Shown here one piece after another: positions 1-64,000 of a stretch of DNA of 64,000 nt (its first letter is position 1; every line of letters starts with the position of its first letter). A program made the position numbers and the translations under genes. Under the pieces are notes generated by a model that had not been told where the DNA came from, did not search any database, and saw only the letters and a list, made by a program, of their open reading frames with translations. The stretch comes from Gluconobacter albidus (GTDB taxonomy: Bacteria; Pseudomonadota; Alphaproteobacteria; Acetobacterales; Acetobacteraceae), in assembly GCF_002723915.1 (NCBI RefSeq), contig NZ_BEWL01000013.1:1-64000 (forward strand), written 5' to 3'.

Positions 1-76
1 GACACTTCGCAGAACCGGTTCACCCCCCGTTTTTACAATTTAATAAAGGTTTCACCACGCGCACCCGTGGCGAGGA

Positions 77-244
77 TCAGTTCCCAAGCGAGCGGTCAAC
101 AGAGCGTCCTGCGCGCTCGACCGGCCCCTTCGGCGGATCAACAGTATCGCGAACCTTCTCGCCAAACGTCCGATGATGCTCGCAAGCCGTCAGCGTAACG
201 CACGACACAGAAAGAGCAAGAAGAAGCAGGATTGATTTTCGCAT
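77..244 (-). CDS. Small lipoprotein, 55 aa
   Basis: Reading the minus strand gives a 55-residue protein. It has two basic residues (MRKS), a run of Leu/Ala, and a lipobox LTAC with the lipid-accepting Cys at residue 21. The mature part is only 35 residues, polar, and rich in charged residues and Pro (DTVDPPKGPVE). The design is that of a small Lol-sorted envelope lipoprotein. I do not recognise a named family and no function can be assigned. It is transcribed away from the PiT gene, so the AT-rich gap to the right is a divergent promoter region. A weak hairpin, CCACG (55-59) with CGTGG (66-70), lies just past its stop. The gene is too short for most gene callers. Confidence 0.65.
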   Translation of the reverse strand: MRKSILLLLALSVSCVTLTACEHHRTFGEKVRDTVDPPKGPVERAGRSVDRSLGN

Positions 245-598
245 GGGAGTGTTCCTTCAAAAAACGTTTCGACACGGTAAAACGCCGCAGGCTTTCTCCG
301 GTTTCTTTCAGAAATCCGAAACGATTTTCAGTCTGTACCCGGACAGGCCTGCCCTTTCATCATGCCGCCCACCAAAAAAAATACAGTCATTCCCGAAATA
401 AAATTCCCATCCACTCCAATCGGAGCCAGTAAATTAAAAATCACTATGTTCACAATATGAAACTATATTTTCCGAATTAAAATAACCCCGCAGATTTTGA
501 AGGCATATCGACTGTCGCAAAACAGTCATGTTTCAATGGTCGCATCCCTTTGCGGGCTGCCATAAATTGAAAAAAGGTAAACAACCCATGGATCGGTG
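245..598. other. Intergenic region between divergent lipoprotein and PiT genes
   Basis: About 350 bases without a convincing gene. The right half (roughly 430-540) is AT-rich and contains a PHO-box-like element at 512-529 and a Shine-Dalgarno-like AAAAAGG at 571-577. A four-codon open frame, ATG-GAT-CGG-TGA, occupies 588-599. A 66-codon open frame at 232-432 has no recognisable protein features and is taken as chance. Confidence 0.6.
512..529 (+). promoter_or_regulatory. PHO-box-like element upstream of PiT gene
   Basis: CTGTCGCAAAACAGTCAT resembles the classical PhoB site, two 7-base CTGTCAT-like repeats separated by four A-rich bases. I count about 15 of 18 positions in agreement. It ends about 70 bases before the PiT start, a sensible activator distance. 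This suggests PhoB control under phosphate starvation, but binding is inferred only. Confidence 0.5.
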
Positions 599-2224
599 AT
601 GTCTGAAACGACGATAGGTTCCCGCGCGGAAATCCAGTCCTCTTCGCGCCCCGACATGAGCGGAGGCAACAAGCCTCTTCATGTTATCCTCTTTTTCGCA
701 GTCCTGATCGGCGCACTGGGCTTCGCCGCATTCAGTATCCTTCGGGACATGCATTCGGTCGGCGAAGGGGCCCTCGCAACGGGAACCTTCGTGATGCTCG
801 GCATCGCGCTGATCATTGCTCTGGCTTTCGAGTTCGTTAACGGCTTCCACGACACGGCCAACGCCGTCGCAACCGTCATCTATACCCGCAGCCTGCCACC
901 GCTGATTGCCGTCATCTGGTCCGGATTCTGGAATTTTCTTGGGGTTGCGCTCTCAACTGGCGCAGTCGCCTACAGCATCGTCACACTTCTGCCGGTGGAA
1001 CTGATCCTGCAGGCCGGAAGTGGCGCGGGCTACGCCATGATTTTCGCCCTTCTGATCGCTGCCATCGTGTGGAACCTCGTGACATGGGCATTCGGCATCC
1101 CCAATAGTTCGTCCCATGCCCTCGTGGGGTCGATCATGGGCGTCGGCCTGGCCAACCAGCTGATGTCGCCGACCGGAGCTGCGACCCAGGGTGTTGACTG
1201 GAGCCAGGTCGGAAAGGTGTTCTCCGCCCTGCTGTTCAGCCCCATCTGCGGGTTCGTCATGGCCGGACTTCTGCTGCTCGTCATGAAGCTGCTGATCCGC
1301 AACAAGGCACTCTATCAGGCCCCCAAGGGCGATACCCCGCCGCCTCTGTGGATCCGCGCGCTGCTGATCTTTACCTGCACCGGCGTGTCGTTCTCGCACG
1401 GCGGCAATGACGGGCAGAAAGGCATGGGCCTGATCATGCTGATCCTGATCGGCGCCGCTCCCACCGCCTATGCCCTGAACCGCGCCATGCCGGAAAGCGC
1501 CATGCCGGCCTTTTTCCAGACCTCCGCGGAAGCCGAAAAGATCTTCCTGAGCCATACTCCGGACCCTTCCACCACCCTGACGGCAGAAAACGCCCGCGAA
1601 ATCGTGGGCGCCGGCCTGCGCGCCAAGTCCGTGGCCTCTCCGCAGACTTATGATGCGCTGGCCGTTCTCAGCAACGACATCTCCACCTCGGTCAAAACCT
1701 ATGGTTCTATGAAGGCCGTCCCTGCCGCGGCCGCGCCAAACGTCCGTACGGACATGTATCTGGTCGCAGACGCCATCCGCGTCATGGGAGAAGCAAAGGA
1801 CTTCACACCGGTGGAAAAGGATGCGCTGAAATCCTTCCAGTCAGAACTCTATCACGGCACACGTTTCATTCCGCTTTGGGTCAAGATTTCCGTCGCCATT
1901 GCGCTGGGTCTTGGAACAATGGTCGGATGGAAGCGCATTGTGGTGACGGTCGGTGAAAAGATCGGCAAGACCCACATGACCTATGCCGAAGGAGCCTCGG
2001 CTGAACTCGTGGCGATGACGACCATTGGTCTGGCCGAAAGATACGGCCTCCCCGTCTCGACGACGCACATCCTGTCGAGCGGCGTGGCTAGAACAATGGC
2101 GGCCAACGGATCAGGTATTCAGATCTCAACCCTCCTCTCCATGGCTCTGGCATGGGTCACCACCCTGCCCGCCGCCATGGCAATCGCAGGCATCCTGTAT
2201 GTCCTGTTCCGCCAGATTTTCTGA
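599..2224 (+). CDS. pitA: PiT-family inorganic phosphate transporter, long form
   Basis: A 541-residue inner-membrane permease of the PiT family, which co-transports metal-phosphate or phosphate with protons. The N-terminal signature VNGFHDTANAVATVIYT lies near residue 80 and the matching C-terminal repeat GLPVSTTHILSSGV near residue 480, typical of the inverted-repeat PiT fold. A hydrophilic loop of roughly 100 residues separates the two halves. There is an extra N-terminal tail with one more membrane segment compared with the second PiT gene at 22755-24107. ATG 599 is preferred; a GTG lies one codon earlier. The ATG overlaps the stop of a four-codon open frame that owns the best ribosome site, so translation may be coupled. 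A PHO-box-like element lies upstream. Confidence 0.92.
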   Translation: MSETTIGSRAEIQSSSRPDMSGGNKPLHVILFFAVLIGALGFAAFSILRDMHSVGEGALATGTFVMLGIALIIALAFEFVNGFHDTANAVATVIYTRSLPPLIAVIWSGFWNFLGVALSTGAVAYSIVTLLPVELILQAGSGAGYAMIFALLIAAIVWNLVTWAFGIPNSSSHALVGSIMGVGLANQLMSPTGAATQGVDWSQVGKVFSALLFSPICGFVMAGLLLLVMKLLIRNKALYQAPKGDTPPPLWIRALLIFTCTGVSFSHGGNDGQKGMGLIMLILIGAAPTAYALNRAMPESAMPAFFQTSAEAEKIFLSHTPDPSTTLTAENAREIVGAGLRAKSVASPQTYDALAVLSNDISTSVKTYGSMKAVPAAAAPNVRTDMYLVADAIRVMGEAKDFTPVEKDALKSFQSELYHGTRFIPLWVKISVAIALGLGTMVGWKRIVVTVGEKIGKTHMTYAEGASAELVAMTTIGLAERYGLPVSTTHILSSGVARTMAANGSGIQISTLLSMALAWVTTLPAAMAIAGILYVLFRQIF

Positions 2225-2236
2225 AGAAACCCTGAC

Positions 2237-2267
2237 GCCCTGTACGGAAACCAGATCCGTACAGGGC
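2237..2267. terminator. Bidirectional hairpin between convergent PiT and glycerate kinase genes
   Basis: GCCCTGTACGGA (2237-2248) pairs perfectly with TCCGTACAGGGC (2256-2267), a 12-bp stem with a 7-base loop. It sits between two convergent genes and probably terminates both. Confidence 0.75.
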
Positions 2268-2274
2268 TTCCGTC

Positions 2275-3540
2275 CTATTCCTGACGTATCAGGATCGCCC
2301 TGAAATCATTGACGTTCGTCCCGGTCGGACCGGGCACAAACAGGTCACCCAAAGCCTCGAACGCGGTATAGGCGTCATTTTCCATCAGAAGATCAATGGG
2401 ACGGATCCCTCTCTCCCGCAAACGCTCCATGCTGGCCCCATCGGCGAACGCTCCCGCATTGTCTTCTGACCCGTCAATGCCATCGGTATCCGCCGCCAGA
2501 GCCACAAACGGGAAGCCCTCCGCCGCAAGCGCAAAAGCCAGGAGAAACTCTGTGTTCCGGCCGCCCCGCCCCTGCCCGCGCATCGTTACCGTGGTTTCAC
2601 CGCCCGACAGGAGCACGACCGGCCGCCGGAAAGGCCGATCTCTCAGAACGATTTCCCGAACCAGAGCGGCATGAACCTTTCCGACATCTCTGGCTTCCCC
2701 TTCAATCGCATCGGACAGGATCACAGGCTGAATTCCAGCCTGCCGCGCCTTTTCCGCCGCAGCTTCCAGAGACAGATGCGCGGAGGCGATCACGCGGACA
2801 GTGTTCCCGCTGAACACCGGATCAGTTGCCAGTGGTGCCTGGCCTTCCTCCCCATCGAGCCATAAGCGGACCTTCGCCGGAAGCTGTATTTTCCAGCTTT
2901 TCACAAGGCGCCGGGCGTCTTCGCGGGTTCCCATGTCCGGCACGGTAGGCCCTGAAGCCACCTGTGCCGGATCATCGAACGGAACGTCGGACACCACGAG
3001 AGACACCACCTTCGCCGGACTGGCCGCCGCTGCAAGACGGCCGCCCTTGATACCGGATACCTGCTTGCGGATGCTGTTCATAACCGAAATCGGCGCCCCT
3101 GATGCCAGCAGCACACGATTGAGTTCAGCCTCATCCGCAAGTGTCAGTTCCGCTGACGGAGAGGGCAAGAGGGCAGATCCGCCGCCACAGATCAGCGCCA
3201 CCACAAGATCATCCGGCCCAAGTCCTCTCACGGCGTCAAACAGTGCGTCTGTTGCCCTCAGGCCAGCCTCGTCTGGCACGGGGTGCGACGCCTCCAGCAC
3301 ACGAATGAACTGCGTTGGACACACATTGCCGTAACGGGTGACCACCACACCGCTCAGAGGCCCCGTCCAGACACGCTCAAAAGCCGCCGCAAGCTGGGCA
3401 GCCCCTTTTCCCGCACCGATAACGACCGTTCGTCCTTTAGGGGGATCGGGAAGATACGCCCCCAGAATGCGATCGGGTTCTGCGGCTCCAACGGCGGCCT
3501 CGAAAAGTCCCGTCAGAAACGTGCGATCCTGAAACATCAT
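2275..3540 (-). CDS. ttuD: Glycerate 2-kinase (MOFRL family, TtuD/GckA-like)
   Basis: A 421-residue cytoplasmic enzyme of the glycerate-2-kinase/MOFRL family, often annotated hydroxypyruvate reductase, which phosphorylates D-glycerate to 2-phosphoglycerate. Visible marks are the N-terminal GAGKGAAQLA turn, the ICGGGSALLPSP glycine-rich loop near residue 110, and the C-terminal MOFRL signature DTDGIDGSEDNAGA. The longest frame begins at a GTG at 3567, but the ATG at 3540 has AGGA seven bases upstream and is preferred. The gene stands alone, convergent with PiT. In acetic acid bacteria this enzyme would feed tartronate or glycerol-derived glycerate into central metabolism. Kinase and reductase annotations have been confused historically; the sequence fits the kinase. 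Confidence 0.88.
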   Translation of the reverse strand: MMFQDRTFLTGLFEAAVGAAEPDRILGAYLPDPPKGRTVVIGAGKGAAQLAAAFERVWTGPLSGVVVTRYGNVCPTQFIRVLEASHPVPDEAGLRATDALFDAVRGLGPDDLVVALICGGGSALLPSPSAELTLADEAELNRVLLASGAPISVMNSIRKQVSGIKGGRLAAAASPAKVVSLVVSDVPFDDPAQVASGPTVPDMGTREDARRLVKSWKIQLPAKVRLWLDGEEGQAPLATDPVFSGNTVRVIASAHLSLEAAAEKARQAGIQPVILSDAIEGEARDVGKVHAALVREIVLRDRPFRRPVVLLSGGETTVTMRGQGRGGRNTEFLLAFALAAEGFPFVALAADTDGIDGSEDNAGAFADGASMERLRERGIRPIDLLMENDAYTAFEALGDLFVPGPTGTNVNDFRAILIRQE

Positions 3541-3915
3541 TGTCAGTTCCTGTCTGTCCTCTTGCACGTGAGGTTTCGCCCACTGGCCTGGTCACACTCA
3601 ATTTCCATGATTCCAGTAAAACTTCGGTGGAATCCGTAATTTTCAGAGGGGCTCATATTTCACACCGAGAATGAAATCACGATTATCTGAAAATAAATTC
3701 ACAGGAGAACCATCTTCGATATTACCCGACGTCACAGTTTGAATTTCTTTCCAGAGATTTTTTTCTTGCATTATGACGAAATATGCCGTCTACATTGATC
3801 CGGCAGGTGCTCTTAAGCGAGTTTTCGGCGCGTGTTGCGCCATTCGTTCTCCTTAAGTGTTATGATTTCGTGTGTATCTTGTACACGACTGCTATTGTTA
3901 AAAAGGAGCCTCGTT
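3541..3915. other. Intergenic region / cold-shock gene leader
   Basis: About 375 bases between the divergent glycerate kinase and csp genes, without a convincing protein. The csp-proximal 84 bases are open in the csp frame from a TTG at 3832, but the strong AAAAGGAG at 3901-3908 marks ATG 3916 as the start. A long leader is common for cold-shock genes, whose mRNA folding is temperature dependent. I could not identify a defined thermosensor motif. Confidence 0.4.
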
Positions 3916-4122
3916 ATGGCAACAGGCACCGTAAAATGGTTTAACTCCACCAAGGGCTTTGGCTTCATCCAGCCTGACAACGGTGGACAGGACGCGTTCG
4001 TTCATATCTCTGAACTCGAGCGCGCCGGAATGCACACCCTCAACGAAGGTCAGCACGTCTCTTACGAGCTCGAAGCTGGTCGCAACGGCAAAACCTCAGC
4101 AGTGAGCATCAAGGCAATCTGA
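3916..4122 (+). CDS. cspA: CspA-family cold shock protein
   Basis: A 68-residue single OB-fold protein. RNP1-like KGFGFIQPD and RNP2-like DAFVHIS are both present, preceded by the usual start TGTVKWFN. Such proteins bind single-stranded RNA or DNA and act as RNA chaperones in the cytoplasm. AAAAGGAG seven bases before the ATG fixes the start. It is monocistronic, with a strong terminator 30 bases downstream. Whether it is cold-induced or constitutive cannot be told from the sequence. Confidence 0.95.
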   Translation: MATGTVKWFNSTKGFGFIQPDNGGQDAFVHISELERAGMHTLNEGQHVSYELEAGRNGKTSAVSIKAI

Positions 4123-4150
4123 TTGCCCCGATGTACATTCTGATGTGCAG

Positions 4151-4177
4151 AAAGCCGCCTTTACGGGCGGCTTTTTT
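4151..4177 (+). terminator. Rho-independent terminator of csp
   Basis: AAAGCCGCC (4151-4159) pairs with GGCGGCTTT (4166-4174) around a 6-base loop, followed by T residues. The T run touches the stop codon of the convergent LysR gene. Confidence 0.9.
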
Positions 4178-5073
4178 CATGTCTGCACACCTCGGGAAAC
4201 TGCGGTAAATTCGCTCATACCAAGCAGGGCCGTGGCAGCCGGGCTCTGATAACGCTCCTTGTGACGCAGACCATAGAAAAAACGACTTTCAGGGACCTGA
4301 AGTACGGCATGCAACGTGCCTGCGCGCAACGCCGGACCAACAACCAGAGACGACAATGCGCCGATTCCGGCCCCCGCTTCTACGGCCGTCCGCACACCCT
4401 CATTTGAAGGCAGAACCAGACTGATATTCAGATCTTCGATGCCGATATCATATTTTCCCAGATAGTGCTCCAGCGCTGAGCGTGTCCCGGAGCCCGCCTC
4501 TCGCATGACCCAATCCTGTTGACGTAACCAGACGGCGTCGATCCGGGGTGGAATCAGGGAACTTGCCTGCACGAGAATCATATGGTCCTTGCCGACCGGC
4601 CATTGCGCCAATGCGGTGTCATCGACAACGGCTTCCACAATCCCGACCTCGGCCTCGCCCTCCCTGACCATTCGGGCCGCTTCTTCCGTATTGCTGATCG
4701 CCAGCTCGACCTCGATGTCTGGATACCTCTTCCGGAAGGCGACAAGGATCGCGGGCAACCAGTATGCGGCAATGGTCTGACTGGCGACCGCCTTCAGCGT
4801 CCCCCGCCTCAAACCGCTGATATCCTTCAGAATATTCTCAGCTGCCGTTGCCTGCGCCACCACCGCCCGTGCCTCCGGCAGAAACAGCCGTCCGGCATCC
4901 GTCAGACCGATCCCCCGCCCAACCCGATGGAAAAGCTTGATCCCATAACGCGCTTCCAGCGCCGCAATAGCGGCCGAAACTGCGGACTGGGTCACGTTCA
5001 TCGCCCGGCTTGCGGCTGTGACGTGCTCCCGTTCTGCAACGGCGATGAAGAGACGAAGCTGGTCGAGTGTCAT
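4177..5073 (-). CDS. LysR-family regulator, YeiE/CbbR-like
   Basis: A 298-residue LysR-type regulator. The N-terminal winged helix-turn-helix spans roughly residues 1-60 (MTLDQLRLFIAVAE, TAASRAMNVTQSAVSAAI), followed by a periplasmic-binding-like effector domain from about residue 90. It is divergent from, and 109 bases from, a YeiH-type transporter. This is the classical layout in which a YeiE-like regulator controls a putative sulfate/sulfite exporter. Two inverted repeats in the shared spacer are candidate operators. The effector is unknown; sulfite or sulfate is a family-based guess. Confidence 0.88.
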   Translation of the reverse strand: MTLDQLRLFIAVAEREHVTAASRAMNVTQSAVSAAIAALEARYGIKLFHRVGRGIGLTDAGRLFLPEARAVVAQATAAENILKDISGLRRGTLKAVASQTIAAYWLPAILVAFRKRYPDIEVELAISNTEEAARMVREGEAEVGIVEAVVDDTALAQWPVGKDHMILVQASSLIPPRIDAVWLRQQDWVMREAGSGTRSALEHYLGKYDIGIEDLNISLVLPSNEGVRTAVEAGAGIGALSSLVVGPALRAGTLHAVLQVPESRFFYGLRHKERYQSPAATALLGMSEFTAVSRGVQT

Positions 5074-5102
5074 GCCGTCTTTCTAACAGAATCCATCTAA
5101 TT

Positions 5103-5137
5103 TTCCGATTGGAATCAAAAAAGTTATTCGTTGGAAT
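5103..5137. promoter_or_regulatory. Candidate LysR operator: two inverted repeats
   Basis: TTCC-GATT-GGAA (5103-5114) and ATTC-GTTG-GAAT (5126-5137) are two short palindromes. Both contain TTGGAAT, repeated exactly 22 bases apart, about two DNA turns. This matches the usual paired recognition and activation sites of LysR regulators in a divergent promoter. Confidence 0.5.
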
Positions 5138-5182
5138 GATATATCGGCCTCAGCCTAGATATCTCCGGCAAGGGAGATCATC

Positions 5183-6229
5183 ATGCACATATCCTGCTTC
5201 AGAAACCGGCCTGCTTTCAGATTGCCCGAAATTTTGGTCACAAAATTTCCCGGCATCGCTCTTTGCGCGAGCACGGCCCTGCTGGCTTTTGAAGCAGAAA
5301 AAATCGAACGCGCATTCCTTCAGAAATCATGGCTTGAAATGCTTAATCTGGCCCTTGTCATCGGGATCTGCCTCCGAATGGTCTCCAGTCGAAGCCGCGT
5401 TTTCGATCCAGGGATCAGGTTCTGCTCAAAATCCCTTCTGGATGTGGCAATCGTTCTTCTTGGAACCGGATTTAGCATGACTGGAATTGTCTCGGCAGGC
5501 CCCGGAATTCTCGTCTGTGTTTTCGGAATAGTCGCTTTCAGCCTTGCCCTGACCATACTGATCGGACGCCTCACCGGCCTGTCCCACTCACAGACCCTCC
5601 TCGTGGCCTGCGGCAATTCGATCTGCGGAAACTCCGCCATCATGGCCGTCGCACCCGTCATTCATGCCCGTGAAGAAGATATTGGCGCCGCTCTTGCCTT
5701 CACCGCCACAGGCGGTCTTGCCATTGTTCTGGGCCTGCCACTTCTTCTGCCATTCCTGCATCTGTCCGATATCGCGGAAGGCAGCGTTGCCGGACTGACC
5801 GTCTATGCCGTCCCACAGGTCATGGCGGCAGCGTCACCATTCGGGACCGCTGCCCTGCATACCGGAACACTGGTCAAGCTCATGCGTGTCCTGACGCTGG
5901 GACCCGTGTGCATTGTCCTGTCGCTTCTGTACCCCCGCAAAAACCGTCAGACAGAAACGCATCAAACGTCACGTCGGCTTATCCCGTGGTACATCACGGG
6001 ATTTATGCTGATGATAACTTGCCGGTCTTTCAACATAATCCCTGAAGCGCTTCTTCCCGTCCTCAACACCCTCGCCACGACCCTGACCGTCATGGCGATG
6101 GCCGCATTGGGAATGAGCATTGATATCCGCTCCGTCTTCAAGGCCAGCGGGCCATTGATGCTCACGGTCGCCCTGTCTCTGGCCGGCCTCGTCAGCGCCA
6201 GTCTGGCGCTGATGAAGATCGTGACCTGA
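5183..6229 (+). CDS. yeiH: YeiH-family putative sulfate exporter (UPF0324)
   Basis: A 348-residue polytopic inner-membrane protein of the YeiH family. About ten hydrophobic segments are visible, with the conserved segment LLVACGNSICGNSAIMAVAPVI near residues 140-160 and GLTVYAVPQVMAAASPFG near 210. The family is annotated as putative sulfate exporter, but substrate evidence is thin. GGGAG lies six bases before ATG 5183. The divergent LysR gene is its probable regulator. It may protect against sulfite or other sulfur oxyanions. Confidence 0.85.
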   Translation: MHISCFRNRPAFRLPEILVTKFPGIALCASTALLAFEAEKIERAFLQKSWLEMLNLALVIGICLRMVSSRSRVFDPGIRFCSKSLLDVAIVLLGTGFSMTGIVSAGPGILVCVFGIVAFSLALTILIGRLTGLSHSQTLLVACGNSICGNSAIMAVAPVIHAREEDIGAALAFTATGGLAIVLGLPLLLPFLHLSDIAEGSVAGLTVYAVPQVMAAASPFGTAALHTGTLVKLMRVLTLGPVCIVLSLLYPRKNRQTETHQTSRRLIPWYITGFMLMITCRSFNIIPEALLPVLNTLATTLTVMAMAALGMSIDIRSVFKASGPLMLTVALSLAGLVSASLALMKIVT

Positions 6230-6236
6230 CACAATC

Positions 6237-7304
6237 CTACTGGTAGATTTTCCCGTACCGGTTGGCCAGATAATCAGCCAAGGGAATATCTTCCTGCCGG
6301 ACAAAACCCTGAGTCGGAATTTTTCCTTCCGCCAGCAGATCTAGAACGGCACAGATGGACCCGGCCGTCGTAAGCTGGATCGCCGTGCGGAACCCTCCCA
6401 TGAAATCCTGCGCCTCAATGGAACGGGCCACAGTTTCCTGCTGGAGCTTTCCGTTCTTCAGACCTGTCACGATGACGGAAAGCACAACCAGATCCTGTGC
6501 AGTCCCCGGAATGGCATGCGTGAAAATATCCTGAAGGATATGCCGCCGCTCCGACAGACGCAGATCCGACAGCAGAACCTTCATGATATCCCGATGGCCC
6601 GGATAGCGCATGGTGCGATAATTGAGTTCCCGAACCTTGCCCTCATAGGTCTCGCACAGAGACCCGAGCCCGCCTGACGTGTTGAAGGCTTCATAGGTCA
6701 CGCCATCAACACCCAGCGTCTCGACCCCGTCCATAGCAGGAACCACAACCCGCCGCCCGTCTACGATCGCCTCGCACGGCTCGATATATTCGTTGATCAG
6801 ACCTTCCGTGCTCCAGGTCAGGTTATAACCCAGCGCGTTGGACGGAAACCGCGGCAGCGCCCCGACCCGCAACCGGATTGTCTCCACCTCATCGAAATGC
6901 TGCGCCAGATCATGTGCAGCAATGGAAACAAAGCCCGGCGCCAGACCACATTGCGGAATGAATGCGCTGGACGCCCCTTCGGCCAGCGCCCGCACATCTT
7001 TCGTGGAGGCCACGTCCTCCGTCAGATCGAGGTAATGCGTGCCGGCCGCCGCAGCTGCTTTTGCAATATTCCGCGTCAGATGAAAGGGGAGTGCCGACAG
7101 TACGGCGAACTGACCGTCCAGCAGCGCCGGATCCAGCCCTTTTGCGATGTCCACTGTCCTGCGCCTGATGCCTTCCGGCAAACTCAGTCCCTGAAGATGA
7201 TCAGCATGGCAGTCCAGCAGCGTGACGCCATAGCCTCCGTGATGGAGGAGTTCCGCAATGGCTGAACCGATCTTTCCCGCGCCTGCAACCGTAACCTGCT
7301 TCAT
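6237..7304 (-). CDS. Saccharopine dehydrogenase-like oxidoreductase
   Basis: A 355-residue NAD(P)-dependent enzyme of the saccharopine dehydrogenase/homospermidine synthase-like superfamily. The Rossmann loop VAGAGKIGSAIAELL is at the very N-terminus. The family segment AGTHYLDLTEDV near residue 90 and CGLAPGFVSIAAHDL near residue 120 are recognisable. The ATG at 7304 has AGGA seven bases upstream; frames from 7310 or 7364 are possible but less likely. Divergent from an Lrp/AsnC regulator, it is probably part of lysine or related amino acid metabolism. The exact substrate (saccharopine, or a lysine-derived cyclic imine) is not decided by the sequence. Confidence 0.8.
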   Translation of the reverse strand: MKQVTVAGAGKIGSAIAELLHHGGYGVTLLDCHADHLQGLSLPEGIRRRTVDIAKGLDPALLDGQFAVLSALPFHLTRNIAKAAAAAGTHYLDLTEDVASTKDVRALAEGASSAFIPQCGLAPGFVSIAAHDLAQHFDEVETIRLRVGALPRFPSNALGYNLTWSTEGLINEYIEPCEAIVDGRRVVVPAMDGVETLGVDGVTYEAFNTSGGLGSLCETYEGKVRELNYRTMRYPGHRDIMKVLLSDLRLSERRHILQDIFTHAIPGTAQDLVVLSVIVTGLKNGKLQQETVARSIEAQDFMGGFRTAIQLTTAGSICAVLDLLAEGKIPTQGFVRQEDIPLADYLANRYGKIYQ

Positions 7305-7424
7305 AATCATATCCTGTTCCGGAAGTGTTATGACAGCATCACGATCAGGGCAGACGGATCTCAAGCGGCATCCCGACGATGAAATACAGTTTCCATCGGC
7401 AGATTGCCGGTTATAACTGGCAGA

Positions 7425-7853
7425 ATGACGGATTCACTAGATCAGGCCCTGCTCGACATCCTGCGTCGCAATGCGCGCACGCCCACAGCTGCGCTGGCGC
7501 GCAGGCTGGGGATTTCACGCACTACCCTTCAGGGACGCATGGAACGCCTGGAGCGGCAGGGCCATATCCGTGGCTATACGCTTGTGGAAAATACTGACGA
7601 CGACCTGCTGCGTGCACATGTCTCGATCGTCATCACGCCCCGTCACAGCCAGAAGGTGGAGCGCGACCTAAAAACGCTACCCGAACTCCGCGAATTACAC
7701 GCAGTCAGCGGCGCCTCGGATCTGATCGCCCTGCTCGGCGCCGCAACGACGGAGGGCATCAACCGTGCCATTGACGACATCGGCCAGATGGAAGGCGTAG
7801 AGAGGACGGTGTCCGCCATCATCCTCTCCACACGCTTCCGTAAAGGGAACTGA
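7425..7853 (+). CDS. Lrp/AsnC-family transcriptional regulator
   Basis: A 142-residue regulator. The N-terminal helix-turn-helix (LDQALLDILRRNARTPTAAL, then LGISRTTLQGRMERLERQG) is followed by a RAM ligand-binding domain with the expected LRELHAVSGASDLIALL stretch. Such proteins sense amino acids and usually control nearby metabolic genes. The divergent saccharopine-dehydrogenase-like gene is the obvious target. ATG 7425 is taken; a TTG at 7404 would add seven residues. It ends four bases before the convergent OprB stop, with no terminator between them. Confidence 0.88.
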   Translation: MTDSLDQALLDILRRNARTPTAALARRLGISRTTLQGRMERLERQGHIRGYTLVENTDDDLLRAHVSIVITPRHSQKVERDLKTLPELRELHAVSGASDLIALLGAATTEGINRAIDDIGQMEGVERTVSAIILSTRFRKGN

Positions 7854-7857
7854 TCCC

Positions 7858-9396
7858 TCAGAGAGCGGCGTTGAACACCAGTCCCAGAACCGCAGCATCC
7901 TTGTAGCGGGTGGTTCCGCCAAGACGGTTGAAATACTGAAAGTCCGGCTGAAGCGTCAGACCATTCATGATGTGATAGCTGTAGAAGAATTCGTAAATGT
8001 TCTCATGGGACTGAATGCCGTGCGGAACACCGAAATTGGTGGATTGGAACGGCAGCCCATTATCAAACGACGCTTCCTGCTGAAGGGTCGCAGCCCGGCT
8101 GAAGTTCATCCACTGATACGCAATACCCCACGTATCCAGCGGACGCCCCCAAAGCTTTCCGGTATCAAGCAGAGAGCCGACCAGATGATGGTTCATCGCC
8201 GAGGTCTGGCCAGAGGCATAGGAATAGTATCCTGCCAGCATGAGGCCGTTCATCGGGCCATCCCCATGCCGGATCAGCATCTGATCCATCAGCACCCAGA
8301 CGGACGTCTGACCACTCTGATAGCGCGGACTCCGGCCACTCAACACCCAGGCCTGCCCAGAGCCGTCATCATACAGATCGTGATAGCGCGAATTGTCGTA
8401 CATGGCGCCAACCTTGTAATGGCCGATCAGCTTGTCCTTGCCGAACTCCGGAATCCAGCCCAGTTCAACCTCGGTAGAAAGCTTTCCAAGCCCGCTCTGC
8501 GCCCAGGACCAGCCGGAAATACCGCCATTATAGGAATGGGGAGACACGGCAAACAGCCCGCCCATCAGATAGAGATGCGGGTTCGGCATCAGACGCAGAA
8601 CCGTGCCCATATTGCCCGACGGCCAGTCACGTCCGCCATTGAGGTACTTGGTCGGCGTCACGTTTCCGCACATGGAAACGTTCGTGAAGCTGCAAAGCCA
8701 GGGGGAGTTGTTGAAGAACGTCCCCGTCGGGATCCACCCTGCCGCCAGATCCACCTTCCGGTTGAACCACGCTTTTTCCGCATAAGCCCAGACGAGATGC
8801 GCCACGACATTGCCACGCGCACCATAGATCTGTTGGGCCTGCGTGACATTATCCCCGATATCACCGCTCAGGTTCCGGCCATGCCCGTTGACCATGAGCG
8901 TATGCAGCCACAGATCCTTCGACCAGTCGCCACCCAGAATCTGGTGCCAGTCCAGATCAACCGTCACGCCGACCTGCCCGGCATTCGTCTCGGTCTGGTG
9001 ACGACCACCCGTCACATTGCCCATAAGACTTTCATACACATCCACCGCAACATAGATGCCATGCTTCTGGAGCCAGGGCTGTACCCCTCCCCAGGTCCCG
9101 AACATATGGGTCGTGCCGTAGGGCGCACCAAAGGACGGTGGTCCATAAGGAGACTGGAGAAAACCCGGAATGGTCGTGGACAGCGGAGGAACCGGCTGCG
9201 TCTCTGACCCCATGGGGGCAGGATTCGTCAGATCTTCCGAACTGGCCTTGCTCTTGCTGCTCTGCGCCTCAGCAGTACCAGACCCCATCGTCAGCACCCC
9301 CAGCCCGCAGGCGAAAGCGAACGACAGAGCGGAACCGGACCGACGATAAGCCGTACCAGCAGAAACCAACGTCAGGAATTTACTCACATGCCTCAA
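7858..9396 (-). CDS. oprB: OprB-family carbohydrate-selective porin
   Basis: A 512-residue outer-membrane protein. A Sec signal ends near residue 45 (GSGTAEAQ), followed by a Pro/Ser/Thr-rich stretch and then an OprB beta-barrel with many aromatic-terminated strands and a C-terminal hydrophobic strand ending in FNAAL. OprB porins let sugars and polyols reach periplasmic dehydrogenases, central to incomplete oxidation in acetic acid bacteria. The start codon is unusual: TTG 9396, eight bases after AAGGGG; a GTG three codons later is an alternative. No transport partner is adjacent. Confidence 0.88.
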   Translation of the reverse strand: MRHVSKFLTLVSAGTAYRRSGSALSFAFACGLGVLTMGSGTAEAQSSKSKASSEDLTNPAPMGSETQPVPPLSTTIPGFLQSPYGPPSFGAPYGTTHMFGTWGGVQPWLQKHGIYVAVDVYESLMGNVTGGRHQTETNAGQVGVTVDLDWHQILGGDWSKDLWLHTLMVNGHGRNLSGDIGDNVTQAQQIYGARGNVVAHLVWAYAEKAWFNRKVDLAAGWIPTGTFFNNSPWLCSFTNVSMCGNVTPTKYLNGGRDWPSGNMGTVLRLMPNPHLYLMGGLFAVSPHSYNGGISGWSWAQSGLGKLSTEVELGWIPEFGKDKLIGHYKVGAMYDNSRYHDLYDDGSGQAWVLSGRSPRYQSGQTSVWVLMDQMLIRHGDGPMNGLMLAGYYSYASGQTSAMNHHLVGSLLDTGKLWGRPLDTWGIAYQWMNFSRAATLQQEASFDNGLPFQSTNFGVPHGIQSHENIYEFFYSYHIMNGLTLQPDFQYFNRLGGTTRYKDAAVLGLVFNAAL

Positions 9397-9592
9397 ACCG
9401 ACATCCCCTTACAGAGCCAAAAAATGCGAAAGACAGGGATGCCATGATCGGCACCCTTAAGTAAAATTCACTTTACAGAAAGAGCTTTGTTGCAGGAAGG
9501 TACAAAACAGTGAGACAATTGAAACAATAAGACTTTATTTTATGAAATAAGATCACGTTTGTTTTCGTTACCCCTCCCATCTCGGAATCCTC

Positions 9593-10573
9593 ATGCAGCA
9601 TCCCTTCCCCGTTCCAGATGCCATTACCGTCAAAAACCTCCGGAAAACCTATACAGTCCGCGAAGGTGGAAGCTGGCGCGGGAAGACGCGCGAGATCGTG
9701 GCGCTGGACGGAATTTCCTTTTCCGTTCCCAAAGGCCAGATCGCCGGTTTCATCGGTCCGAACGGCGCGGGAAAATCGACGGCCATCAAAATCCTGTCCG
9801 GAATCCTGCGCCCCACCTCTGGCGAAGTGCAGGTCAACGGCCTTGTGCCCTGGACCAGCCGCGTCGCTCACGTGGCACGGATCGGGGTCGTCTTCGGTCA
9901 GCGCACCCAGCTCTGGTGGGATCTGTCGGTCGGTGAAGGTCTGGCGCTCCTGCGCGACATTTACGGCGTCGAGCCCGAACGCTTCGCCCGCAACCGCGCC
10001 CGTCTGGCCGATGCGCTTGATCTGGGCGAGATCATGGACCAGTCCGTCCGTCAGCTTTCGCTCGGACAGAGAATGCGCGCCGAAATCGCCGCTTCCCTCA
10101 TCCACGACCCCGACATTTTGATTCTCGATGAGCCCACCATCGGTCTGGACGCACCGTCCAAGCTCGCCGTCCGGGCATTTGTCCATGAACTCTGCCGGGA
10201 CCACGGCACGACCGTCCTGCTCACCACCCACGACATGCATGATATCGAGGCGCTGGCCGAACGCGTGATCGTCATCGGGCATGGCCGCATCCTCGCGGAC
10301 AGCCCGTTCGAGGATCTGCGCATGACAACCCTGTCCGAACGCATTCTCGAACTGGATTTTCACGGTACGCCACCCGAACTGGCGCTCCCGGCCGGAGCCG
10401 TCGAAACCGCCCGCGCGCCACACAGCCTCACCATCACGTTCGATCCGCGCCAGATTCCGGCCCCCGCCCTTGTCGCCCATGTGGGACATCTGCCCGGACT
10501 GGACGATCTGAGGATCAGCCGCCCCTCAATCGACGAGATCATCACACGCTTTTATGCGGACCACGCCGCATGA
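9593..10573 (+). CDS. ABC-2-type transporter ATP-binding protein
   Basis: A 326-residue ATPase. Walker A GPNGAGKST lies near residue 55, an LSLGQRMRAE signature near 155, and Walker B ILILDEPTIGLD near 175. A C-terminal extension of about 90 residues is typical of the COG4586 group (DUF990-linked exporters). The gene overlaps the next by four bases and forms an operon with two dissimilar permeases. The presumed product is a heterodimeric-permease exporter; substrates of this group are unknown. Confidence 0.9.
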   Translation: MQHPFPVPDAITVKNLRKTYTVREGGSWRGKTREIVALDGISFSVPKGQIAGFIGPNGAGKSTAIKILSGILRPTSGEVQVNGLVPWTSRVAHVARIGVVFGQRTQLWWDLSVGEGLALLRDIYGVEPERFARNRARLADALDLGEIMDQSVRQLSLGQRMRAEIAASLIHDPDILILDEPTIGLDAPSKLAVRAFVHELCRDHGTTVLLTTHDMHDIEALAERVIVIGHGRILADSPFEDLRMTTLSERILELDFHGTPPELALPAGAVETARAPHSLTITFDPRQIPAPALVAHVGHLPGLDDLRISRPSIDEIITRFYADHAA

Positions 10574-11394
10574 CGCTCCGCCCCTATCTCACGGCCTTCG
10601 GGCTGCAATGGAAGATCGGTCTGCGATACCGTATCGCGGTCGTGGCCGGACTGGTGGCGCAGATGTGGTTCGGCGCCGTGACATTGATGGCCTATGCCTC
10701 TGTTTACCACGCAGCCCCCGACGTCCAGGCCCCGCTCTCGCTGCGACAGGCCATGACCTACACCTGGATTCAGCAGTCCCTCTTCACGCTTTTACCGCTG
10801 GGCTGCCTGCCCGCTGTCGGAGACGCCGCCAAAACAGGCGCGATCGTCTATGATCTGCTGCGCCCGGTCGATATGTGGCACTGGTGGCTGTCGGCCACTC
10901 TGGCGCGTCTGCTGGGCAATGCCGTACCCCGTGCAGTCCTGCTGGCCTGCGTGGCGGGTCCACTGGCCATGCTGGTCGGTCTCGGCGCATGGAGCCTCGC
11001 GCCACCAGCGGATCTGACAGCAGCAGTTCTGTCGCTGCTCTCCATCACGCTCGGCGCACTGCTCTCGGCCACCATCGTCATGTGGTGGAATATCCTGACG
11101 GCCCGCACGCTTTCGCCTCTCGGCAGCTACGCCGTCGGCACGCCGCTGGCCGTACTGCTGTCGGGAATGCTCCTGCCGCTGCCGCTCTATCCCGACTGGA
11201 TCCGTCCCTTCCTGCTCGCACAACCCTTTGCCGGAATTACCGACATTCCCATCCGGATCTATCTGGGCACACCCATTCCGGGCGGCGTCGCAACCGGACT
11301 GGGTCTTCAGCTTTTCTGGCTGACCACCCTGACCCTGCTCGGACGCCTGTGGATGCGCCAGACAGTCAACCGGCTGGAGGTGCAGGGTGCCTGA
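10570..11394 (+). CDS. ABC-2-type permease, COG4587-like
   Basis: A 274-residue membrane protein with about six hydrophobic helices. It fits the first permease of the DUF990-type ABC-2 system. The segment AKTGAIVYDLLRPVDMWHWW near residue 90 is the conserved loop of the family. It overlaps both neighbours by a few bases, implying tight translational coupling. It probably pairs with the next gene to form the channel. Confidence 0.85.
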   Translation: MTLRPYLTAFGLQWKIGLRYRIAVVAGLVAQMWFGAVTLMAYASVYHAAPDVQAPLSLRQAMTYTWIQQSLFTLLPLGCLPAVGDAAKTGAIVYDLLRPVDMWHWWLSATLARLLGNAVPRAVLLACVAGPLAMLVGLGAWSLAPPADLTAAVLSLLSITLGALLSATIVMWWNILTARTLSPLGSYAVGTPLAVLLSGMLLPLPLYPDWIRPFLLAQPFAGITDIPIRIYLGTPIPGGVATGLGLQLFWLTTLTLLGRLWMRQTVNRLEVQGA

Positions 11395-12220
11395 AACGAT
11401 GCCATCTCCGACCCGCACGCTCAGCGCCCTTGGTCTCTACCGCCGCATGGCGGGCGCTTCGATCGTCGCACAACTCCGCTACCCCGGCACATTCGCCATT
11501 CAGGCCATCGGGAATTTCGTCACGACCCTGCTCGGCTTCTTCGGCATCTGGAGCCTCTTTCGCCGCTTCGGCAGTATCGCAGGCTGGGATATCGGTACGG
11601 TCGCCGTTCTTTATGGCCTTGTGAACGTGGCCTTTGCGGTGGCTGAAACCTTGGGACGCGGCTTCGAGGTCTTTGGTGGCGAATATGTCCGTACAGGTAG
11701 CTTCGACCGCCTGCTCCTGCGGCCACGCTCGACCCTGCTTCTGCTTCTGGGCCACGAACTGCGCCTGCGCCCCATTGGACGTTTCCTTCAGGGCGCGTTC
11801 GTTCTCATCGCGGGATTATGGCTTGCGCCTCATGTCCAGTGGAGCGCCGTTCTGGTTCTGCCACTCGCCATCGCAGGCGGAGCAGCCATGTTCCTTGGCG
11901 TCCTGATCGGACAGGCCGCGCTGTGCTTCATCACGGTCGAGGGGCTGGAAGTCGTGAACGTCCTGACTTACGGCGGCGTCGAGGCTGGACAGTATCCGCT
12001 GACCATGTTCGGACGCTGGCTCCGGCGGTTCATCACTTTTGTCCTACCGCTCGCTGCCGTCTGCTACTATCCCGCCCTGTTCAGCCTCAACCATCCCGAC
12101 CCGCTGGGCATGCCGACATGGGTCGGCAGCCTCTCGCCACTGGCAGGTTTTGCCTTTCTGGGCGTCATGGTCCTGATCTGGCACCGGGCCGTTGCCGGAT
12201 ATGTTTCCAGCGGAAGCTGA
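11387..12220 (+). CDS. ABC-2-type permease, COG3694-like
   Basis: A 277-residue permease, third gene of the exporter operon. It has about six membrane segments and the family loop EYVRTGSFDRLLLRPRSTLL near residue 105, which parallels the loop in the preceding permease. GTG 11387 lies six bases after GGAGG and overlaps the previous stop; ATG 11399 is the alternative. Function is as for its partner: export of an unknown substrate. Confidence 0.85.
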   Translation: MPETMPSPTRTLSALGLYRRMAGASIVAQLRYPGTFAIQAIGNFVTTLLGFFGIWSLFRRFGSIAGWDIGTVAVLYGLVNVAFAVAETLGRGFEVFGGEYVRTGSFDRLLLRPRSTLLLLLGHELRLRPIGRFLQGAFVLIAGLWLAPHVQWSAVLVLPLAIAGGAAMFLGVLIGQAALCFITVEGLEVVNVLTYGGVEAGQYPLTMFGRWLRRFITFVLPLAAVCYYPALFSLNHPDPLGMPTWVGSLSPLAGFAFLGVMVLIWHRAVAGYVSSGS

Positions 12221-12229
12221 CGACGGGGT

Positions 12230-12634
12230 TTAAGACCCGGCCCCCATCAGCGACACATGTGCGGCAATAATCTTCCATCCATCCGGCGTGCGGAACCAGG
12301 TCTGGCTCTGACGCCCGATCTTCTCAGCCCCGATGCGCCGGAACTCCAGATCCACCGTCGCCACATCCTGCCCGACAGCCGTAACGACACGCCGCAGAAC
12401 CTCCCGCGGCGGCGATCCTCCCGTCCGCGCCCGGCGGAAGGCCTGGATTTCTTCGAACCCGTAAAGGTTCTCCCTCACACCGTAACGAACCGTTTCCGCG
12501 CCGTCGTAAAAAAGAGCATCCAGTTCATGCAGGATGTTCTCGCCCAGCGCCTTTTCATAGCGGTCGGACATCGCAGTCACGTCTGCAAGAACCTGAGGAT
12601 CATTCAGCGAGGGAAAAGGATTCAGCGTCATCAT
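12230..12634 (-). CDS. hpxZ: HpxZ/AtzH-like protein (SnoaL-like fold)
   Basis: A 134-residue protein resembling the AtzH/HpxZ (DUF3225) family, small alpha+beta-barrel proteins linked to oxalurate or amide catabolism. The C-terminal strand pattern RQSQTWFRTPDGWKIIAAHV is the family hallmark. In other genomes it neighbours an amidase such as HpxW/AtzF; no amidase is near here. It is convergent with the ABC operon and divergent from the RND pump. Two ATG codons (12634 and 12631) both sit within range of GGAG. Its biochemical role is not clear even in the family. Confidence 0.75.
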   Translation of the reverse strand: MMTLNPFPSLNDPQVLADVTAMSDRYEKALGENILHELDALFYDGAETVRYGVRENLYGFEEIQAFRRARTGGSPPREVLRRVVTAVGQDVATVDLEFRRIGAEKIGRQSQTWFRTPDGWKIIAAHVSLMGAGS

Positions 12635-12908
12635 TCGTCTCCGGCAAGACTTTCGGGAAGGGCTTTCACTTACGAAAAAGACATAGCATTCTTCAAAAAA
12701 TCACCATCTCGTGAATTTTCGAAACGTAACGAGATCTGTACCATTTTTCGTAAATACTGATTCCTCTCCCCAAATCATAAAAAAAAATTAATGGATTTTG
12801 AAAAGTAAAAAAAACTCCATAAACCACGATTTAAAAGACGTTGTATTTCATCCCACCTATTGTCCCGGTTTCCCTTCCTTGCTCAAAATCTGTTGGGAAC
12901 CGAGCTGA

Positions 12909-15900
12909 ATGAATGCCATCGTCGTCACCGCGCTAAGGCGACCGCTCACCTTTGTCGTCCTGTCGATCATGATCGTGCTGCTTGGCGTGATGTCGATCTT
13001 CAAGACGCCAACCGATGTTTTTCCAAACATCAAGGTTCCGGTAGTCGCGGCAATCTGGACTTACCCGGGACTTCTGCCCCAGGAATTTGCCGGTCGTATC
13101 ACCTATAACTTCGAACTGGCCGTTACCACGACCGTTCAGAACATCGAGCACATGGAGTCCAGCTCCTATTACGGCCGCTCGATCGTCAATATCTATTTCC
13201 AGCCCGGAACATCGGTCGGTACCGCCGAAGCCGAAGTATCGGCCATCGCACAGACCGTGCTGCTCGGGCTCCCGCCCAAAGTCCCGGCGCCGATGATCGT
13301 GGCCCTGAACCCGTCACAGGTTCCGGTCATTGCCCTTCAGATGACGTCTGACAAACAGACGCCCTCCGATCTCTTCAAGCTCGGTGTCATTCGGGTTCGT
13401 CCGCTCCTTGCCACGGTTCCCGGCGCCATCGTCGCCCATCCTTACGGCGGCATGGACAGCTTCGTCATGGTCTCCCTGGACCAGAAGCAGCTTCAGGCCC
13501 ACCACCTCTCCGCCGCAGACGTTCAGGCAGCCCTGACCGCCCAGAACATCGTTCTGCCGGCAGGCGATCAGAAGATCGACGCAACGGACTGGATGGTCCA
13601 GACCAACGCCGCCCCGGAATCCATGGACGATATCGCCAATATTCCGGTCAAGCGGGTTGGCAATGCGGTCATTTATGTGCGCGATGTGGCGTCAGTCTAT
13701 CGCGGCGGCCATCCTCAGACGAACCTCGTTCTGGTCAAAGGCCGCCAGGGCGTCGAGATGATCACCCAGAAGGGCGGTACGGCCTCCACGCTCGATGTGG
13801 TCGCGGCCACCAAGGCCCTGCTCCCGCGCCTGAAAGCAATCCTGCCTCCTGACGTCCATATCTCCATCCTGTCCGACGCCTCCATCATGGTGAAGGATCA
13901 GATCAAGGATGTGGTTCAGGAAATGATCACCGCGTCGTTCCTGACCGGTATCGTGGTTCTGCTCTTCCTCGGCTCCTGGCGCTCCACGGTCATCATCGCG
14001 ACCTCAATTCCGCTCGCCATCCTGTGCTCGATCATAGCCCTTGGATGGGCCGGCCAGTCGATCAACGTCATGACGCTCGGTGGTCTGGCCCTTGCAGTCG
14101 GCATCCTCGTCGATGATGCCACGGTGATGATCGAGAACATCGACGTTCACCTCGAAATGGGCAAGGATCTCGAAACCGCCATTATTGATGCGGCAAACCA
14201 GATCGTCATCGCGACTTTCGTCTCCACGACCTGCATCTGCATCGTCTGGCTGCCGCTGTTCGAACTGGATGGCGTCGCAGGCTACCTCTTTATGCCGATG
14301 GCGCTTGCCATCATGTTCGCGATGATCGCGTCCTTCATCCTGTCACGGACCCTCGTTCCGACCATGGCGAAGTACCTTCTCGCAGGCCATGTGCATCACC
14401 CCGTCGGCGCACCTGGCCCCGATGAAGACCCGCACGGTATCCATGACTCTGCGATCGACATCCCGAACCCGCATGCGACCCAGCGTCCGCCATCGGGCTT
14501 CTTCAGCCGCTTCCAGAAAGGTTTCGAAGCACGTTTCACCAGCTTCCGTGAAGGATACAACACGATCCTCACACGCTGCGTGGCACGCCGTGGCGCCTTT
14601 GTCGGCATCTTCATGGTGCTCTCCATTGCGTCCATGGGGCTCTATTTCGTCGCAGGGCGGGACTTCTTCCCCGAAGTGAAATCCGATGCCCTTCAGATGC
14701 ACATGCGCGCCCCGCTCGGAACGCGTATTGAAGTTGCAGGCCGCATCGCCGCCCTCGTGGATGACCGCATCAACCAACTTCTGCCGGGCAAAATCGAGAA
14801 CATCATCTCGAACTGCGGCCTTCCCGAAGGACCGCATAACCAGGCCTTCATCCCGACCCCGTCCATCGGGACCCAGGACTGCGACCTGACGATCGCACTG
14901 AAGAACGCTGAATCCCCCGTCTGGGATTACCGTGCCCTCCTGCGCAAAGATCTTTCCAAGCGCTTCCCGGGAACGGTCTTCACCTTCCAGCCTGCGGATC
15001 TGACGAACAAGATCCTGAACTTCGGTTCCGCCGCCCCCATCGACATCCAGCTCTCTGGCCCGGATGCCATGGAAAACTACAACTACGCCAAGCACCTGAT
15101 CGGGCTGATCCGCCAGATCCCGGGCACGGCAGACGTGAACATCCAGCAGACGATGTCCACACCAACGCTGATGGTGAATGGCAACCGAACCTTCAGTCAG
15201 GCAACTGGCGTGACGGAAGCCGATCTTGCAACCAACGAACTGCTGACGCTTGCCGGCTCCGGCGTCGTCGATCCGCAGTTCTGGCTCGACCCTGTCGACA
15301 ACGTCACCTTCCCGCTCAACGTCTACACGTCACAGGACCAGCTCACCCATCTCAACGACCTGCTGACCATTCCGGTGGACAAGGGAGACGGCGATCCCAA
15401 CGACAAGACCCAGCTTCTGGGCGCGATTGCCAATGTCGTGGCAGCCGGCACCCCAGGCGAAGTCTCGCACTACAACTCGATGTCCGAAATCGACATCTAT
15501 GTGAACATCGAAGGCACCGATATGGGCTCCGTGCTGGACCAGGTGCGTCAGGTCGTCGCCCACGACGATCATAACAAACCGACCTCCGCCGAAGTCGATA
15601 TCCACGGTCAGGCCACAACGATGGCAAGCGCCTACAAGCAGCTCATCATCGGTCTCGCGATCTCGATCGTCCTGATCTATCTGCTGATCGTGGTGAACTT
15701 CCAGTCCTGGCTGGATCCGTTCATCATCATCACAGCCCTTCCGGGCGCACTCGGCGGCATCGCATGGGCCCTGTTCCTCACACAGACACGCCTGTCCGTC
15801 CCGGCCCTGACAGGCGCAATCATGTGCATGGGCACCGCAACCGCGAACTCGATCCTCGTGGTGTCCTTTGCCCGTGAGCGCCTCGAAATCCACGGCGATG

Positions 15901-16133
15901 CGCTTAAAGCCGCTATCGAAGCCGGTTATGGCCGCATCCGCCCGGTCATCATGACCGCTCTGGCCATGGTCGTGGGCATGATCCCGATGGCGACATCGAA
16001 CTCGACCAACGCGCCTCTCGGCCGCGCCGTAATTGGTGGCCTGATCGTCGCAACGATCTCGACCCTCCTCTTTGTTCCCTGCGTCTACGCAATCCTCCAC
16101 AACCGCACATCGCGTCAGAAGGAAATCGCCTGA
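12909..16133 (+). CDS. RND efflux pump permease subunit (HAE1-like)
   Basis: A 1074-residue inner-membrane antiporter. TM1 is followed by the DVFPNIKVPVV turn. The TM4 acidic pair is present in GILVDDATVMIENI near residue 400, and the second half restarts near residue 535. In TM10 the Lys that AcrB carries in GLSAKNAILIVEFAK is replaced: this protein reads GTATANSILVVSFAR, so proton coupling must be arranged differently or use another residue. It is the first gene of a permease-adaptor-outer membrane factor operon and overlaps the adaptor start (TGATG). No TetR or two-component regulator lies beside it. Substrates are unknown. Confidence 0.93.
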   Translation: MNAIVVTALRRPLTFVVLSIMIVLLGVMSIFKTPTDVFPNIKVPVVAAIWTYPGLLPQEFAGRITYNFELAVTTTVQNIEHMESSSYYGRSIVNIYFQPGTSVGTAEAEVSAIAQTVLLGLPPKVPAPMIVALNPSQVPVIALQMTSDKQTPSDLFKLGVIRVRPLLATVPGAIVAHPYGGMDSFVMVSLDQKQLQAHHLSAADVQAALTAQNIVLPAGDQKIDATDWMVQTNAAPESMDDIANIPVKRVGNAVIYVRDVASVYRGGHPQTNLVLVKGRQGVEMITQKGGTASTLDVVAATKALLPRLKAILPPDVHISILSDASIMVKDQIKDVVQEMITASFLTGIVVLLFLGSWRSTVIIATSIPLAILCSIIALGWAGQSINVMTLGGLALAVGILVDDATVMIENIDVHLEMGKDLETAIIDAANQIVIATFVSTTCICIVWLPLFELDGVAGYLFMPMALAIMFAMIASFILSRTLVPTMAKYLLAGHVHHPVGAPGPDEDPHGIHDSAIDIPNPHATQRPPSGFFSRFQKGFEARFTSFREGYNTILTRCVARRGAFVGIFMVLSIASMGLYFVAGRDFFPEVKSDALQMHMRAPLGTRIEVAGRIAALVDDRINQLLPGKIENIISNCGLPEGPHNQAFIPTPSIGTQDCDLTIALKNAESPVWDYRALLRKDLSKRFPGTVFTFQPADLTNKILNFGSAAPIDIQLSGPDAMENYNYAKHLIGLIRQIPGTADVNIQQTMSTPTLMVNGNRTFSQATGVTEADLATNELLTLAGSGVVDPQFWLDPVDNVTFPLNVYTSQDQLTHLNDLLTIPVDKGDGDPNDKTQLLGAIANVVAAGTPGEVSHYNSMSEIDIYVNIEGTDMGSVLDQVRQVVAHDDHNKPTSAEVDIHGQATTMASAYKQLIIGLAISIVLIYLLIVVNFQSWLDPFIIITALPGALGGIAWALFLTQTRLSVPALTGAIMCMGTATANSILVVSFARERLEIHGDALKAAIEAGYGRIRPVIMTALAMVVGMIPMATSNSTNAPLGRAVIGGLIVATISTLLFVPCVYAILHNRTSRQKEIA

Positions 16134-17317
16134 TGGCTACCTCCCCCAAACTCATCGCCGCTGCGGGAGGGTGCCTCCTCGCGCTCTATGTCGGCTATAT
16201 CGTCGTGGACCGCATTCATGTCTCTACCGCCCTCGCGGCCGAGACCAGGGAAAATGCTCTTCCCGACGTTGCCGTCGTCAAGCCGATCCAGTCACCCAAG
16301 AAGGTCGCCCTGACGCTGCCTGGCAATATCGACGCCTGGTATCAGGCGCCGATCTATCCGCAGGTCTCGGGCTACGTGAAGATGTGGTACAAGGACTACG
16401 GTGCCCGCGTGAAACAGGGCGACGTTCTGGCCGAGATCAACGCCCCGGCGCTGGACGCACAATACGCACAGGCGAAAGCCGACCTTGCGTCGATCATGGC
16501 CAAATACAACCTGTCCAATGTCACGCTCCAGCGCTGGCAGGCCATGGGTCGCTCACAGTCCGTCTCGGGGCAGTCCGTCTCAGTCGCACAGGCTGACCAG
16601 CAGTCCGCCAAGGCGCAGGTCGAAGCCGCCGAGCGGAACGTTGCGCATTTCGAGGCGCTCGAACGCTTCAAGACGATCGTCGCCCCCTTCGATGGCATCG
16701 TAACCTCCCGTGACATCAATGTCGGCGACTACGTCCATGACGGTGGTGGCAACCTCAACGCTGCGGGTGCGGCCTCCGAACTCTTCACCGTCGCAGACGT
16801 GCACAAGCTACGCCTGTTCGTTTCTGTGCCTGAAGTCTTCCAGTATGTCCTCAAACCGGACATCACGGCCGAAGTCACCGTCCCACAGTTCAAAGACCGC
16901 AAGTTCACGGCGAACTTTCTGACGACGGCGCGCGGCTATGATCCGAACACCCGGACCTCCACCACGGAATTCGAGATGGACAACCCGAACGAAGTCCTGT
17001 GGCCCGGCACCTTTGCTTCGGTGGAACTCAAGGCAAACAACGAGAATGCCCATCTCTACGAAGTGCCCACGAGTGCTCTGGTCTTTCAGGAGAAGGGCAT
17101 GCAGCTCGCCGTGGTCCGGGACGACAACACGGTCCATTTCCAGAACGTGACGGTCGGACGCATGGCCGATACGGCAACGGAAATTCAGGCTGGCATCGGC
17201 CCGAACGACCGCGTGATTGCCAACCCTCCAGCGGACGTACTCGAAGGCGACAAGGTTAACGTGACGGTACCGCAGCGCGGCTACAACCAGTCCGGCTTTG
17301 GAAAAGAGAACGAGTAA
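16133..17317 (+). CDS. RND periplasmic adaptor (membrane fusion protein)
   Basis: A 394-residue adaptor with an N-terminal membrane anchor. The lipoyl half-motif YPQVSGYVKMWYKDYGARVKQG is near residue 85, followed by an alpha-helical hairpin around 110-160 and a second lipoyl half (FKTIVAPFDGIVTSRDINVGD) near 180. A beta-barrel and membrane-proximal domain complete it. It bridges the permease and the outer-membrane factor. The start overlaps the permease stop. A conserved hairpin length of about 60 residues suggests a TolC-type partner, and the next gene provides one. Confidence 0.92.
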   Translation: MATSPKLIAAAGGCLLALYVGYIVVDRIHVSTALAAETRENALPDVAVVKPIQSPKKVALTLPGNIDAWYQAPIYPQVSGYVKMWYKDYGARVKQGDVLAEINAPALDAQYAQAKADLASIMAKYNLSNVTLQRWQAMGRSQSVSGQSVSVAQADQQSAKAQVEAAERNVAHFEALERFKTIVAPFDGIVTSRDINVGDYVHDGGGNLNAAGAASELFTVADVHKLRLFVSVPEVFQYVLKPDITAEVTVPQFKDRKFTANFLTTARGYDPNTRTSTTEFEMDNPNEVLWPGTFASVELKANNENAHLYEVPTSALVFQEKGMQLAVVRDDNTVHFQNVTVGRMADTATEIQAGIGPNDRVIANPPADVLEGDKVNVTVPQRGYNQSGFGKENE

Positions 17318-17318
17318 G

Positions 17319-18893
17319 ATGATCCCATCCTTCTCCCGCCTCCGCCGCACCGGTCTGGTCTGCGGCACCGCCCTGTCGCTGCTCGGCCTGTCCGCATGTG
17401 ATCTGGCGCCGGGCTACAAGGCCCCCAATCTTGTCGTCCCTGCTTCATGGCAGGGACAGGCGCCGTTCGCCGTGGCCATACCCGCAGATACAGCACTGCC
17501 CACCAACTGGTGGACCATGTTTCAGGACCCGCTGCTGAACGATCTCGAAGCCCGCGCCACCTCGGATAACGGCGACATCCAGGCCGCCGCCGAACGCTTC
17601 ATTCAGGCGCGCGCCCTCGTCGTGGCCGCGCGTTCAGAACTGCTCCCGCATGTCAGCCTCGAAGCCGGTGCCTCGGACAACAAGCAGTCCGCTGACCGCC
17701 TGTTCCGCAACGGTGCAACCCTGACCCAGACCGAAGAGGAATACGGCGGTCTGGCATCGTGGGAACCTGACTTCTGGTCGTCCATCCGCAACCGAGTCCG
17801 CGAACAGAAACAGTTCGCCCAGCAGCGTGCGGCCGATTTCGCGATGGCCCGCCTGAGCACGCAGGCCGAGCTTGCGCGCGACTACATCCAGCTTCGCGGC
17901 TATGACGCGCAGGATGCGATCTATGCGCAGTCCATCGGCTATTATGAGCGTGCCGTTCATATCACCGAAAATCAGGTCCAGAACCAGGCTGCTCCCCGCC
18001 TCGATCTGGCACGGGCACAGGCGCAGCTCTACACCACACAGGCGGCGCGTCTGGACATTCAGGCCGCAAGGCAGGTTACGGAACATGCCATCGCAGTGCT
18101 GACCAACAGTTCACCGTCAAGCTTCCACATCCCGGCCAGTCCGCAGTTTCATTTTGTTCAGCCGACGATCCCTACGGACGTTCCCTCCACCCTGCTCCAG
18201 CGTCGTCCGGATATCGCATCATCCGAGCGCGAAATGGCACAGGCCAATCGTGAAATCGGCATCGCACGTGCGGCTTTCTATCCGCATATCGCCCTGCGCC
18301 TGAATGGTGGGTTCTCCGCCAATGGCTTCGATCTGGCCAATCTGGCCAACTCGCTGTGGACCTATGGCGCGACGCTCGACATGCCGCTCTTTGATGGCGG
18401 ACTTCGCCGGGCGGAACTTCAGAGAACATGGTCGGCCTATCGTGAAACGCGTGACGACTATCGTATGAAAGTTCTGTCGGCCTTCCGCGAAGTGGAAGAC
18501 GGGCTGTCCCTGACCGAACGTCTGACCAAGGAAAACGCGGCGCTGGAACAGGCTGTCAAAGCCAATCTCGCCACGCAGAACATGACCATGACGCTCTATC
18601 AGGGCGGCGTCGGAACCTATCTTGAGGCCATTTTCAGTCAGGAAAACACGCTGGAAAGCCGCATCCACCAGGTCGAGATCGCAACCCGTCTGTACCACGC
18701 GGACGTGGACCTGATCCGCAGCCTTGGCGGCGGCTGGACCATCCGCGACCTGCCCACAATGGACCAGACCCTGTCCATTACGCCGTTGCAGTACAACAAC
18801 CTGCACCATCCCAAACCCGTCGGGGACGTCACGACGTCACAGCATCCCGAACAGTTCGAGAACCTGACGACTGGCCTGCCAGCGACACGGTGA
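17319..18893 (+). CDS. RND outer-membrane factor, NodT-type lipoprotein
   Basis: A 524-residue TolC-like outer-membrane channel. The lipobox LSAC near residue 27 predicts a lipidated N-terminus. Two OEP repeats follow, with family segments LPTNWWTMFQDPLLNDL and RRPDIASSEREMAQANREIG. The C-terminal repeat has the usual FREVEDGLS helix. ATG 17319 follows the adaptor stop by one base; an in-frame TTG or GTG upstream is unlikely. It closes the tripartite pump operon, followed by a strong hairpin. Confidence 0.92.
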   Translation: MIPSFSRLRRTGLVCGTALSLLGLSACDLAPGYKAPNLVVPASWQGQAPFAVAIPADTALPTNWWTMFQDPLLNDLEARATSDNGDIQAAAERFIQARALVVAARSELLPHVSLEAGASDNKQSADRLFRNGATLTQTEEEYGGLASWEPDFWSSIRNRVREQKQFAQQRAADFAMARLSTQAELARDYIQLRGYDAQDAIYAQSIGYYERAVHITENQVQNQAAPRLDLARAQAQLYTTQAARLDIQAARQVTEHAIAVLTNSSPSSFHIPASPQFHFVQPTIPTDVPSTLLQRRPDIASSEREMAQANREIGIARAAFYPHIALRLNGGFSANGFDLANLANSLWTYGATLDMPLFDGGLRRAELQRTWSAYRETRDDYRMKVLSAFREVEDGLSLTERLTKENAALEQAVKANLATQNMTMTLYQGGVGTYLEAIFSQENTLESRIHQVEIATRLYHADVDLIRSLGGGWTIRDLPTMDQTLSITPLQYNNLHHPKPVGDVTTSQHPEQFENLTTGLPATR

Positions 18894-18901
18894 ACGAATA
18901 T

Positions 18902-18938
18902 TTTTGCCCTGACCGATGTCAAACCGGTCAGGGCAAAA
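18902..18938. terminator. 14-bp hairpin after the RND operon
   Basis: TTTTGCCCTGACCG (18902-18915) pairs perfectly with CGGTCAGGGCAAAA (18925-18938) around a 9-base loop. It lies nine bases after the operon stop. There is no long T run on the plus strand, so it may be factor-assisted or protect the 3' end. Confidence 0.7.
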
Positions 18939-19037
18939 CAGGGCATTGACCTTTCCGCAAGGAGCGCTCCAATAAGCACCCAGGTTCTACCGGGCCTATG
19001 CTTTACCCCGTTCCCTGCCACGAGTAGGCTCTGCTTC

Positions 19038-19370
19038 ATGCGTTACGTCATTCTTTCCAGTTTTCTTCTGCTTGCGTCCTGTTCTTCTGCCCCGTGGGTC
19101 ACAGGACATACCGACAGTAAATGCATCCGCGAACAGATGGTGAGTGGGGCCACTGGCAATGCCCGCCCCTTCGCAGCGGCCGCAGGCTTCTGTGCCGCCG
19201 CCATCCGCAGGGAAAACCAGGGACATGGGCGCCCGCTGGACGTGCGTGACGACATGACCCTTCAGGCCATGGCGGAAAACCCGGATTACAATACCGCCGG
19301 ACTTGCATTCGTGCCGCGCGATTCCAAGACGAAAATTCCCGGCGGCATCCGCAACATCAATATCGACTGA
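19038..19370 (+). CDS. Small hypothetical lipoprotein, 110 aa
   Basis: The N-terminus MRYVILSSFLLLASCSS has a lipobox LASC with Cys at residue 15, so export and lipidation are likely. The mature part holds two more Cys residues (SKCIREQM, AGFCAAAIR) that could form a disulfide. The middle is Ala-rich and the C-terminus polar. I do not recognise the family. It stands alone between the RND terminator and a VOC gene on the same strand, and could be co-transcribed with the latter, 56 bases away. Confidence 0.7.
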   Translation: MRYVILSSFLLLASCSSAPWVTGHTDSKCIREQMVSGATGNARPFAAAAGFCAAAIRRENQGHGRPLDVRDDMTLQAMAENPDYNTAGLAFVPRDSKTKIPGGIRNINID

Positions 19371-19426
19371 TCCGTCGCGGAAACAGTTTCGTATTCCCGC
19401 AGCCCCTCACAAAGGAAGGTCTTTTC

Positions 19427-19807
19427 ATGTTCAGCCACATCATGCTGGGTAGCAACGACATTGCCCGTTCCAAAGCATTCTATGATGCAACGCTTGGTGT
19501 CATCGGCTGTACGGCCGCCGAACCCGACGCCAAGGGTCGGCTTGTCTATGCCCATTCCGGCGGTCGTCTGATCATCACGAAGCCCCTGAACGGCGAACCT
19601 GCCACTGGTGCGAATGGCGGGACTGTCGGGATTGCCATGAGCAGCCCCGAACAGGCGGACGCCTGGCACAAAGCCGGCGTTGAAAACGGTGGCGAGGCCA
19701 TCGAAAACCCGCCCGGCATCCGCCATACCGGAATGGGCGACCTCTACCTGGCCTATCTGCGCGATCCGGACGGCAACAAGCTCTGCGCCCTGCACCGGGT
19801 CGGCTGA
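19427..19807 (+). CDS. VOC-family (glyoxalase/bleomycin-resistance fold) protein
   Basis: A 126-residue protein with two beta-alpha-beta-beta-beta modules. It starts FSHIMLGSNDIARSKAFYDATL and ends with the classical DLYLAYLRDPDGNKLCALH. Metal ligands of VOC enzymes are plausible: His near residue 4 and Glu in the central part. These proteins include lyases, dioxygenases and binding proteins; the specific reaction is unknown. AAAGGAAGG precedes the start. Confidence 0.85.
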   Translation: MFSHIMLGSNDIARSKAFYDATLGVIGCTAAEPDAKGRLVYAHSGGRLIITKPLNGEPATGANGGTVGIAMSSPEQADAWHKAGVENGGEAIENPPGIRHTGMGDLYLAYLRDPDGNKLCALHRVG

Positions 19808-19900
19808 GAAACCAATCCCGGCAGCGAGGTTGTCTGCCGGGCTGGCCTGCGGCATGAAAGGGGCCAACACGTCCCTTTTCCCTGTCGGCAGGTTCCCAAG

Positions 19901-20911
19901 ATGTCTAACCATACCCCCATTGGTCTCGAAAACGGCTCTGCGCCCGTCACGGCACTCACCCATTCGGGTAATTTTCATGTCGATGAGACCATGGGTTATG
20001 TCATCCTGCACTATGCCCTTGCGCCGCAGGGGGATCTTCGTGCGCGTGTTCTCGAAGAAAAATCCGCCGACCGCCTGACCTTCATCCGGACGCGCAATCC
20101 GGATATCATCAAGTCGGCCGATATCGTTTTCGACGTCGGTGGCCTCTACGATCCGCCGCATGGCCGTTACGACCACCACATGAAAGACAAGCCCCTTCGT
20201 GAAGACGGCACGCCTTACAGCGCAGCTGGTCTCCTGTGGAAGGATTATGGTCACGCGGCCATTCGCAACATCCTGAACACGGCGGCCGACGACGCCACCG
20301 TGGATCTGATCTGGCAGAGCCTCGACAAGTCCCTGATCCTGCCGATCGACCAGGATGACAATGGTGTGGTCAAGATGGGCAAGCTCTCGCTGGCGGACAT
20401 CGTCTCGGCGTGCAGCCCGCCATGGGATACGGCTGAGCTTTACGGACGCCAGGAAGCCCGCGCACGGGAATCCCTCGGTTTCGCCAATGCCGCCACAGCG
20501 GTCGCCTCGCATCTGATCAATGTCGTGGACCGCATCCGTGCCAGCCTCAAAGCGACGAACCGCGTGATCGCGGCGTATGAGAGCGCCGAAGACAAGCGCA
20601 TTCTCGTCATGGAAACGGGCATGCCGACGGAAAAGGTCATTTTCGAGCATGACCTGCCGGTGGTGTATGTCGTCTCTCCGGCAGGGCCGGAGCAGTGGAA
20701 CGTCAAGGCCGTTCCGCCTGTGCGTGGCGATTTCGGGCAGCGCGTCTCTCTGCCGGAAGCCTGGGGCGGCTTGGAGCGGGACAGGCTGGCTTCCGTCTCT
20801 GGCGTTTCCGACGCCGTATTTGCCCATCCTGCCCGCTTCATCTGTGGTGCAACGAGCCGCGAAGGGGCCATCCGCATGGCCCAGCTGGCTCTGCAGATCG
20901 CCGGGGTCTGA
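19901..20911 (+). CDS. MYG1-family protein (UPF0160, DHH-like phosphoesterase fold)
   Basis: A 336-residue protein related to eukaryotic MYG1. Conserved His/Asp blocks are visible: THSGNFHVDETMGYVIL at about residue 24, FDVGGLYDPPHGRYDHHM near residue 80, and LILPIDQDDNGV near 145. MYG1 is reported as a 3'-5' RNA exonuclease in eukaryotes; bacterial members are largely uncharacterised. The metal-binding clusters are intact, so an active nuclease or phosphoesterase is likely. It lies between a VOC gene and a phospholipase-like gene on the same strand. Confidence 0.85.
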   Translation: MSNHTPIGLENGSAPVTALTHSGNFHVDETMGYVILHYALAPQGDLRARVLEEKSADRLTFIRTRNPDIIKSADIVFDVGGLYDPPHGRYDHHMKDKPLREDGTPYSAAGLLWKDYGHAAIRNILNTAADDATVDLIWQSLDKSLILPIDQDDNGVVKMGKLSLADIVSACSPPWDTAELYGRQEARARESLGFANAATAVASHLINVVDRIRASLKATNRVIAAYESAEDKRILVMETGMPTEKVIFEHDLPVVYVVSPAGPEQWNVKAVPPVRGDFGQRVSLPEAWGGLERDRLASVSGVSDAVFAHPARFICGATSREGAIRMAQLALQIAGV

Positions 20912-21026
20912 GACGAAACGTCTTAGCTCAGGGCCTTGATCTTCAAATAAATTTCTTCATTGGAAGTCGGTGTTGCCGCTAGGAAAGCTCCGAATTCCGG
21001 ATTTTTCAGCGGCGGACCACTCTTTG

Positions 21027-22670
21027 ATGACGAACCTCCCTTTGCGTCTTCCTGTTGCGGCGATCGGTCTGTGCCTGATGTGGCCTCTCGCCGCTCACGC
21101 AGCCGACACGACCCCTCCGACCAGAACCCCGATCAAACATCTGGTGGTGATCTATCAGGAGAATGTCTCGTTCGATCACTATTTCGGAACATATCCGAAA
21201 GCTGCCAACCTCGCCGGCGAGCCCGAATTCCATCCGTCAGCAGACACACCGCGTGTCGATACGCTCGCTACGGCAGACCTGCTGAGGCACAATCCCAACA
21301 CGATCCTGGCCAATGGCCGGGACGCCTCCCTGCCCTTCCGGCTGGATCGCACACAGGCCGCCACCGCCGACCAGAACCATGGCTACACGGCAGAACAGCG
21401 GGCCTATGACCACGGAAGGTCCGACCTGTTCCCACGCTACACCGGACGAGCACTGCCCGGCGGCGTCGGTGCGTTTGGCACCAGAGGAGAGGTCATGGGC
21501 TATTTCGACGGCAACACCGTCACGTCGCTATGGCGCTATGCACAACGTTTCGCCATGAGCGATGCGACCTATACGGACACATACGGCCCCTCCACGCCCG
21601 GCGCGCTGGAAGTGGTGTCCGGCCAGACCAACGGTCTGCAGATCAAAACCACGACCCAGAAGCCTTCAACACTGCATGCCGCATCGCCTTATGTCGGAGA
21701 CGGACAGGGCGGTTGGACCATGATCAATGACATTGATCCCGCAGACGACGTCTGCTCCACGCCCAACAATCAGGTGCGGATGACCGGGCCGAATATCGGG
21801 GATCTGCTCAACAGACATGGGATCACCTGGGGTGGCTTCATGGGGGGATTCAACCTTTCAATCCACAATCCCGATGGCTCGACAGGATGCCAGCGCCAGA
21901 CGCTCTCCCCGACCGTCAGCCAGACCGTGGCGGACTACATCCCCCATCACAACTGGTTCCAGTATTACGCCAGCACGGCCAACCCGACCCATGCACGGCC
22001 GTCTTCCACAGCCGCCATCGGACGCAGCCTGCGCCCGGACAACGGCCAGCCGGACCCCGCCAACCACGAATACGATCTTCAGGACTTCTTTGTTGCGACA
22101 AAAGCAGGAAACCTCCCCGCCGTTTCTTTTGTAAAAATGCCCGCCTGGCAGGACGCCCATGCGGGGTATTCGGACCCGCTGGATGAACAGAAGGGCGTAG
22201 TTGAACTCGTCAATTTTATCCAGACCCGCCCGGAATGGCGCGATACCGCCATTTTCATCGCTTATGACGATTCAGACGGGTGGTACGATCACGCCTTCGT
22301 CCCTCCCCGTCATGGGTCCGCCGATCCCGAAGTCGATCAGCTGGACGGACCGGGACATTGCGGAACCGCAGCGCGTCCGAAAGGTGTGGGCGGCGCTGAA
22401 GTGAACGGCCGGTGCGGACCGGGGACACGGATCCCCCTTCTGGTGCTGTCACCCTGGGCACGGACGAATTATGTCAGCCATGTTTTCCTGACCCAGTCCT
22501 CCATCCCCCGCTTCATCGAAGACAACTGGCTTCAGGGCGACAGACTGGGCAAAGGCTCTTTCGATGCGGATGCCAATTCTCTCGAGGACCTGTTCGATTT
22601 CAGTCACGCACCCAGACCGGAGCCCCTGTTTCTCGATGCCGGAACGGGTGCTGTAAAACAGCACTCCTGA
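21027..22670 (+). CDS. Exported phosphoesterase / phospholipase C-type
   Basis: A 547-residue protein of the phosphoesterase family that includes bacterial phospholipase C and AcpA acid phosphatases. A Sec signal (LPVAAIGLCLMWPLAAHAAD) is followed at once by the metal/nucleophile segment HLVVIYQENVSFDHYFGTYP. Later come YTDTYGPSTPGALEVVSGQT and the DDSDGWYDHAF metal-binding block. It should release phosphate or phospho-alcohols in the periplasm. ATG 21027 is preferred because the signal peptide begins there. It is convergent with a PiT phosphate transporter, which fits phosphate scavenging. Confidence 0.88.
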   Translation: MTNLPLRLPVAAIGLCLMWPLAAHAADTTPPTRTPIKHLVVIYQENVSFDHYFGTYPKAANLAGEPEFHPSADTPRVDTLATADLLRHNPNTILANGRDASLPFRLDRTQAATADQNHGYTAEQRAYDHGRSDLFPRYTGRALPGGVGAFGTRGEVMGYFDGNTVTSLWRYAQRFAMSDATYTDTYGPSTPGALEVVSGQTNGLQIKTTTQKPSTLHAASPYVGDGQGGWTMINDIDPADDVCSTPNNQVRMTGPNIGDLLNRHGITWGGFMGGFNLSIHNPDGSTGCQRQTLSPTVSQTVADYIPHHNWFQYYASTANPTHARPSSTAAIGRSLRPDNGQPDPANHEYDLQDFFVATKAGNLPAVSFVKMPAWQDAHAGYSDPLDEQKGVVELVNFIQTRPEWRDTAIFIAYDDSDGWYDHAFVPPRHGSADPEVDQLDGPGHCGTAARPKGVGGAEVNGRCGPGTRIPLLVLSPWARTNYVSHVFLTQSSIPRFIEDNWLQGDRLGKGSFDADANSLEDLFDFSHAPRPEPLFLDAGTGAVKQHS

Positions 22671-22671
22671 A

Positions 22672-22710
22672 ACGACAAAGGGACGCGATGACACCGCGTC
22701 CCTTTGTCGT
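22672..22710. terminator. 16-bp bidirectional terminator hairpin
   Basis: ACGACAAAGGGACGCG (22672-22687) pairs perfectly with CGCGTCCCTTTGTCGT (22695-22710), with a 7-base loop. It sits between the convergent phosphoesterase and PiT genes. Confidence 0.85.
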
Positions 22711-22754
22711 CACGGCCTGAGCATGAACACGCTCCGGCCTCTGATAAAGATGTC

Positions 22755-24107
22755 TCAGGCGAGAAGGTAGAATACCGTCGCCGCAACACAGACCGTCACA
22801 GGCAGCGTCAGCAGCCAGGCCATCACGATCTTGCTCAGCATCTTTTTGTTAATGCCAGAGCCCGCAGCCACCATCGTTCCGGCCACGCCGGATGTGATGA
22901 TATGCGTCGTGGAAACCGGAAGGCCAGTATAACCTGCCGTCATAATGAGGCCCGCCCCCACGACTTCCGAAGCCGCACCCTGTGCCGGTGTCAGATGCGT
23001 CGTTCCAATACCTTCCCCCAGCGTCCGGACGATGCGCTTGTAGCCGACCATCGTTCCGATGCCGAGGCAGAGCGCACTCAGAAGACGTACCCAGCCGGGA
23101 GCGTATTCAACAGTCGGCCGCAGTTCGGATGCAAGGCGGGAAGCCTGCTTTTTCTCGGCATCGGAAGCAGCGGGATTTGCGGCAACAGACCGCAGACCGG
23201 ACAGAACCTGATACACATCGCCACGCAGTTCAGCCGGTACCTCTGAAGGGCCGTCCGTCTGCGAAAGGCGGTTGATTGATGCGATGGCATCTTCCTTGAA
23301 GGAATACCGGTCATACTGCGTCACCAGCGGGAGCGCCTGCTGTGCGTCCTGACGGATCTGCTGAATGCTGACAGGAGCGGCCGGGTTCAGTGCGAAAGTC
23401 GCGGGCATGATGCCGATAATCGTCAGCATGATCAGGCCGATGCTCTTCTGACCGTCGTTGCTGCCATGCGAGAAGCTGACGAGCGTGCAGGTCAGAACCA
23501 GAACACCACGTACGATCGGGTTCGGTTTCTGTTCGGGTGTCGGCGCCTTATACATTTCCGGCATCTTCACGAGCGAACGGATGAGGAAATACAGCAAAAG
23601 CGCGCCTACAAAACCCAACAGAGGCGACACGGCCAGGGCACGGAGCACTTTCCAGATCTGGCTCCAGTCCACGCTGTGCCCCAGTTCACGGGCATGAACG
23701 AAGGAGTCACCAATGGCAATGCCGACCAGCGAGCCGATAACGCAATGGGAGGAAGAGTTCGGGATCCCGAACCACCATGTCATCAGGTTCCAGGCAAGAG
23801 CCGTGCCGAAAAGAGCAACCAGCATAGGAACAGCCGGATTACCGCTCGGCGGCGAAAGCACATCCGGCGGAAGAAGTTCCACCAGCGCGTAAGCGACGGA
23901 AATGCCGCCCAGAATTACGCCCAGAAGATTCATCAATCCGGACCAGACGACCGCGACGGTCGGCTTCAGCGAATTGGTATAGATGACAGTTGCAACAGCA
24001 TTGGCCGTGTCATGAAAGCCATTGGCAAATTCAAACACACAGACCAGAACGAAGCAGAGGCATAACGCGACAAGCGATACAGCCGAGGAGGGGTCAAAAT
24101 GAAACAT
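22755..24107 (-). CDS. pitB: PiT-family inorganic phosphate transporter, short form
   Basis: A 450-residue PiT permease, the second in the window. It has FEFANGFHDTANAVATVIYT near residue 25 and the paired GLPVSTTHIITSGV near residue 395, with a central hydrophilic loop. It lacks the N-terminal extension of the first copy, and the loop sequences have diverged, so this is not a recent duplication. It is convergent with an exported phosphoesterase. No clear PHO box was found in its 150-base upstream region, so it could be the housekeeping copy. Confidence 0.92.
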   Translation of the reverse strand: MFHFDPSSAVSLVALCLCFVLVCVFEFANGFHDTANAVATVIYTNSLKPTVAVVWSGLMNLLGVILGGISVAYALVELLPPDVLSPPSGNPAVPMLVALFGTALAWNLMTWWFGIPNSSSHCVIGSLVGIAIGDSFVHARELGHSVDWSQIWKVLRALAVSPLLGFVGALLLYFLIRSLVKMPEMYKAPTPEQKPNPIVRGVLVLTCTLVSFSHGSNDGQKSIGLIMLTIIGIMPATFALNPAAPVSIQQIRQDAQQALPLVTQYDRYSFKEDAIASINRLSQTDGPSEVPAELRGDVYQVLSGLRSVAANPAASDAEKKQASRLASELRPTVEYAPGWVRLLSALCLGIGTMVGYKRIVRTLGEGIGTTHLTPAQGAASEVVGAGLIMTAGYTGLPVSTTHIITSGVAGTMVAAGSGINKKMLSKIVMAWLLTLPVTVCVAATVFYLLA

Positions 24108-24264
24108 AAATCCCGAATTCCGTTATTCTGCCTCCTGCCTTAATCCATTTAATAAATTTTTAGTTATGACGTTTCTGCTTTTCATAAAACTTTCACAGTA
24201 ACAGCATAAGACACATAAAGTATAAGATGCGCCATCAGCCTTCTATCGGCCTGTATCGCATTCC

Positions 24265-25131
24265 TCAGGGCACAAGTGCTTTTATGAGCGCCTTGAGAGC
24301 CTTCTGTGCGGCTTTGGAGCCCCATTCCCGCAACAGTTCACGAGCCTGTGGCTGTTTCGAAAGCGCTTCAGGCGTTTCCCTGATTGGTGGCATGGCACTC
24401 ACATGATCCTTGATGCTGGACGGAAGTGCCGGGAAAGGATCAATATTTACCAACTGCGTCAGCAGCGCCACGCTCGTAATGCGACAGGTCGGACGATGTG
24501 TATTCAGACACACATACGCCCCTGTGCCGTTGACTGCGGGATCATAAATAGCCTTCCAAGTCACCGCAGGAACCGGAATACGGCCCTTCCCGATCGTCCG
24601 GACGTCATCCGGATCGTAACCCGGCCCGGTTACGACGAAGATTTCGCCTTCCTGACGCGCCCAGCCCCTGACAGCACTTTCCACACCTTCCCACGGACCA
24701 CGATTCAACTCCGCTGTCTGAGGGATAATGTTGGACAGCAGGAATGACTCCTGCTGCGCCCTCAGGCCCGCCTCGTCTCCGCTGGGCGTCATATGTCCCC
24801 GGTCATAACCCGATGCCCTGTAATCGTTCAGAGTAGCCTGCATACGGAAAGGAAGACGCCCATCAGCGGAAAAACTCCCCTGCCGGCGCGTCCGGTCTGC
24901 AATTTCCAGGTTTTCTTCCGTCAGGTCCTCGGCAGACCAGAGTGGGCCTTTACTCGCTTCCGAGACAAGAACGGCATAACCGGAATTACAGAGCTGAACC
25001 GTGCCGATCCGCGCGGTTTCCCGCAGGATCGCGGGGGGCTGGCCCTCCGCAAAAAGGGCTGGACATGTCTCCGCCAGAGCCGAGGTGGAAAAGATCAGGG
25101 CCAATACAGGAAAATACAGAAAATATTTCAA
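24265..25131 (-). CDS. Exported DNA/RNA non-specific endonuclease (NUC family)
   Basis: A 288-residue secreted nuclease. The signal peptide is MKYFLYFPVLALIFSTSALA. The catalytic motif DRGHMTPSGD near residue 125 carries the general-base His. Downstream the metal-binding Asn lies in SNIIPQTAELNRGPWEGVE, all as in Serratia-type nucleases. The start codon appears to be TTG with a poor ribosome site. It lies 90 bases after the glucan synthase stop, on the same strand. A role in degrading extracellular or periplasmic nucleic acids for phosphate and nucleosides would suit its neighbours. Confidence 0.87.
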   Translation of the reverse strand: MKYFLYFPVLALIFSTSALAETCPALFAEGQPPAILRETARIGTVQLCNSGYAVLVSEASKGPLWSAEDLTEENLEIADRTRRQGSFSADGRLPFRMQATLNDYRASGYDRGHMTPSGDEAGLRAQQESFLLSNIIPQTAELNRGPWEGVESAVRGWARQEGEIFVVTGPGYDPDDVRTIGKGRIPVPAVTWKAIYDPAVNGTGAYVCLNTHRPTCRITSVALLTQLVNIDPFPALPSSIKDHVSAMPPIRETPEALSKQPQARELLREWGSKAAQKALKALIKALVP

Positions 25132-25220
25132 CAGCGTCTCGCACGCCCGGTCTCACGGGGTCAGTTCCGGGAGCGCCCGGTGTTAATGGATCAGGACACT
25201 CCGCGCAACTGACTGATTTT

Positions 25221-28200
25221 TCAATTTCTTTTCATGACAGCCTTGATCAGGTGCACCGCTCCGTCATCCTTCAGCACAACCGGCGCTTCATTTTCGAGGT
25301 GGCTTCCGTTTTCCCAGACGTCCACCACGCCCCGGCTGATCTGATCCGGATTTCTCACCTCAACCCGGTAGGTCGCTGTTTTCCAGCGGAGCACCACGTC
25401 AAACCCCGGCCATTCCGGCGGAATGCAGGGCGAGAGAAACAGTTCGCCGTCCTCGATCCGCACACCCAGCAGGACCTCAGTACCAACACGCTGCATCCAT
25501 CCTGCCGAACCCGTATACCAGGACCAACCGCCACGCCCGACATGGGGTGCTGCGGAATAGACATCCGCCGCCACCACATAAGGCTCCAGCCTGTACCGCC
25601 CGGCAGCAGCTTCGTTCCGGGCATGATGAACGGGGTTGATGGTGGCAAACATTGCATGGGCCGCAGCTCCGTCCCCCAGCAGGGCCGTCGCCAGGACGGT
25701 CCAGAGAGCAGCATGGGTATACTGACCGCCATTTTCCCGAACGCCGGGCGGGTAGCCGCGAATATAGCCCGGGTCAGGCTCGGATTTATCAAAGGGCGGC
25801 GTCAGGACCATGATAATGCCGTCGTCAAGCCGCACGAGCTGCTCCCGCACTGCCTGCATGGCCAGGCGGGCGCGCTCAGGATCTCCAATCCCGGAAATCA
25901 CGGCCCAGGACTGCGCGATCGCATCAATCCGCCCTTCCCTGTTGAGATGACTGCCCAGCGGCGACCCGTCATCAAAATAGGCTCGGCAGTACCACTCCCC
26001 GTCCCAGGCATTTTCAAGTCCTGCCTTGAGATCCGTAAGCGCACGGTGCCACTTCTCAAGACGGGCCTGGTCGCCCCGCGCCTCCGCATGAGGGATAAAC
26101 GCCTTCAACGCCGAGGACAGGAACCAACCAAGCCAAACGCTTTCTCCCCGACCGGCCTCGCCGACGCGGTTCATCCCGTCATTCCAGTCGCCAGTCCCCA
26201 TGAGCGGCAGGCCATGAGCCCCCCATGTTAGACTATGGTCGAGCGCTAAAGCACAGTGTTCGTAAAGCGAAGCGCGCTGTTCCGTCATTGAGGGCTGAAG
26301 GAAGCGTTCATGCTCGTCATTCGCCAGCACGGGCGCGTCAAGGAAGGACAATTCCTCATCCAGAACGCTCCGATCCCCACTGACACGCACATACTGCGCC
26401 ACTGTAAACGCTAGCCATGCGCAGTCATCGGAAATGCGCGTCCGCACGCCATTGCCCTTCTGGGGCAGCCACCAGTGCTGGACATCGCCTTCCACGAACT
26501 GCCGCGACGCCGCGCGCAGCAGATGCTCGCGGACCAGTGCAGGCGCGGAGGTTACAAGCGACATCCCGTCCTGAAGCTGGTCGCGGAACCCGTACGCACC
26601 GCTGGCCTGATAGAATCCGGCCCTCGACCAGATGCGGCTCGACAGGGACTGATACAGGAGCCACCCATTGAGCATGATGTCCATCGACCGGTCCGGAGTG
26701 CGAACCTGAAGGGCTTCCGTAACAGAACGCCAGCCCTGTTTCACGTCCTCCAGAACAACATCGAGATCCGCGGCCCGGTATTGCGCAATCAATTTCCGGG
26801 CGTGCTCGACATTCTGTCCCTGCCCCAGAAGGAAGACGATTTCCGTCTCTTCACCCGGCGCCAGACTGAGGACCGTCTGCAAGGCCGCGCAGGGATCGAC
26901 ACCTGCGCCGACAAAACCCGCAAGATCACCACCCCGAACAATCGCCCGAGGCGCGGACAGGCTCCCGTAACGTCCCAGAAATGCCGTCCGGTCATCCATA
27001 CCCGAAACCGGATGCCCGCCGAAATCCGCAAATGCCACACGATCGCCGAACGTATCTCCCCATACATTCCGGGCGAATACGGCACCCGTTTCAGTATCGG
27101 TTTCCGAGAACACAAAGGGCACCGCAGACATCCGGGAGCGCCCGAGAACCCATTCCACATAGGCTGTCGCACGCAAAGTCCGTGTGCGGGAGGTCTGGTT
27201 CACCAGACGCAGCCTTGAAATCCTGATCGGATCTTCCTGTGGCACATACTGCACCAGTGTACTGGCAATCCCGTCCGCAACCCGCTCGAACCGACTGTAA
27301 CCGCGCCCGTGATACGCAACATGGACCGCCGTTTCGTCAGAACAGACCGCCGCCAGGGGCGACCAGAAAAACCGGCTCTCCTCATCGCACAGATAAAAAG
27401 CCTCTCCCGGCGGATTGCTGACCGGGTCGTTGCTCCAGGGCGTGAGCTGGTTCTCACGGCTGTTTTCAGACCATGTATAGCTGCTGCCTTCCGCTGAGAC
27501 CTGAAACCCGAAATGTGGATTTGAGATCACGTTGATCCACGGCGCCGGCGTGGTGCGGCGTCCCCGCAGAATCACGGCATATTCCGTCCCATCTGCCGTG
27601 AATCCTCCATACCCGTTTGAAAGTTCGAGTTCCGGAAGGGCTGGCGCCTCTCCGCTCGCCCGGTAAGGACGGAAAACCTCCTCTTTCCTCAAAGCGGCCC
27701 TGTCCTGCCGGATCGTCTCCGCGCGGGTGATCTGATATTGCAGGCTTCCGCCCTTTCCGGGGAGCACCACGCGCGCAGCAGAAAACAGAAGTTCCTTCAC
27801 GACCCCCGACATCAGGCTGCCCCGCAGCAGATGGACACCTCCGGCACCGCCCCCTACCGAGGACGATCTGACGAGCGTTTCAAGCGCCTGCTGAAGATCC
27901 TGCGCATAGGACGTCGGATGTTCGTTCAGGATGACCACATCCACGGCCAGCGCCTTGATCCGGAAATATTCCTGTGCCCTGAGCACCGTGCGGGCAAGCT
28001 CGAAGTCCTCGCTTTCACTCACGACAAGCAGCAGGATCGGCAGATCGCCCGACAGGCCCTGCCCCCACAGATCGGTCTGGCGCCCCGCCCCGCGCCTGAT
28101 CCGCTCAGGAGAGGCCCGCAGTGTCGGACCGGCATAAAGCAGGAACCCCGCCAGCTTCTGGAACAGATCCGCCTGAGTGGGGCGGATGTCGAGATGCCGC

Positions 28201-31200
28201 AGCTGAATCTGTGCATGCGTCCAGGCCAGCGTCAGCGCGCGGTCGAGATCCGCCGCATCCTGATGCCGCTCGATGCTGTCCATCAGAGCGGCCCGGGTCG
28301 AGGCCACGATCGTCCAGAACGACACCCGTCGGGTGGCCCGTGGCGGGACCGCCAGTCTGCACCGCACGGCAAAAGCTGCATCCAGCACCGTCCCTGTACT
28401 ACCCGAAAGCTCAGAAGCTCCCTGCAACGCGAGGGGCGCCTGAAGATCACGGCCCCGCCCCACAAATCGTGCGCGGTCCGTCTCGATGGAGAGGGGACCG
28501 CCTCCGACCACCAGACAGGCAGCCCAGATTTCCTGCTCCCCCGGGCTGCGACGTCGGCGCGTGGCGATGAGGGCGCGCTGCGACGGGAGATATTCCGTCT
28601 GTACGAACATGCGGGCAAAAGCGGGATGGGCAAGGTCCGTCTCTGGCGGGCACAGCGCCAGCTCGACATAGGACGTCACTTCGATCTCAGCAGTCGCCAG
28701 ACCCGTATTTCTGACGGAAATCCGGCGAAGTTCAGCATCGTCCTCCGCAGAGACCAGCACATCCATCGTCGTCGTCAGTTCGCCATCCTGCCGCAGATAG
28801 GTGGCGCGGTCCTCACGGAACTCGACACTGCACTGATCCGCCGGAACCCCGCAGGGCTGAAAACCGGCGGACCACACACGGCCGCGTCCGATATCCCGCA
28901 GATAAACATACGATCCCCAGTTATCGAGCGTCCCGTCCTCACGCCAGCGCGTCACCGCCTGCCCGTTCCAGCGGCTGTAGCCCGACCCTGCGGCGGTCAG
29001 CATGACGCTGTAGCGGCCATTGGAGAGAAGATGCGTGACGGGAGGAGCATCCACATCCAGCGCGATCTGACGCCCTCCGGGAGCCTGTCCCGTAGAAGCT
29101 GGTGGCGGGAGCAGTTTTTCTTCCTTCAGAGGGCGCGTTATGGCTCCGCCGATCGGCGCGCGCTCCTGAAGCAGAAGCTCGGCAGCGCCCATCATGGGTT
29201 CCGCATGAAACCGTCTGCGCATGATCCCATCCAGAATGGTATCTGCGAAAGCCAGAATGGACATACCCTGATGATGCGCCATGTAGGAGCGGATGATCGC
29301 AGGATTTTCCCCCGGCCGCAGGCGCTCTTTCGTGTAGTCCAGGGCCTCGTAAAAGCCGAATGCTCCCTGTGCGCCGAGTGCCTCCAGACGGGCAAAATTC
29401 GCCACGGCCTTGCGGGCATTCACCATGGCGGCCAGCGCCGTCGCATAAGGCGCGATTACGAGGTTCTGAGCAAGGCCCCGCTTCATTCCCAGACCCGGGA
29501 CGCCGAAATTGGAGTACTGGTAATTATAGTCCAGATCCCGGGCATTATAGGCTGATTCCGAGATGCCCCAGGGCGTTTCACGCGCCTGCCCATATTCGAC
29601 CTGACGTCTGACGATCTGTCGGCTGGTTCCTTCCAGCAGACTGTCGAACGGCGCCGCCATAACCAAAGATGGCATCAGATATTCGAACATGGAACCTGAC
29701 CACGATACGAGCGCCTCACCACGCGCCACAGCAGCGACAGGCCGCCCCAGCCGGAACCAGTCCCGGGCAGGAACATCGCCTTTCGCAATTGCAAAAAATG
29801 AGGCGAGGCGCGCTTCAGATGCCAGAAGATCGTAGCAGTTATCGTCCAGAACGCCGTCATTGACGACATACCCAATCGAAAGCAGACCGCGCTCACGGTT
29901 ACGCAGGAAGCCGAATTCCATATCAAGCGCCATGGTCCGGGCCTGTTCTGCCAGTTCCTTCAGCAGTCTGGCTGTCTGCAGTCCGGCAGCGCCGTCTCTC
30001 TGGTCGCTGCGAATGGCATTCTGGGCAGCCTGCAGCCAGAACAGGACACTTTCCGCTCCTCCTGCCGGAACGCTATCCCTGTCACTGACTTTCCGTGCTC
30101 TCGTTCCGTTCAGGGACTGCACGGCCTCACCGGCACGGGCAACGAGAGCCATCAGTCTTTGCTCGACAAAAATCTGCCCGGCAGCATTCTCCAGCAATTC
30201 ATGCAACAGCGACCGGATATCCTGCGCGATGCTGACCGAGCGAAAAGCGTCGCCAGCTGCGGTCAGGTCTGCCTGCGCCAGAGCCAGCGCATCCTGCACG
30301 CCCCGTCTCCAGCCGTCAGGCGAACGGCCCTTGTGTTCCCATTCCATAAAGGTCCGGCCCAGCGCAATCAGATGCCCTGCCAGATTGCCGCTATCGACGG
30401 TCGAGACATACACCGGTGTGAGAACGGACAGGTCTTCCGTGCTGTACCAGTTGTAGAAATGTCCCCGGTAGCGTGGCAGCCGGGCCATCGTCGCGAGCGT
30501 TTCCTGTACCCGCTCCACAGCCTCAGCCATACCGATCCAGCCAAAATCATGCGCGGCGACAACGCACAGGAGATACAGCCCCATATTTGTAGGCGACGTT
30601 CTGCGCGCCAGGAGGGCGGCGGGCTCTTCCTGAAAGTTGTCAGGCGGCAGGAAATGATCCGATTCCGTGACGAAGGTTTCGAAATATTTCCATGTCCTTC
30701 TTCCCTGAAGGCGCAGGACCATTGTTTCGTCCACTGTTGCCTCAAGTCTGCGCGCGGAAACACTGTATTGGCTCGCCTTCCACGCGAAGACCGGCGACAG
30801 CACCCAGACACATGCAAAGGGCAGCATCACAAGCCACACCAGAGGCGCCATCAGAGACATCAGAGCAAATGCGAAAGCACCGAGGAGGATGGCCCCTCCC
30901 ATCTGACGTACGTATCCCATCAGACTTTCACGCGGCGCCTCGGCGGCCTGCGCCGCTGTCACCCATTGCAGGAGATGCCTGCGGGTAACGAACACTCTCG
31001 CAAACGTGCGGACGATTGCATCGCCCATCAGGCAGGCCTGATCGGCCAGAAACACCAGACAGAGCGCGGTCGTCAGAACTGTCCGTTTCAGATCCGTTCC
31101 GAGCAGGGCAAGGTAACTGTCAAGCGTCTCCCCCTGCCGGAAGCGAAACGCGTCAATCAGTAGAGGAAGAACGGCTGGAATGGCGACGGTTGCAACAATA

Positions 31201-32291
31201 CATGCCGTCCAGACAAAGGCATCATGCCCTCCCAGCATCCATCCTGCGAACAATGCCGCCACAGCCATGGGTGCGGACAGACTGCGCCGCAGGTTATCCA
31301 GCATTTTCCAGCGCGCAATGCCTGTCATGGGTGTCGAGCGTATGCCGATCGTCGGCAAACGTCCCATCCATGAAAAAATCCATGGCAGAAGCTGCCAGTC
31401 CCCTCGCGCCCATCTGTGCAGGCGGGATGCCGAAACGAGATAATCCGTCGGGAATTCCTCGATGACTTCGATATCGGTCACAAGTCCGGCACGGGCGAAA
31501 ACACCTTCGAACAGATCGTGACTCAGCAGCGTTCCTTCAGGTACACGACCGGCCAGCGCAGCCTCGAAGGCATCAATGTCGTAAATTCCCTTGCCGGCAA
31601 ACGATCCTTCGGAAAACATGTCCTGATACAGGTCCGAAACAGCGGCCGTGTAGGGCTCGATACCATTCGGGCTGGAAAAGACGCGCTGAAACAGCGTACT
31701 ACTCCGCGTCTTGGGCAGAGAGGGCGTCACGCGCGGCTGGAGGATCCCATAGCCTTCCACGACGGCACCACGTCCTGGATCGAAGCTCGCCCTGTTCAGG
31801 GGATGGGCCAGTTTACCGACCAGGCGCCGTACCACTTCGTAAGGCAGCCGCGTGTCGCTATCGAGCGTCACGACATATCGTACGCCTTCTGGAATCCGCT
31901 GCCCCGGAAGCAGCATGAAGCTCGTGTCTTGTGCTCCGCGCAGAAGGCGGTTCAACTCATGCAGCTTGCCGCGCTTGCGCTCCCAGCCGATCCACTTCCC
32001 TTCACCTTCCGACCATTTCCGGCGGCGATGCAGCAGCAGGAAACGCTCCGAAGCCCCATCAGCCGCTCCATCAGTTCGCCCGTACATACGGTTCAGCCGC
32101 GCAATGCCCTGCACGGCCTGCTCCAGCAGGTCCTCGTCTCCCGCACGATGTTCGGAAGACCAGTCCGTCCAGTCCGTCAGCAGCGCAAAACTGATATCCC
32201 CGTCCCGGCTGGCGAGATAATGTTTTTCAAGCCGGTCAACCATTTCTCCAACGGCCTGACGATGCGTCAACAGGGTCGGCACTACGACCAT
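25221..32291 (-). CDS. ndvB: Cyclic beta-1,2-glucan synthase, C-terminal 2356 aa (after in-frame stop)
   Basis: This is the bulk of an NdvB/Cgs enzyme, which builds, cyclises and exports periplasmic cyclic beta-1,2-glucans from UDP-glucose. The GT84 domain begins at once (MVVVPTLLTHRQ) with the acidic motif LDSDTRLP near residue 140. Membrane helices lie around 350-530. A glycoamylase-like region (DLDYNYQYSNFGVPGLGMK) is near 917. The GH94 phosphorylase domain with GTGDWNDGMNRVGE is near 2030. The 22 codons upstream stay open back to a TAG at 32358-32360, in frame with the preceding N-terminal piece. No good ribosome site precedes ATG 32291, so independent expression is doubtful. The whole gene would encode about 2861 residues, the normal family length. 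Confidence 0.85.
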   Translation of the reverse strand: MVVVPTLLTHRQAVGEMVDRLEKHYLASRDGDISFALLTDWTDWSSEHRAGDEDLLEQAVQGIARLNRMYGRTDGAADGASERFLLLHRRRKWSEGEGKWIGWERKRGKLHELNRLLRGAQDTSFMLLPGQRIPEGVRYVVTLDSDTRLPYEVVRRLVGKLAHPLNRASFDPGRGAVVEGYGILQPRVTPSLPKTRSSTLFQRVFSSPNGIEPYTAAVSDLYQDMFSEGSFAGKGIYDIDAFEAALAGRVPEGTLLSHDLFEGVFARAGLVTDIEVIEEFPTDYLVSASRLHRWARGDWQLLPWIFSWMGRLPTIGIRSTPMTGIARWKMLDNLRRSLSAPMAVAALFAGWMLGGHDAFVWTACIVATVAIPAVLPLLIDAFRFRQGETLDSYLALLGTDLKRTVLTTALCLVFLADQACLMGDAIVRTFARVFVTRRHLLQWVTAAQAAEAPRESLMGYVRQMGGAILLGAFAFALMSLMAPLVWLVMLPFACVWVLSPVFAWKASQYSVSARRLEATVDETMVLRLQGRRTWKYFETFVTESDHFLPPDNFQEEPAALLARRTSPTNMGLYLLCVVAAHDFGWIGMAEAVERVQETLATMARLPRYRGHFYNWYSTEDLSVLTPVYVSTVDSGNLAGHLIALGRTFMEWEHKGRSPDGWRRGVQDALALAQADLTAAGDAFRSVSIAQDIRSLLHELLENAAGQIFVEQRLMALVARAGEAVQSLNGTRARKVSDRDSVPAGGAESVLFWLQAAQNAIRSDQRDGAAGLQTARLLKELAEQARTMALDMEFGFLRNRERGLLSIGYVVNDGVLDDNCYDLLASEARLASFFAIAKGDVPARDWFRLGRPVAAVARGEALVSWSGSMFEYLMPSLVMAAPFDSLLEGTSRQIVRRQVEYGQARETPWGISESAYNARDLDYNYQYSNFGVPGLGMKRGLAQNLVIAPYATALAAMVNARKAVANFARLEALGAQGAFGFYEALDYTKERLRPGENPAIIRSYMAHHQGMSILAFADTILDGIMRRRFHAEPMMGAAELLLQERAPIGGAITRPLKEEKLLPPPASTGQAPGGRQIALDVDAPPVTHLLSNGRYSVMLTAAGSGYSRWNGQAVTRWREDGTLDNWGSYVYLRDIGRGRVWSAGFQPCGVPADQCSVEFREDRATYLRQDGELTTTMDVLVSAEDDAELRRISVRNTGLATAEIEVTSYVELALCPPETDLAHPAFARMFVQTEYLPSQRALIATRRRRSPGEQEIWAACLVVGGGPLSIETDRARFVGRGRDLQAPLALQGASELSGSTGTVLDAAFAVRCRLAVPPRATRRVSFWTIVASTRAALMDSIERHQDAADLDRALTLAWTHAQIQLRHLDIRPTQADLFQKLAGFLLYAGPTLRASPERIRRGAGRQTDLWGQGLSGDLPILLLVVSESEDFELARTVLRAQEYFRIKALAVDVVILNEHPTSYAQDLQQALETLVRSSSVGGGAGGVHLLRGSLMSGVVKELLFSAARVVLPGKGGSLQYQITRAETIRQDRAALRKEEVFRPYRASGEAPALPELELSNGYGGFTADGTEYAVILRGRRTTPAPWINVISNPHFGFQVSAEGSSYTWSENSRENQLTPWSNDPVSNPPGEAFYLCDEESRFFWSPLAAVCSDETAVHVAYHGRGYSRFERVADGIASTLVQYVPQEDPIRISRLRLVNQTSRTRTLRATAYVEWVLGRSRMSAVPFVFSETDTETGAVFARNVWGDTFGDRVAFADFGGHPVSGMDDRTAFLGRYGSLSAPRAIVRGGDLAGFVGAGVDPCAALQTVLSLAPGEETEIVFLLGQGQNVEHARKLIAQYRAADLDVVLEDVKQGWRSVTEALQVRTPDRSMDIMLNGWLLYQSLSSRIWSRAGFYQASGAYGFRDQLQDGMSLVTSAPALVREHLLRAASRQFVEGDVQHWWLPQKGNGVRTRISDDCAWLAFTVAQYVRVSGDRSVLDEELSFLDAPVLANDEHERFLQPSMTEQRASLYEHCALALDHSLTWGAHGLPLMGTGDWNDGMNRVGEAGRGESVWLGWFLSSALKAFIPHAEARGDQARLEKWHRALTDLKAGLENAWDGEWYCRAYFDDGSPLGSHLNREGRIDAIAQSWAVISGIGDPERARLAMQAVREQLVRLDDGIIMVLTPPFDKSEPDPGYIRGYPPGVRENGGQYTHAALWTVLATALLGDGAAAHAMFATINPVHHARNEAAAGRYRLEPYVVAADVYSAAPHVGRGGWSWYTGSAGWMQRVGTEVLLGVRIEDGELFLSPCIPPEWPGFDVVLRWKTATYRVEVRNPDQISRGVVDVWENGSHLENEAPVVLKDDGAVHLIKAVMKRN

Positions 32292-32357
32292 CGTCCGCAG
32301 ATCCGTTGGAATGCCCTGCTTGAGTTCCAGCGACGGAAGTTCCGAAACCGTAATGGC

Positions 32358-33806
32358 CTACATCAGAAAACGGTTCATTCCGGAAACCACGGCATCAGAG
32401 GCCGGAATAAATCCCAGAACAAGCAGCAGCAGAAACGCACGGCCCGGCAAATAGCCGTTCATGAGCGACAGAAACCCTGACAGCAGAAGCAGCGTCAGCA
32501 GCGTTACGGCAATACTGTATCCGGTAATGCCAAGCTGTCGGCAGATCCTCCCGACCTGGACCCGCAAGGGTGCGCGAAAGCGCAGCTCTTTCTCCAGAGT
32601 CGGGCGTCCTTCCGCAATCAGATAATATCCGGGGTCCGCGCGCCGCGGTTCTGCAGACTGCTCAATCCGTGCGTTCTGTGCTTTTGCGACCGCCAGACTG
32701 GCAATGTCGCATTCTGAAAACTGCGATCCTTTCGCAAGCTTTTCGACAGCCCGGCAGTACAGATGGCGGGTTGTCAGATCCATCCCGGAAAATTCGCCAT
32801 GGGCCGCCAGCGTCCTGCTGACGAGGCTGACATCCTCGACCAGATCGTTCCAGTCCGTCGTCGTCATCAGCCTGATACTGTTGATGATGTTGCGGATTGT
32901 CGCGTTCAGGGCCCCCTGTTCCTGCATCTCCTCATGAACGATCGTTTCGAGATCCGTTCCTTTTTCCTGAAGCACCCCATCAAGCCACAGAAAAGCGGGG
33001 TCTTTCTGTGGATCATGCCCGCGCAGGCGATGGGCAAACTGAACGAGAAAAGCGCGGGAGAGCATGGGGGTCTCGACCCTGGCGAGAACCTGCATGGTCT
33101 GTGGACCATTGGCACCCCCGTTTTCCGTCAGTGCATCAACAAGAGTGTCGGCCTTCTCCCGTGCCTTCAGATCATCACTGATCTTTTGTGAAATGCGCCG
33201 CAGATTTTCGATCAGGACGATGCGCATATTGATCGGGACCGCCCAGAGTTCCCGGATCAGAAGAGGCTGGGTCTGCTGATAGGTCTCGAGAAACTCCCGG
33301 ATCGTTTCCGTGCTGATATGACTGTCAGTATGCGCCACCAGCGCCCAGGCGATTTCAAACACGCGAGGCAGGCCGGAAAATGCACCATCCACCAGTTTTG
33401 GAAGATCACGGTAATATCCGACAGGCAGTTCGACCTTGATGGTCTGGATCTGCATATCCATCAGATAATAGTTGTCGATCAGCCATTCAGCGGCTGGCGT
33501 CAGTTGCTTTCCCTGCTCCGAGGCGTGGGACAGAACGATATTGATATCCTGCAACACCCGCGCGTTGTCGTTCAGACGGGCAATCAGCGGGCTGCCATGA
33601 GTGCCAAAAATTGTCCGGGCATGGGAAACTGCCAGACTGCGAGCATGCGCACGCATCCGGTCCAGTCCAAACAGATCTGCCCGAATGGGGTTTTCATCCG
33701 CCCAGCAGCTTCGCGAATGTGCTCCCACTGCCGACGCCCCCGGGAAACGGGAGGAGGCTGATGTGACTGCCCCCAGCAACCTGAGTATTTCTGTTCTGAT
33801 CGACAT
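32358..33806 (-). CDS. ndvB: Cyclic beta-1,2-glucan synthase, N-terminal 482 aa (ends at amber codon)
   Basis: The N-terminal region of NdvB: a long soluble helical part (for example NPIRADLFGLDRMRAHARSLA near residue 40) followed by the first two membrane helices near residues 425-475. The frame ends in ...MNRFLM then TAG. The same frame continues immediately as AITVSELPSLELKQGIP into the GT84 domain. ATG 33806 is preceded by GGGAGG eight bases away, so this is the true gene start. On its own this piece has no catalytic domain. The likeliest reading is a nonsense mutation in an otherwise intact gene; a sequencing error or stop-codon readthrough are alternatives. Confidence 0.85.
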   Translation of the reverse strand: MSIRTEILRLLGAVTSASSRFPGASAVGAHSRSCWADENPIRADLFGLDRMRAHARSLAVSHARTIFGTHGSPLIARLNDNARVLQDINIVLSHASEQGKQLTPAAEWLIDNYYLMDMQIQTIKVELPVGYYRDLPKLVDGAFSGLPRVFEIAWALVAHTDSHISTETIREFLETYQQTQPLLIRELWAVPINMRIVLIENLRRISQKISDDLKAREKADTLVDALTENGGANGPQTMQVLARVETPMLSRAFLVQFAHRLRGHDPQKDPAFLWLDGVLQEKGTDLETIVHEEMQEQGALNATIRNIINSIRLMTTTDWNDLVEDVSLVSRTLAAHGEFSGMDLTTRHLYCRAVEKLAKGSQFSECDIASLAVAKAQNARIEQSAEPRRADPGYYLIAEGRPTLEKELRFRAPLRVQVGRICRQLGITGYSIAVTLLTLLLLSGFLSLMNGYLPGRAFLLLLVLGFIPASDAVVSGMNRFLM

Positions 33807-34046
33807 CTTTACCGCCTCCCTTCCGGAATGGAGAACCATCCAGACGCCCTAAACCGGATTCAGAAGGCTATTTTCAGCAACAGGTTCTTGTTATTTCTTT
33901 TGTGACTGATCACGTTTCCTTGCTGTTGAGAGAATATCTGCGAAAAACTGCAACTGTTTGAGAACGTTACTGGCAATACTTCAGGACTGTCTGGCTGAGG
34001 GGATAACCAAACATTGCACAATACGACAAGGAAACGACCTGCCACC

Positions 34047-35387
34047 ATGACCGTCCGCCTGTTCGCAAGCGCCCTGATGGGGGCCGCCTTAACCGGAATT
34101 TTACCCCGAGCGGAAGCTGCGCCACCTGCGCTCCCTCCCCTTGCGCATGCCGAACTGGAAAAGGGAGCTCACGCTGCCCTTTCCACGCACGGAATTGTCG
34201 CAGAGCTGGATGTCAGACATACGACACGATGCACTGTGCCGATCGTCTGGACCGATGCGGATTCCAGCCCGACATCTCCCTGCAGCATGGCATTCCTGAC
34301 CCTGCGCACGCCCGGCAACACACAGACTCATGCATCTTCTTTTCCCCTGACGCCCTACGGGACGGAAGATGACGGCATGGCGCAACTCAGGATGTCCTTC
34401 CGGCAGCTCGACGCGTCTTCACCGTTTCCCCAAGTCATGGTCTCCGCCTATACGGGGGGCGCGCATTGCTGCTCTCTCACCTCCATTTTTGATCTGCGTT
34501 CCAACGGACACTGGCAGCATCTCGAACTGGGGGGGATGGACGGCGATGGCGAACCGGAGGTCGTGGATCTTGTGGGAAATGGACAGCAGGAAATCCTGAC
34601 TTCCGACCAGTCCTTTCTCTATGCTTTTGCATCCCATGCCGGCTCGGAAGCGCCTGTTGTAATTTCGCGCTATCACGATGGTATTCTGGAAAACGTGACG
34701 CGTGATCCCGTTTATCGGGACTATCTGGCAAAAGATCTTGCAGACAGGCGCCGTAACTGGACCCGCTCCGGCCGTTTCGAGCCTAACGGCTTTCTGGCCT
34801 ATGAGGTCGCGACCATGGCCAATCTGGGCAAATTCCCTGAAGGCTGGCGCGATATGCTGGCTCATGCACAATTCACGAAAGAATCTGGATTTGGTCTTTC
34901 CCTTTGTGACCTCAAACCCGCCGCAGAAAAACAGAACGGTCATGGCTGTTCGATCAAAGAAAAAGAGCTGCTTCCGTTTCCAGAGGCCCTTTCGGCGTTT
35001 CTTGTCCAGAGCGGCTACATAACGCCGGAACAGGCTGCTTCGGTCAGAAAATCTCAGGACCCGAGCACTGCTTCTCAGGCGCAAGCGTTACCTCCCACAG
35101 TCCCCGACACAGGGAATCCGACGTCTTCATCATCCGCACTGGCTCGACCACCAGAAACGGACACGGCTTTCTCTCCCTCGGTCAGATCCACGAAATCCAG
35201 TGTGCTGCTCCCTGTTCTCGCAGGTCTTGGTCTGGCTTTTTATTTTCTTCCAATGCTGATCGCCTACAGACGCGATACTGTCGATCAGCGAAAAATTGCT
35301 ATAATAACGGTCCTGCTGGGCTGGACGATCATCGGATGGATCGCAGCCCTTGTCATGGCCCTCACGCAGCGCTCACGGAAAGTATAG
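34047..35387 (+). CDS. Exported protein with C-terminal superinfection-immunity-like domain
   Basis: A 446-residue protein. A signal peptide or anchor (TVRLFASALMGAALTGILP) leads into a large soluble region with six Cys, including SAYTGGAHCCSLTSIFDL near residue 130 and FCG-type EF-hand-like GGMDGDGEPEVVDLVGNG near 160. A Ser/Pro/Thr-rich linker (about 340-385) joins a C-terminal pair of helices, YFLPMLIAYRRDTVDQRKIA and LLGWTIIGWIAALVMALTQR. This pair matches the pattern of the small phage superinfection-immunity (Imm-like) membrane family. Fusion of that usually free-standing domain to a secreted domain is unusual. Function is unknown. A TTG at 34014 is an alternative start. Confidence 0.7.
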   Translation: MTVRLFASALMGAALTGILPRAEAAPPALPPLAHAELEKGAHAALSTHGIVAELDVRHTTRCTVPIVWTDADSSPTSPCSMAFLTLRTPGNTQTHASSFPLTPYGTEDDGMAQLRMSFRQLDASSPFPQVMVSAYTGGAHCCSLTSIFDLRSNGHWQHLELGGMDGDGEPEVVDLVGNGQQEILTSDQSFLYAFASHAGSEAPVVISRYHDGILENVTRDPVYRDYLAKDLADRRRNWTRSGRFEPNGFLAYEVATMANLGKFPEGWRDMLAHAQFTKESGFGLSLCDLKPAAEKQNGHGCSIKEKELLPFPEALSAFLVQSGYITPEQAASVRKSQDPSTASQAQALPPTVPDTGNPTSSSSALARPPETDTAFSPSVRSTKSSVLLPVLAGLGLAFYFLPMLIAYRRDTVDQRKIAIITVLLGWTIIGWIAALVMALTQRSRKV

Positions 35388-35402
35388 ACCCGCAGACCAC
35401 AA

Positions 35403-36701
35403 TCAGTTTCTGATCCTGCTCCGTGCCTCCCGCAGCGTCATGGTCCCGACCCGCTGCGAGAGGTAAATCCCGGTTTTGCCCGAACAGACGCAGGCCACGA
35501 AACATCCGATCGCGAAATAGACGATATCCCCGGCACCAAACAGCTCCACGCCCATGAGGGTACAGGCCAAAGGCGTGTTTGCAGCTCCGGCAAAGACCGA
35601 CACAAAGCCCACGGCAGCGAACAGGTCCACCGGCACATGCAGTGCATGGGCCAGAACATTGCCCGCCGCAGCCCCCAGAAAGAACAACGGCGTCACCTCC
35701 CCGCCCTTGAAGCCGCTCGCCAGAACGACGACCGTAAACACCAGCTTCCAGAGCCAGGACCACGGATAGAATGCAGGTCCGAAAAAACTGACAATGGACG
35801 CTCCGCCGGGTTCTGCCGGAAAAACCCCCAACCCAAGATAATCCCTGTTTCCAACGATTATGACCAGAAGAATGGTCGCAATCCCGCCAATGGCTGGTCG
35901 CAGCCATGTTCTCGGACAGACTGTTTTCATCACTGCTGCCAGACGGTGCACACTTTCGGCAAAGATCCAGCTCAGCAGACCAAAAACCACTGCCGCACCG
36001 GCAACCTTCGCAGCCAGCACGGGATTGACATGCCATAGCGTGCCGTCGGCCATCACTGTTCCCTGAAACATCAGGGGATAAAAAACATGGTGCACACCCC
36101 AGGCGCGACAAGACCAGTCTGCAATAATGGATGCCGTAGCCGCGGGCAGAAGGAAGCGGTAGTCAAGCCGACCGAGTGTCAGAACTTCAAGAGCGAAAAC
36201 CGCTCCTGCAACTGGGGTTCCGAATACGGAACCAAAGCCGGCAGCAATGCCGCAGGTGAGCAGGGCACAGGTTTCTGAAGGACGAAGCCCAAACAGTCGC
36301 GCAGTCGCACTGGCCAGACTGCCTCCAACCTGTATGGCTGTCCCTTCCCGCCCAACAGAGGCTCCGAAAAGATGGCTCACAACAGTAGCAATGAGCACGA
36401 AAGGCGCCATCCGAAGTTGAACTCCGGCGCCCGGCTCGTGGATTTCATCCACGATCAGGTTCGCCCCACCCTCCACATCACGTCCGAACCAGAAATACCA
36501 CAGTCCGACAGCCACGCCCGCCAGAGGCAGCCCGAACAGCAGGCCCGGGTGAGCGATCCTGCAGGCAGTGACAACATCCAGAAGCCACAGAAACAGAGCG
36601 CAGACACTGCCGATGCAGACTGACAGCATCACTAGGACAGCGAGCATCCGGCAGTAGCCGAGAACACTGGAAAAACGGAATTGATTTTGAACGTCGTTCA
36701 T
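35403..36701 (-). CDS. CLC-family antiporter, CLC-F (fluoride) type
   Basis: A 432-residue CLC protein with about ten hydrophobic helices. The usual chloride-selectivity motif GSGIP is replaced by GANLI (in GGANLIVDEIHEP near residue 80), while the gating Glu is kept in GREGTAIQVGGSLAS near 120. These are marks of the CLC-F clade, F-/H+ antiporters that expel fluoride. The leader holds a fluoride riboswitch, which strongly supports that substrate. ATG 36701 lies about 13 bases after AGGAG, a long gap; the AGGAG is partly buried in the riboswitch expression platform. A longer frame to 36782 would run through the aptamer and is rejected. Confidence 0.88.
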   Translation of the reverse strand: MNDVQNQFRFSSVLGYCRMLAVLVMLSVCIGSVCALFLWLLDVVTACRIAHPGLLFGLPLAGVAVGLWYFWFGRDVEGGANLIVDEIHEPGAGVQLRMAPFVLIATVVSHLFGASVGREGTAIQVGGSLASATARLFGLRPSETCALLTCGIAAGFGSVFGTPVAGAVFALEVLTLGRLDYRFLLPAATASIIADWSCRAWGVHHVFYPLMFQGTVMADGTLWHVNPVLAAKVAGAAVVFGLLSWIFAESVHRLAAVMKTVCPRTWLRPAIGGIATILLVIIVGNRDYLGLGVFPAEPGGASIVSFFGPAFYPWSWLWKLVFTVVVLASGFKGGEVTPLFFLGAAAGNVLAHALHVPVDLFAAVGFVSVFAGAANTPLACTLMGVELFGAGDIVYFAIGCFVACVCSGKTGIYLSQRVGTMTLREARSRIRN

Positions 36702-36744
36702 GGTGGACGCAGGTCTCCTGTCTTGTCCCCGAAGGGCATTAAAA
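36702..36744 (-). promoter_or_regulatory. Riboswitch expression platform: SD-sequestering helix
   Basis: In the mRNA, UCCUGUUUU at the aptamer 3' end can pair with AAGACAGGA, whose last bases overlap the AGGAG ribosome site. A small CCC-UUCG-GGG hairpin sits between them. The UC of UCCUG is also needed by the aptamer pseudoknot, so ligand binding and sequestration exclude each other. Predicted logic: fluoride turns translation on. Confidence 0.6.
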
Positions 36745-36808
36745 CAGGAATCATCAGCTTCCGGATGAAGCGGTTCGACCACAGATGGTCAGGCAGAATC
36801 CATTGCCT
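36745..36808 (-). ncRNA. Fluoride riboswitch aptamer (crcB motif)
   Basis: On the minus strand: P1 is AGGCA/UGCCU around the 8-base loop AUGGAUUC. An optional side hairpin GACCA-UCUG-UGGUC follows, then AACC, and P2 is GCUUC/GAAGC. The invariant UGAUG comes next, with GAUUC as the pseudoknot strand. The loop GAUUC and the downstream GAUUC pair at four of five positions with a central U-U. AUG after P1 and UGAUG after P2 are the ligand-pocket nucleotides of known crcB-motif RNAs. The gene served is a CLC-F antiporter. Confidence 0.85.
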
Positions 36809-36989
36809 TCAGACAGGCAAAAAAGCCCTTCAGCGCCCGATCTGTCAAGAGATACAGCCTCCAGGCAGATGACAAGGTTTTAAGGGGATGCCACTTTCCA
36901 GCATGACAGGTGTATGCCACCGTGACTGTAACAAAAACGGGCGGCCCCGATCCGTCCTTCCATCCGGCTGATTTAGGGAGCTGCATATC

Positions 36990-39626
36990 ATGCGTCGCCT
37001 TCTGGTTCTCACGACCCTTCTTGCAGGACTGCCCTTTGCGCTTCCGGCGCAGGCCGAAGGAACCTTTTCCTTCGCCACAACACCGGGACAGCTTCCCAAA
37101 ACCGTTGTGCCGACGGATTACGTCATCGACCTGACAACCGACATGGAACATCTGACCCTTCAGGGTGATGAAATCATCCGGATCGAAGTTCAGACTCCGA
37201 CTGCCGATATCACGCTCAATCAGGCGGGTCTCAAGCTCGCGAGCGCCCTGCTCGACAACTCCCAGAAAGCCGTCATCCATCAGGATGACGCCGCGGAAAC
37301 GGTCACACTGCATTTCCCGGCCCCCGTTCCGGCAGGGATGCACACTCTGGCGATCAAGTATTCCGGGCCGATCCTCAAAACGCCCAACGGCATCTACGTC
37401 GACGACTACACGGACCCCAAGGGCAAGCCGCAGCGGATGCTGGTTACGCAGTTCGAAGTCGCGGATGCGCGCCGGATGTTCCCAGGCTGGGACGAGCCGG
37501 CCTTCAAGGCGACCTACCAGCTAAACGTGACGCTTCCTTTTGAATACGCAGCCGTGAGCAACATGCCGATCATCGGCACGACACAGCAGGATGAGAAGAC
37601 AAAACGCGTCTCCTTCACCCCGACGCCGCGCATGTCGAGCTATCTTCTGGCGCTGGTGGCGGGCGACATGGCCTCCGTCGATGGCAAGGCAGATGGCACC
37701 CCTCTCCGCGTTTTCGCACCGAGCGGCCTTGAGAACCAGGGCACCTATGCCTTGGGAGCTGCCGAAAAGATCCTGCCCTATTACAACGACTATTTCGGTA
37801 TCAAGTACCCGCTGCCGAAAATGGACATGCTGGCCATCCCGGGCAATTATCAGGCAGGCGCGATGGAGAACTGGGGCGCGCTGACCTATATTGATAACGT
37901 CCTTCTGTTCGATCCGAAGAACAGCACGCCCCGCACCCGCGAACTGATCTACGAAGTTGTCGCGCATGAAATGGCGCATCAGTGGTCCGGCGATCTGGTG
38001 ACCATGGGCTGGTGGGACAATATCTGGCTGAACGAAGGCTTTGCATCCTGGATGGAAATCAAGGCGACGGACAAGATGAACCCGGAGTGGGACATCTGGC
38101 CGCGTCAGCATGAAACCCGCGAAAGCACGATGGCGACGGATGCCCTGTCCACCACCCATCCGATCCAGCAGACCATTCACAATGTGAGCGAAGCCAATTC
38201 GGCGTTTGACGGTATCAGCTACGGCAAGGGTGAACTTGTCATCCGCATGATGGAAGGCTGGCTGGGCGAAGACCATTTCCGTGACGGAATGCGCGCCTAC
38301 ATGAAGGCCCATGCCTTTGGCAGCGCCACCAGTCAGGATCTGTGGAATGCACTGTCAAAGGCCTCAGGGCAGGATGTCGGCAGGGTGGCACGCAGCTTTA
38401 CCGAACAGCCCGGCATCCCGCAGATCAATGTTGCGGCGGTCTGCCAGAACGGCCAGACGACATACACTCTCACGCAGAGCCGTTTCACGATCCACGACCC
38501 GAATGCGAAAGCCCTGACCTGGAACATTCCCGTCGTTGCGGGCGGTCCGGGACTTGAAACCAGAAAGCTCGTCCTCGGCGCAGAGCCCGTGACTTTCACG
38601 CTGCCCCGCTGCGATGCCCCCCTCAAGCTTGATCTGGGCGAGAGCGGCTATTACCGCGTGCATTACGACGACACCGCCTTCGCGCCAATTGCCGCTTCAA
38701 TTTCGAAATTTGCACCCGTGGACCGCGCCAATATCCTTGGCGATCAGTTCGCCCAGTTCCGTGCCGGCCATGGAAACCTGTCGTCCTATTTTGACCTCGT
38801 GGACCGCCTGACAGCCGCGCATGAGCACGACATCGCCACGCTTGAGGAAATCATCGGCAAACTGGAAACGCTTGACACCTATGAAATCGGCAGCCCGGAC
38901 CGCGCCGCATTCCAGGCCTATGCCCGCAGCCGTCTGGCCCCTGTTCTGAAGCGTCTGGGCTGGGACCAGAAGCCGCATGAAAGCGTGCTGGACACGATGC
39001 TGCGCCCGTCCGTGATTTCTGCTTTGGGAGATTTCAACGATCCGGCCGTTCTTGCAGAAGCAAAGCGTCGTTTCGCAGCATGGCTGAAGAACCCGGCTTC
39101 CCTGCGCCCCGATCTGGTGGGAACGGTCTCGGCACTGGCAATGAAAAATGCCGACGCCGCGACCTACGACATCATGGCCAAGAAAGTCCGTGACACGCAG
39201 GCCACGGAGCTCAAACTCCGCCTGTTTCAGGCTCTCGCCAACGCCACGGCCCCTGATCTGATCCGCCGCAACGTCGAACTGGCCTATAGTGGGGCCATTC
39301 CGAACGGTCGTATTTCAATGGCCCTGTCGTCAATCGCATCCGCCAGCGAAAATCCGGATCTCGTCTGGAAGCTCGTCCGCCAGCACGAAGCCGAAATCCG
39401 CACACATCTCGCGCCTTGGTCACAGGACGGGTTCCTTCCTGCCATTGCGGCTCATTCCAATAGCCCGGACATCCTCGCCGAGCTTCAGAAAGACCCGTCT
39501 TCCACCATGACGACCGGTGCGAAAATCGCGACGGCCCATGCGGTCAACGCCGTTTCCGCCCGCAAGGAAGCCGTTCAGGCCGCCCAGAGCCAGATCCACG
39601 ACTGGCTCGCCTCTCACACCCGCTAA
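36990..39626 (+). CDS. pepN: Exported M1-family metalloaminopeptidase
   Basis: An 878-residue zinc aminopeptidase. The signal peptide (MRRLLVLTTLLAGLPFALPAQAE) directs it to the periplasm, unlike cytoplasmic PepN. The exopeptidase motif GAMENWGAL is near residue 290. The zinc motif HEMAHQ is near 326, with the third ligand in WLNEGFASW near 347. A long alpha-helical ERAP1-like C-domain follows. It removes N-terminal residues from peptides. It is divergent from the CLC gene and followed by a hairpin, so it is probably monocistronic. Confidence 0.92.
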   Translation: MRRLLVLTTLLAGLPFALPAQAEGTFSFATTPGQLPKTVVPTDYVIDLTTDMEHLTLQGDEIIRIEVQTPTADITLNQAGLKLASALLDNSQKAVIHQDDAAETVTLHFPAPVPAGMHTLAIKYSGPILKTPNGIYVDDYTDPKGKPQRMLVTQFEVADARRMFPGWDEPAFKATYQLNVTLPFEYAAVSNMPIIGTTQQDEKTKRVSFTPTPRMSSYLLALVAGDMASVDGKADGTPLRVFAPSGLENQGTYALGAAEKILPYYNDYFGIKYPLPKMDMLAIPGNYQAGAMENWGALTYIDNVLLFDPKNSTPRTRELIYEVVAHEMAHQWSGDLVTMGWWDNIWLNEGFASWMEIKATDKMNPEWDIWPRQHETRESTMATDALSTTHPIQQTIHNVSEANSAFDGISYGKGELVIRMMEGWLGEDHFRDGMRAYMKAHAFGSATSQDLWNALSKASGQDVGRVARSFTEQPGIPQINVAAVCQNGQTTYTLTQSRFTIHDPNAKALTWNIPVVAGGPGLETRKLVLGAEPVTFTLPRCDAPLKLDLGESGYYRVHYDDTAFAPIAASISKFAPVDRANILGDQFAQFRAGHGNLSSYFDLVDRLTAAHEHDIATLEEIIGKLETLDTYEIGSPDRAAFQAYARSRLAPVLKRLGWDQKPHESVLDTMLRPSVISALGDFNDPAVLAEAKRRFAAWLKNPASLRPDLVGTVSALAMKNADAATYDIMAKKVRDTQATELKLRLFQALANATAPDLIRRNVELAYSGAIPNGRISMALSSIASASENPDLVWKLVRQHEAEIRTHLAPWSQDGFLPAIAAHSNSPDILAELQKDPSSTMTTGAKIATAHAVNAVSARKEAVQAAQSQIHDWLASHTR

Positions 39627-39634
39627 CCGGCTAA

Positions 39635-39659
39635 ACGAGGCGGAAAAGATCCGCCTCGT
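39635..39659 (+). terminator. Hairpin after aminopeptidase gene
   Basis: ACGAGGCGGA (39635-39644) pairs with TCCGCCTCGT (39650-39659) around a 5-base loop, nine bases after the stop. Only a weak T-rich tail follows. Confidence 0.6.
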
Positions 39660-39731
39660 CCCTGTCCGGGGCGGGAAAACTGCTATAGACGTGGCTCTCC
39701 TGTTTTACCCGCCACCGGACCATTCTGCCCC

Positions 39732-41372
39732 ATGCTTCAGATCGAAAACCTTGTCTTCAACGCCTGGGGACGACAGTTCTTCAATCGTGCAAGTGCGAAT
39801 CTTCCCAATCCCTCCAAGGTTTCGCTGGTTGGCAGAAACGGCGTCGGAAAATCCACGCTTTTCAAACTGATCAAGGGTGAGCTCCAGCCGGATTCCGGTG
39901 ATATCGTCATCCCCCGCGCGGCCCGTGTTGCGACTGTGGATCAGGAACACCCTGCCACTCCCATCAGCCTGATTGATACGATCCTCGCAGCCGATACGGA
40001 ACGCGCAGCCCTCATGGCCGAACTGGAAACGGCTGATCCGGAGCGGATGGGCGATATCTGGATGCGCCTGATCGAAATCGACGCGGACAGCGCCCCCTCC
40101 CGCGCGGCGGAGATCCTGAATGGTCTGGGCTTCTCCACGGCAGATCTCGACCGTCCAATGGCAGAGTTTTCCGGTGGCTGGCGGATGCGCGTGGCCCTGG
40201 CTGCCGCGCTGTTTGCCGAGCCCGACCTGCTGCTGCTCGATGAGCCGACGAACTATCTCGATCTCGAAGGCGCCCTGTGGCTGGAAGCGCGCCTCGCACG
40301 CTATCCCCATTCCGCTCTTATCATCAGCCATGACCGCGAACTGCTAAACAATTCCGTCGATTTCACGCTGCACGTCACGGAAGGCAAGCTGGAACTCTAC
40401 ACGGGCGGATATGACGATTTCGAGCGTCAGCGAGCCGAGAAAATCCGCCTGCAAAGCGCCACCCGCGCCAAGCAGGAAGCCGAGCGCGCACATCTCCAGT
40501 CCTTCGTGGACCGGTTCAAGGCCTCCGCCGCCAAAGCCGCGCAGGCCCAGAGTCGCGTCAAGCGCCTTGCCAAGCTGGCCCCGATCGAAACGACGATTGA
40601 AGCCTCCGTCTCACCATTTCTTCTCCCTTCTCCTGCCCGTCCACTCGCTCCCCCACTGATCCGGCTGGAAAACGTCGAAGTGGGCTACGCAGACGATCCG
40701 GCCATTCTGCGCGACCTGAACCTCAGACTGGACGTGGACGACCGTATCGGCCTGCTGGGCGTCAACGGCGCCGGCAAATCCACTTTCGCGAAAATGATCG
40801 CAGGCGCTCTCGAAGTCCGTTCAGGAGACGTCTCCCGTTCCCCCCGTATTGAAGTCGGCTGGTTCCATCAGCACCAGATCGAGGCACTCGATCCGGAGCA
40901 GACTCCGCTTGATATCATGCGCGAGGCGCGTCCGGTGGACAGTGACCAGTCCCACCGCTCCCGTCTTGCACAGTTCGGCATTCATTTCGAAAAACAGGGC
41001 ACCAAGGTCGAAGCCCTCTCAGGCGGTGAGCGTGCCCGCCTGCTGCTGAACATGGTGGCCATGGCTGCACCGCACCTGCTGATCCTTGATGAGCCAACCA
41101 ACCATCTGGACATCGACAGCCGCCGCGCCCTCCTAGATGCACTGAACAATTACGAAGGGGCAGTCATTCTCATCACTCATGACCGTTCGCTCATGGAACT
41201 CGTCGCGGACCGTCTCTGGCTGGCTGCGGACAACCAGATCGTGCCTTTCGACGGCGATATGGACGATTACGCAAAGTTCGTCATTGAACGCGCCAAGGGT
41301 GGAACATCTGCTCCATCTCAGAAAGCAGCCAAAGAAAAACGCTCAAAGAACAAGAAAAACAAGAACAAATAA
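39732..41372 (+). CDS. ABC-F family ATPase (ribosome-associated type)
   Basis: A 546-residue protein with two ABC domains and no membrane segments. The first Walker A is GRNGVGKST near residue 37, with FSGGWRMRVALAAALF and LLLLDEPTNYLDLEG. The second is GVNGAGKST near 340, with LSGGERARLLLN and LLILDEPTNHLD. A charged linker of about 80 residues separates them and a Lys-rich tail (KEKRSKNKKNKNK) ends the protein. ABC-F proteins act on the ribosome in translation or antibiotic protection. The Uup/YheS-like housekeeping subgroup seems most likely. Confidence 0.9.
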   Translation: MLQIENLVFNAWGRQFFNRASANLPNPSKVSLVGRNGVGKSTLFKLIKGELQPDSGDIVIPRAARVATVDQEHPATPISLIDTILAADTERAALMAELETADPERMGDIWMRLIEIDADSAPSRAAEILNGLGFSTADLDRPMAEFSGGWRMRVALAAALFAEPDLLLLDEPTNYLDLEGALWLEARLARYPHSALIISHDRELLNNSVDFTLHVTEGKLELYTGGYDDFERQRAEKIRLQSATRAKQEAERAHLQSFVDRFKASAAKAAQAQSRVKRLAKLAPIETTIEASVSPFLLPSPARPLAPPLIRLENVEVGYADDPAILRDLNLRLDVDDRIGLLGVNGAGKSTFAKMIAGALEVRSGDVSRSPRIEVGWFHQHQIEALDPEQTPLDIMREARPVDSDQSHRSRLAQFGIHFEKQGTKVEALSGGERARLLLNMVAMAAPHLLILDEPTNHLDIDSRRALLDALNNYEGAVILITHDRSLMELVADRLWLAADNQIVPFDGDMDDYAKFVIERAKGGTSAPSQKAAKEKRSKNKKNKNK

Positions 41373-41419
41373 CGACTTTATTACACAAATTTAGAAATAT
41401 TTTTCAAATCTCCAAAAAG

Positions 41420-41460
41420 CAAAGTTGATGACCGCAGCCTGCTGAAGGTCATCAACTTTG
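41420..41460. terminator. 14-bp hairpin downstream of ABC-F gene
   Basis: CAAAGTTGATGACC (41420-41433) pairs perfectly with GGTCATCAACTTTG (41447-41460). The 13-base loop can itself fold (CAGC/GCTG). There is no T run, so it may be a terminator, a 3'-end stabiliser or a small RNA fold. Confidence 0.5.
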
Positions 41461-41530
41461 TCGATCATACTGATGATTTTTGAACATGGGGATCGGACTC
41501 ACCCTGATCGTTCCAGCCTCTTATCAAGTC

Positions 41531-41544
41531 CTGATATAAATCAA
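41531..41544. promoter_or_regulatory. FNR-type box upstream of DUF1275-oxdC
   Basis: CTGAT-ATAA-ATCAA differs by one base from the FNR consensus TTGAT-N4-ATCAA. It lies about 160 bases before the DUF1275 start. Confidence 0.5.
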
Positions 41545-41573
41545 ATCAAAATATTAGACACACCAGAAGAAAC

Positions 41574-41589
41574 TTATCAGTGTTGATAA
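41574..41589. promoter_or_regulatory. Perfect palindrome, possible operator
   Basis: TTATCA-GTGT-TGATAA is a perfect 6-4-6 inverted repeat between the FNR-type box and the DUF1275 gene. It could bind a second dimeric regulator; none can be named. Confidence 0.35.
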
Positions 41590-41702
41590 CGTTTTCCAAA
41601 AATCATAATAAGGAATATGCATAATATTTATGATAATTAATAGTTTTTTAACTTAACATTACAAACAGACGTATTTTCTTTTTATTTTAAAAAGGAGTTA
41701 AA

Positions 41703-42443
41703 ATGATAGATTTACATAATAAAACTCCTGATCAGAAAAATATATTTCCTCTTATGGAGGAGAGAAAGATTGGTTTCAGTCTCGCATTCTGTGCAGGGCT
41801 GATGAACGCATGGACCTTCTTTCATGCCCAAACCTTCGCCACCGTCCAATCCGGTAATGTCATACAGGTTGGTTATCGCCTGGTGCAGGGAGACTGGGTC
41901 GCATTCTGGTTTGCCTTTAGCTCCATTATCGCATTCGGCTTGGGATCTGCCTTATGCGGTGTACTGATGACGGTTCTTATGAGAGAGGGACGAAATTTCT
42001 CGAATATTGTCTTATGGTCTGAATGTATTTTACTATTTATTATTACAGTTTTTTCATTTTCAAACACAGTCCCATTAGCTTTCTTAGCTGTAGCTGTCAG
42101 TTTCGTTGCAGGAATGCAGGGGAACGCATTCCACAAAGACCACGGAATGCTTTACGGAAATGTTGCCGTTACTTTTGTTGTGCAAATGGCTTTTAATTTT
42201 ATGGCTCAAAGTTTTTTCAAAAAAAATGGAATTAATGGAGAGTCCAATTTGATGTGGGCAGGAATATTTTTCTTTGTTCTGTTTGGTTTTGCCAGTGGCG
42301 GCGCTCTTGGATTTTTTTGTGATAAATATATAGGCAATAATACATCATTGATAATAACCATTACTTCTCTTGTGTTAATTACTATTTTTTCAAATAAAAC
42401 AAATTTAAATACGGATCCGAGAACTGGCGCCACATTTGTCTAA
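41703..42443 (+). CDS. DUF1275 (YoaK) family membrane protein
   Basis: A 246-residue polytopic protein of the DUF1275/YoaK family. It has six or more helices and the family opening GFSLAFCAGLMNAWTFFHAQTFATVQSGNVIQ near residues 23-55. AAAAGGAG precedes ATG 41703. The codons are strikingly A/T-rich (TTT, AAA, ATA, AAT), unlike the surrounding genes, suggesting recent acquisition. It lies 48 bases before an oxalate decarboxylase on the same strand, so the two are probably one operon. A role in oxalate or formate movement is possible but unproven. Family members have no firmly established function. Confidence 0.82.
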   Translation: MIDLHNKTPDQKNIFPLMEERKIGFSLAFCAGLMNAWTFFHAQTFATVQSGNVIQVGYRLVQGDWVAFWFAFSSIIAFGLGSALCGVLMTVLMREGRNFSNIVLWSECILLFIITVFSFSNTVPLAFLAVAVSFVAGMQGNAFHKDHGMLYGNVAVTFVVQMAFNFMAQSFFKKNGINGESNLMWAGIFFFVLFGFASGGALGFFCDKYIGNNTSLIITITSLVLITIFSNKTNLNTDPRTGATFV

Positions 42444-42491
42444 ATAAATATATCATTTTTTTAACATTCTTTCAAATCAAGGTTCTTACAG

Positions 42492-43625
42492 ATGGAAAAT
42501 TTGAAACAGCCAATTCTGGGCTCTAAGGGAGCTGATATTGTTGGCCCCCGAAATCCGGAAATTGAACTGCAGAACCCGGATATTTTTCTTCCCCCGACGA
42601 CAGATAAGGGCGGGATCCCCAATCTGAAATTTCCTTTTGCGATGGCGCATAACCGTCTTGAAGATGGTGGATGGGCACGGGAAGTGACCTGTCGCGAAAT
42701 GGGAGCGCTGAAAGAACTCGCAATCGTCAATATGCGTCTCCCCCCTGGGGTCGTGCGTGAAATGCATTGGCACAAAGAAGCAGAATGGGCTTACGTTCTC
42801 AAAGGGAAAGTTCGCTTCTATCTGATGGATGATCAACGTCAGACACTGATCGAAGACCTCGAGCCGGGTGATCTGTGGTTTGCACCAGCCGGCTTTCCAC
42901 ATGCCATTCAAGGGCTGGAAGAAGGTACCGAGTTTGTACTTGTCTTCAACGATGGTAACTTTTCGGAAAATCAGACACTCTTGGTAACCGAATTATTTGC
43001 TCATATCCCTCGTGAAGTTCTTGCGAAAAATTTTGGTGTTCCGGAAGCTGCATTTGCCAATATACCGGCGCACGAGAAGTATATTTTCCGTCAGCCCGTT
43101 CCCCCGCCGCTGGAGCAGGTCCGTCAGGATCTGGGTGCCGTAACTTTTACAGACAAATATGTTTTCCGTGCTTCCGCAACACCGCCTACCTCCTATCCGG
43201 GAGGAGCCACGCAGGTTATTGACTCGCGCAATTTTAGCGTAACAACACTGGCTGCCTTGATTATTGATCTAGAGCCCGGTGGAATGCGCGAAGTTCACTG
43301 GCACCCTGATGCGGATGAACTACAATATTACATCTCCGGAAAAGCTCGAATGACTGTGTTTGATGCTGTCGATAACGCAAGAACATTTGATTTTGTTCCG
43401 GGAGATGTTGGTTATGTGCCAAGAACTCTAGCCCATTATATTGAAAATATTGGCGATGAGCCTGTCAAGGTTATCAACGTTTTCCATACGGGCCAATATA
43501 AGGATATTTCACTCAACAACTGGCTGGCGCTCACACCTGCTCATCTGGTCAAAGGGCACCTTGAAGTTGATGATCAATTTGTCAGCCACCTCAGGACTAC
43601 ACGGCAACCCGTTGTCAAAAAATAG
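42492..43625 (+). CDS. oxdC: Oxalate decarboxylase, bicupin
   Basis: A 377-residue Mn-dependent bicupin. Cupin 1 carries the metal ligands in MHWHKEAEWAYVLKG near residue 92 and FPHAI near 135. Cupin 2 carries VHWHPDADELQYYISG near 270 and LAHYIE near 310. The active-site lid reads FSENQT, keeping the Glu of the SENST lid that separates decarboxylases from oxidases. It converts oxalate to formate and CO2, consuming a proton, which protects acid-producing cells. There is no signal peptide, so it is cytoplasmic. Base composition is lower in GC than in most neighbours. It is downstream of a DUF1275 gene. Confidence 0.92.
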   Translation: MENLKQPILGSKGADIVGPRNPEIELQNPDIFLPPTTDKGGIPNLKFPFAMAHNRLEDGGWAREVTCREMGALKELAIVNMRLPPGVVREMHWHKEAEWAYVLKGKVRFYLMDDQRQTLIEDLEPGDLWFAPAGFPHAIQGLEEGTEFVLVFNDGNFSENQTLLVTELFAHIPREVLAKNFGVPEAAFANIPAHEKYIFRQPVPPPLEQVRQDLGAVTFTDKYVFRASATPPTSYPGGATQVIDSRNFSVTTLAALIIDLEPGGMREVHWHPDADELQYYISGKARMTVFDAVDNARTFDFVPGDVGYVPRTLAHYIENIGDEPVKVINVFHTGQYKDISLNNWLALTPAHLVKGHLEVDDQFVSHLRTTRQPVVKK

Positions 43626-43706
43626 GCTGTTATTTTCTGTTCTTTTTCAAAATCCTTCCTGAAAACTCACTGATGAGCGTTTCGGCGTAGCATGTCTCAT
43701 CTCATG

Positions 43707-43720
43707 GTGATGTAAATCAC
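43707..43720. promoter_or_regulatory. CRP/FNR-type inverted repeat
   Basis: GTGAT-GTAA-ATCAC is a perfect 5-4-5 palindrome of the CRP/FNR kind, about 80 bases after oxdC and 250 before the porin start. Confidence 0.45.
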
Positions 43721-43846
43721 GGCATCTGCAACGTCGACACGCTGCTCACGTCCCGGCACGCGCAGACCCACCAGCCAGGGTCTCCGCAGGCCATACTGAA
43801 GAGCAAGCCATAAAACGGTCCATAATTTCCAAAAAATATTGATATA

Positions 43847-43860
43847 TTGACCCAAATCAA
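43847..43860. promoter_or_regulatory. FNR-type box upstream of porin gene
   Basis: TTGAC-CCAA-ATCAA is one base from TTGAT-N4-ATCAA. It lies 108 bases before the porin GTG and close to an AT-rich promoter-like stretch. Confidence 0.55.
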
Positions 43861-43967
43861 TATTTAAACTTCCACAACCGCGTAAGTATTCTTTGCGATG
43901 GTCTCCGCCGATAGCTCTTGCGAGGAGCGGACGCTAGGGCGCGGTTGAATTTAGGAAAGGACCGAGT

Positions 43968-45866
43968 GTGTCTCCTTTTGGTGGCCTGAGGATCGTAGGG
44001 CAACACCTGCCCAGACGGTGCAGACTGCTATTGGGTGCCGTCATTTTTATCGGGAGTCCTGCGACGGCACTTGCCCAAAGCGCTGATGATCAGGAACTGG
44101 CTGCCATCAAAGCCGAAATGCGTATGTTGGAAGGCCGGTTGCAGGCTATTGAGGAGCGTCGACACGCCAAAGCCCCTTCACGCACGGCACATTCCGGCAC
44201 CACAAAAACACCTCCCGCAGCCCACACAGCAACAGCGGGGAGGATCGAAGAAGCCCGCGTAGGGGGGGCACGTACCGCTCCAACACCCGGGATCATGCCA
44301 GTTTCGACAGCAGGTTTCGCTCCATCTGGTGTGACGGCAGGTGCCACTGCGCCGGCTGTTGCGTCTGCCCCTGCCGTCACACATCAGACACCTTCTCCCC
44401 TGTTCCAGTGGCTGGGAAACCAGCATAATGAAGCCCACAGGACGTCAATCGATCTGACATCATCAAGCCCGCTCGCGATTACACAGACGGAAGTGGATCA
44501 TCTTCCCCCTGTGTTCCAGATTGGCAATCTGACCGTTCGCCTCGGCGGCTTCATTGACTTCTCCAATATCTGGAGGAGTTCAAACCTGACCAGCGGCCCG
44601 GCGACGGCGTGGAACAATTTTCCTTATGCCAACAGCCCCAATCACGGACTGAGCGAAGAGCGTTTCTCGGCGCAGCTCACACGTTTTTCCACACTCCTGG
44701 AAGCAAATCCAACCAAAGCCGTCCGCCTTCAGGCCTATGTTGAAGCAGATTTCGGTGGTTCCGGAGGTACGACGAACAGTGTGCAGATCAACGGTTATAC
44801 ACCCAGGCTGCGTCAGGGCTATTTCACCTTCACCCAGAAAGACTGGGGCTTGCACGTCCTCATGGGACAGGCATGGAGCCTGACGACAAACTACGCCAAG
44901 GGTGTCATTCCCCGTCAGGAACAGCTTCCGGCCGTTACGGATAACAACCAGATCCCGGGCATCACCTTCACCCGTGTTCCCCAGATCCGGATCGCCAAGG
45001 ACTGGGATAAGAAGTACTGGCTGGCGCTGTCCATTGAAGACCCGCAGGCAACCGTGGCTTTTTCAGACTCCCTCAGTTCAGGCGGCATCCTTCCCGCAAG
45101 CTATGGTCGCGTGGCCGGACCGCGCGTCTTCTACTCCAATGCAGGCGGTGTACTGCTGAATCCCAATACGCAGTACAGCTACAACCCTGCGCCTGACATC
45201 GTTCTCAAGACGGCTGTCGATACGTCTTTCGGGCATTACGAAGTCTTTGGTCTGGCCCGCTGGTTCCGAGGACTGATTCAGCCTGCAGGCGAGAATCATA
45301 CCCATAAAAACACCCAGTTCGGCGGCGGCGTCGGTGCAGGCATGACCGTACCGCTCGGGACGGACAAGCTACAGTTGACCGGTAACGTACTGGCAGGTCA
45401 GGGCGTGGGACGTTACGGACCAACCCTCATTCCCGATACGACATTCGATCAAAATGGAAATCCCAGCCCTGTCCCAGAAATCATGGGGTCGCTTGGACTT
45501 GTGGGCCATCCAGCACGCTCCGTTCTGCTCTACACCTATGGGGGCGTGGAAAGCGCGGGCCGTCGGACCTATCTCGGCGCGGACGGACTTCAGCACGGTT
45601 ATGGCGCGACGGATCTGAACCTGTCCGGCTGTGAATACGAATTCGGAACATGTTCCGCCCAGACAAAAACGCTGGCTTCCCTGACAACGGGCGGCTGGTG
45701 GCATTTTCTGGACGGCCATTACGGCAGTGTCATGGGCGGGCTTCAGTACACCTATATCCGGAAGTTCGCCTTCAAGGGTAATGACGGTGCAGGCCATGCT
45801 GTCGATCCTACAACCTATGGCCATACGGTGTATGTGACATTCCGATATTACCCGTTCCAGCAATGA
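43968..45866 (+). CDS. DcaP-like trimeric outer-membrane porin
   Basis: A 632-residue outer-membrane protein. The signal peptide ends near residue 36 (SPATALAQ). A coiled-coil follows (DQELAAIKAEMRMLEGRLQA), then an Ala/Thr/Pro-rich linker (about 75-150). A beta-barrel starts near 185 (FQIGNLTVRLGGFIDFSNIW) and ends in the aromatic strand YVTFRYYPFQQ. The N-terminal coiled-coil plus barrel is the DcaP-like arrangement for uptake of acidic solutes. The start is GTG, seven bases after AAAGG. It is followed by an MFS transporter gene 120 bases on, which could take the solute across the inner membrane. FNR-type boxes lie upstream. Confidence 0.82.
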   Translation: MSPFGGLRIVGQHLPRRCRLLLGAVIFIGSPATALAQSADDQELAAIKAEMRMLEGRLQAIEERRHAKAPSRTAHSGTTKTPPAAHTATAGRIEEARVGGARTAPTPGIMPVSTAGFAPSGVTAGATAPAVASAPAVTHQTPSPLFQWLGNQHNEAHRTSIDLTSSSPLAITQTEVDHLPPVFQIGNLTVRLGGFIDFSNIWRSSNLTSGPATAWNNFPYANSPNHGLSEERFSAQLTRFSTLLEANPTKAVRLQAYVEADFGGSGGTTNSVQINGYTPRLRQGYFTFTQKDWGLHVLMGQAWSLTTNYAKGVIPRQEQLPAVTDNNQIPGITFTRVPQIRIAKDWDKKYWLALSIEDPQATVAFSDSLSSGGILPASYGRVAGPRVFYSNAGGVLLNPNTQYSYNPAPDIVLKTAVDTSFGHYEVFGLARWFRGLIQPAGENHTHKNTQFGGGVGAGMTVPLGTDKLQLTGNVLAGQGVGRYGPTLIPDTTFDQNGNPSPVPEIMGSLGLVGHPARSVLLYTYGGVESAGRRTYLGADGLQHGYGATDLNLSGCEYEFGTCSAQTKTLASLTTGGWWHFLDGHYGSVMGGLQYTYIRKFAFKGNDGAGHAVDPTTYGHTVYVTFRYYPFQQ

Positions 45867-45986
45867 TGTCTGGAGAAATACTCTTACCCCCCGAAACAGA
45901 ATTTCGCTTTCCAGCTCAAGACTTTGCGCCCCTCACGGTCATGGTTTCCGGTCTGATTGACCATCCATGACATCCTGGAGAATTTC

Positions 45987-47279
45987 ATGTCTGGCACAAC
46001 ATCTCAGGCGCCTCCCCGGCCTCTGAATCCGGCTCCGGCACAACCGCAGAAACTTCAGCCGCTTTATGTGCTGTCATGGTTCCTGTGCGCGCTGTTTTAC
46101 TTCTATCAATATGCCATCCGCTCCGCTCCCGGGATCATGCAGGATGAACTGACGCAGGCCTGGGGCAACAGCCATCTCGGTTTGATGATTGCATCTTATT
46201 ATATTGTCTACGCGCTGATGGCTTTGGCTGTAGGTGTGCTGCTGGACCGGTATGGCGCGCATGCAATCATGCCGATGTTCATTGCCGTAACCGGCGTCGG
46301 ATGCCTGATTTTCGGTCAGGGCAGTCTGGTCGCCGGGATTGGTGGTTACATCATTCAGGGCATTGGCGCGATCTGTGCTTTTGTGGGCGCTTCTTACGTT
46401 GCCGCGCGTTATCTTCCAGCCCGGACACTGGCGCTTTTCGTGGGTTTAACCCAGTGCATGGGCATGGCAGGAGCCGCATTTGGCTCCAAGCCGACCCGCA
46501 TCCTGATTGATCCGCACGGCTCGTTCCACATTCCCTGGCAGTCTGTCTGGCTGGGCTTCGGCGCTATCGGCCTTCTGCTTGCTGTTGCCGTCTTTTTCGT
46601 CATGCCGCGCGATACGGGAGACAGCGACCATCATCATGGCGACATGTCCGTTGCCAACCTGATGCGCCCGTTCAAAATCATTTTCTCCAATCCGCAGAGC
46701 TGGATCGCAGGACTTGCCGGTGGTCTGCTGTTCGTCCCGACAACGATTGGCGCACTGGGTTGGGGGGCGCTGATGCTGAGCAAGGGCGAGCATACGACAA
46801 TGGGTTTTGCGGCCACGGACGTCTCGATGGTCCCCATCGGGTGGGTCATTGGCTGCCCGCTTCTGGGCTGGATTTCCGACAAGATCGGTCGCCGCAAACC
46901 TGTTCTGATCGGCGGCGCGGTGGTTCTGCTGGCGGCCTCGCTCTGTGCCCTTTATGTCCCGGTCGGGGTGCTGCCGCACTATTCCGTAGCGCTGGTCATG
47001 GGGATTGCGTCAGGTGCTGCCATGATCCCGTTCTCTTCGATGAAGGAAGTCAATCCGCCAGAGGTCAAGGGAACGGCCGCAGGCGTCATGAACTTCCTTG
47101 TTTTCGGGACGACCGGGATCATGTCCCCGCTCGTTTCCGCCCTGATGGGCAAGACTGCGCCGGAAACGATGGAGCAGTTCCATACGGCCTTCCTGCCCCT
47201 GGTCATCGGGATCGGAATTGCCATCGGTCTGGGCTTCTGTCTCAAGGAAACTGGCTGGAAAGTGCGCAAGGCATCCTGA
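45987..47279 (+). CDS. MFS transporter
   Basis: A 430-residue major facilitator with about 12 helices. It has the loop 2-3 motif GVLLDRYGAHAIMP and a matching loop 8-9 motif GWISDKIGRRKPVLIGG. A His-rich central loop (SDHHHGD) separates the halves. ATG 45987 has GGAG seven bases upstream. The upstream porin suggests both serve the same substrate, perhaps an organic or sugar acid. This is inferred from position only. A strong terminator follows. Confidence 0.88.
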   Translation: MSGTTSQAPPRPLNPAPAQPQKLQPLYVLSWFLCALFYFYQYAIRSAPGIMQDELTQAWGNSHLGLMIASYYIVYALMALAVGVLLDRYGAHAIMPMFIAVTGVGCLIFGQGSLVAGIGGYIIQGIGAICAFVGASYVAARYLPARTLALFVGLTQCMGMAGAAFGSKPTRILIDPHGSFHIPWQSVWLGFGAIGLLLAVAVFFVMPRDTGDSDHHHGDMSVANLMRPFKIIFSNPQSWIAGLAGGLLFVPTTIGALGWGALMLSKGEHTTMGFAATDVSMVPIGWVIGCPLLGWISDKIGRRKPVLIGGAVVLLAASLCALYVPVGVLPHYSVALVMGIASGAAMIPFSSMKEVNPPEVKGTAAGVMNFLVFGTTGIMSPLVSALMGKTAPETMEQFHTAFLPLVIGIGIAIGLGFCLKETGWKVRKAS

Positions 47280-47304
47280 GTGTTCCAGACAGACTGAAAA
47301 AACG

Positions 47305-47336
47305 AAAAACGGCCCATCTTCATGGGCCGTTTTTTT
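47305..47336. terminator. Strong bidirectional terminator
   Basis: AAAAACGGCCCAT (47305-47317) pairs with ATGGGCCGTTTTT (47322-47334) around a 4-base CTTC loop, followed by T residues. It separates the convergent MFS and YceI genes. Confidence 0.92.
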
Positions 47337-47343
47337 ATGCGCG

Positions 47344-47955
47344 TTACTTTCCGGCAGTCTTTTCAAACGCTCCGGCAATCGTCAGCGTCACATCATCGCC
47401 GACATAGGGGACATATTTCTTTACCCCAAAATCGCTCCGATGGATTGTTGCCTGTGCCTGAAAACCAACCGTATAGGCTTTGTCCATCGGATTGACGCCG
47501 GCTCCCACGAAATGGACGTGCAGAACTTCCGGATGCGTCACGCCATGCAGCGTCAGATTCCCGGTAACCAGCGCTTCATCCGCAGCTGTTTGGCGAACCT
47601 GCGTCGAGACGAACGTTGCCTCCGGATATTTCGCAACATCGAACCACTCGCCGTTCTTGAGTTCACCCGTCAGAACCGTGCTGGTGGTCGAGACGCTTGA
47701 AACCGGAATGGTCACGTTCAGATGCGAGGCATCGGGATGGGCCGAATCAAGCTGGAGCGTTCCCGTAACGCCAGAGAACTGGCCGGAATAATAGGTGAAA
47801 CCAAAATGCAGGACGGAAAACCCGATCTGCGTATGGCTGGTCTCGACCGAATAGGCACCTGACGGCACGCTTGCTGGCGTGGCGGCGAAAGCGCTGGAAG
47901 ACAGAAGTGCCGCGGCGAAGACTGCGCCGGCGTTCTTGAAAAAATATGTGTTCAT
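47344..47955 (-). CDS. yceI: YceI-family periplasmic protein
   Basis: A 203-residue protein. A signal peptide (MNTYFFKNAGAVFAAALLSSSAFA) precedes a YceI lipocalin-like beta-barrel: SYVETSHTQIGFSVLHFGFT-type opening, then NLTLHGVTHPEVLHVHF near residue 130. YceI proteins bind isoprenoid lipids such as quinones in a hydrophobic tunnel. It lies 37 bases after the dioxygenase-like gene on the same strand, so the two form an operon. An ATG six codons earlier (47973) is possible. Confidence 0.9.
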   Translation of the reverse strand: MNTYFFKNAGAVFAAALLSSSAFAATPASVPSGAYSVETSHTQIGFSVLHFGFTYYSGQFSGVTGTLQLDSAHPDASHLNVTIPVSSVSTTSTVLTGELKNGEWFDVAKYPEATFVSTQVRQTAADEALVTGNLTLHGVTHPEVLHVHFVGAGVNPMDKAYTVGFQAQATIHRSDFGVKKYVPYVGDDVTLTIAGAFEKTAGK

Positions 47956-47992
47956 GGGCTTGCGATCTTTCATATGTGTGAAGGTAAAGGCG

Positions 47993-48805
47993 TCAGCCAA
48001 ACCGGAAACCGGAGAGGGCTTTTCCCATGATGACATCGCTATAATCACGATGCCCTGCATCAGTTCCCGCCGCACCGGCGGCAAACATCAACGGCAGGAG
48101 ATGCTCCGGCTCAGGGTGGCAATCATGTGCGAAAGGAGCACGCTCCCAGTCCACAAGGCGACTTCTGCGAAGGTCGGAAGGCGCTTCAATCGCGTTCTGA
48201 AGCCAGGTATCAAACGCGACGGACCGGGCATCTGACACAGCATCCGGCCGCATCAGATAACGCATGTTATGATACGTCATGCCGGTGCCCAGCAGCAGGA
48301 TGTTTTCGCTCCGCAAAGGCTCCAGAACCTGCCCAAGCTGCAGGACATCCGCTGCGCCCATCGTTCTGGGAAGAGAAATTTCCACAACCGGGACACTGGC
48401 GTCGGGAAATGCCAGCATGAACGGAATGAACACCCCATGATCCAGCCCCCGCTCCGGGTCTGCGGCGCAGGAAACACCCGCAGCGCTCAGAAGACCGAGC
48501 ACCTTCGCTGCGACATCAGGCGCACCCGGCACGGGATATTCAAGCTGATAGGTGTGAGGAGGAAAACCGTAATAGTCATAGATCAGCGACGGATGAGGCG
48601 CCGACCCGACACGCATCCCGTCCGTTTCCCAGTGCCCGGACATGACGACAATCGCATCCGGCCGACGGGGAAGCGTTCCACTGACAGAGCGAAGATAGGC
48701 TGCCATGCGGTCCCATGTGCTTCCCCATTCCATGAAGAAGCATGGGCCACCGCCATGCGGCAGAAAGAGAACAGGCTGTCGGCTCTCCTGATTTTCCTGC
48801 AACAT
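47993..48805 (-). CDS. ygiD: 4,5-DOPA dioxygenase extradiol-family protein (YgiD-like)
   Basis: A 270-residue class III extradiol dioxygenase-type protein. Expected zinc or iron ligands lie in LFLPHGGGPCFF near residue 14, VMSGHWET near 55, GLDHGVFIPFMLAFP near 125 and GMTYHNMRYL near 180. The family opens catechol rings such as DOPA; E. coli YgiD shows this activity in vitro. ATG 48805 has GGGAGG eight bases upstream, so the longer frame to 48934 is rejected. It is first in an operon with yceI and divergent from a LysR regulator. Confidence 0.88.
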   Translation of the reverse strand: MLQENQESRQPVLFLPHGGGPCFFMEWGSTWDRMAAYLRSVSGTLPRRPDAIVVMSGHWETDGMRVGSAPHPSLIYDYYGFPPHTYQLEYPVPGAPDVAAKVLGLLSAAGVSCAADPERGLDHGVFIPFMLAFPDASVPVVEISLPRTMGAADVLQLGQVLEPLRSENILLLGTGMTYHNMRYLMRPDAVSDARSVAFDTWLQNAIEAPSDLRRSRLVDWERAPFAHDCHPEPEHLLPLMFAAGAAGTDAGHRDYSDVIMGKALSGFRFG

Positions 48806-48855
48806 CTTCACAACCTCCCTCTTTATTCGGCAAAACGGATGTTGCCACCCTCTCC

Positions 48856-48872
48856 GGGAAAGAATAATTCCC
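48856..48872. promoter_or_regulatory. Candidate LysR operator
   Basis: GGGAA-N7-TTCCC is a 17-base inverted repeat midway in the 106-base spacer between the divergent ygiD and lysR genes, a typical LysR site position. Confidence 0.45.
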
Positions 48873-48911
48873 TGTTTTGGAAAATGATCTGACACCAGGA
48901 GTGTGAGATAA

Positions 48912-49823
48912 ATGCTTGATCGTTTCGCCAGCATGCAGGTGTTTGCAAAGGTTGTGGCTCAGGGAAGCTTTTCCGGAGCTGCCCGCTCGCTTGGCCTTTC
49001 GCAGACGATGGTAACGAAACACATCGCGGCTCTGGAAAGCCGGCTGGGCATCTCGCTCTTTCATCGCAGCACCCGCAGGCTCTCGCTGACGGAACCTGGA
49101 CGTCTGTTGCTGATCCGCGCCCAGAAGATCCTCACGGATCTTGAAGACATGGAGCAGGAAGTCTCGGCCGAAAATCAGGAACCCCGGGGCGTTCTGCGAC
49201 TGAATGCGCCGGTCTCGTTCGCTATCCGGCATGTCGGCCCGATCATGCCGCAATTCAGCCAGCGCCATCCCCTCGTTACGGTTGAACTCGGACTTGATGA
49301 CCGCAGGATTGATCCGATCACGGAGGGGTGGGACCTGACCCTTCGTATCGGGCGAATGCCGCCAAGCGCATTACGCTCGCGCCCGCTGGCTCAGATAGAT
49401 TTCGTGGTCTGTGCCGCACCATCCTATCTCAAACGGCATGGCACGCCTCACACCATCGCCGAACTTCAGGAGCATCAGTGTCTGGGCTACACCCTGGGCC
49501 AGGAGATTGGCGCGACCCGCTGGAGTTTTGGCCCCAAAGGCGAACGGACTGTCATGGTCAGCGGGCCGATGAGCGCCAATAATGGCGATATTCTGCGAGA
49601 GGCCGCCGTTGCGGGACAGGGGATCATCTATCAGCCGCTTTTCATCGTTTCGGAAGAACTGAAATCCGGCAGGCTGGTGCCTCTGTCACTGGACGTGCCC
49701 ACGATGACAGGGCCGGAACTGCACGCAGTGTATGCCCCGACACCCCATGTCCCGCTCAAAATCCGGGCGATGATTGATTTTCTGCTGGAACAGTATGGGC
49801 CGGTCCCGCCCTGGACACTCTGA
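48912..49823 (+). CDS. LysR-family regulator
   Basis: A 303-residue LysR regulator. The helix-turn-helix is MQVFAKVVAQGSFSGAARSL / LSQTMVTKHIAALESRLGIS. The effector domain runs from about residue 90 with the DLTLRIGRMPPSALRSRPLA segment of the AaeR/DmlR-like subgroup. It is divergent from ygiD-yceI, its probable target. The inducer may be a phenolic or quinone compound, by analogy with homologous loci. It converges with the M28 peptidase gene, leaving 19 bases and no clear terminator. Confidence 0.88.
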   Translation: MLDRFASMQVFAKVVAQGSFSGAARSLGLSQTMVTKHIAALESRLGISLFHRSTRRLSLTEPGRLLLIRAQKILTDLEDMEQEVSAENQEPRGVLRLNAPVSFAIRHVGPIMPQFSQRHPLVTVELGLDDRRIDPITEGWDLTLRIGRMPPSALRSRPLAQIDFVVCAAPSYLKRHGTPHTIAELQEHQCLGYTLGQEIGATRWSFGPKGERTVMVSGPMSANNGDILREAAVAGQGIIYQPLFIVSEELKSGRLVPLSLDVPTMTGPELHAVYAPTPHVPLKIRAMIDFLLEQYGPVPPWTL

Positions 49824-49842
49824 CGGAACCGGCAAAGACGGG

Positions 49843-51549
49843 TTAGTGAACAGTCGAAGGCGCGGTTTTCTGACGGATCGCAGCGAATTCAGAACCAGCA
49901 TTCCACTGCGGCCAGTCATGCGAAAACGCCACGTCATGTCCGACTTTCCAGACGGCCCAGACGTCCTGCGCAGCGCCCCTGACATCCCAGTCCGGGCTCC
50001 AGGCGTCGCAGGCCTGATGGTAGCAGGCCATGTAAGCCGTCAGCCATTTACCGCCTGCTTCCGTCCCACCTTTCACGAGATCGAACTTCCCGGCCATGTC
50101 CATCACCGCAAGAACCGGCACACCCGCGCGTGCGAACGGCAGATGATCGGCGCGGTAAAACGCCCCGCGTTCTGGCATCGCTTCCGGCTGGGTCGTGCGT
50201 CCCTGAAGCGATGCCGCAGCCGCAAACTGGTCCTGCAGGGTGTTCTGCCCTGCGCCGATAATGAAGGCGTTATGCGCAGGGCCGGCCATCTGCAGGACAT
50301 CCATCGTCAGGTTGGCCGCGGTCTTATCCAGCGGGGCCAACGGATGGGCCACATACCATCCTGAACCCAGCAGGCCCCGCTCCTCGCCCGTCCAGGCGGC
50401 GAAACGGACCGTCCGATCGGGTTTCGGTCCTGCCTTGAAAGCCCGGGCAATTTCAAAAAGCGCTGCAATACCGGAGCCATCGTCAATCGCACCACGTCTG
50501 ATGACCGTATTGCCCTGCGCATCCGTGCTTTTGCCGTAAGCATCCCAGTGGGCGCCGAACATGACCGTCTCATCCGGATATTTCGCACCCGTGATCTTCG
50601 CGAGCACGTTCTGGCTCTTGAGGCGGTCAACCGTAACCGGAAGATCGGCCGAGAATGCCGTGTGCTTCAGAGTGACCGGCCGAAAATCCTCCGAGCGTGC
50701 CTTGATGCGAAGCGTTTCAAGATCCAGCCCCGCCTGCCGGAACAGTGCATCCGCGGCTTTTCCCTCAAGCCAGCCCTGAACGGGCACGGGGCGGCTTTCG
50801 CTGGCCCCATGTTCCACATCATAGGCTTCACCACCCGGCGCGATCACGGTGCTCCACGGATAGGAAGCGCCAGCCGTATCATGGACGATCAAAGCCGCAA
50901 CGGCACCACGGCGGGCCGCTTCCTCGTATTTATAGGTCCAGCGGCCGTAATACGTCATGGTTTTTCCGCCAAAACGTCCTGAAACGGGCTCGCCGGGGGC
51001 GGCATCGAAATCAGGGTCGTTCACGAGGAAAATCGCGACCTTGCCCTTGAGATCCACACCCTTGAAATCATCCCAGTGGCGCTCCGGCGCATGGACACCG
51101 TAGCCGACAAAAACCATTGGCGCATTTTTGACGGCCAGCCGATCCTCGGGCAACAGGGTCGAGAGGTAGATATCCTTCATCTGAGCAAGAGAAAGCGTTT
51201 TGCCGCCAGTCCGGGCCGCAACAGATCCCGTCGCACCGGTTCTGGTTCGAAGCATGGGGACATCCTGCGTCCATCCGCCATTTTCGCCCGCAGGCTCAAG
51301 TCCCAGCGCCTTGTATTGTTCGATCAGCCAGGGAACCGTAACCTTCTCCCCTTCCGTTCCCGGAGCACGGCCTTCAAACCGGTCCGAAGACAAAACCTTC
51401 ATTGCTTCCGACATCCGCGACGGACTGATATCTGCTGAAGGATCAGCGTATCCCGCGACGGGATTCAGCAGACCAGCCGTCAGCGCGGTGGCAAGAAAGA
51501 GAATGCGGCGGGAAAAGGTTTTCTGCTTCATGACAGGCATTACTTTCAT
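49843..51549 (-). CDS. Exported M28-family metallopeptidase
   Basis: A 568-residue secreted zinc exopeptidase. The signal peptide (RRILFLATALTAGLLNPVAGYA) is followed by a long N-terminal part with an inserted PA-type domain. The zinc site comprises GAHWDAYG near residue 333, DDGSGIAALFEIA near 355 and TGEERGLLGSGWY near 388. It likely releases N-terminal residues from peptides in the periplasm. Its ATG overlaps the stop of the upstream GT-C-like gene (ATGA), so translation is coupled. Later in-frame ATGs at 51540 and 51531 are possible starts. Confidence 0.9.
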   Translation of the reverse strand: MKVMPVMKQKTFSRRILFLATALTAGLLNPVAGYADPSADISPSRMSEAMKVLSSDRFEGRAPGTEGEKVTVPWLIEQYKALGLEPAGENGGWTQDVPMLRTRTGATGSVAARTGGKTLSLAQMKDIYLSTLLPEDRLAVKNAPMVFVGYGVHAPERHWDDFKGVDLKGKVAIFLVNDPDFDAAPGEPVSGRFGGKTMTYYGRWTYKYEEAARRGAVAALIVHDTAGASYPWSTVIAPGGEAYDVEHGASESRPVPVQGWLEGKAADALFRQAGLDLETLRIKARSEDFRPVTLKHTAFSADLPVTVDRLKSQNVLAKITGAKYPDETVMFGAHWDAYGKSTDAQGNTVIRRGAIDDGSGIAALFEIARAFKAGPKPDRTVRFAAWTGEERGLLGSGWYVAHPLAPLDKTAANLTMDVLQMAGPAHNAFIIGAGQNTLQDQFAAAASLQGRTTQPEAMPERGAFYRADHLPFARAGVPVLAVMDMAGKFDLVKGGTEAGGKWLTAYMACYHQACDAWSPDWDVRGAAQDVWAVWKVGHDVAFSHDWPQWNAGSEFAAIRQKTAPSTVH

Positions 51550-53105
51550 TGGGTATTTTGAGACTGTAAGGCCGGGTTCCCGGTCTTGATAATGTCGCGA
51601 TCCAGCCGGTCACGACGGATATAGACGCTTTTTTCAACCGGATCCCGCTGATAATCATGCGCGAGAACTTTCAGGACGCAGGGCATGTAATCCGTTGCGC
51701 TCCATCGTCCCCAGACACGGTAATCATCAAAATATATAACGGGCGGAAGATCAGCGGAGAGATCCACACACAAATCGCGCTTATATCCAAACCATGGGTG
51801 GCGGCCATAGTCTGCTTCCCATGGAAGATATTCATGATATTTCCTCATGGAGAGGCGACCTGCATAAATATAAACATCCGGATTATATGGAATAACCAGA
51901 ATCCTCTCCTTCGGACCGGAGTATTTCTGGATAACTTTAACAAAGCCGACATCCGTATTCTCACGGATTGGATGAAAACCGACCTCCCGCTGCTGCTCAC
52001 GGTTCATTGCATAGGGGGAAGACGTTGCCTGCCGCAGGCCCGTGACAAACATGATGCAGAATAATGCCGCGATCAGAACGCCTATGGTCTCGCGCGACTG
52101 TGCAATCCGCATCACCATGAGAACGCAAAGCGTAAGGGCGCCCATGACGAATGTGCCGTCCTGAAAGCCCATCGCCCCACGCACCTGTGTCATGAGCACA
52201 GCACCCAAGAATAACAGGACGGCCAGCCGGTGCCGGGATGTCGCAAACAGAAGGATACCCCCACAATAGAAACAGATCGTAGCCAGAGACTGGACAAGGG
52301 CGGCCTGTTGAAGCGACGGTATGAGGCTTCGGGCCAGCGGTCCCGGACCAACGTCGATATAGAGGGCATAATAGAACTGGTTTGCAATGAAGTGATAGGC
52401 GATCATCCCCCCCAGATCACCATAAAGCAACATCCAGAACAGACAGACACCAATCGCTACCCCGCCCCCGGCGAGAAGGTGAGGAACAGCCTTTCCGTAT
52501 CCGGGACGGCGTACAGCCAGAACAGACAAGCCCATCAGGACAACAGTTGGAGCAAAGGAATAGGCTGTCAGAGGCAGAAGAGCGAGACAGGCGCCCCCGC
52601 ATCGCGCCTGCCATCTTCCAATGTCTTCTCCCAGCAATAGCGGGAGAGCTACCAGCGCCGTTACACAGCCGAGAAGATCCCCGCCAACAGTCCAGTAGCT
52701 GTCCATGTTGAAAGCCTGAACCGTCCACTGAGCAGCCATCGCGGCAAGCCACATGCCAACGGCAAGAAACCGGGCAGAATTTTTCTGAAGTACCGGAGAA
52801 TAGAATACTGCAACGGCAGTTCCTATCGTACAGATAATAGAAACAAGACGCATCAGATACGCGTGACGGAAGTCGGCAAACAGACCGACACTCCAGGACA
52901 GAATGAAAATCAGGGGGCCATGAGCGTCAATGTAGTCCCGATACAGGATATCACCTTTCGCTATGGCCAATCCACCCAGCATATGTCCGGACTCATCTCC
53001 GAAAGATGGTGCTCCGAGGCCATAGAACGCTTTAAGGCTGAAATACAGTACACCCAGAAATGCCAGAAGCGGACCGCAAGACGACATGACATTCATTCTG
53101 CGCAT
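51546..53105 (-). CDS. GT-C-type integral membrane protein (glycosyltransferase-like)
   Basis: A 519-residue polytopic protein with about 11 helices. After TM1 it shows FGDESGHMLGGLAIAKGDIL, then YRDYIDAHGPL, the acidic first-loop pattern of GT-C (PMT/ArnT-like) glycosyltransferases. These use polyprenyl-linked sugars. A soluble C-terminal domain of about 130 residues follows. The acceptor is unknown. Starts at ATG 53105 or 53096 are both possible, with AGGAG upstream at a long distance. It is coupled to the M28 peptidase gene by a 4-base overlap. Confidence 0.7.
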   Translation of the reverse strand: MRRMNVMSSCGPLLAFLGVLYFSLKAFYGLGAPSFGDESGHMLGGLAIAKGDILYRDYIDAHGPLIFILSWSVGLFADFRHAYLMRLVSIICTIGTAVAVFYSPVLQKNSARFLAVGMWLAAMAAQWTVQAFNMDSYWTVGGDLLGCVTALVALPLLLGEDIGRWQARCGGACLALLPLTAYSFAPTVVLMGLSVLAVRRPGYGKAVPHLLAGGGVAIGVCLFWMLLYGDLGGMIAYHFIANQFYYALYIDVGPGPLARSLIPSLQQAALVQSLATICFYCGGILLFATSRHRLAVLLFLGAVLMTQVRGAMGFQDGTFVMGALTLCVLMVMRIAQSRETIGVLIAALFCIMFVTGLRQATSSPYAMNREQQREVGFHPIRENTDVGFVKVIQKYSGPKERILVIPYNPDVYIYAGRLSMRKYHEYLPWEADYGRHPWFGYKRDLCVDLSADLPPVIYFDDYRVWGRWSATDYMPCVLKVLAHDYQRDPVEKSVYIRRDRLDRDIIKTGNPALQSQNTQ

Positions 53106-53142
53106 CAATATCGTCTGCTCCTGAGTCCTGTATGAAAAGTCA

Positions 53143-53165
53143 GGAAGAAGATTGTAATTTCTTCC
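53143..53165 (-). terminator. Hairpin after dcp gene
   Basis: GGAAGAA (53143-53149) pairs with TTCTTCC (53159-53165) around a 9-base loop, just past the M3 peptidase stop. Read on the minus strand, a short T-rich tail follows. It is modest in strength and could allow readthrough into the GT-C gene. Confidence 0.45.
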
Positions 53166-53174
53166 CGACCGCGA

Positions 53175-55301
53175 TTACTTGCCCGATTCAGACACAAGAC
53201 CACGATGAACAAGCATCGGGGTGATGTCAGGATCCTTGCCGTAGAAGGCTTTGAACATCGGGCCGTAATCCATCGTATGCCCCTTTGAGAGGATCATGTC
53301 GCGAAAGCGCTGTCCATTCTCACGCGTCAGACCGCCGTGATCCTGAAACCAGGCAAACGCGTCCTGATCCAGCATTTCCGTCCACAGATAGGCGTAATAA
53401 CCAGCGGAATAGCCATTGGACCAGATATGCAGGAAATCGCTGGAACGATAACGCGGGGGAACGGCTGCAACGTCCAGCCCCGTGCCGTTCAGCGCTTCGC
53501 TTTCAAATTTATCCACATCCTGACGCGGAGCCGAGACCGGCAGGCCGTGCCATTTCATATCCAGTTCGGCTGCGGCGACGATTTCACCAAGTGCATAGCC
53601 CTGATTGAAATGCGCAGCCTTGCGGATTTTCTCAACCAGTGCTGCCGGCATCGGAGCCCCAGTCTTGTAGTGGCGGGCGTAATGCGACAGGACCTTCGGA
53701 TCCAACGCCCAATTCTCGTTGAACTGGGACGGAAACTCCACGAAATCCCGTGCCACGCTGGTGCCGGAAAGCGACGGATACGTCTGGTCCGCAAACAGGC
53801 CGTGCAGGGCATGGCCGAATTCGTGGAACATGGTCGTCACATCATCGGAGGTGATGAGCTGCGGCTGACTTGGAGCGGCCTTGGTGAAGTTGGCAACGTT
53901 ATAGATGACCGGCTTCGTTCCCAGCAGCTTCGACTGCCCGACAAAGTTGGACATCCAGGCACCGCCCGACTTGTTATCCCGCTTGAAGTAATCGAAATAC
54001 ATCAGACCAAGCGGAGAACCGTCCTTGTCATGAACTTCGAAGACCATGACATCCGGCTGATAAACAGGAATGTCCGTCCGCTGCTGAAATGTAATGCCAT
54101 AGAGCTGATTGGCAGCGAAGAACACGCCATCTGTCAGGACCGTTTTGAGTTCGAAATACGGTTTGATCTCATCCTGATCGAGATTGTACTTCGCACGGCG
54201 TACCTGACCGGAATAATACTCCCAGTCCCAGGGCTTCAGATCAAACCTGCCGCCATCCTTGCGAATGGTCTCCTGAAGAACCGCTGCTTCGCGTTTCTGT
54301 TCCGCAGCTGTTGCCGGGACAAGCTGCTGCATGAAGTTTTCAGCGGCTTCCGGCGTCCTGGCCATCTGGTCATACAGGGTATAGGCAGCAAAATTCGGAT
54401 ATCCGAAAAGTGCGGCTTTCTGTGCCCGAAGCTGCGCCAGTTCAGCAATCGTGGCGCGGGTGTCGTTCTCATCTCCCTTTTCCGCCCGCGTCCAGCTCTG
54501 GTCAAAAAGGGCCTTTCGCGTATCGCGGTCGGTCAGGGATGAGAGATCAGGCTGCTGCGTCGTGTTCTGAAGCGGGATAACCCACTTGCCCGTGAGTTTG
54601 CGCTCCTGCGCAGCCTTGGCGGCGGAGGCGATCGCATTCGCGTCCATACCCGCCAGCGCTTTCTCGTTATCCACGACCAGCGCACCCGCTTTGGCGCTCG
54701 CAATCAGCTTCTGCTCATACTGCGTTTCGAGATTGGACAGCCGCGTATTGATCGCACGCAGCTTCGTTTTGTCAGCCGCAGAAAGCTGCGCTCCGGCATG
54801 TACGAACTGCTGATAATAAATATCGAGGAGCTGCGCCTGTTCGGGTGTCAGTGTCAGCTTTTCCCGGCGGTCATAAAGCGATTTCACACGCGCAAAGAGC
54901 TTTGCGTTGAGATAGACTTCATCTTCATGAGCCGTCAGACGCGGGGCTTCCGCACTCTGCACCTTGTCCAGCGCATCGTTTGTATTGGCCTGATAGACAC
55001 CATAGAACGTCATCTGCACGCGGTTGAGCGTCTGACCTGCCCGCTCCATTGCTTCAATGGTGTTGTCGAAGGTCGGGGCCGCGCGATTATTGGCAATCGC
55101 ATTGATCTCGCGCAGATGCTCGGCCATGCCGCGTTCGAACGCCGGGGCGTAGTCGCTGTCCTTGATCTGATCGAAGCGGGGCGCCTGAAAAGGCAGCGTA
55201 CTTGCCGAAAAAAACGGGTTCGTCGCAGCCGCATGTGCTTCAGCAGAAAGAGAGAAAGCCGAAACCGCAGCAACTGCGGCGAGCCTGAAATTGAAAGCCA
55301 T
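53175..55301 (-). CDS. dcp: Exported M3-family peptidyl-dipeptidase
   Basis: A 708-residue oligopeptidase of the Dcp/thimet family. The zinc motif HEFGHALHGLFA is near residue 491, with a downstream Glu in RDFVEFPSQFNENWALD. Dcp removes C-terminal dipeptides. A signal peptide (LAAVAAVSAFSLSAEAHAA) is present, so this copy works in the periplasm. ATG 55301 with AGGCG upstream is preferred over 55349, because the signal peptide begins there. It is the third exported metallopeptidase in the window. Confidence 0.9.
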   Translation of the reverse strand: MAFNFRLAAVAAVSAFSLSAEAHAAATNPFFSASTLPFQAPRFDQIKDSDYAPAFERGMAEHLREINAIANNRAAPTFDNTIEAMERAGQTLNRVQMTFYGVYQANTNDALDKVQSAEAPRLTAHEDEVYLNAKLFARVKSLYDRREKLTLTPEQAQLLDIYYQQFVHAGAQLSAADKTKLRAINTRLSNLETQYEQKLIASAKAGALVVDNEKALAGMDANAIASAAKAAQERKLTGKWVIPLQNTTQQPDLSSLTDRDTRKALFDQSWTRAEKGDENDTRATIAELAQLRAQKAALFGYPNFAAYTLYDQMARTPEAAENFMQQLVPATAAEQKREAAVLQETIRKDGGRFDLKPWDWEYYSGQVRRAKYNLDQDEIKPYFELKTVLTDGVFFAANQLYGITFQQRTDIPVYQPDVMVFEVHDKDGSPLGLMYFDYFKRDNKSGGAWMSNFVGQSKLLGTKPVIYNVANFTKAAPSQPQLITSDDVTTMFHEFGHALHGLFADQTYPSLSGTSVARDFVEFPSQFNENWALDPKVLSHYARHYKTGAPMPAALVEKIRKAAHFNQGYALGEIVAAAELDMKWHGLPVSAPRQDVDKFESEALNGTGLDVAAVPPRYRSSDFLHIWSNGYSAGYYAYLWTEMLDQDAFAWFQDHGGLTRENGQRFRDMILSKGHTMDYGPMFKAFYGKDPDITPMLVHRGLVSESGK

Positions 55302-55474
55302 GAAATCGCCTGTGACATTCGTGATGGTGTCGAACCGTATGGCCTTCACGACAGATCGTCAAACGCATGCCCCTGCCTTTGGAAAAGGCGCAAAACCAGT
55401 CAGTTGGCACTTGACGTCATTTTCTCGTTGGCGCGCGCGAACGCCACTCCCTAGACCGGGAGAGTGTGTTGGCA

Positions 55475-55515
55475 CAGCCGCCTTAGGAGCGGTGTTTTCT
55501 TAGTCGGAGGCAACA
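55475..55515 (+). promoter_or_regulatory. Hairpin leader element, copy 1
   Basis: CAGCCGCCTTAGGAGCGG then a T-rich run and GGAGG, ending 41 bases later at ATG 55516. An element of the same length and design precedes the next gene. Confidence 0.5.
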
Positions 55516-55851
55516 ATGGACTGGACAGCGCTGTTCCAGACAATCCTGCCCTATCTGCCCGCCAGATATGCTGGCGATATCGTTTCAATCGTAACTTTCC
55601 TGATCGCTGCGGCCGCCCTGGCTCTTCGCTTCTGGAAACCCCCTGCCAGCACGTCAAAGCTGTTGCCGCTCTTTCAGATCGTCAGCGCCGTGGCGCAGGC
55701 CAAAGGCTGGAACACCAGTGCGTATCAGCCGGGGTCGAAAGCAATCATGGTTCCGGTCGGTTCCTCGCGGGCCAATGACTCCGCAAAACTCGGACTGGAC
55801 GTGGCCTCGACACATCCCAAGGCCGGTGAGGTCCCCAGACGTACCGACTGA
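55516..55851 (+). CDS. Small single-TM protein, phage-like (hypothetical)
   Basis: A 111-residue protein. A short N-terminal stretch (MDWTALFQTILPYLPARYAG) leads into one hydrophobic helix (IVSIVTFLIAAAALALRFW, about 23-41). A polar C-terminal domain of 70 residues follows. GGAGG five bases before the ATG makes translation likely. The shape resembles small membrane proteins of phage late regions, but I do not recognise the family. It is followed by a lipoprotein gene and a papain-like protein gene, each with its own hairpin in front. Confidence 0.65.
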   Translation: MDWTALFQTILPYLPARYAGDIVSIVTFLIAAAALALRFWKPPASTSKLLPLFQIVSAVAQAKGWNTSAYQPGSKAIMVPVGSSRANDSAKLGLDVASTHPKAGEVPRRTD

Positions 55852-55887
55852 TTTTCGAATTTTTCCTGCAGATATTTTCATTAATCG

Positions 55888-55928
55888 CAGCCGCCTTCGG
55901 GGCGGTTTTTTTATGTGTGGAGCATTTA
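55888..55928 (+). terminator. Hairpin leader element, copy 2 / terminator
   Basis: CCGCC (55891-55895) pairs with GGCGG (55901-55905) and is followed by seven or more T residues, a good terminator for the preceding gene. It is also the second copy of the 41-base leader element, ending at ATG 55929. Confidence 0.7.
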
Positions 55929-56432
55929 ATGATTCGTAACCGTCTTATTGCCCTGGGCCTTGGCACCGTTCTTCTCGTTTCCATGAGCGCCTGCACCACG
56001 ACCGCGAACACGGCCTCGTTCAACACGAGCGCCCTGAGCAACGATGCCGCAGCCATTGCCTACGCGGTTCAGGCGATCGAAAGCATTCCCGAACTCGAAA
56101 GCCACCTGTCCGCCAAAGACAAGGCGGAATTCGACAACCTGATCGCCCAGATCAAGAGCGTCTCGGCACAGGTCGCGGCCAATTCGAATGGCACGATCAC
56201 CATTGCCACCGGCAAGGACTGGGCCAAGAGCCTTGGAACGGATCTTCAGACCCTGCTGGCCATCGCAACGCCCATCGTGAAGGCCTACTCGCCGTCAACC
56301 GCAGGCTACATGTCCACGGTTGCTGCCATGATTCCGCTGGTCGAAGCCCTTACTGGCGTAACGGCCGCTCCTTTCGCCGCTCCGGCAGAAACGCCAGAAC
56401 TGATCCGCGCCCGGATCTATCAGGGCGTCTGA
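55929..56432 (+). CDS. Lipoprotein, 167 aa (hypothetical)
   Basis: The signal MIRNRLIALGLGTVLLVSMS leads to a lipobox SMSAC with Cys near residue 22. The mature protein is helical and rich in Ala, Ser and Thr, with ELESHLSAKDKAEFDNLIAQ near 60-80 and a hydrophobic stretch near 130. Six Pro/Ala residues follow before the tail RIYQGV. ATG 55929 has GGAG seven bases upstream, so a GTG at 55917 is rejected. It is one of three small genes with phage-like spacing. I do not recognise the family. Confidence 0.68.
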   Translation: MIRNRLIALGLGTVLLVSMSACTTTANTASFNTSALSNDAAAIAYAVQAIESIPELESHLSAKDKAEFDNLIAQIKSVSAQVAANSNGTITIATGKDWAKSLGTDLQTLLAIATPIVKAYSPSTAGYMSTVAAMIPLVEALTGVTAAPFAAPAETPELIRARIYQGV

Positions 56433-56457
56433 GCCTCAATCCAACAGTCCCGATACG

Positions 56458-56481
56458 GGAGCGGTTCACCTGAACCGCTCC
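56458..56481 (+). terminator. Hairpin between lipoprotein and papain-like genes
   Basis: GGAGCGGTTCA (56458-56468) pairs with TGAACCGCTCC (56471-56481), an 11-bp stem with a very tight loop. It lies between two closely spaced genes on the same strand. Confidence 0.65.
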
Positions 56482-56516
56482 TCCCAGATGTTTGTGTTTC
56501 CCTGCCGGAGTTCCCC

Positions 56517-57266
56517 ATGTCCCGATGCCTTGGCAAGCTTACCCCCAGACATGACCCACGTACCTATCGCCTCGCCCCGATGCTGGCCTCGCGCCTTCCG
56601 GCAGTTCCAGCGGAGAAAGACTGGTCCACAGGCGTACCCTACCAGATGTGGGGAAACGACCGCTACGGATGCTGCGCCTTCGCAGCCCAGGCCGCCCTGA
56701 CAGCGACATGGACCCATGCCGCACAGGCACTGGTCGTGCTGCCCACAAGCATGGTGCTGAACAATTACGCAGCCGTCACCGGTTTTGACCCACAGACAGG
56801 TGCACGGGACAACGGGACAGTCCTGCTGGACGAGCTGAATTTCTGGCTGCGCGAGGGCCTTCACCGCCCTGGCCAGACACTGGACTACCTGACCGCCTAT
56901 GGCACGATCGATCCTCAGGACTGCGATGGCATCCGGCGCGGCATCTGCTATCTGGGCGGCGTACTCGCAGGCGTTCAGGTTCCGCAGGGGTTCATGGATC
57001 TGCCCCTGGGCGCAACGTGGGACTGGAACGCCATTTCCAACAGAACCCCGGTGGGTGGTCACGCGATTGCGCTTGTCGGCTACGATCCTGAAGGGCTTTT
57101 CTTCAATACATGGGGGACGCGGACCTTCATGCCGTGGGACACGTTCAAGAAGATCGCCGACGAAGCCTACGGTCTGCTGTCGCGCCAGAATTGGCTCTCC
57201 ATTCCCGGAACATCTCCCAACGGGGAGACGTTCGACACGCTTCTGGCAGAAGTGCGGGGCGTATGA
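56517..57266 (+). CDS. Papain-like cysteine peptidase (C1-type catalytic triad)
   Basis: A 249-residue protein with the pattern of a papain-fold hydrolase. The nucleophile Cys is in NDRYGCCAFAAQAALT near residue 50, the catalytic His in PVGGHAIALVGYD near 182, and the Asn in FFNTWGTRTFMPWD near 200, which matches papain NSWG. There is no signal peptide, so it starts in the cytoplasm. GGAG lies seven bases before ATG 56517. The third of three phage-like genes, it could be a lytic or maturation enzyme. Function is unproven. It converges with a beta-lactamase-like gene, 26 bases away. Confidence 0.75.
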   Translation: MSRCLGKLTPRHDPRTYRLAPMLASRLPAVPAEKDWSTGVPYQMWGNDRYGCCAFAAQAALTATWTHAAQALVVLPTSMVLNNYAAVTGFDPQTGARDNGTVLLDELNFWLREGLHRPGQTLDYLTAYGTIDPQDCDGIRRGICYLGGVLAGVQVPQGFMDLPLGATWDWNAISNRTPVGGHAIALVGYDPEGLFFNTWGTRTFMPWDTFKKIADEAYGLLSRQNWLSIPGTSPNGETFDTLLAEVRGV

Positions 57267-57292
57267 AGAATGGGTGGACCCTACAGGTATTT

Positions 57293-58477
57293 TTAAACGG
57301 GAGCGGAGAGACCAAGCGCCTTTCCCGCGGCCGTGGCAACGTCGTGCCGCAGCTTCACGACGCTATGGCCGCCTGAAGGATGTACCCGGTTCGTCAGGAT
57401 CAGCACATAGCTGTCACTGTCCGGATCAATCCACAGGGATGTGCCGACGAAACCGGTGTGACCAAAGGAGCGTCGGGAAAATACGTCACCACGAGGGGAG
57501 GAATAATGGGTGTCGATATCCCAGCCCAGCCCCCGCAGATCCGTTTTCCCGGTCGGCTGTTGCGGCGTAGTCATAAGTACGAGCGTTTCCTGCCGCAGCG
57601 GGAAACGGCTCGGACGTCCTTTCAGCCGATCCAGAAGCGCCTGCGCGTAAAGGGACATATCCTGCGCGTCCGAGAAGAAACCGGCATGTCCTGCCACACC
57701 TCCCATTCTGCGCGCTGTCGGATCGTGAACCACGCCGCGTAACATGACGCCCTGTGCGTCATACTGGGTCGGAGCAATGAGCGGTCTCAGACTGGAGGAC
57801 GGAAGGTAGCCGGACTCCGTCATTCCCAACGGATCAAGGATATTGACCTTCACATACTGATTGAGCGGCACCCCGCTCAGCTTTTCCACCAGCAGCCCCA
57901 GCATAATATAATTGATGTCGCTATAAACGAATTTTTCGCCGGGCTGATTGATCAGAGGCGACGTCATGGCGCGCCTCACGCCTTCGGCCTTGCCAGTCCA
58001 CGGATCGTTCAGCGGCACATCTGGCGGTAGGCCGGAGTAATGGGTCAGCAGCATGCGGGTGGTGATGTTACCTTTGTCGTTACACGCAAATTCCGGAAAA
58101 TACTGGCTGACCCGCTCATCCAGACCCATCCTGCCCTGCTCGACAAGCTGCATCACCGAAAGCGCCGTCATGGTCGGCTTGGTCAGGGACGCCATATCGA
58201 AGTGCGTATCCCAGCTCAGAGGTTCCGGAACTGGGACAATGGCGCGCTTCCCATACATGAACCGGTGCACGATTTTTTCGTCATGTCCGATGACGACAAC
58301 AGCACCCGGCGCTTCCCCTTGCCTGACGGTATCACGAACCAGAACATCCACCGCCTCGAAAGACGGCGTCGGCCGCGCACAGGCCACGACCTGGCTGACG
58401 CAGACAGCTGCGCCGCCCAACAGGACGTGACGCCGTTTCAGAGAACCATATTTCGCTTCGGCGCGCCTGTCTGACAT
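57293..58477 (-). CDS. Serine beta-lactamase-fold hydrolase (class C-like)
   Basis: A 394-residue protein. The N-terminus KRRHVLLGGAAVCVSQVVAC looks like a twin-Arg signal with a lipobox-like Cys. The active-site Ser is in FDMASLTKPT near residue 97, and the YxN-equivalent Tyr in FVYSDINYIMLG near 195. The C-terminal SFGHTGFVGTSLW carries the third motif (HTG). Such proteins act as esterases, DD-peptidases or beta-lactamases; the pattern alone does not decide. ATG 58477 follows AGGA closely and is preferred over 58570. Confidence 0.85.
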   Translation of the reverse strand: MSDRRAEAKYGSLKRRHVLLGGAAVCVSQVVACARPTPSFEAVDVLVRDTVRQGEAPGAVVVIGHDEKIVHRFMYGKRAIVPVPEPLSWDTHFDMASLTKPTMTALSVMQLVEQGRMGLDERVSQYFPEFACNDKGNITTRMLLTHYSGLPPDVPLNDPWTGKAEGVRRAMTSPLINQPGEKFVYSDINYIMLGLLVEKLSGVPLNQYVKVNILDPLGMTESGYLPSSSLRPLIAPTQYDAQGVMLRGVVHDPTARRMGGVAGHAGFFSDAQDMSLYAQALLDRLKGRPSRFPLRQETLVLMTTPQQPTGKTDLRGLGWDIDTHYSSPRGDVFSRRSFGHTGFVGTSLWIDPDSDSYVLILTNRVHPSGGHSVVKLRHDVATAAGKALGLSAPV

Positions 58478-58675
58478 ATTCCTGCTTTCCCCGCTCCTGA
58501 TCTGGAGCGTGAAGACTAGCTGTTTTTTACGAATACGCAACAGAATGGGACAGAGAGTAGCATCGGTCATGGTATGGGAAAATTTTCTCCTGTATGACGC
58601 TGCTCAGTTCTGAAAATCATTCGTTATTGCGAGTATTGTCATTTGTTTGAAAAACGCCTGACCCTCACGCCGTCC

Positions 58676-60733
58676 ATGAACAGGATTGCAGTTTACACGC
58701 TGTCACTGGTGTTCGGCCTTTTTCAGGCTCTGCGATGCTTTCCGATGGCGCTAATCCGCGGGCAGGTGCCGACCTATGCCCAGACCGGCCGGGAAGATTT
58801 CATCCAGCACATTATTGGCCAGATCTATTTTCTGCGACAGGACTGGCACTGGCCTCTCCTGGTCGACCAGCGGCTGAATGTGTCTCCTGGTACCAATATT
58901 GCCCTTACGGACAGTATTCCCCTTGAAACCTTGCTCCTGAAAATCGTCCACCCATTTTTCCCAGACATGCTTCAGGGAATTACCCTCTATCTTGCACTCT
59001 GCTGGACCCTGCAACCAGTCTGCGCAGTCTTTGCACTCCGATCCTTGGGCGAAAAACGTCTTCTGCCTGCGCTTGCAGCCGCAATCTTTGCGGCCTGTTT
59101 TCCGACCTTTCTCTTCAGGATCGGACATGCAGCCCTTTGCGGACAGTGGATCCTGCTGCTGGCAATTGGTCTTTATTTCAGGGGGACGCGACCCGGCGCA
59201 GGTCCCGGACCGGTGTGGCTGCTGGCTCTTCTGAACACCCTGACACTTCTGATTCATCCCTATCTCATGGTGATGACCGGAGCGGTTCTCGGAGCGGTTC
59301 CCCTGACACTCCTGCTGCGGGACAGAAGCTGGAAAACCTTTGTGCCTGCCGCCATGGCTACGGCCGCATCAGGGCTGGGGATCGTCATTATTGGATCGGC
59401 TCTGGGATACTGGGGAGGAATGAGCGGCGGCGGTTACGGTTTCTATTCCATGAACCTCGCCTCGCCTTTCTGGCCAGCCCACTCCAGCCTGTTTCCTTCC
59501 GTTCCCATACAGCTCGCGGAAGCGACCGGGGGACAATATGAAGGGTATCAGTATCTTGGTGCCGGTGTGTTGCTTGTTCTTGGAATGGCTCTGCTGAACC
59601 GCAAGGGCATCGCACTTCTCATACAACTGACAAAACAGCATGTCGGCCTTTTTCTGGCATGCCTGGCGCTAACGGCCATCGCCGTTTCAAACCGCGTCTA
59701 TTTCCTGCATATTCCCGTCCTGCTGACACATTTTACTATGCCGGGCGCGGAGCAGATGCGCTCTTCGGGACGTATGTTCTGGCCGGTTGCGTATGTGATG
59801 ATGATTGGCGGCATTTACATTCTGTGCCGGGTCTGGCCAAAGGTCTGGCCTCTGGTCCTGCTCGCGGGAATAACGCTGCAATGGCAGGATACCCTTGGCA
59901 TGCGCCAAGGTGTCCAATGGGTTGAAAATACGATCCTTACTCCGCCCGCTCCAGAAGACAGTGAGTCTCTGGCGCTGATGAAGCCCTTCGACAAAATCGA
60001 AATCCACCCCAGACTGGAATGCGATAGCGCTGATTCGCGTTATATTATGCGGTTCCTGTATGCGGCGGCGCTCCAAAACGCCTCGGTCAACACGATGTAT
60101 ACAGCAAGACTGATGCCGGAAGCCGCCTGTCATATGTCGGCAGAACAGCCTCACCCCCTTGATCGACAAACCCTTGTCATTCTGACCGGCACATCGCAAC
60201 GCATTCACGCCCTGAGCTGGTCGAGGCTGCAACATGCGCAATGCGGAGTCATGGACAAAGCGACCTTCTGCGTTGCAGCAGACGTGCCCTTTCCCGCAGG
60301 TCTGTCGCCTGCGCTGCAGGCGCCTGTCCTGCCGATCGGTCAGGAGATTGTTACTGCCGGCCCGCAGTTTAGGAACGAAGAAATTCTGGAAAGTGGCTGG
60401 TCTGCCCCCGAAGACTGGGGCGTGTGGAGCGAGACGCCTGATCCCAGCCTTTACCTGCATCTGCCTGCAGAGGTTCACAGGGCAAATCTCGTACTGCGGA
60501 TGCACTCTACACCCGGCACGCCCCAGCATGTCCGTGTTCTCCTGAACGGCACACAGATCGCCGAATGGGACGTACAGCCCGACGAGGCGGACTATAAAGC
60601 CGATTTCCCCCTAACCCCCGAGACACAGTCTGCAAGCCTGCAGTTACAGATCAGCAACCCGGTGCGTATTGGACAGGATCCGCGTCTTCTGGGAATTGCG
60701 CTCCTCAGCCTCAAAGTCATCGGACTGGATTGA
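58676..60733 (+). CDS. DUF6311-family polytopic membrane protein
   Basis: A 685-residue protein with about ten helices and an extracytoplasmic C-terminal domain of some 250 residues. The family block is recognisable near residues 30-90: FIQHIIGQIYFLRQDWHWPL, then NVSPGTNIALTDSIPLETLL. The topology is GT-C-like, so transfer of polyprenyl-linked sugars is a reasonable guess. It converges with a GtrB-like glycosyltransferase that could supply such a donor. The start is uncertain: ATG 58676 or TTG 58643, neither with a good ribosome site. Confidence 0.75.
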   Translation: MNRIAVYTLSLVFGLFQALRCFPMALIRGQVPTYAQTGREDFIQHIIGQIYFLRQDWHWPLLVDQRLNVSPGTNIALTDSIPLETLLLKIVHPFFPDMLQGITLYLALCWTLQPVCAVFALRSLGEKRLLPALAAAIFAACFPTFLFRIGHAALCGQWILLLAIGLYFRGTRPGAGPGPVWLLALLNTLTLLIHPYLMVMTGAVLGAVPLTLLLRDRSWKTFVPAAMATAASGLGIVIIGSALGYWGGMSGGGYGFYSMNLASPFWPAHSSLFPSVPIQLAEATGGQYEGYQYLGAGVLLVLGMALLNRKGIALLIQLTKQHVGLFLACLALTAIAVSNRVYFLHIPVLLTHFTMPGAEQMRSSGRMFWPVAYVMMIGGIYILCRVWPKVWPLVLLAGITLQWQDTLGMRQGVQWVENTILTPPAPEDSESLALMKPFDKIEIHPRLECDSADSRYIMRFLYAAALQNASVNTMYTARLMPEAACHMSAEQPHPLDRQTLVILTGTSQRIHALSWSRLQHAQCGVMDKATFCVAADVPFPAGLSPALQAPVLPIGQEIVTAGPQFRNEEILESGWSAPEDWGVWSETPDPSLYLHLPAEVHRANLVLRMHSTPGTPQHVRVLLNGTQIAEWDVQPDEADYKADFPLTPETQSASLQLQISNPVRIGQDPRLLGIALLSLKVIGLD

Positions 60734-60742
60734 AAGCTCCTG

Positions 60743-60768
60743 AGACCGGGCACGACCGTGCCCGGTCT
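60743..60768. terminator. Bidirectional terminator between DUF6311 and GT2 genes
   Basis: AGACCGGGCAC (60743-60753) pairs with GTGCCCGGTCT (60758-60768) around a 4-base loop, between two convergent genes. Confidence 0.8.
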
Positions 60769-60774
60769 TCCGTC

Positions 60775-61701
60775 TCAGTACTTACGTCGCAGGACGTAGA
60801 TCGGACGCTGCTTCGTCTCCATGTAAATGCGACCGATATATTCCCCCAACATGCCAATGCTGATGATCTGAACACTGCTGAAAAAGATGATGGCCACAAA
60901 CAGGGACGCGTAACCTGGCACGGAATTGCCCCAGAGTATCGTGCGGAAAACAATGAAAATTGCGTAAAGAATGGCCAGCGCCGCGCCGATGGTTCCCAGA
61001 TATGTCCACAGCCGAATGGGAACGGAGGAAAAGCTGGTGAAACCTTCAAGAGCAAAATTCCACAGCGAATAACCCGAGAACTTTGTCGTTCCCGCAGCAC
61101 GGGGTGCACGAACGTAATCAATGGTGACTGTCCGGAACCCGACCCACGCGAACAGACCTTTCATGAAGCGCTGGCGTTCCGGAAGTTTGCGCAGAGCTTC
61201 AACCACACACCGGTCCATCAGGCGGAAATCACCCACATTTTCCGGGATCCGGATATGGGCGAGCCGGTTGTGCAGCGCGTAAAACCACGCTGCGGTTTTG
61301 CGTTTCAGCATGCTGTCACTGGACCGATCAATCCGCTTGCCCAGCACGACCTCCGCCCCCTCACGCCAGGCCTGCACCATCTCGGGGATGACTTCAGGTG
61401 GGTCCTGAAGATCCGCGTCAATAATAATGACAGCATCTCCCGTTGCCGCATCGAGACCAGCTGTCAGTGCCGCTTCCTTGCCGAAATTGCGGGACAGTTC
61501 AAGAACCCGGAATCTCCGGTCGTCTTCCGAAAGCCTGATCAGTTCCCGCAGAGTGGCATCACTGCTGCCGTCATCCACACAAACAATCTCCCAGCCTGTC
61601 TCGGCAATGCTGTCGATAACAGGCAGGATACTCCTCGCAAAGTGACCAATAGCGGCCTCTTCATTGTAGAAGGGAACAATCAGGGAAAGCTGGCTGGCCA
61701 T
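60775..61701 (-). CDS. gtrB: GT2 glycosyltransferase, GtrB/DPM1-like
   Basis: A 308-residue enzyme with a GT-A domain and two C-terminal membrane helices. VPFYNEEAAIGHF is followed by VCVDDGSSDAT near residue 43 and the metal motif IIIDADLQDPPEV near 95. The helices near 235-290 end in GEYIGRIYMETKQRP. These enzymes load glucose or another sugar onto undecaprenyl phosphate at the inner membrane. The product is used by GT-C transferases; the convergent DUF6311 gene is a candidate partner. Confidence 0.9.
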   Translation of the reverse strand: MASQLSLIVPFYNEEAAIGHFARSILPVIDSIAETGWEIVCVDDGSSDATLRELIRLSEDDRRFRVLELSRNFGKEAALTAGLDAATGDAVIIIDADLQDPPEVIPEMVQAWREGAEVVLGKRIDRSSDSMLKRKTAAWFYALHNRLAHIRIPENVGDFRLMDRCVVEALRKLPERQRFMKGLFAWVGFRTVTIDYVRAPRAAGTTKFSGYSLWNFALEGFTSFSSVPIRLWTYLGTIGAALAILYAIFIVFRTILWGNSVPGYASLFVAIIFFSSVQIISIGMLGEYIGRIYMETKQRPIYVLRRKY

Positions 61702-61966
61702 ACAGGTCTTCGGATTCCAAATCGTGAATGTCTGATTCTATCAGAAATATCCTGACAGCATGCAGGTTTCATTTCAGTCAAATCACAGAAATAACCAGAA
61801 AAACATACTTGATGCTCGCCGACCAACAGGAGCATTGATCTTTCCCCTGCAACCGATAAGGTATTACCCAAGGCAGCCATCTGCCTTACCCTTGATATTT
61901 TCGCCCACCAGATTTCCATTTTTTTTTGCAGACCCAGGGGATGTCAGGACCGGAAATGCAGAGTCC

Positions 61967-63127
61967 ATGACAGACAAGACCGATACAGGACCGAATTTGA
62001 ACCCATCGACAAGTGCTCCGCAATGGCGTCTTGAAGGGGGAGAGAATTCCACTGTCATGGTGCTGAGCGGAACATGGCAGGCTCGGGCCGGCACAATTCC
62101 GGTTTTTCCGAAAGACGGACTACCAAAAACTCCAGAAGGGCATCTGTCGTTTCAGACCTCCGGCATTCAGGCGTGGGACACGGGGCTGATCGCTTTTCTG
62201 TGGGATCTCAAACGTGTTGCGCATGACGCTGGCATCAGTCTCGAGATGCAGACATTGCCTGGCCCGATGCGTCAGCTTCTGGAGCTTTTGCCCGAGGCTC
62301 CGGACGATCCCGTCCACCACAAGCCTTTCCGCATCCCGTTTCTGGAAGCCTTGGGCCGCCGTTCCATCGCCTCCATGACGGAAGTCGGCGTAGTGTCCGA
62401 GCTCGCGGCACTGACGGCGAAAGGGGCCGTTCAGACCGTTCTGGGGCGCAGCCGGATGCGCCTGAGCGATCTTCTGGCTAACACCAGTGATGCGGGTCCC
62501 TATGCCCTACTGATTGTCGGAATCGTCAATTTCCTCATCGGTGCAATTCTCGCATTTGTCGGAGCCGTGGAACTCCAGAAATTCGCAGCTGGCATCTATG
62601 TAGCCAGTCTGGTCGGTATTGCGATGGTGCGAGAAATGGCTGCCGTCATGACCGCCATCATCATGGCCGGGCGCACGGGCGGTGCCTATGCCGCGCGGAT
62701 TTCCACCATGCAGGGCAACGAGGAGATCGACGCCCTGAATGTCTTTGGCATTCAGCCTTCGACCTATCTGATCCTGCCTGCTGTCCTGTCCCTTATCATC
62801 ACGATGCCGTTTCTTTACCTGTATGGATGCCTCATCGGGATGCTGGGCGGCTTTGTCGTATCCATTTCGATGCTCGACATCACGGCAGCTGGCTATTTTC
62901 ACCAGACGATCACGGCCTTCGGGATCGGTCAGTTCATATTCGGTTTTGTCAAAAGCCTCGTTTTCGGCGCGTTCATTGGCCTGACAAGCTGTCGGATCGG
63001 CCTGAAGGCCGGACGCTCTGCTGCGGATGTCGGCATTGCCGCCACACGGGCCGTGGTTGTCGGCATTGTGGGTGTCATCGCCATTGATGCAATCTTCGCC
63101 GTCATCGCCGATGTTCTGGGAATCTGA
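61967..63127 (+). CDS. mlaE: MlaE-family ABC permease with N-terminal STAS-like domain
   Basis: A 386-residue permease of the Mla phospholipid transport system. The first 130 residues resemble a STAS domain (LSGTWQARAGTIPVFP, GIQAWDTGLIAFLWDL). The MlaE region follows, with VGIAMVREMAAVMTAIIMAG near 220 and RISTMQGNEEIDALNVFGIQ near 245. It moves lipids between the outer and inner membranes for envelope asymmetry. ATG 61967 is taken; a longer frame from 61760 lacks support. It is six bases from the ATPase gene and opens an mla operon. Confidence 0.9.
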   Translation: MTDKTDTGPNLNPSTSAPQWRLEGGENSTVMVLSGTWQARAGTIPVFPKDGLPKTPEGHLSFQTSGIQAWDTGLIAFLWDLKRVAHDAGISLEMQTLPGPMRQLLELLPEAPDDPVHHKPFRIPFLEALGRRSIASMTEVGVVSELAALTAKGAVQTVLGRSRMRLSDLLANTSDAGPYALLIVGIVNFLIGAILAFVGAVELQKFAAGIYVASLVGIAMVREMAAVMTAIIMAGRTGGAYAARISTMQGNEEIDALNVFGIQPSTYLILPAVLSLIITMPFLYLYGCLIGMLGGFVVSISMLDITAAGYFHQTITAFGIGQFIFGFVKSLVFGAFIGLTSCRIGLKAGRSAADVGIAATRAVVVGIVGVIAIDAIFAVIADVLGI

Positions 63128-63132
63128 CCGCC

Positions 63133-63903
63133 ATGCCTGACCAGACCGTCCTGTCCCTGCGCGATGTCACACTCTCCTTCGGGCCGAAGGTCATCCAGAA
63201 GAACATCTCGCTCGATGTACGCAAAGGCAGCATCTTCGCTGTTATGGGGGGCTCCGGCTGCGGCAAAAGCACCCTGCTCAAAAGCATGATCGGCCTCCTG
63301 CGACCGTCCGCCGGTGAATATCGTGTCGGGGACGAAGACTACTGGGCCGGAAGCGACGCCCATCGCACCGATCTGAACCACCGCTTCGGCGTCCTGTTTC
63401 AGAGCGGCGCGTTATGGAGTTCCATGACCATTGGCGAGAACATTGCGCTGCCTTTGCAGATGTTCACGGACCTCAAGCCCCCCGTCATCCGTCGCCTCGT
63501 GGAACTCAAGCTGGGTTTCGTCGGTATGTTGCAGGCGATTGATCTTTATCCGTCAGAAATCAGCGGTGGCATGCGCAAACGCGCCGGTCTGGCGCGCGCC
63601 CTCGCCCTCGATCCGGACATTCTGTTTTTTGATGAACCCTCCGCAGGCCTCGATCCGATCACGTCCGCCCGCCTCGACGACCTGATTCTGAACCTGCGGG
63701 ACGGCCTTGGTGCAACAATCATCATCGTCAGCCACGAACTGTCGAGCCTGTTCCATATCGCCGACGACGGCATCTTTCTGGATGCCAAAACGAAAATTCC
63801 CATCGCCCATGGCTCCCCCAGAGATCTGCGCGATACCTGTACGGACCCACAGGTGCATGCCTTCATGCACCGCGAACGCGACGACGAAGAAGGAAATACG
63901 TAA
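63133..63903 (+). CDS. mlaF: MlaF-family ABC ATPase
   Basis: A 256-residue ATPase of the Mla/retrograde lipid transport system. Walker A is GGSGCGKST near residue 39, the signature ISGGMRKRAGLARAL near 143, and Walker B ILFFDEPSAGLDPIT near 163. SGGMRKR is the Mkl/Ttg2A-type signature. It pairs with the preceding permease. The stop overlaps the start of the following MCE gene (TAATG), so translation is coupled. Confidence 0.92.
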   Translation: MPDQTVLSLRDVTLSFGPKVIQKNISLDVRKGSIFAVMGGSGCGKSTLLKSMIGLLRPSAGEYRVGDEDYWAGSDAHRTDLNHRFGVLFQSGALWSSMTIGENIALPLQMFTDLKPPVIRRLVELKLGFVGMLQAIDLYPSEISGGMRKRAGLARALALDPDILFFDEPSAGLDPITSARLDDLILNLRDGLGATIIIVSHELSSLFHIADDGIFLDAKTKIPIAHGSPRDLRDTCTDPQVHAFMHRERDDEEGNT

Positions 63904-64000
63904 TGAACAGGCAGGCTCTTGTCGGTGCTTTCGTCCTTGGAGGGACAGGCCTCCTCGTCGCAGCCTTTGTCCTGTTCGGCAATTTCCATCCTTTCGCCCG
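63903..64000 (+). CDS. mlaD: MlaD/MCE-family protein, partial (cut by window end)
   Basis: Only the first 32 residues are visible: MNRQALVGAFVLGGTGLLVA and onward to a Phe/Pro/Arg turn. This is the single N-terminal membrane helix typical of MlaD proteins. It is the third gene of the mla operon and overlaps the mlaF stop by one base. Assignment rests mostly on position after mlaE and mlaF. Confidence 0.75.
   Translation, partial: MNRQALVGAFVLGGTGLLVAAFVLFGNFHPFA

What the first reader, a model, noticed from the sequence alone, without database searches (positions are those of the whole stretch)
36702..36808. Fluoride riboswitch controlling a CLC-F antiporter by a translation-on switch
The minus-strand leader of the CLC gene shows P1, the AUG pocket, an optional side hairpin, P2, the invariant UGAUG and a pseudoknot partner, as in crcB-motif RNAs. 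The pseudoknot is unusual: GAUUC pairs with a second GAUUC, four of five pairs with a central U-U. The UCCUG strand just after it can also pair with AAGACAGGA over the ribosome site. The two structures share bases, so the expression platform can be read directly. The protein has GANLI instead of GSGIP, independently pointing to fluoride. A link between crcB-motif RNAs and CLC-F transporters is established; this mechanistic reading is mine.
Basis: partly seen in the sequence, partly recalled or inferred. Interest (0 to 1): 0.75.

Follow-up and report, generated by a model that had tools for sequence, protein, structure and literature searches.

The report
Fluoride-sensing RNA switch before fluoride exporter
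An acetic acid bacterium carries an RNA leader that matches a known fluoride sensor and probably uncovers the start signal of a fluoride pump gene when fluoride is present; this kind of switch is known, but here and in many relatives one pair in its key fold is always mismatched.

Summary
The minus-strand leader is a fluoride (crcB-motif) riboswitch: Rfam RF01734 matches window 36738-36816 with 43.9 bits (cut-off 34). The gene behind it encodes a CLC-F-type antiporter: its strong PDB matches are CLC-F structures (185-188 bits; next match 19.8 bits), it groups apart from GSGIP-type CLC paralogues of the genus, and no CrcB was found in the genome. All 26 genomes of the genus have the RNA; 25 have the CLC-F gene directly behind it.

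The odd pseudoknot is real and shared. Position 3 is pyrimidine·pyrimidine in 50 of 187 unique proteobacterial aptamers parsed: 47 of 115 from the window's family, 3 of 72 others. They mostly precede CLC-F (41 of 53 loci). In 17 genus aptamers that position is paired in 0 of 17, the other five in 17 of 17.

The 3' pseudoknot strand can also pair with the ribosome-binding strand (10 bp here), and no terminator-like site was found. A translation-on switch is the best-supported mechanism; modelled SD release is partial, and fluoride response is untested. A new variant of a known kind.

The parts
36843..36848 (-). TTGACA, possible -35 element
   Evidence: TTGACA begins 35-41 nt before P1 in 19 of 25 genus leaders; the consensus scan found no full sigma-70-like promoter
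36738..36816 (-). fluoride riboswitch aptamer (RF01734 match)
   Evidence: 43.9 bits, E 7.2e-9
36804..36808 (-). P1, 5' strand AGGCA
   Evidence: changes on both sides in 2 of 5 pairs among 17 genus aptamers
36796..36801 (-). pseudoknot 5' strand GGAUUC
36791..36795 (-). P1, 3' strand UGCCU
36777..36790 (-). side hairpin GACCA-UCUG-UGGUC
   Evidence: changes on both sides in 2 of 5 pairs among 17 genus aptamers
36757..36771 (-). P3 stem-loop GCUUC-AUCCG-GAAGC
   Evidence: changes on both sides in 3 of 5 pairs
36752..36756 (-). conserved UGAUG
   Evidence: three letters invariant and two near-invariant in 44 rows
36747..36752 (-). pseudoknot 3' strand GAUUCC, also used by the OFF helix
36746..36746 (-). 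U that corresponds to U48, partner in the A40-U48 linchpin pair (the A is 36754)
   Evidence: both letters invariant in the 44-row alignment; role from PMC8752731, passages; the correspondence of numbering is my inference
36741..36750 (-). OFF-helix 5' strand UUCCUGUUUU
   Evidence: 10 bp with AAGACAGGAG, G.U pairs allowed
36727..36736 (-). short hairpin CCC-UUCG-GGG inside the OFF helix
   Evidence: predicted in the minimum-energy fold
36715..36724 (-). OFF-helix 3' strand AAGACAGGAG, holding the SD AGGAG (36719-36715)
35403..36701 (-). CLC-F-type fluoride/proton antiporter gene, 432 aa, ATG at 36701

Best explanation
The leader is a fluoride riboswitch that turns on translation of a CLC-F fluoride exporter. 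Without fluoride, the 3' pseudoknot strand and the bases behind it (UUCCUGUUUU) pair with AAGACAGGAG and hide the SD, so little exporter is made. When fluoride rises, the aptamer docks: GAUUCC pairs with the P1 loop, the A40-U48 pair locks, and AGGAG is released for the ribosome. The pseudoknot is weak because position 3 is a conserved pyrimidine-pyrimidine mismatch, so the OFF fold should dominate unless fluoride locks the aptamer. Shown here: sequence, covariation of the stems, family membership, gene linkage, mutually exclusive pairing. Inferred: fluoride binding, the direction of control, and the effect of the mismatch.
For: RF01734 hit. Riboswitch in 26 of 26 genus genomes; CLC-F in 25 of 26, by coordinates directly behind a riboswitch in 25 of 25. 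CLC-F by PDB match, motif and tree. CrcB in only 2 of 26 genus genomes, not in this one; the one genome without CLC-F (G307) is one of the two. In 24 of the 25 CLC-F leaders of the genus that were folded, the SD is on average 7% unpaired in the free fold and paired with the pseudoknot strand at mean probability over 0.5 in 20 of 24; forcing a docked-like fold raised SD accessibility by more than 0.2 in 18 of 24. In 59 distinct leaders of the mismatch group the best helix of the strand includes position 3 in 57, and 26 of 59 reach the 5% level against shuffles, the window with 0 of 100. No terminator-like site.
Against: No fluoride-dependent result exists here. Predicted SD release is incomplete: in the window's own leader only the last two SD bases become open in the docked-like model, the other three re-pair; in 6 of 24 leaders the change is 0.2 or less. 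With a simpler constraint only 14 of 24 passed, leaders with shuffled linkers gave a mean rise of 0.16, and for the window 17% of such shuffles rose as much. 33 of 59 leaders do not reach the 5% level in the helix search, some by far. The SD lies 13 nt before the ATG, which is long. Folding energy is ordinary. Outside the genus an automatic survey gave strong SD-pseudoknot pairing in only 6 of 24 mismatch-group leaders, and in 11 of 71 ordinary ones.
Confidence: 0.8

Rival explanations
1. The same aptamer controls transcription (Rho-dependent or through an unusual terminator) rather than translation.
For: Transcriptional fluoride riboswitches are well known: 323 of 1901 tested sequences were functional in an in vitro transcription assay (PMC13273304, passages). 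Termination without an obvious hairpin and U-run would not be seen by the scan.
Against: No terminator-like site in 36560-36990; the alternative helix ends on the SD and not on a U-run; in the automatic survey a U-run of 5 or more before the start occurred in 0 of 49 mismatch-group leaders, against 8 of 71 ordinary ones.
Confidence: 0.11
2. The mismatch has weakened the aptamer so far that it is a relic or binds fluoride poorly, and the gene is made constitutively.
For: Nearest-neighbour energy of the pseudoknot helix is -2.8 against -8.3 kcal/mol if position 3 were G-C. 6 of 39 U.U aptamers also have A.G or G.G at position 1. PMC8752731 states that the locked state needs both the pseudoknot and A40-U48, and PMC11077080 says that mutations in the pseudoknot can break function.
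Against: In 17 genus aptamers the other five pseudoknot pairs are invariant while the stems covary, and pocket letters are invariant or near-invariant in 44 rows, which a relic would not keep; the riboswitch stands before CLC-F in 25 of 25 genus genomes that have the gene.
Confidence: 0.05
3. The group senses something other than fluoride, as some riboswitch variants do.
For: A coherent sequence group with its own P1, side hairpin and pseudoknot; some members precede genes that I do not recall as typical fluoride genes (Alginate_exp, Usp).
Against: AUG is invariant and UGAUG invariant or near-invariant, as are the linchpin letters; 41 of 53 loci precede CLC-F.
Confidence: 0.04

Closest known systems
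Fluoride riboswitch, crcB motif (Rfam RF01734); Bacillus cereus and Thermotoga petrophila aptamers
   Same: P1 with AUG loop, P3, UGAUG, pseudoknot of the P1 loop with the strand after UGAUG, A40 and U48 letters, strand shared between pseudoknot and expression platform (PMC11077080, PMC8752731, PMC13273304, passages)
   Different: Pseudoknot position 3 is U.U where the Rfam consensus shown has G-C; position 1 is C-G where B. cereus has a U.G wobble that Hertz 2024 found necessary for switching (PMC11077080); platform hides an SD and not a terminator; side hairpin present
Riboswitch-controlled EriC-F/CLC-F genes (Baker 2012, Stockbridge 2012)
   Same: crcB-motif RNA before a CLC-type fluoride exporter; the link is stated in PMC7266159 (passages); the two original papers are not held and were not read
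   Different: Pseudoknot variant and the GANLI motif; that the P. syringae eriC leader acts on translation is recalled, not checked
CLC-F antiporter of Enterococcus casseliflavus (PDB 6D0J)
   Same: Aligned over query residues 24-421, 188 bits; Glu of GREG and the Glu and Thr of GGEVTP kept
   Different: Ala where that protein has Met79 and CLC-ec1 has Ser107 (PMC12035849, passages); most relatives here have Asn

Membership tests
Fluoride riboswitch RF01734 | covariance-model score above the curated cut-off | tested here: met
   43.9 bits against 34
Fluoride riboswitch RF01734 | P1 with AUG loop, P3, conserved AACCGC and UGAUG | tested here: met
   alignment; invariant or near-invariant columns
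Fluoride riboswitch RF01734 | pseudoknot between the P1 loop and the strand after UGAUG | tested here: met
   5 of 6 pairs, each 17 of 17 in genus aptamers; position 3 unpaired in 17 of 17. A fully paired pseudoknot, as in the consensus, is not met
Fluoride riboswitch RF01734 | A40 and U48 linchpin letters | tested here: met
   A and U invariant in 44 rows; the 44 are 44 of the 50 distinct mismatch-group aptamers
Fluoride riboswitch RF01734 | binds fluoride with Mg2+ | not testable with these tools
   needs probing
CLC-F fluoride/proton antiporter | closer to CLC-F than to chloride CLCs | tested here: met
   188.2 bits to 6D0J, 19.8 to the next PDB sequence, Sll0855; 40 CLC-F rows apart from six GSGIP paralogues, 99/97 and 100/100. 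That the GSGIP paralogues carry chloride is taken from the motif; a family check of them failed
CLC-F fluoride/proton antiporter | no central chloride-coordinating Ser; extra Glu and Thr in GGEVTP; Glu in GREG | tested here: met
   GANLI, GREGT, GGEVTPLF; residue roles from PMC12035849 and PMC11077948, passages
CLC-F fluoride/proton antiporter | fluoride transport | not testable with these tools
   needs flux assay
Translation-on riboswitch | ligand-state and SD-hiding helices exclude each other | tested here: met
   shared strand 36750-36746; the modelled release of the SD is partial
Translation-on riboswitch | translation rises with ligand | not testable with these tools
   needs reporter

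The most novel reading that the evidence does not exclude
A distinct subclass of fluoride riboswitches, centred on acetic acid bacteria and CLC-F genes, has given up pairing at pseudoknot position 3. That base of the 3' strand is instead kept for pairing with the ribosome-binding strand in the OFF state (possible in 57 of 59 leaders). [quoted passage not shown] cereus, has moved to the middle, and the fluoride-locked state leans more on the A40-U48 linchpin than on the pseudoknot helix.
Probability: 0.33. Interest if true: 0.6.

Novelty: new variant of a known kind. Interest (0 to 1): 0.42.

Why it matters
[quoted passage not shown] This group is a natural experiment with one pseudoknot pair broken across many species, so the question can be put to RNAs that evolution has already tuned. 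It could also supply compact fluoride-induced translation switches, and would explain fluoride resistance in a genus where CrcB was found in only 2 of 26 genomes.

Tried and rejected
A relocated-weak-point rule was tested in its simple form: that the position-3 mismatch always goes with a strong C-G at position 1. It holds for all 11 C.U and C.C aptamers but only 24 of 39 U.U ones; the others have U.G (9), G.G (3) or A.G (3). It is a tendency only, kept as part of the speculative reading.

A short upstream frame in the window (ATG 36739 to TGA 36698, overlapping the CLC start as ATGA) looked like a leader peptide; L034, for one, has no ATG there, so I treat it as chance. A GTG start inside the aptamer (459-aa frame) was rejected because an SD stands before ATG 36701 and relatives align from there.

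Folding of 24 leaders with only the pseudoknot strands blocked gave 14 of 24 switching; adding P1, P3 and U48 constraints gave 18 of 24. Both are reported. An automatic survey outside the genus gave weak SD pairing (6 of 24), partly, I think, because it often picked another SD word than the strand that pairs; a direct search for the helix favours finding pairs and was therefore compared with shuffles.

Rows dropped: one search considered 207 loci and dropped 13 that the parser could not place; some kept rows are weak Rfam matches below the cut-off (for example L059, L060, L124-L127). L118 in the U.U class probably has a bulged register; L181, counted as U-A, is U.U when read by eye, as is L277. 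One search left out L181, L277 and new loci with poor parses. Alignment A2 holds 17 of the 24 distinct mismatch-group aptamers of the genus, A1 44 of 50. In A1 MAFFT misplaces the P1 3' strand of several rows, so pairs were counted on A2 only. The tree holds 47 chosen rows; L303, a long branch, was not interpreted.

Literature: I saw no description of a mismatch group, but only in open-licence papers, by the searches, of which only the papers named here were opened, and those only in passages. Baker 2012 and Stockbridge 2012 are not held, so a description there is not excluded.

Full report
What was claimed.

Check of the observation. All elements are there at the stated coordinates. The Rfam fluoride model hits 36738-36816 on the minus strand with 43.9 bits (cut-off 34, E 7.2e-9); it is the only gathering-level Rfam hit in the 64-kb window and the only match in this genome at E 0.001. 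The minimum-energy fold of the 121-nt leader shows P1, the side hairpin, P3 and the SD-hiding helix together, although its total energy is ordinary (z -1.48, 20 of 200 shuffles as low).

The organism and the gene. The nearest named relative is Gluconobacter cadivus (93% protein identity); 'genus' below means the 26 genomes that the tool puts in the window's genus. The gene (ATG 36701, 432 aa) has Pfam Voltage_CLC. Among PDB chains its strong matches are three CLC-F sequences (185-188 bits); the only other match up to E 10 is Sll0855 at 19.8 bits. It carries GREGT, GGEVTPLF and GANLI. The Glu and Thr in GGEVTP align with positions described as E318 and T320 of the E. casseliflavus protein (PMC12035849 and PMC11077948, passages; a three-residue offset between chain and paper numbering is my inference). 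In a tree of 47 chosen rows, 40 CLC-F proteins are separate from six GSGIP paralogues of the genus (99/97 and 100/100); the very divergent L303 was not interpreted. Of the 40, 8 read GANLI and form one clade (100/100); of the other 32, 28 read GNNLI, the rest GNNLL, GNNLV, GNDLI and GSNLI.

Genomic setting. RF01734 is present in 26 of 26 genus genomes, over the cut-off in 23 of 26. A CLC-F ortholog is present in 25 of 26, and the coordinates place it directly behind a riboswitch in 25 of 25. The exception, G307, has its riboswitch before an Alginate_exp protein. CrcB is found in 2 of 26 genomes, G307 and G299, and not in the window's genome. So in most of the genus CLC-F is the only recognised exporter. 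Of five more distant CLC-F loci from other phyla that were scanned, three (L102, L103, L105) have a gathering-level fluoride riboswitch before the gene and two (L101, L104) do not.

The pseudoknot. Following Hertz 2024 (PMC11077080, passages), position 1 is the top pair. The window has C-G, U-A, U.U, A-U, G-C, G-C. From 207 fetched loci I parsed 194 aptamers, 187 of them distinct; 13 were dropped and some kept ones are weak matches. Position 3 is G-C in 106, A-U in 25, U.U in 39, C.U in 6, C.C in 5, G.U in 4, other in 2. The pyrimidine-pyrimidine group is thus 50 of 187. The sample leans toward the window's own lineage: the group is 24 of 27 distinct aptamers in the genus, 23 of 88 in the rest of the family, 3 of 24 in the rest of the class survey (one of them, L118, doubtful) and 0 of 48 in the phylum survey. 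All 37 distinct aptamers whose P1 strand is GGCA are in the group; 49 of 50 members have the long linker (41 nt or more) against 26 of 106 G-C aptamers. In 17 genus aptamers, P1, side hairpin and P3 show changes on both sides (25 such cells; 0 of 500 shuffles as many, a control that relatedness can inflate; sliding the partners lowers the score), while pseudoknot position 3 is paired in 0 of 17 and the other five pairs in 17 of 17. In the wider group position 1 is less constant (6 of 39 U.U aptamers have A.G or G.G), and some relatives have one extra U in the 5' strand.

Spread. A covariance model of the group matched 88 of 299 family genomes at E 0.001, but many of those are weak hits to ordinary aptamers. 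The 32 loci L253-L284, fetched from the strongest places (not every strong place was fetched), are all of the mismatch kind, 31 by script and L277 by eye. Among 385 genomes across the class, 20 matched, but outside the family only G597 and G356 scored above 50 bits.

Genes controlled. Of 53 loci of the mismatch group, 41 precede CLC-F (24 of them in the genus), 3 an Alginate_exp protein and 9 something else. Of these nine, six were checked: one CrcB, three Usp, two without a Pfam family. In Alphaproteobacteria I saw one CLC-F gene with an ordinary aptamer (L026); the other CLC-F genes with ordinary aptamers were from other classes or phyla.

How it works. The 3' pseudoknot strand runs on into UGUUUU and pairs with AAGACAGGAG over the SD: 10 bp in the window, 0 of 100 shuffles as good, though by duplex energy 9.7% of shuffled SD segments do as well. 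Duplex energy of the helix is -10.8 kcal/mol, against -2.8 for the mismatched pseudoknot helix, -8.3 with G-C at position 3 and -6.7 for a consensus-like helix with a top U.G (nearest-neighbour duplexes of typed strands, not tertiary energies). In 24 of the 25 genus CLC-F leaders the SD is on average 7% unpaired in the free fold and 43% in a docked-like fold; the change exceeds 0.2 in 18 of 24. In the window's own docked-like fold only two of five SD bases are open. Across 59 distinct leaders of the mismatch group the base at position 3 of the 3' strand, unpaired in the aptamer, lies in the best OFF helix in 57 (38 U.G, 14 U-A, 5 C-G; all five C are matched by G), with 26 of 59 at or below 5% of shuffles and a median of 8%. 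The search favours pairs and the species are related, so this is suggestive, not a test of selection. An independent survey with automatic SD choice found strong SD-pseudoknot pairing in 22 of 25 genus leaders, 6 of 24 other mismatch-group leaders and 11 of 71 ordinary ones. No terminator-like site lies near.

Why a weak pseudoknot could work. Single-molecule work on the B. [quoted passage not shown] it also says that the locked state needs both the pseudoknot and A40-U48 (PMC8752731, abstract and passages). Both letters are invariant in 44 rows here. Hertz 2024 found a wobble at the top critical for switching in transcriptional fluoride riboswitches, and recalls that pseudoknot mutations can break function (PMC11077080). 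A strong top pair with a mismatch in the middle may be another way to keep the pseudoknot openable; this is inference, and these papers also give reason for doubt.

Comparison with the literature. The crcB-motif to EriC/CLC-F link is established (PMC7266159, passages). A translational fluoride riboswitch used in archaeal hyperthermophiles is mentioned in PMC11077080. An RNA-seq study of G. oxydans 621H lists a fluoride riboswitch before a gene annotated CrcB and detected no TSS there (PMC5756330, passages). I saw no description of a mismatch group in the searches listed under Tried and rejected, which cover open-licence papers only.

Verdict. The finding is right. The system is a known kind; the pseudoknot variant group may be undescribed and is worth a bench test.

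Noticed in passing
L052 (G307), L057 (G299), L187 (G037): Fluoride riboswitches of the mismatch kind stand before genes of the Alginate_exp family, hinting at fluoride control of an outer-membrane protein. A search for 'fluoride riboswitch' with 'porin' listed two papers, neither opened.
   Followed up: partly
G299 contig C72 (L032, L057, L074, L305): A 12.2-kb contig holds five fluoride riboswitches with enolase, Alginate_exp, CrcB and CLC-F genes. G037 contig C20 carries relatives of its enolase, Alginate_exp and CLC-F genes; it may be a mobile fluoride-resistance island, which I did not test.
   Followed up: no
G094, G183, G253: These genomes of the same family have 14, 12 and 10 fluoride riboswitch matches.
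   Followed up: no
window 35403-36701, residues 79-83 of the protein: The CLC-F motif GNNLI has become GANLI in one Gluconobacter clade, an Asn-to-Ala change at the central ion site.
   Followed up: yes
L165, L174, L192: Mismatch-type fluoride riboswitches precede Usp-family genes.
   Followed up: partly
L054, L055, L056: The Rfam cut-off misses the riboswitch in 3 of 26 genomes of the genus (31.3-33.9 bits against 34).
   Followed up: yes
window 36698-36739, minus strand: A 13-codon frame overlaps the CLC start codon as ATGA; relative L034 has no ATG at its start.
   Followed up: partly
window 25221-32291, minus strand: A 2356-aa frame that resembles, from recall only, cyclic beta-glucan synthases; not examined.
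   Followed up: no
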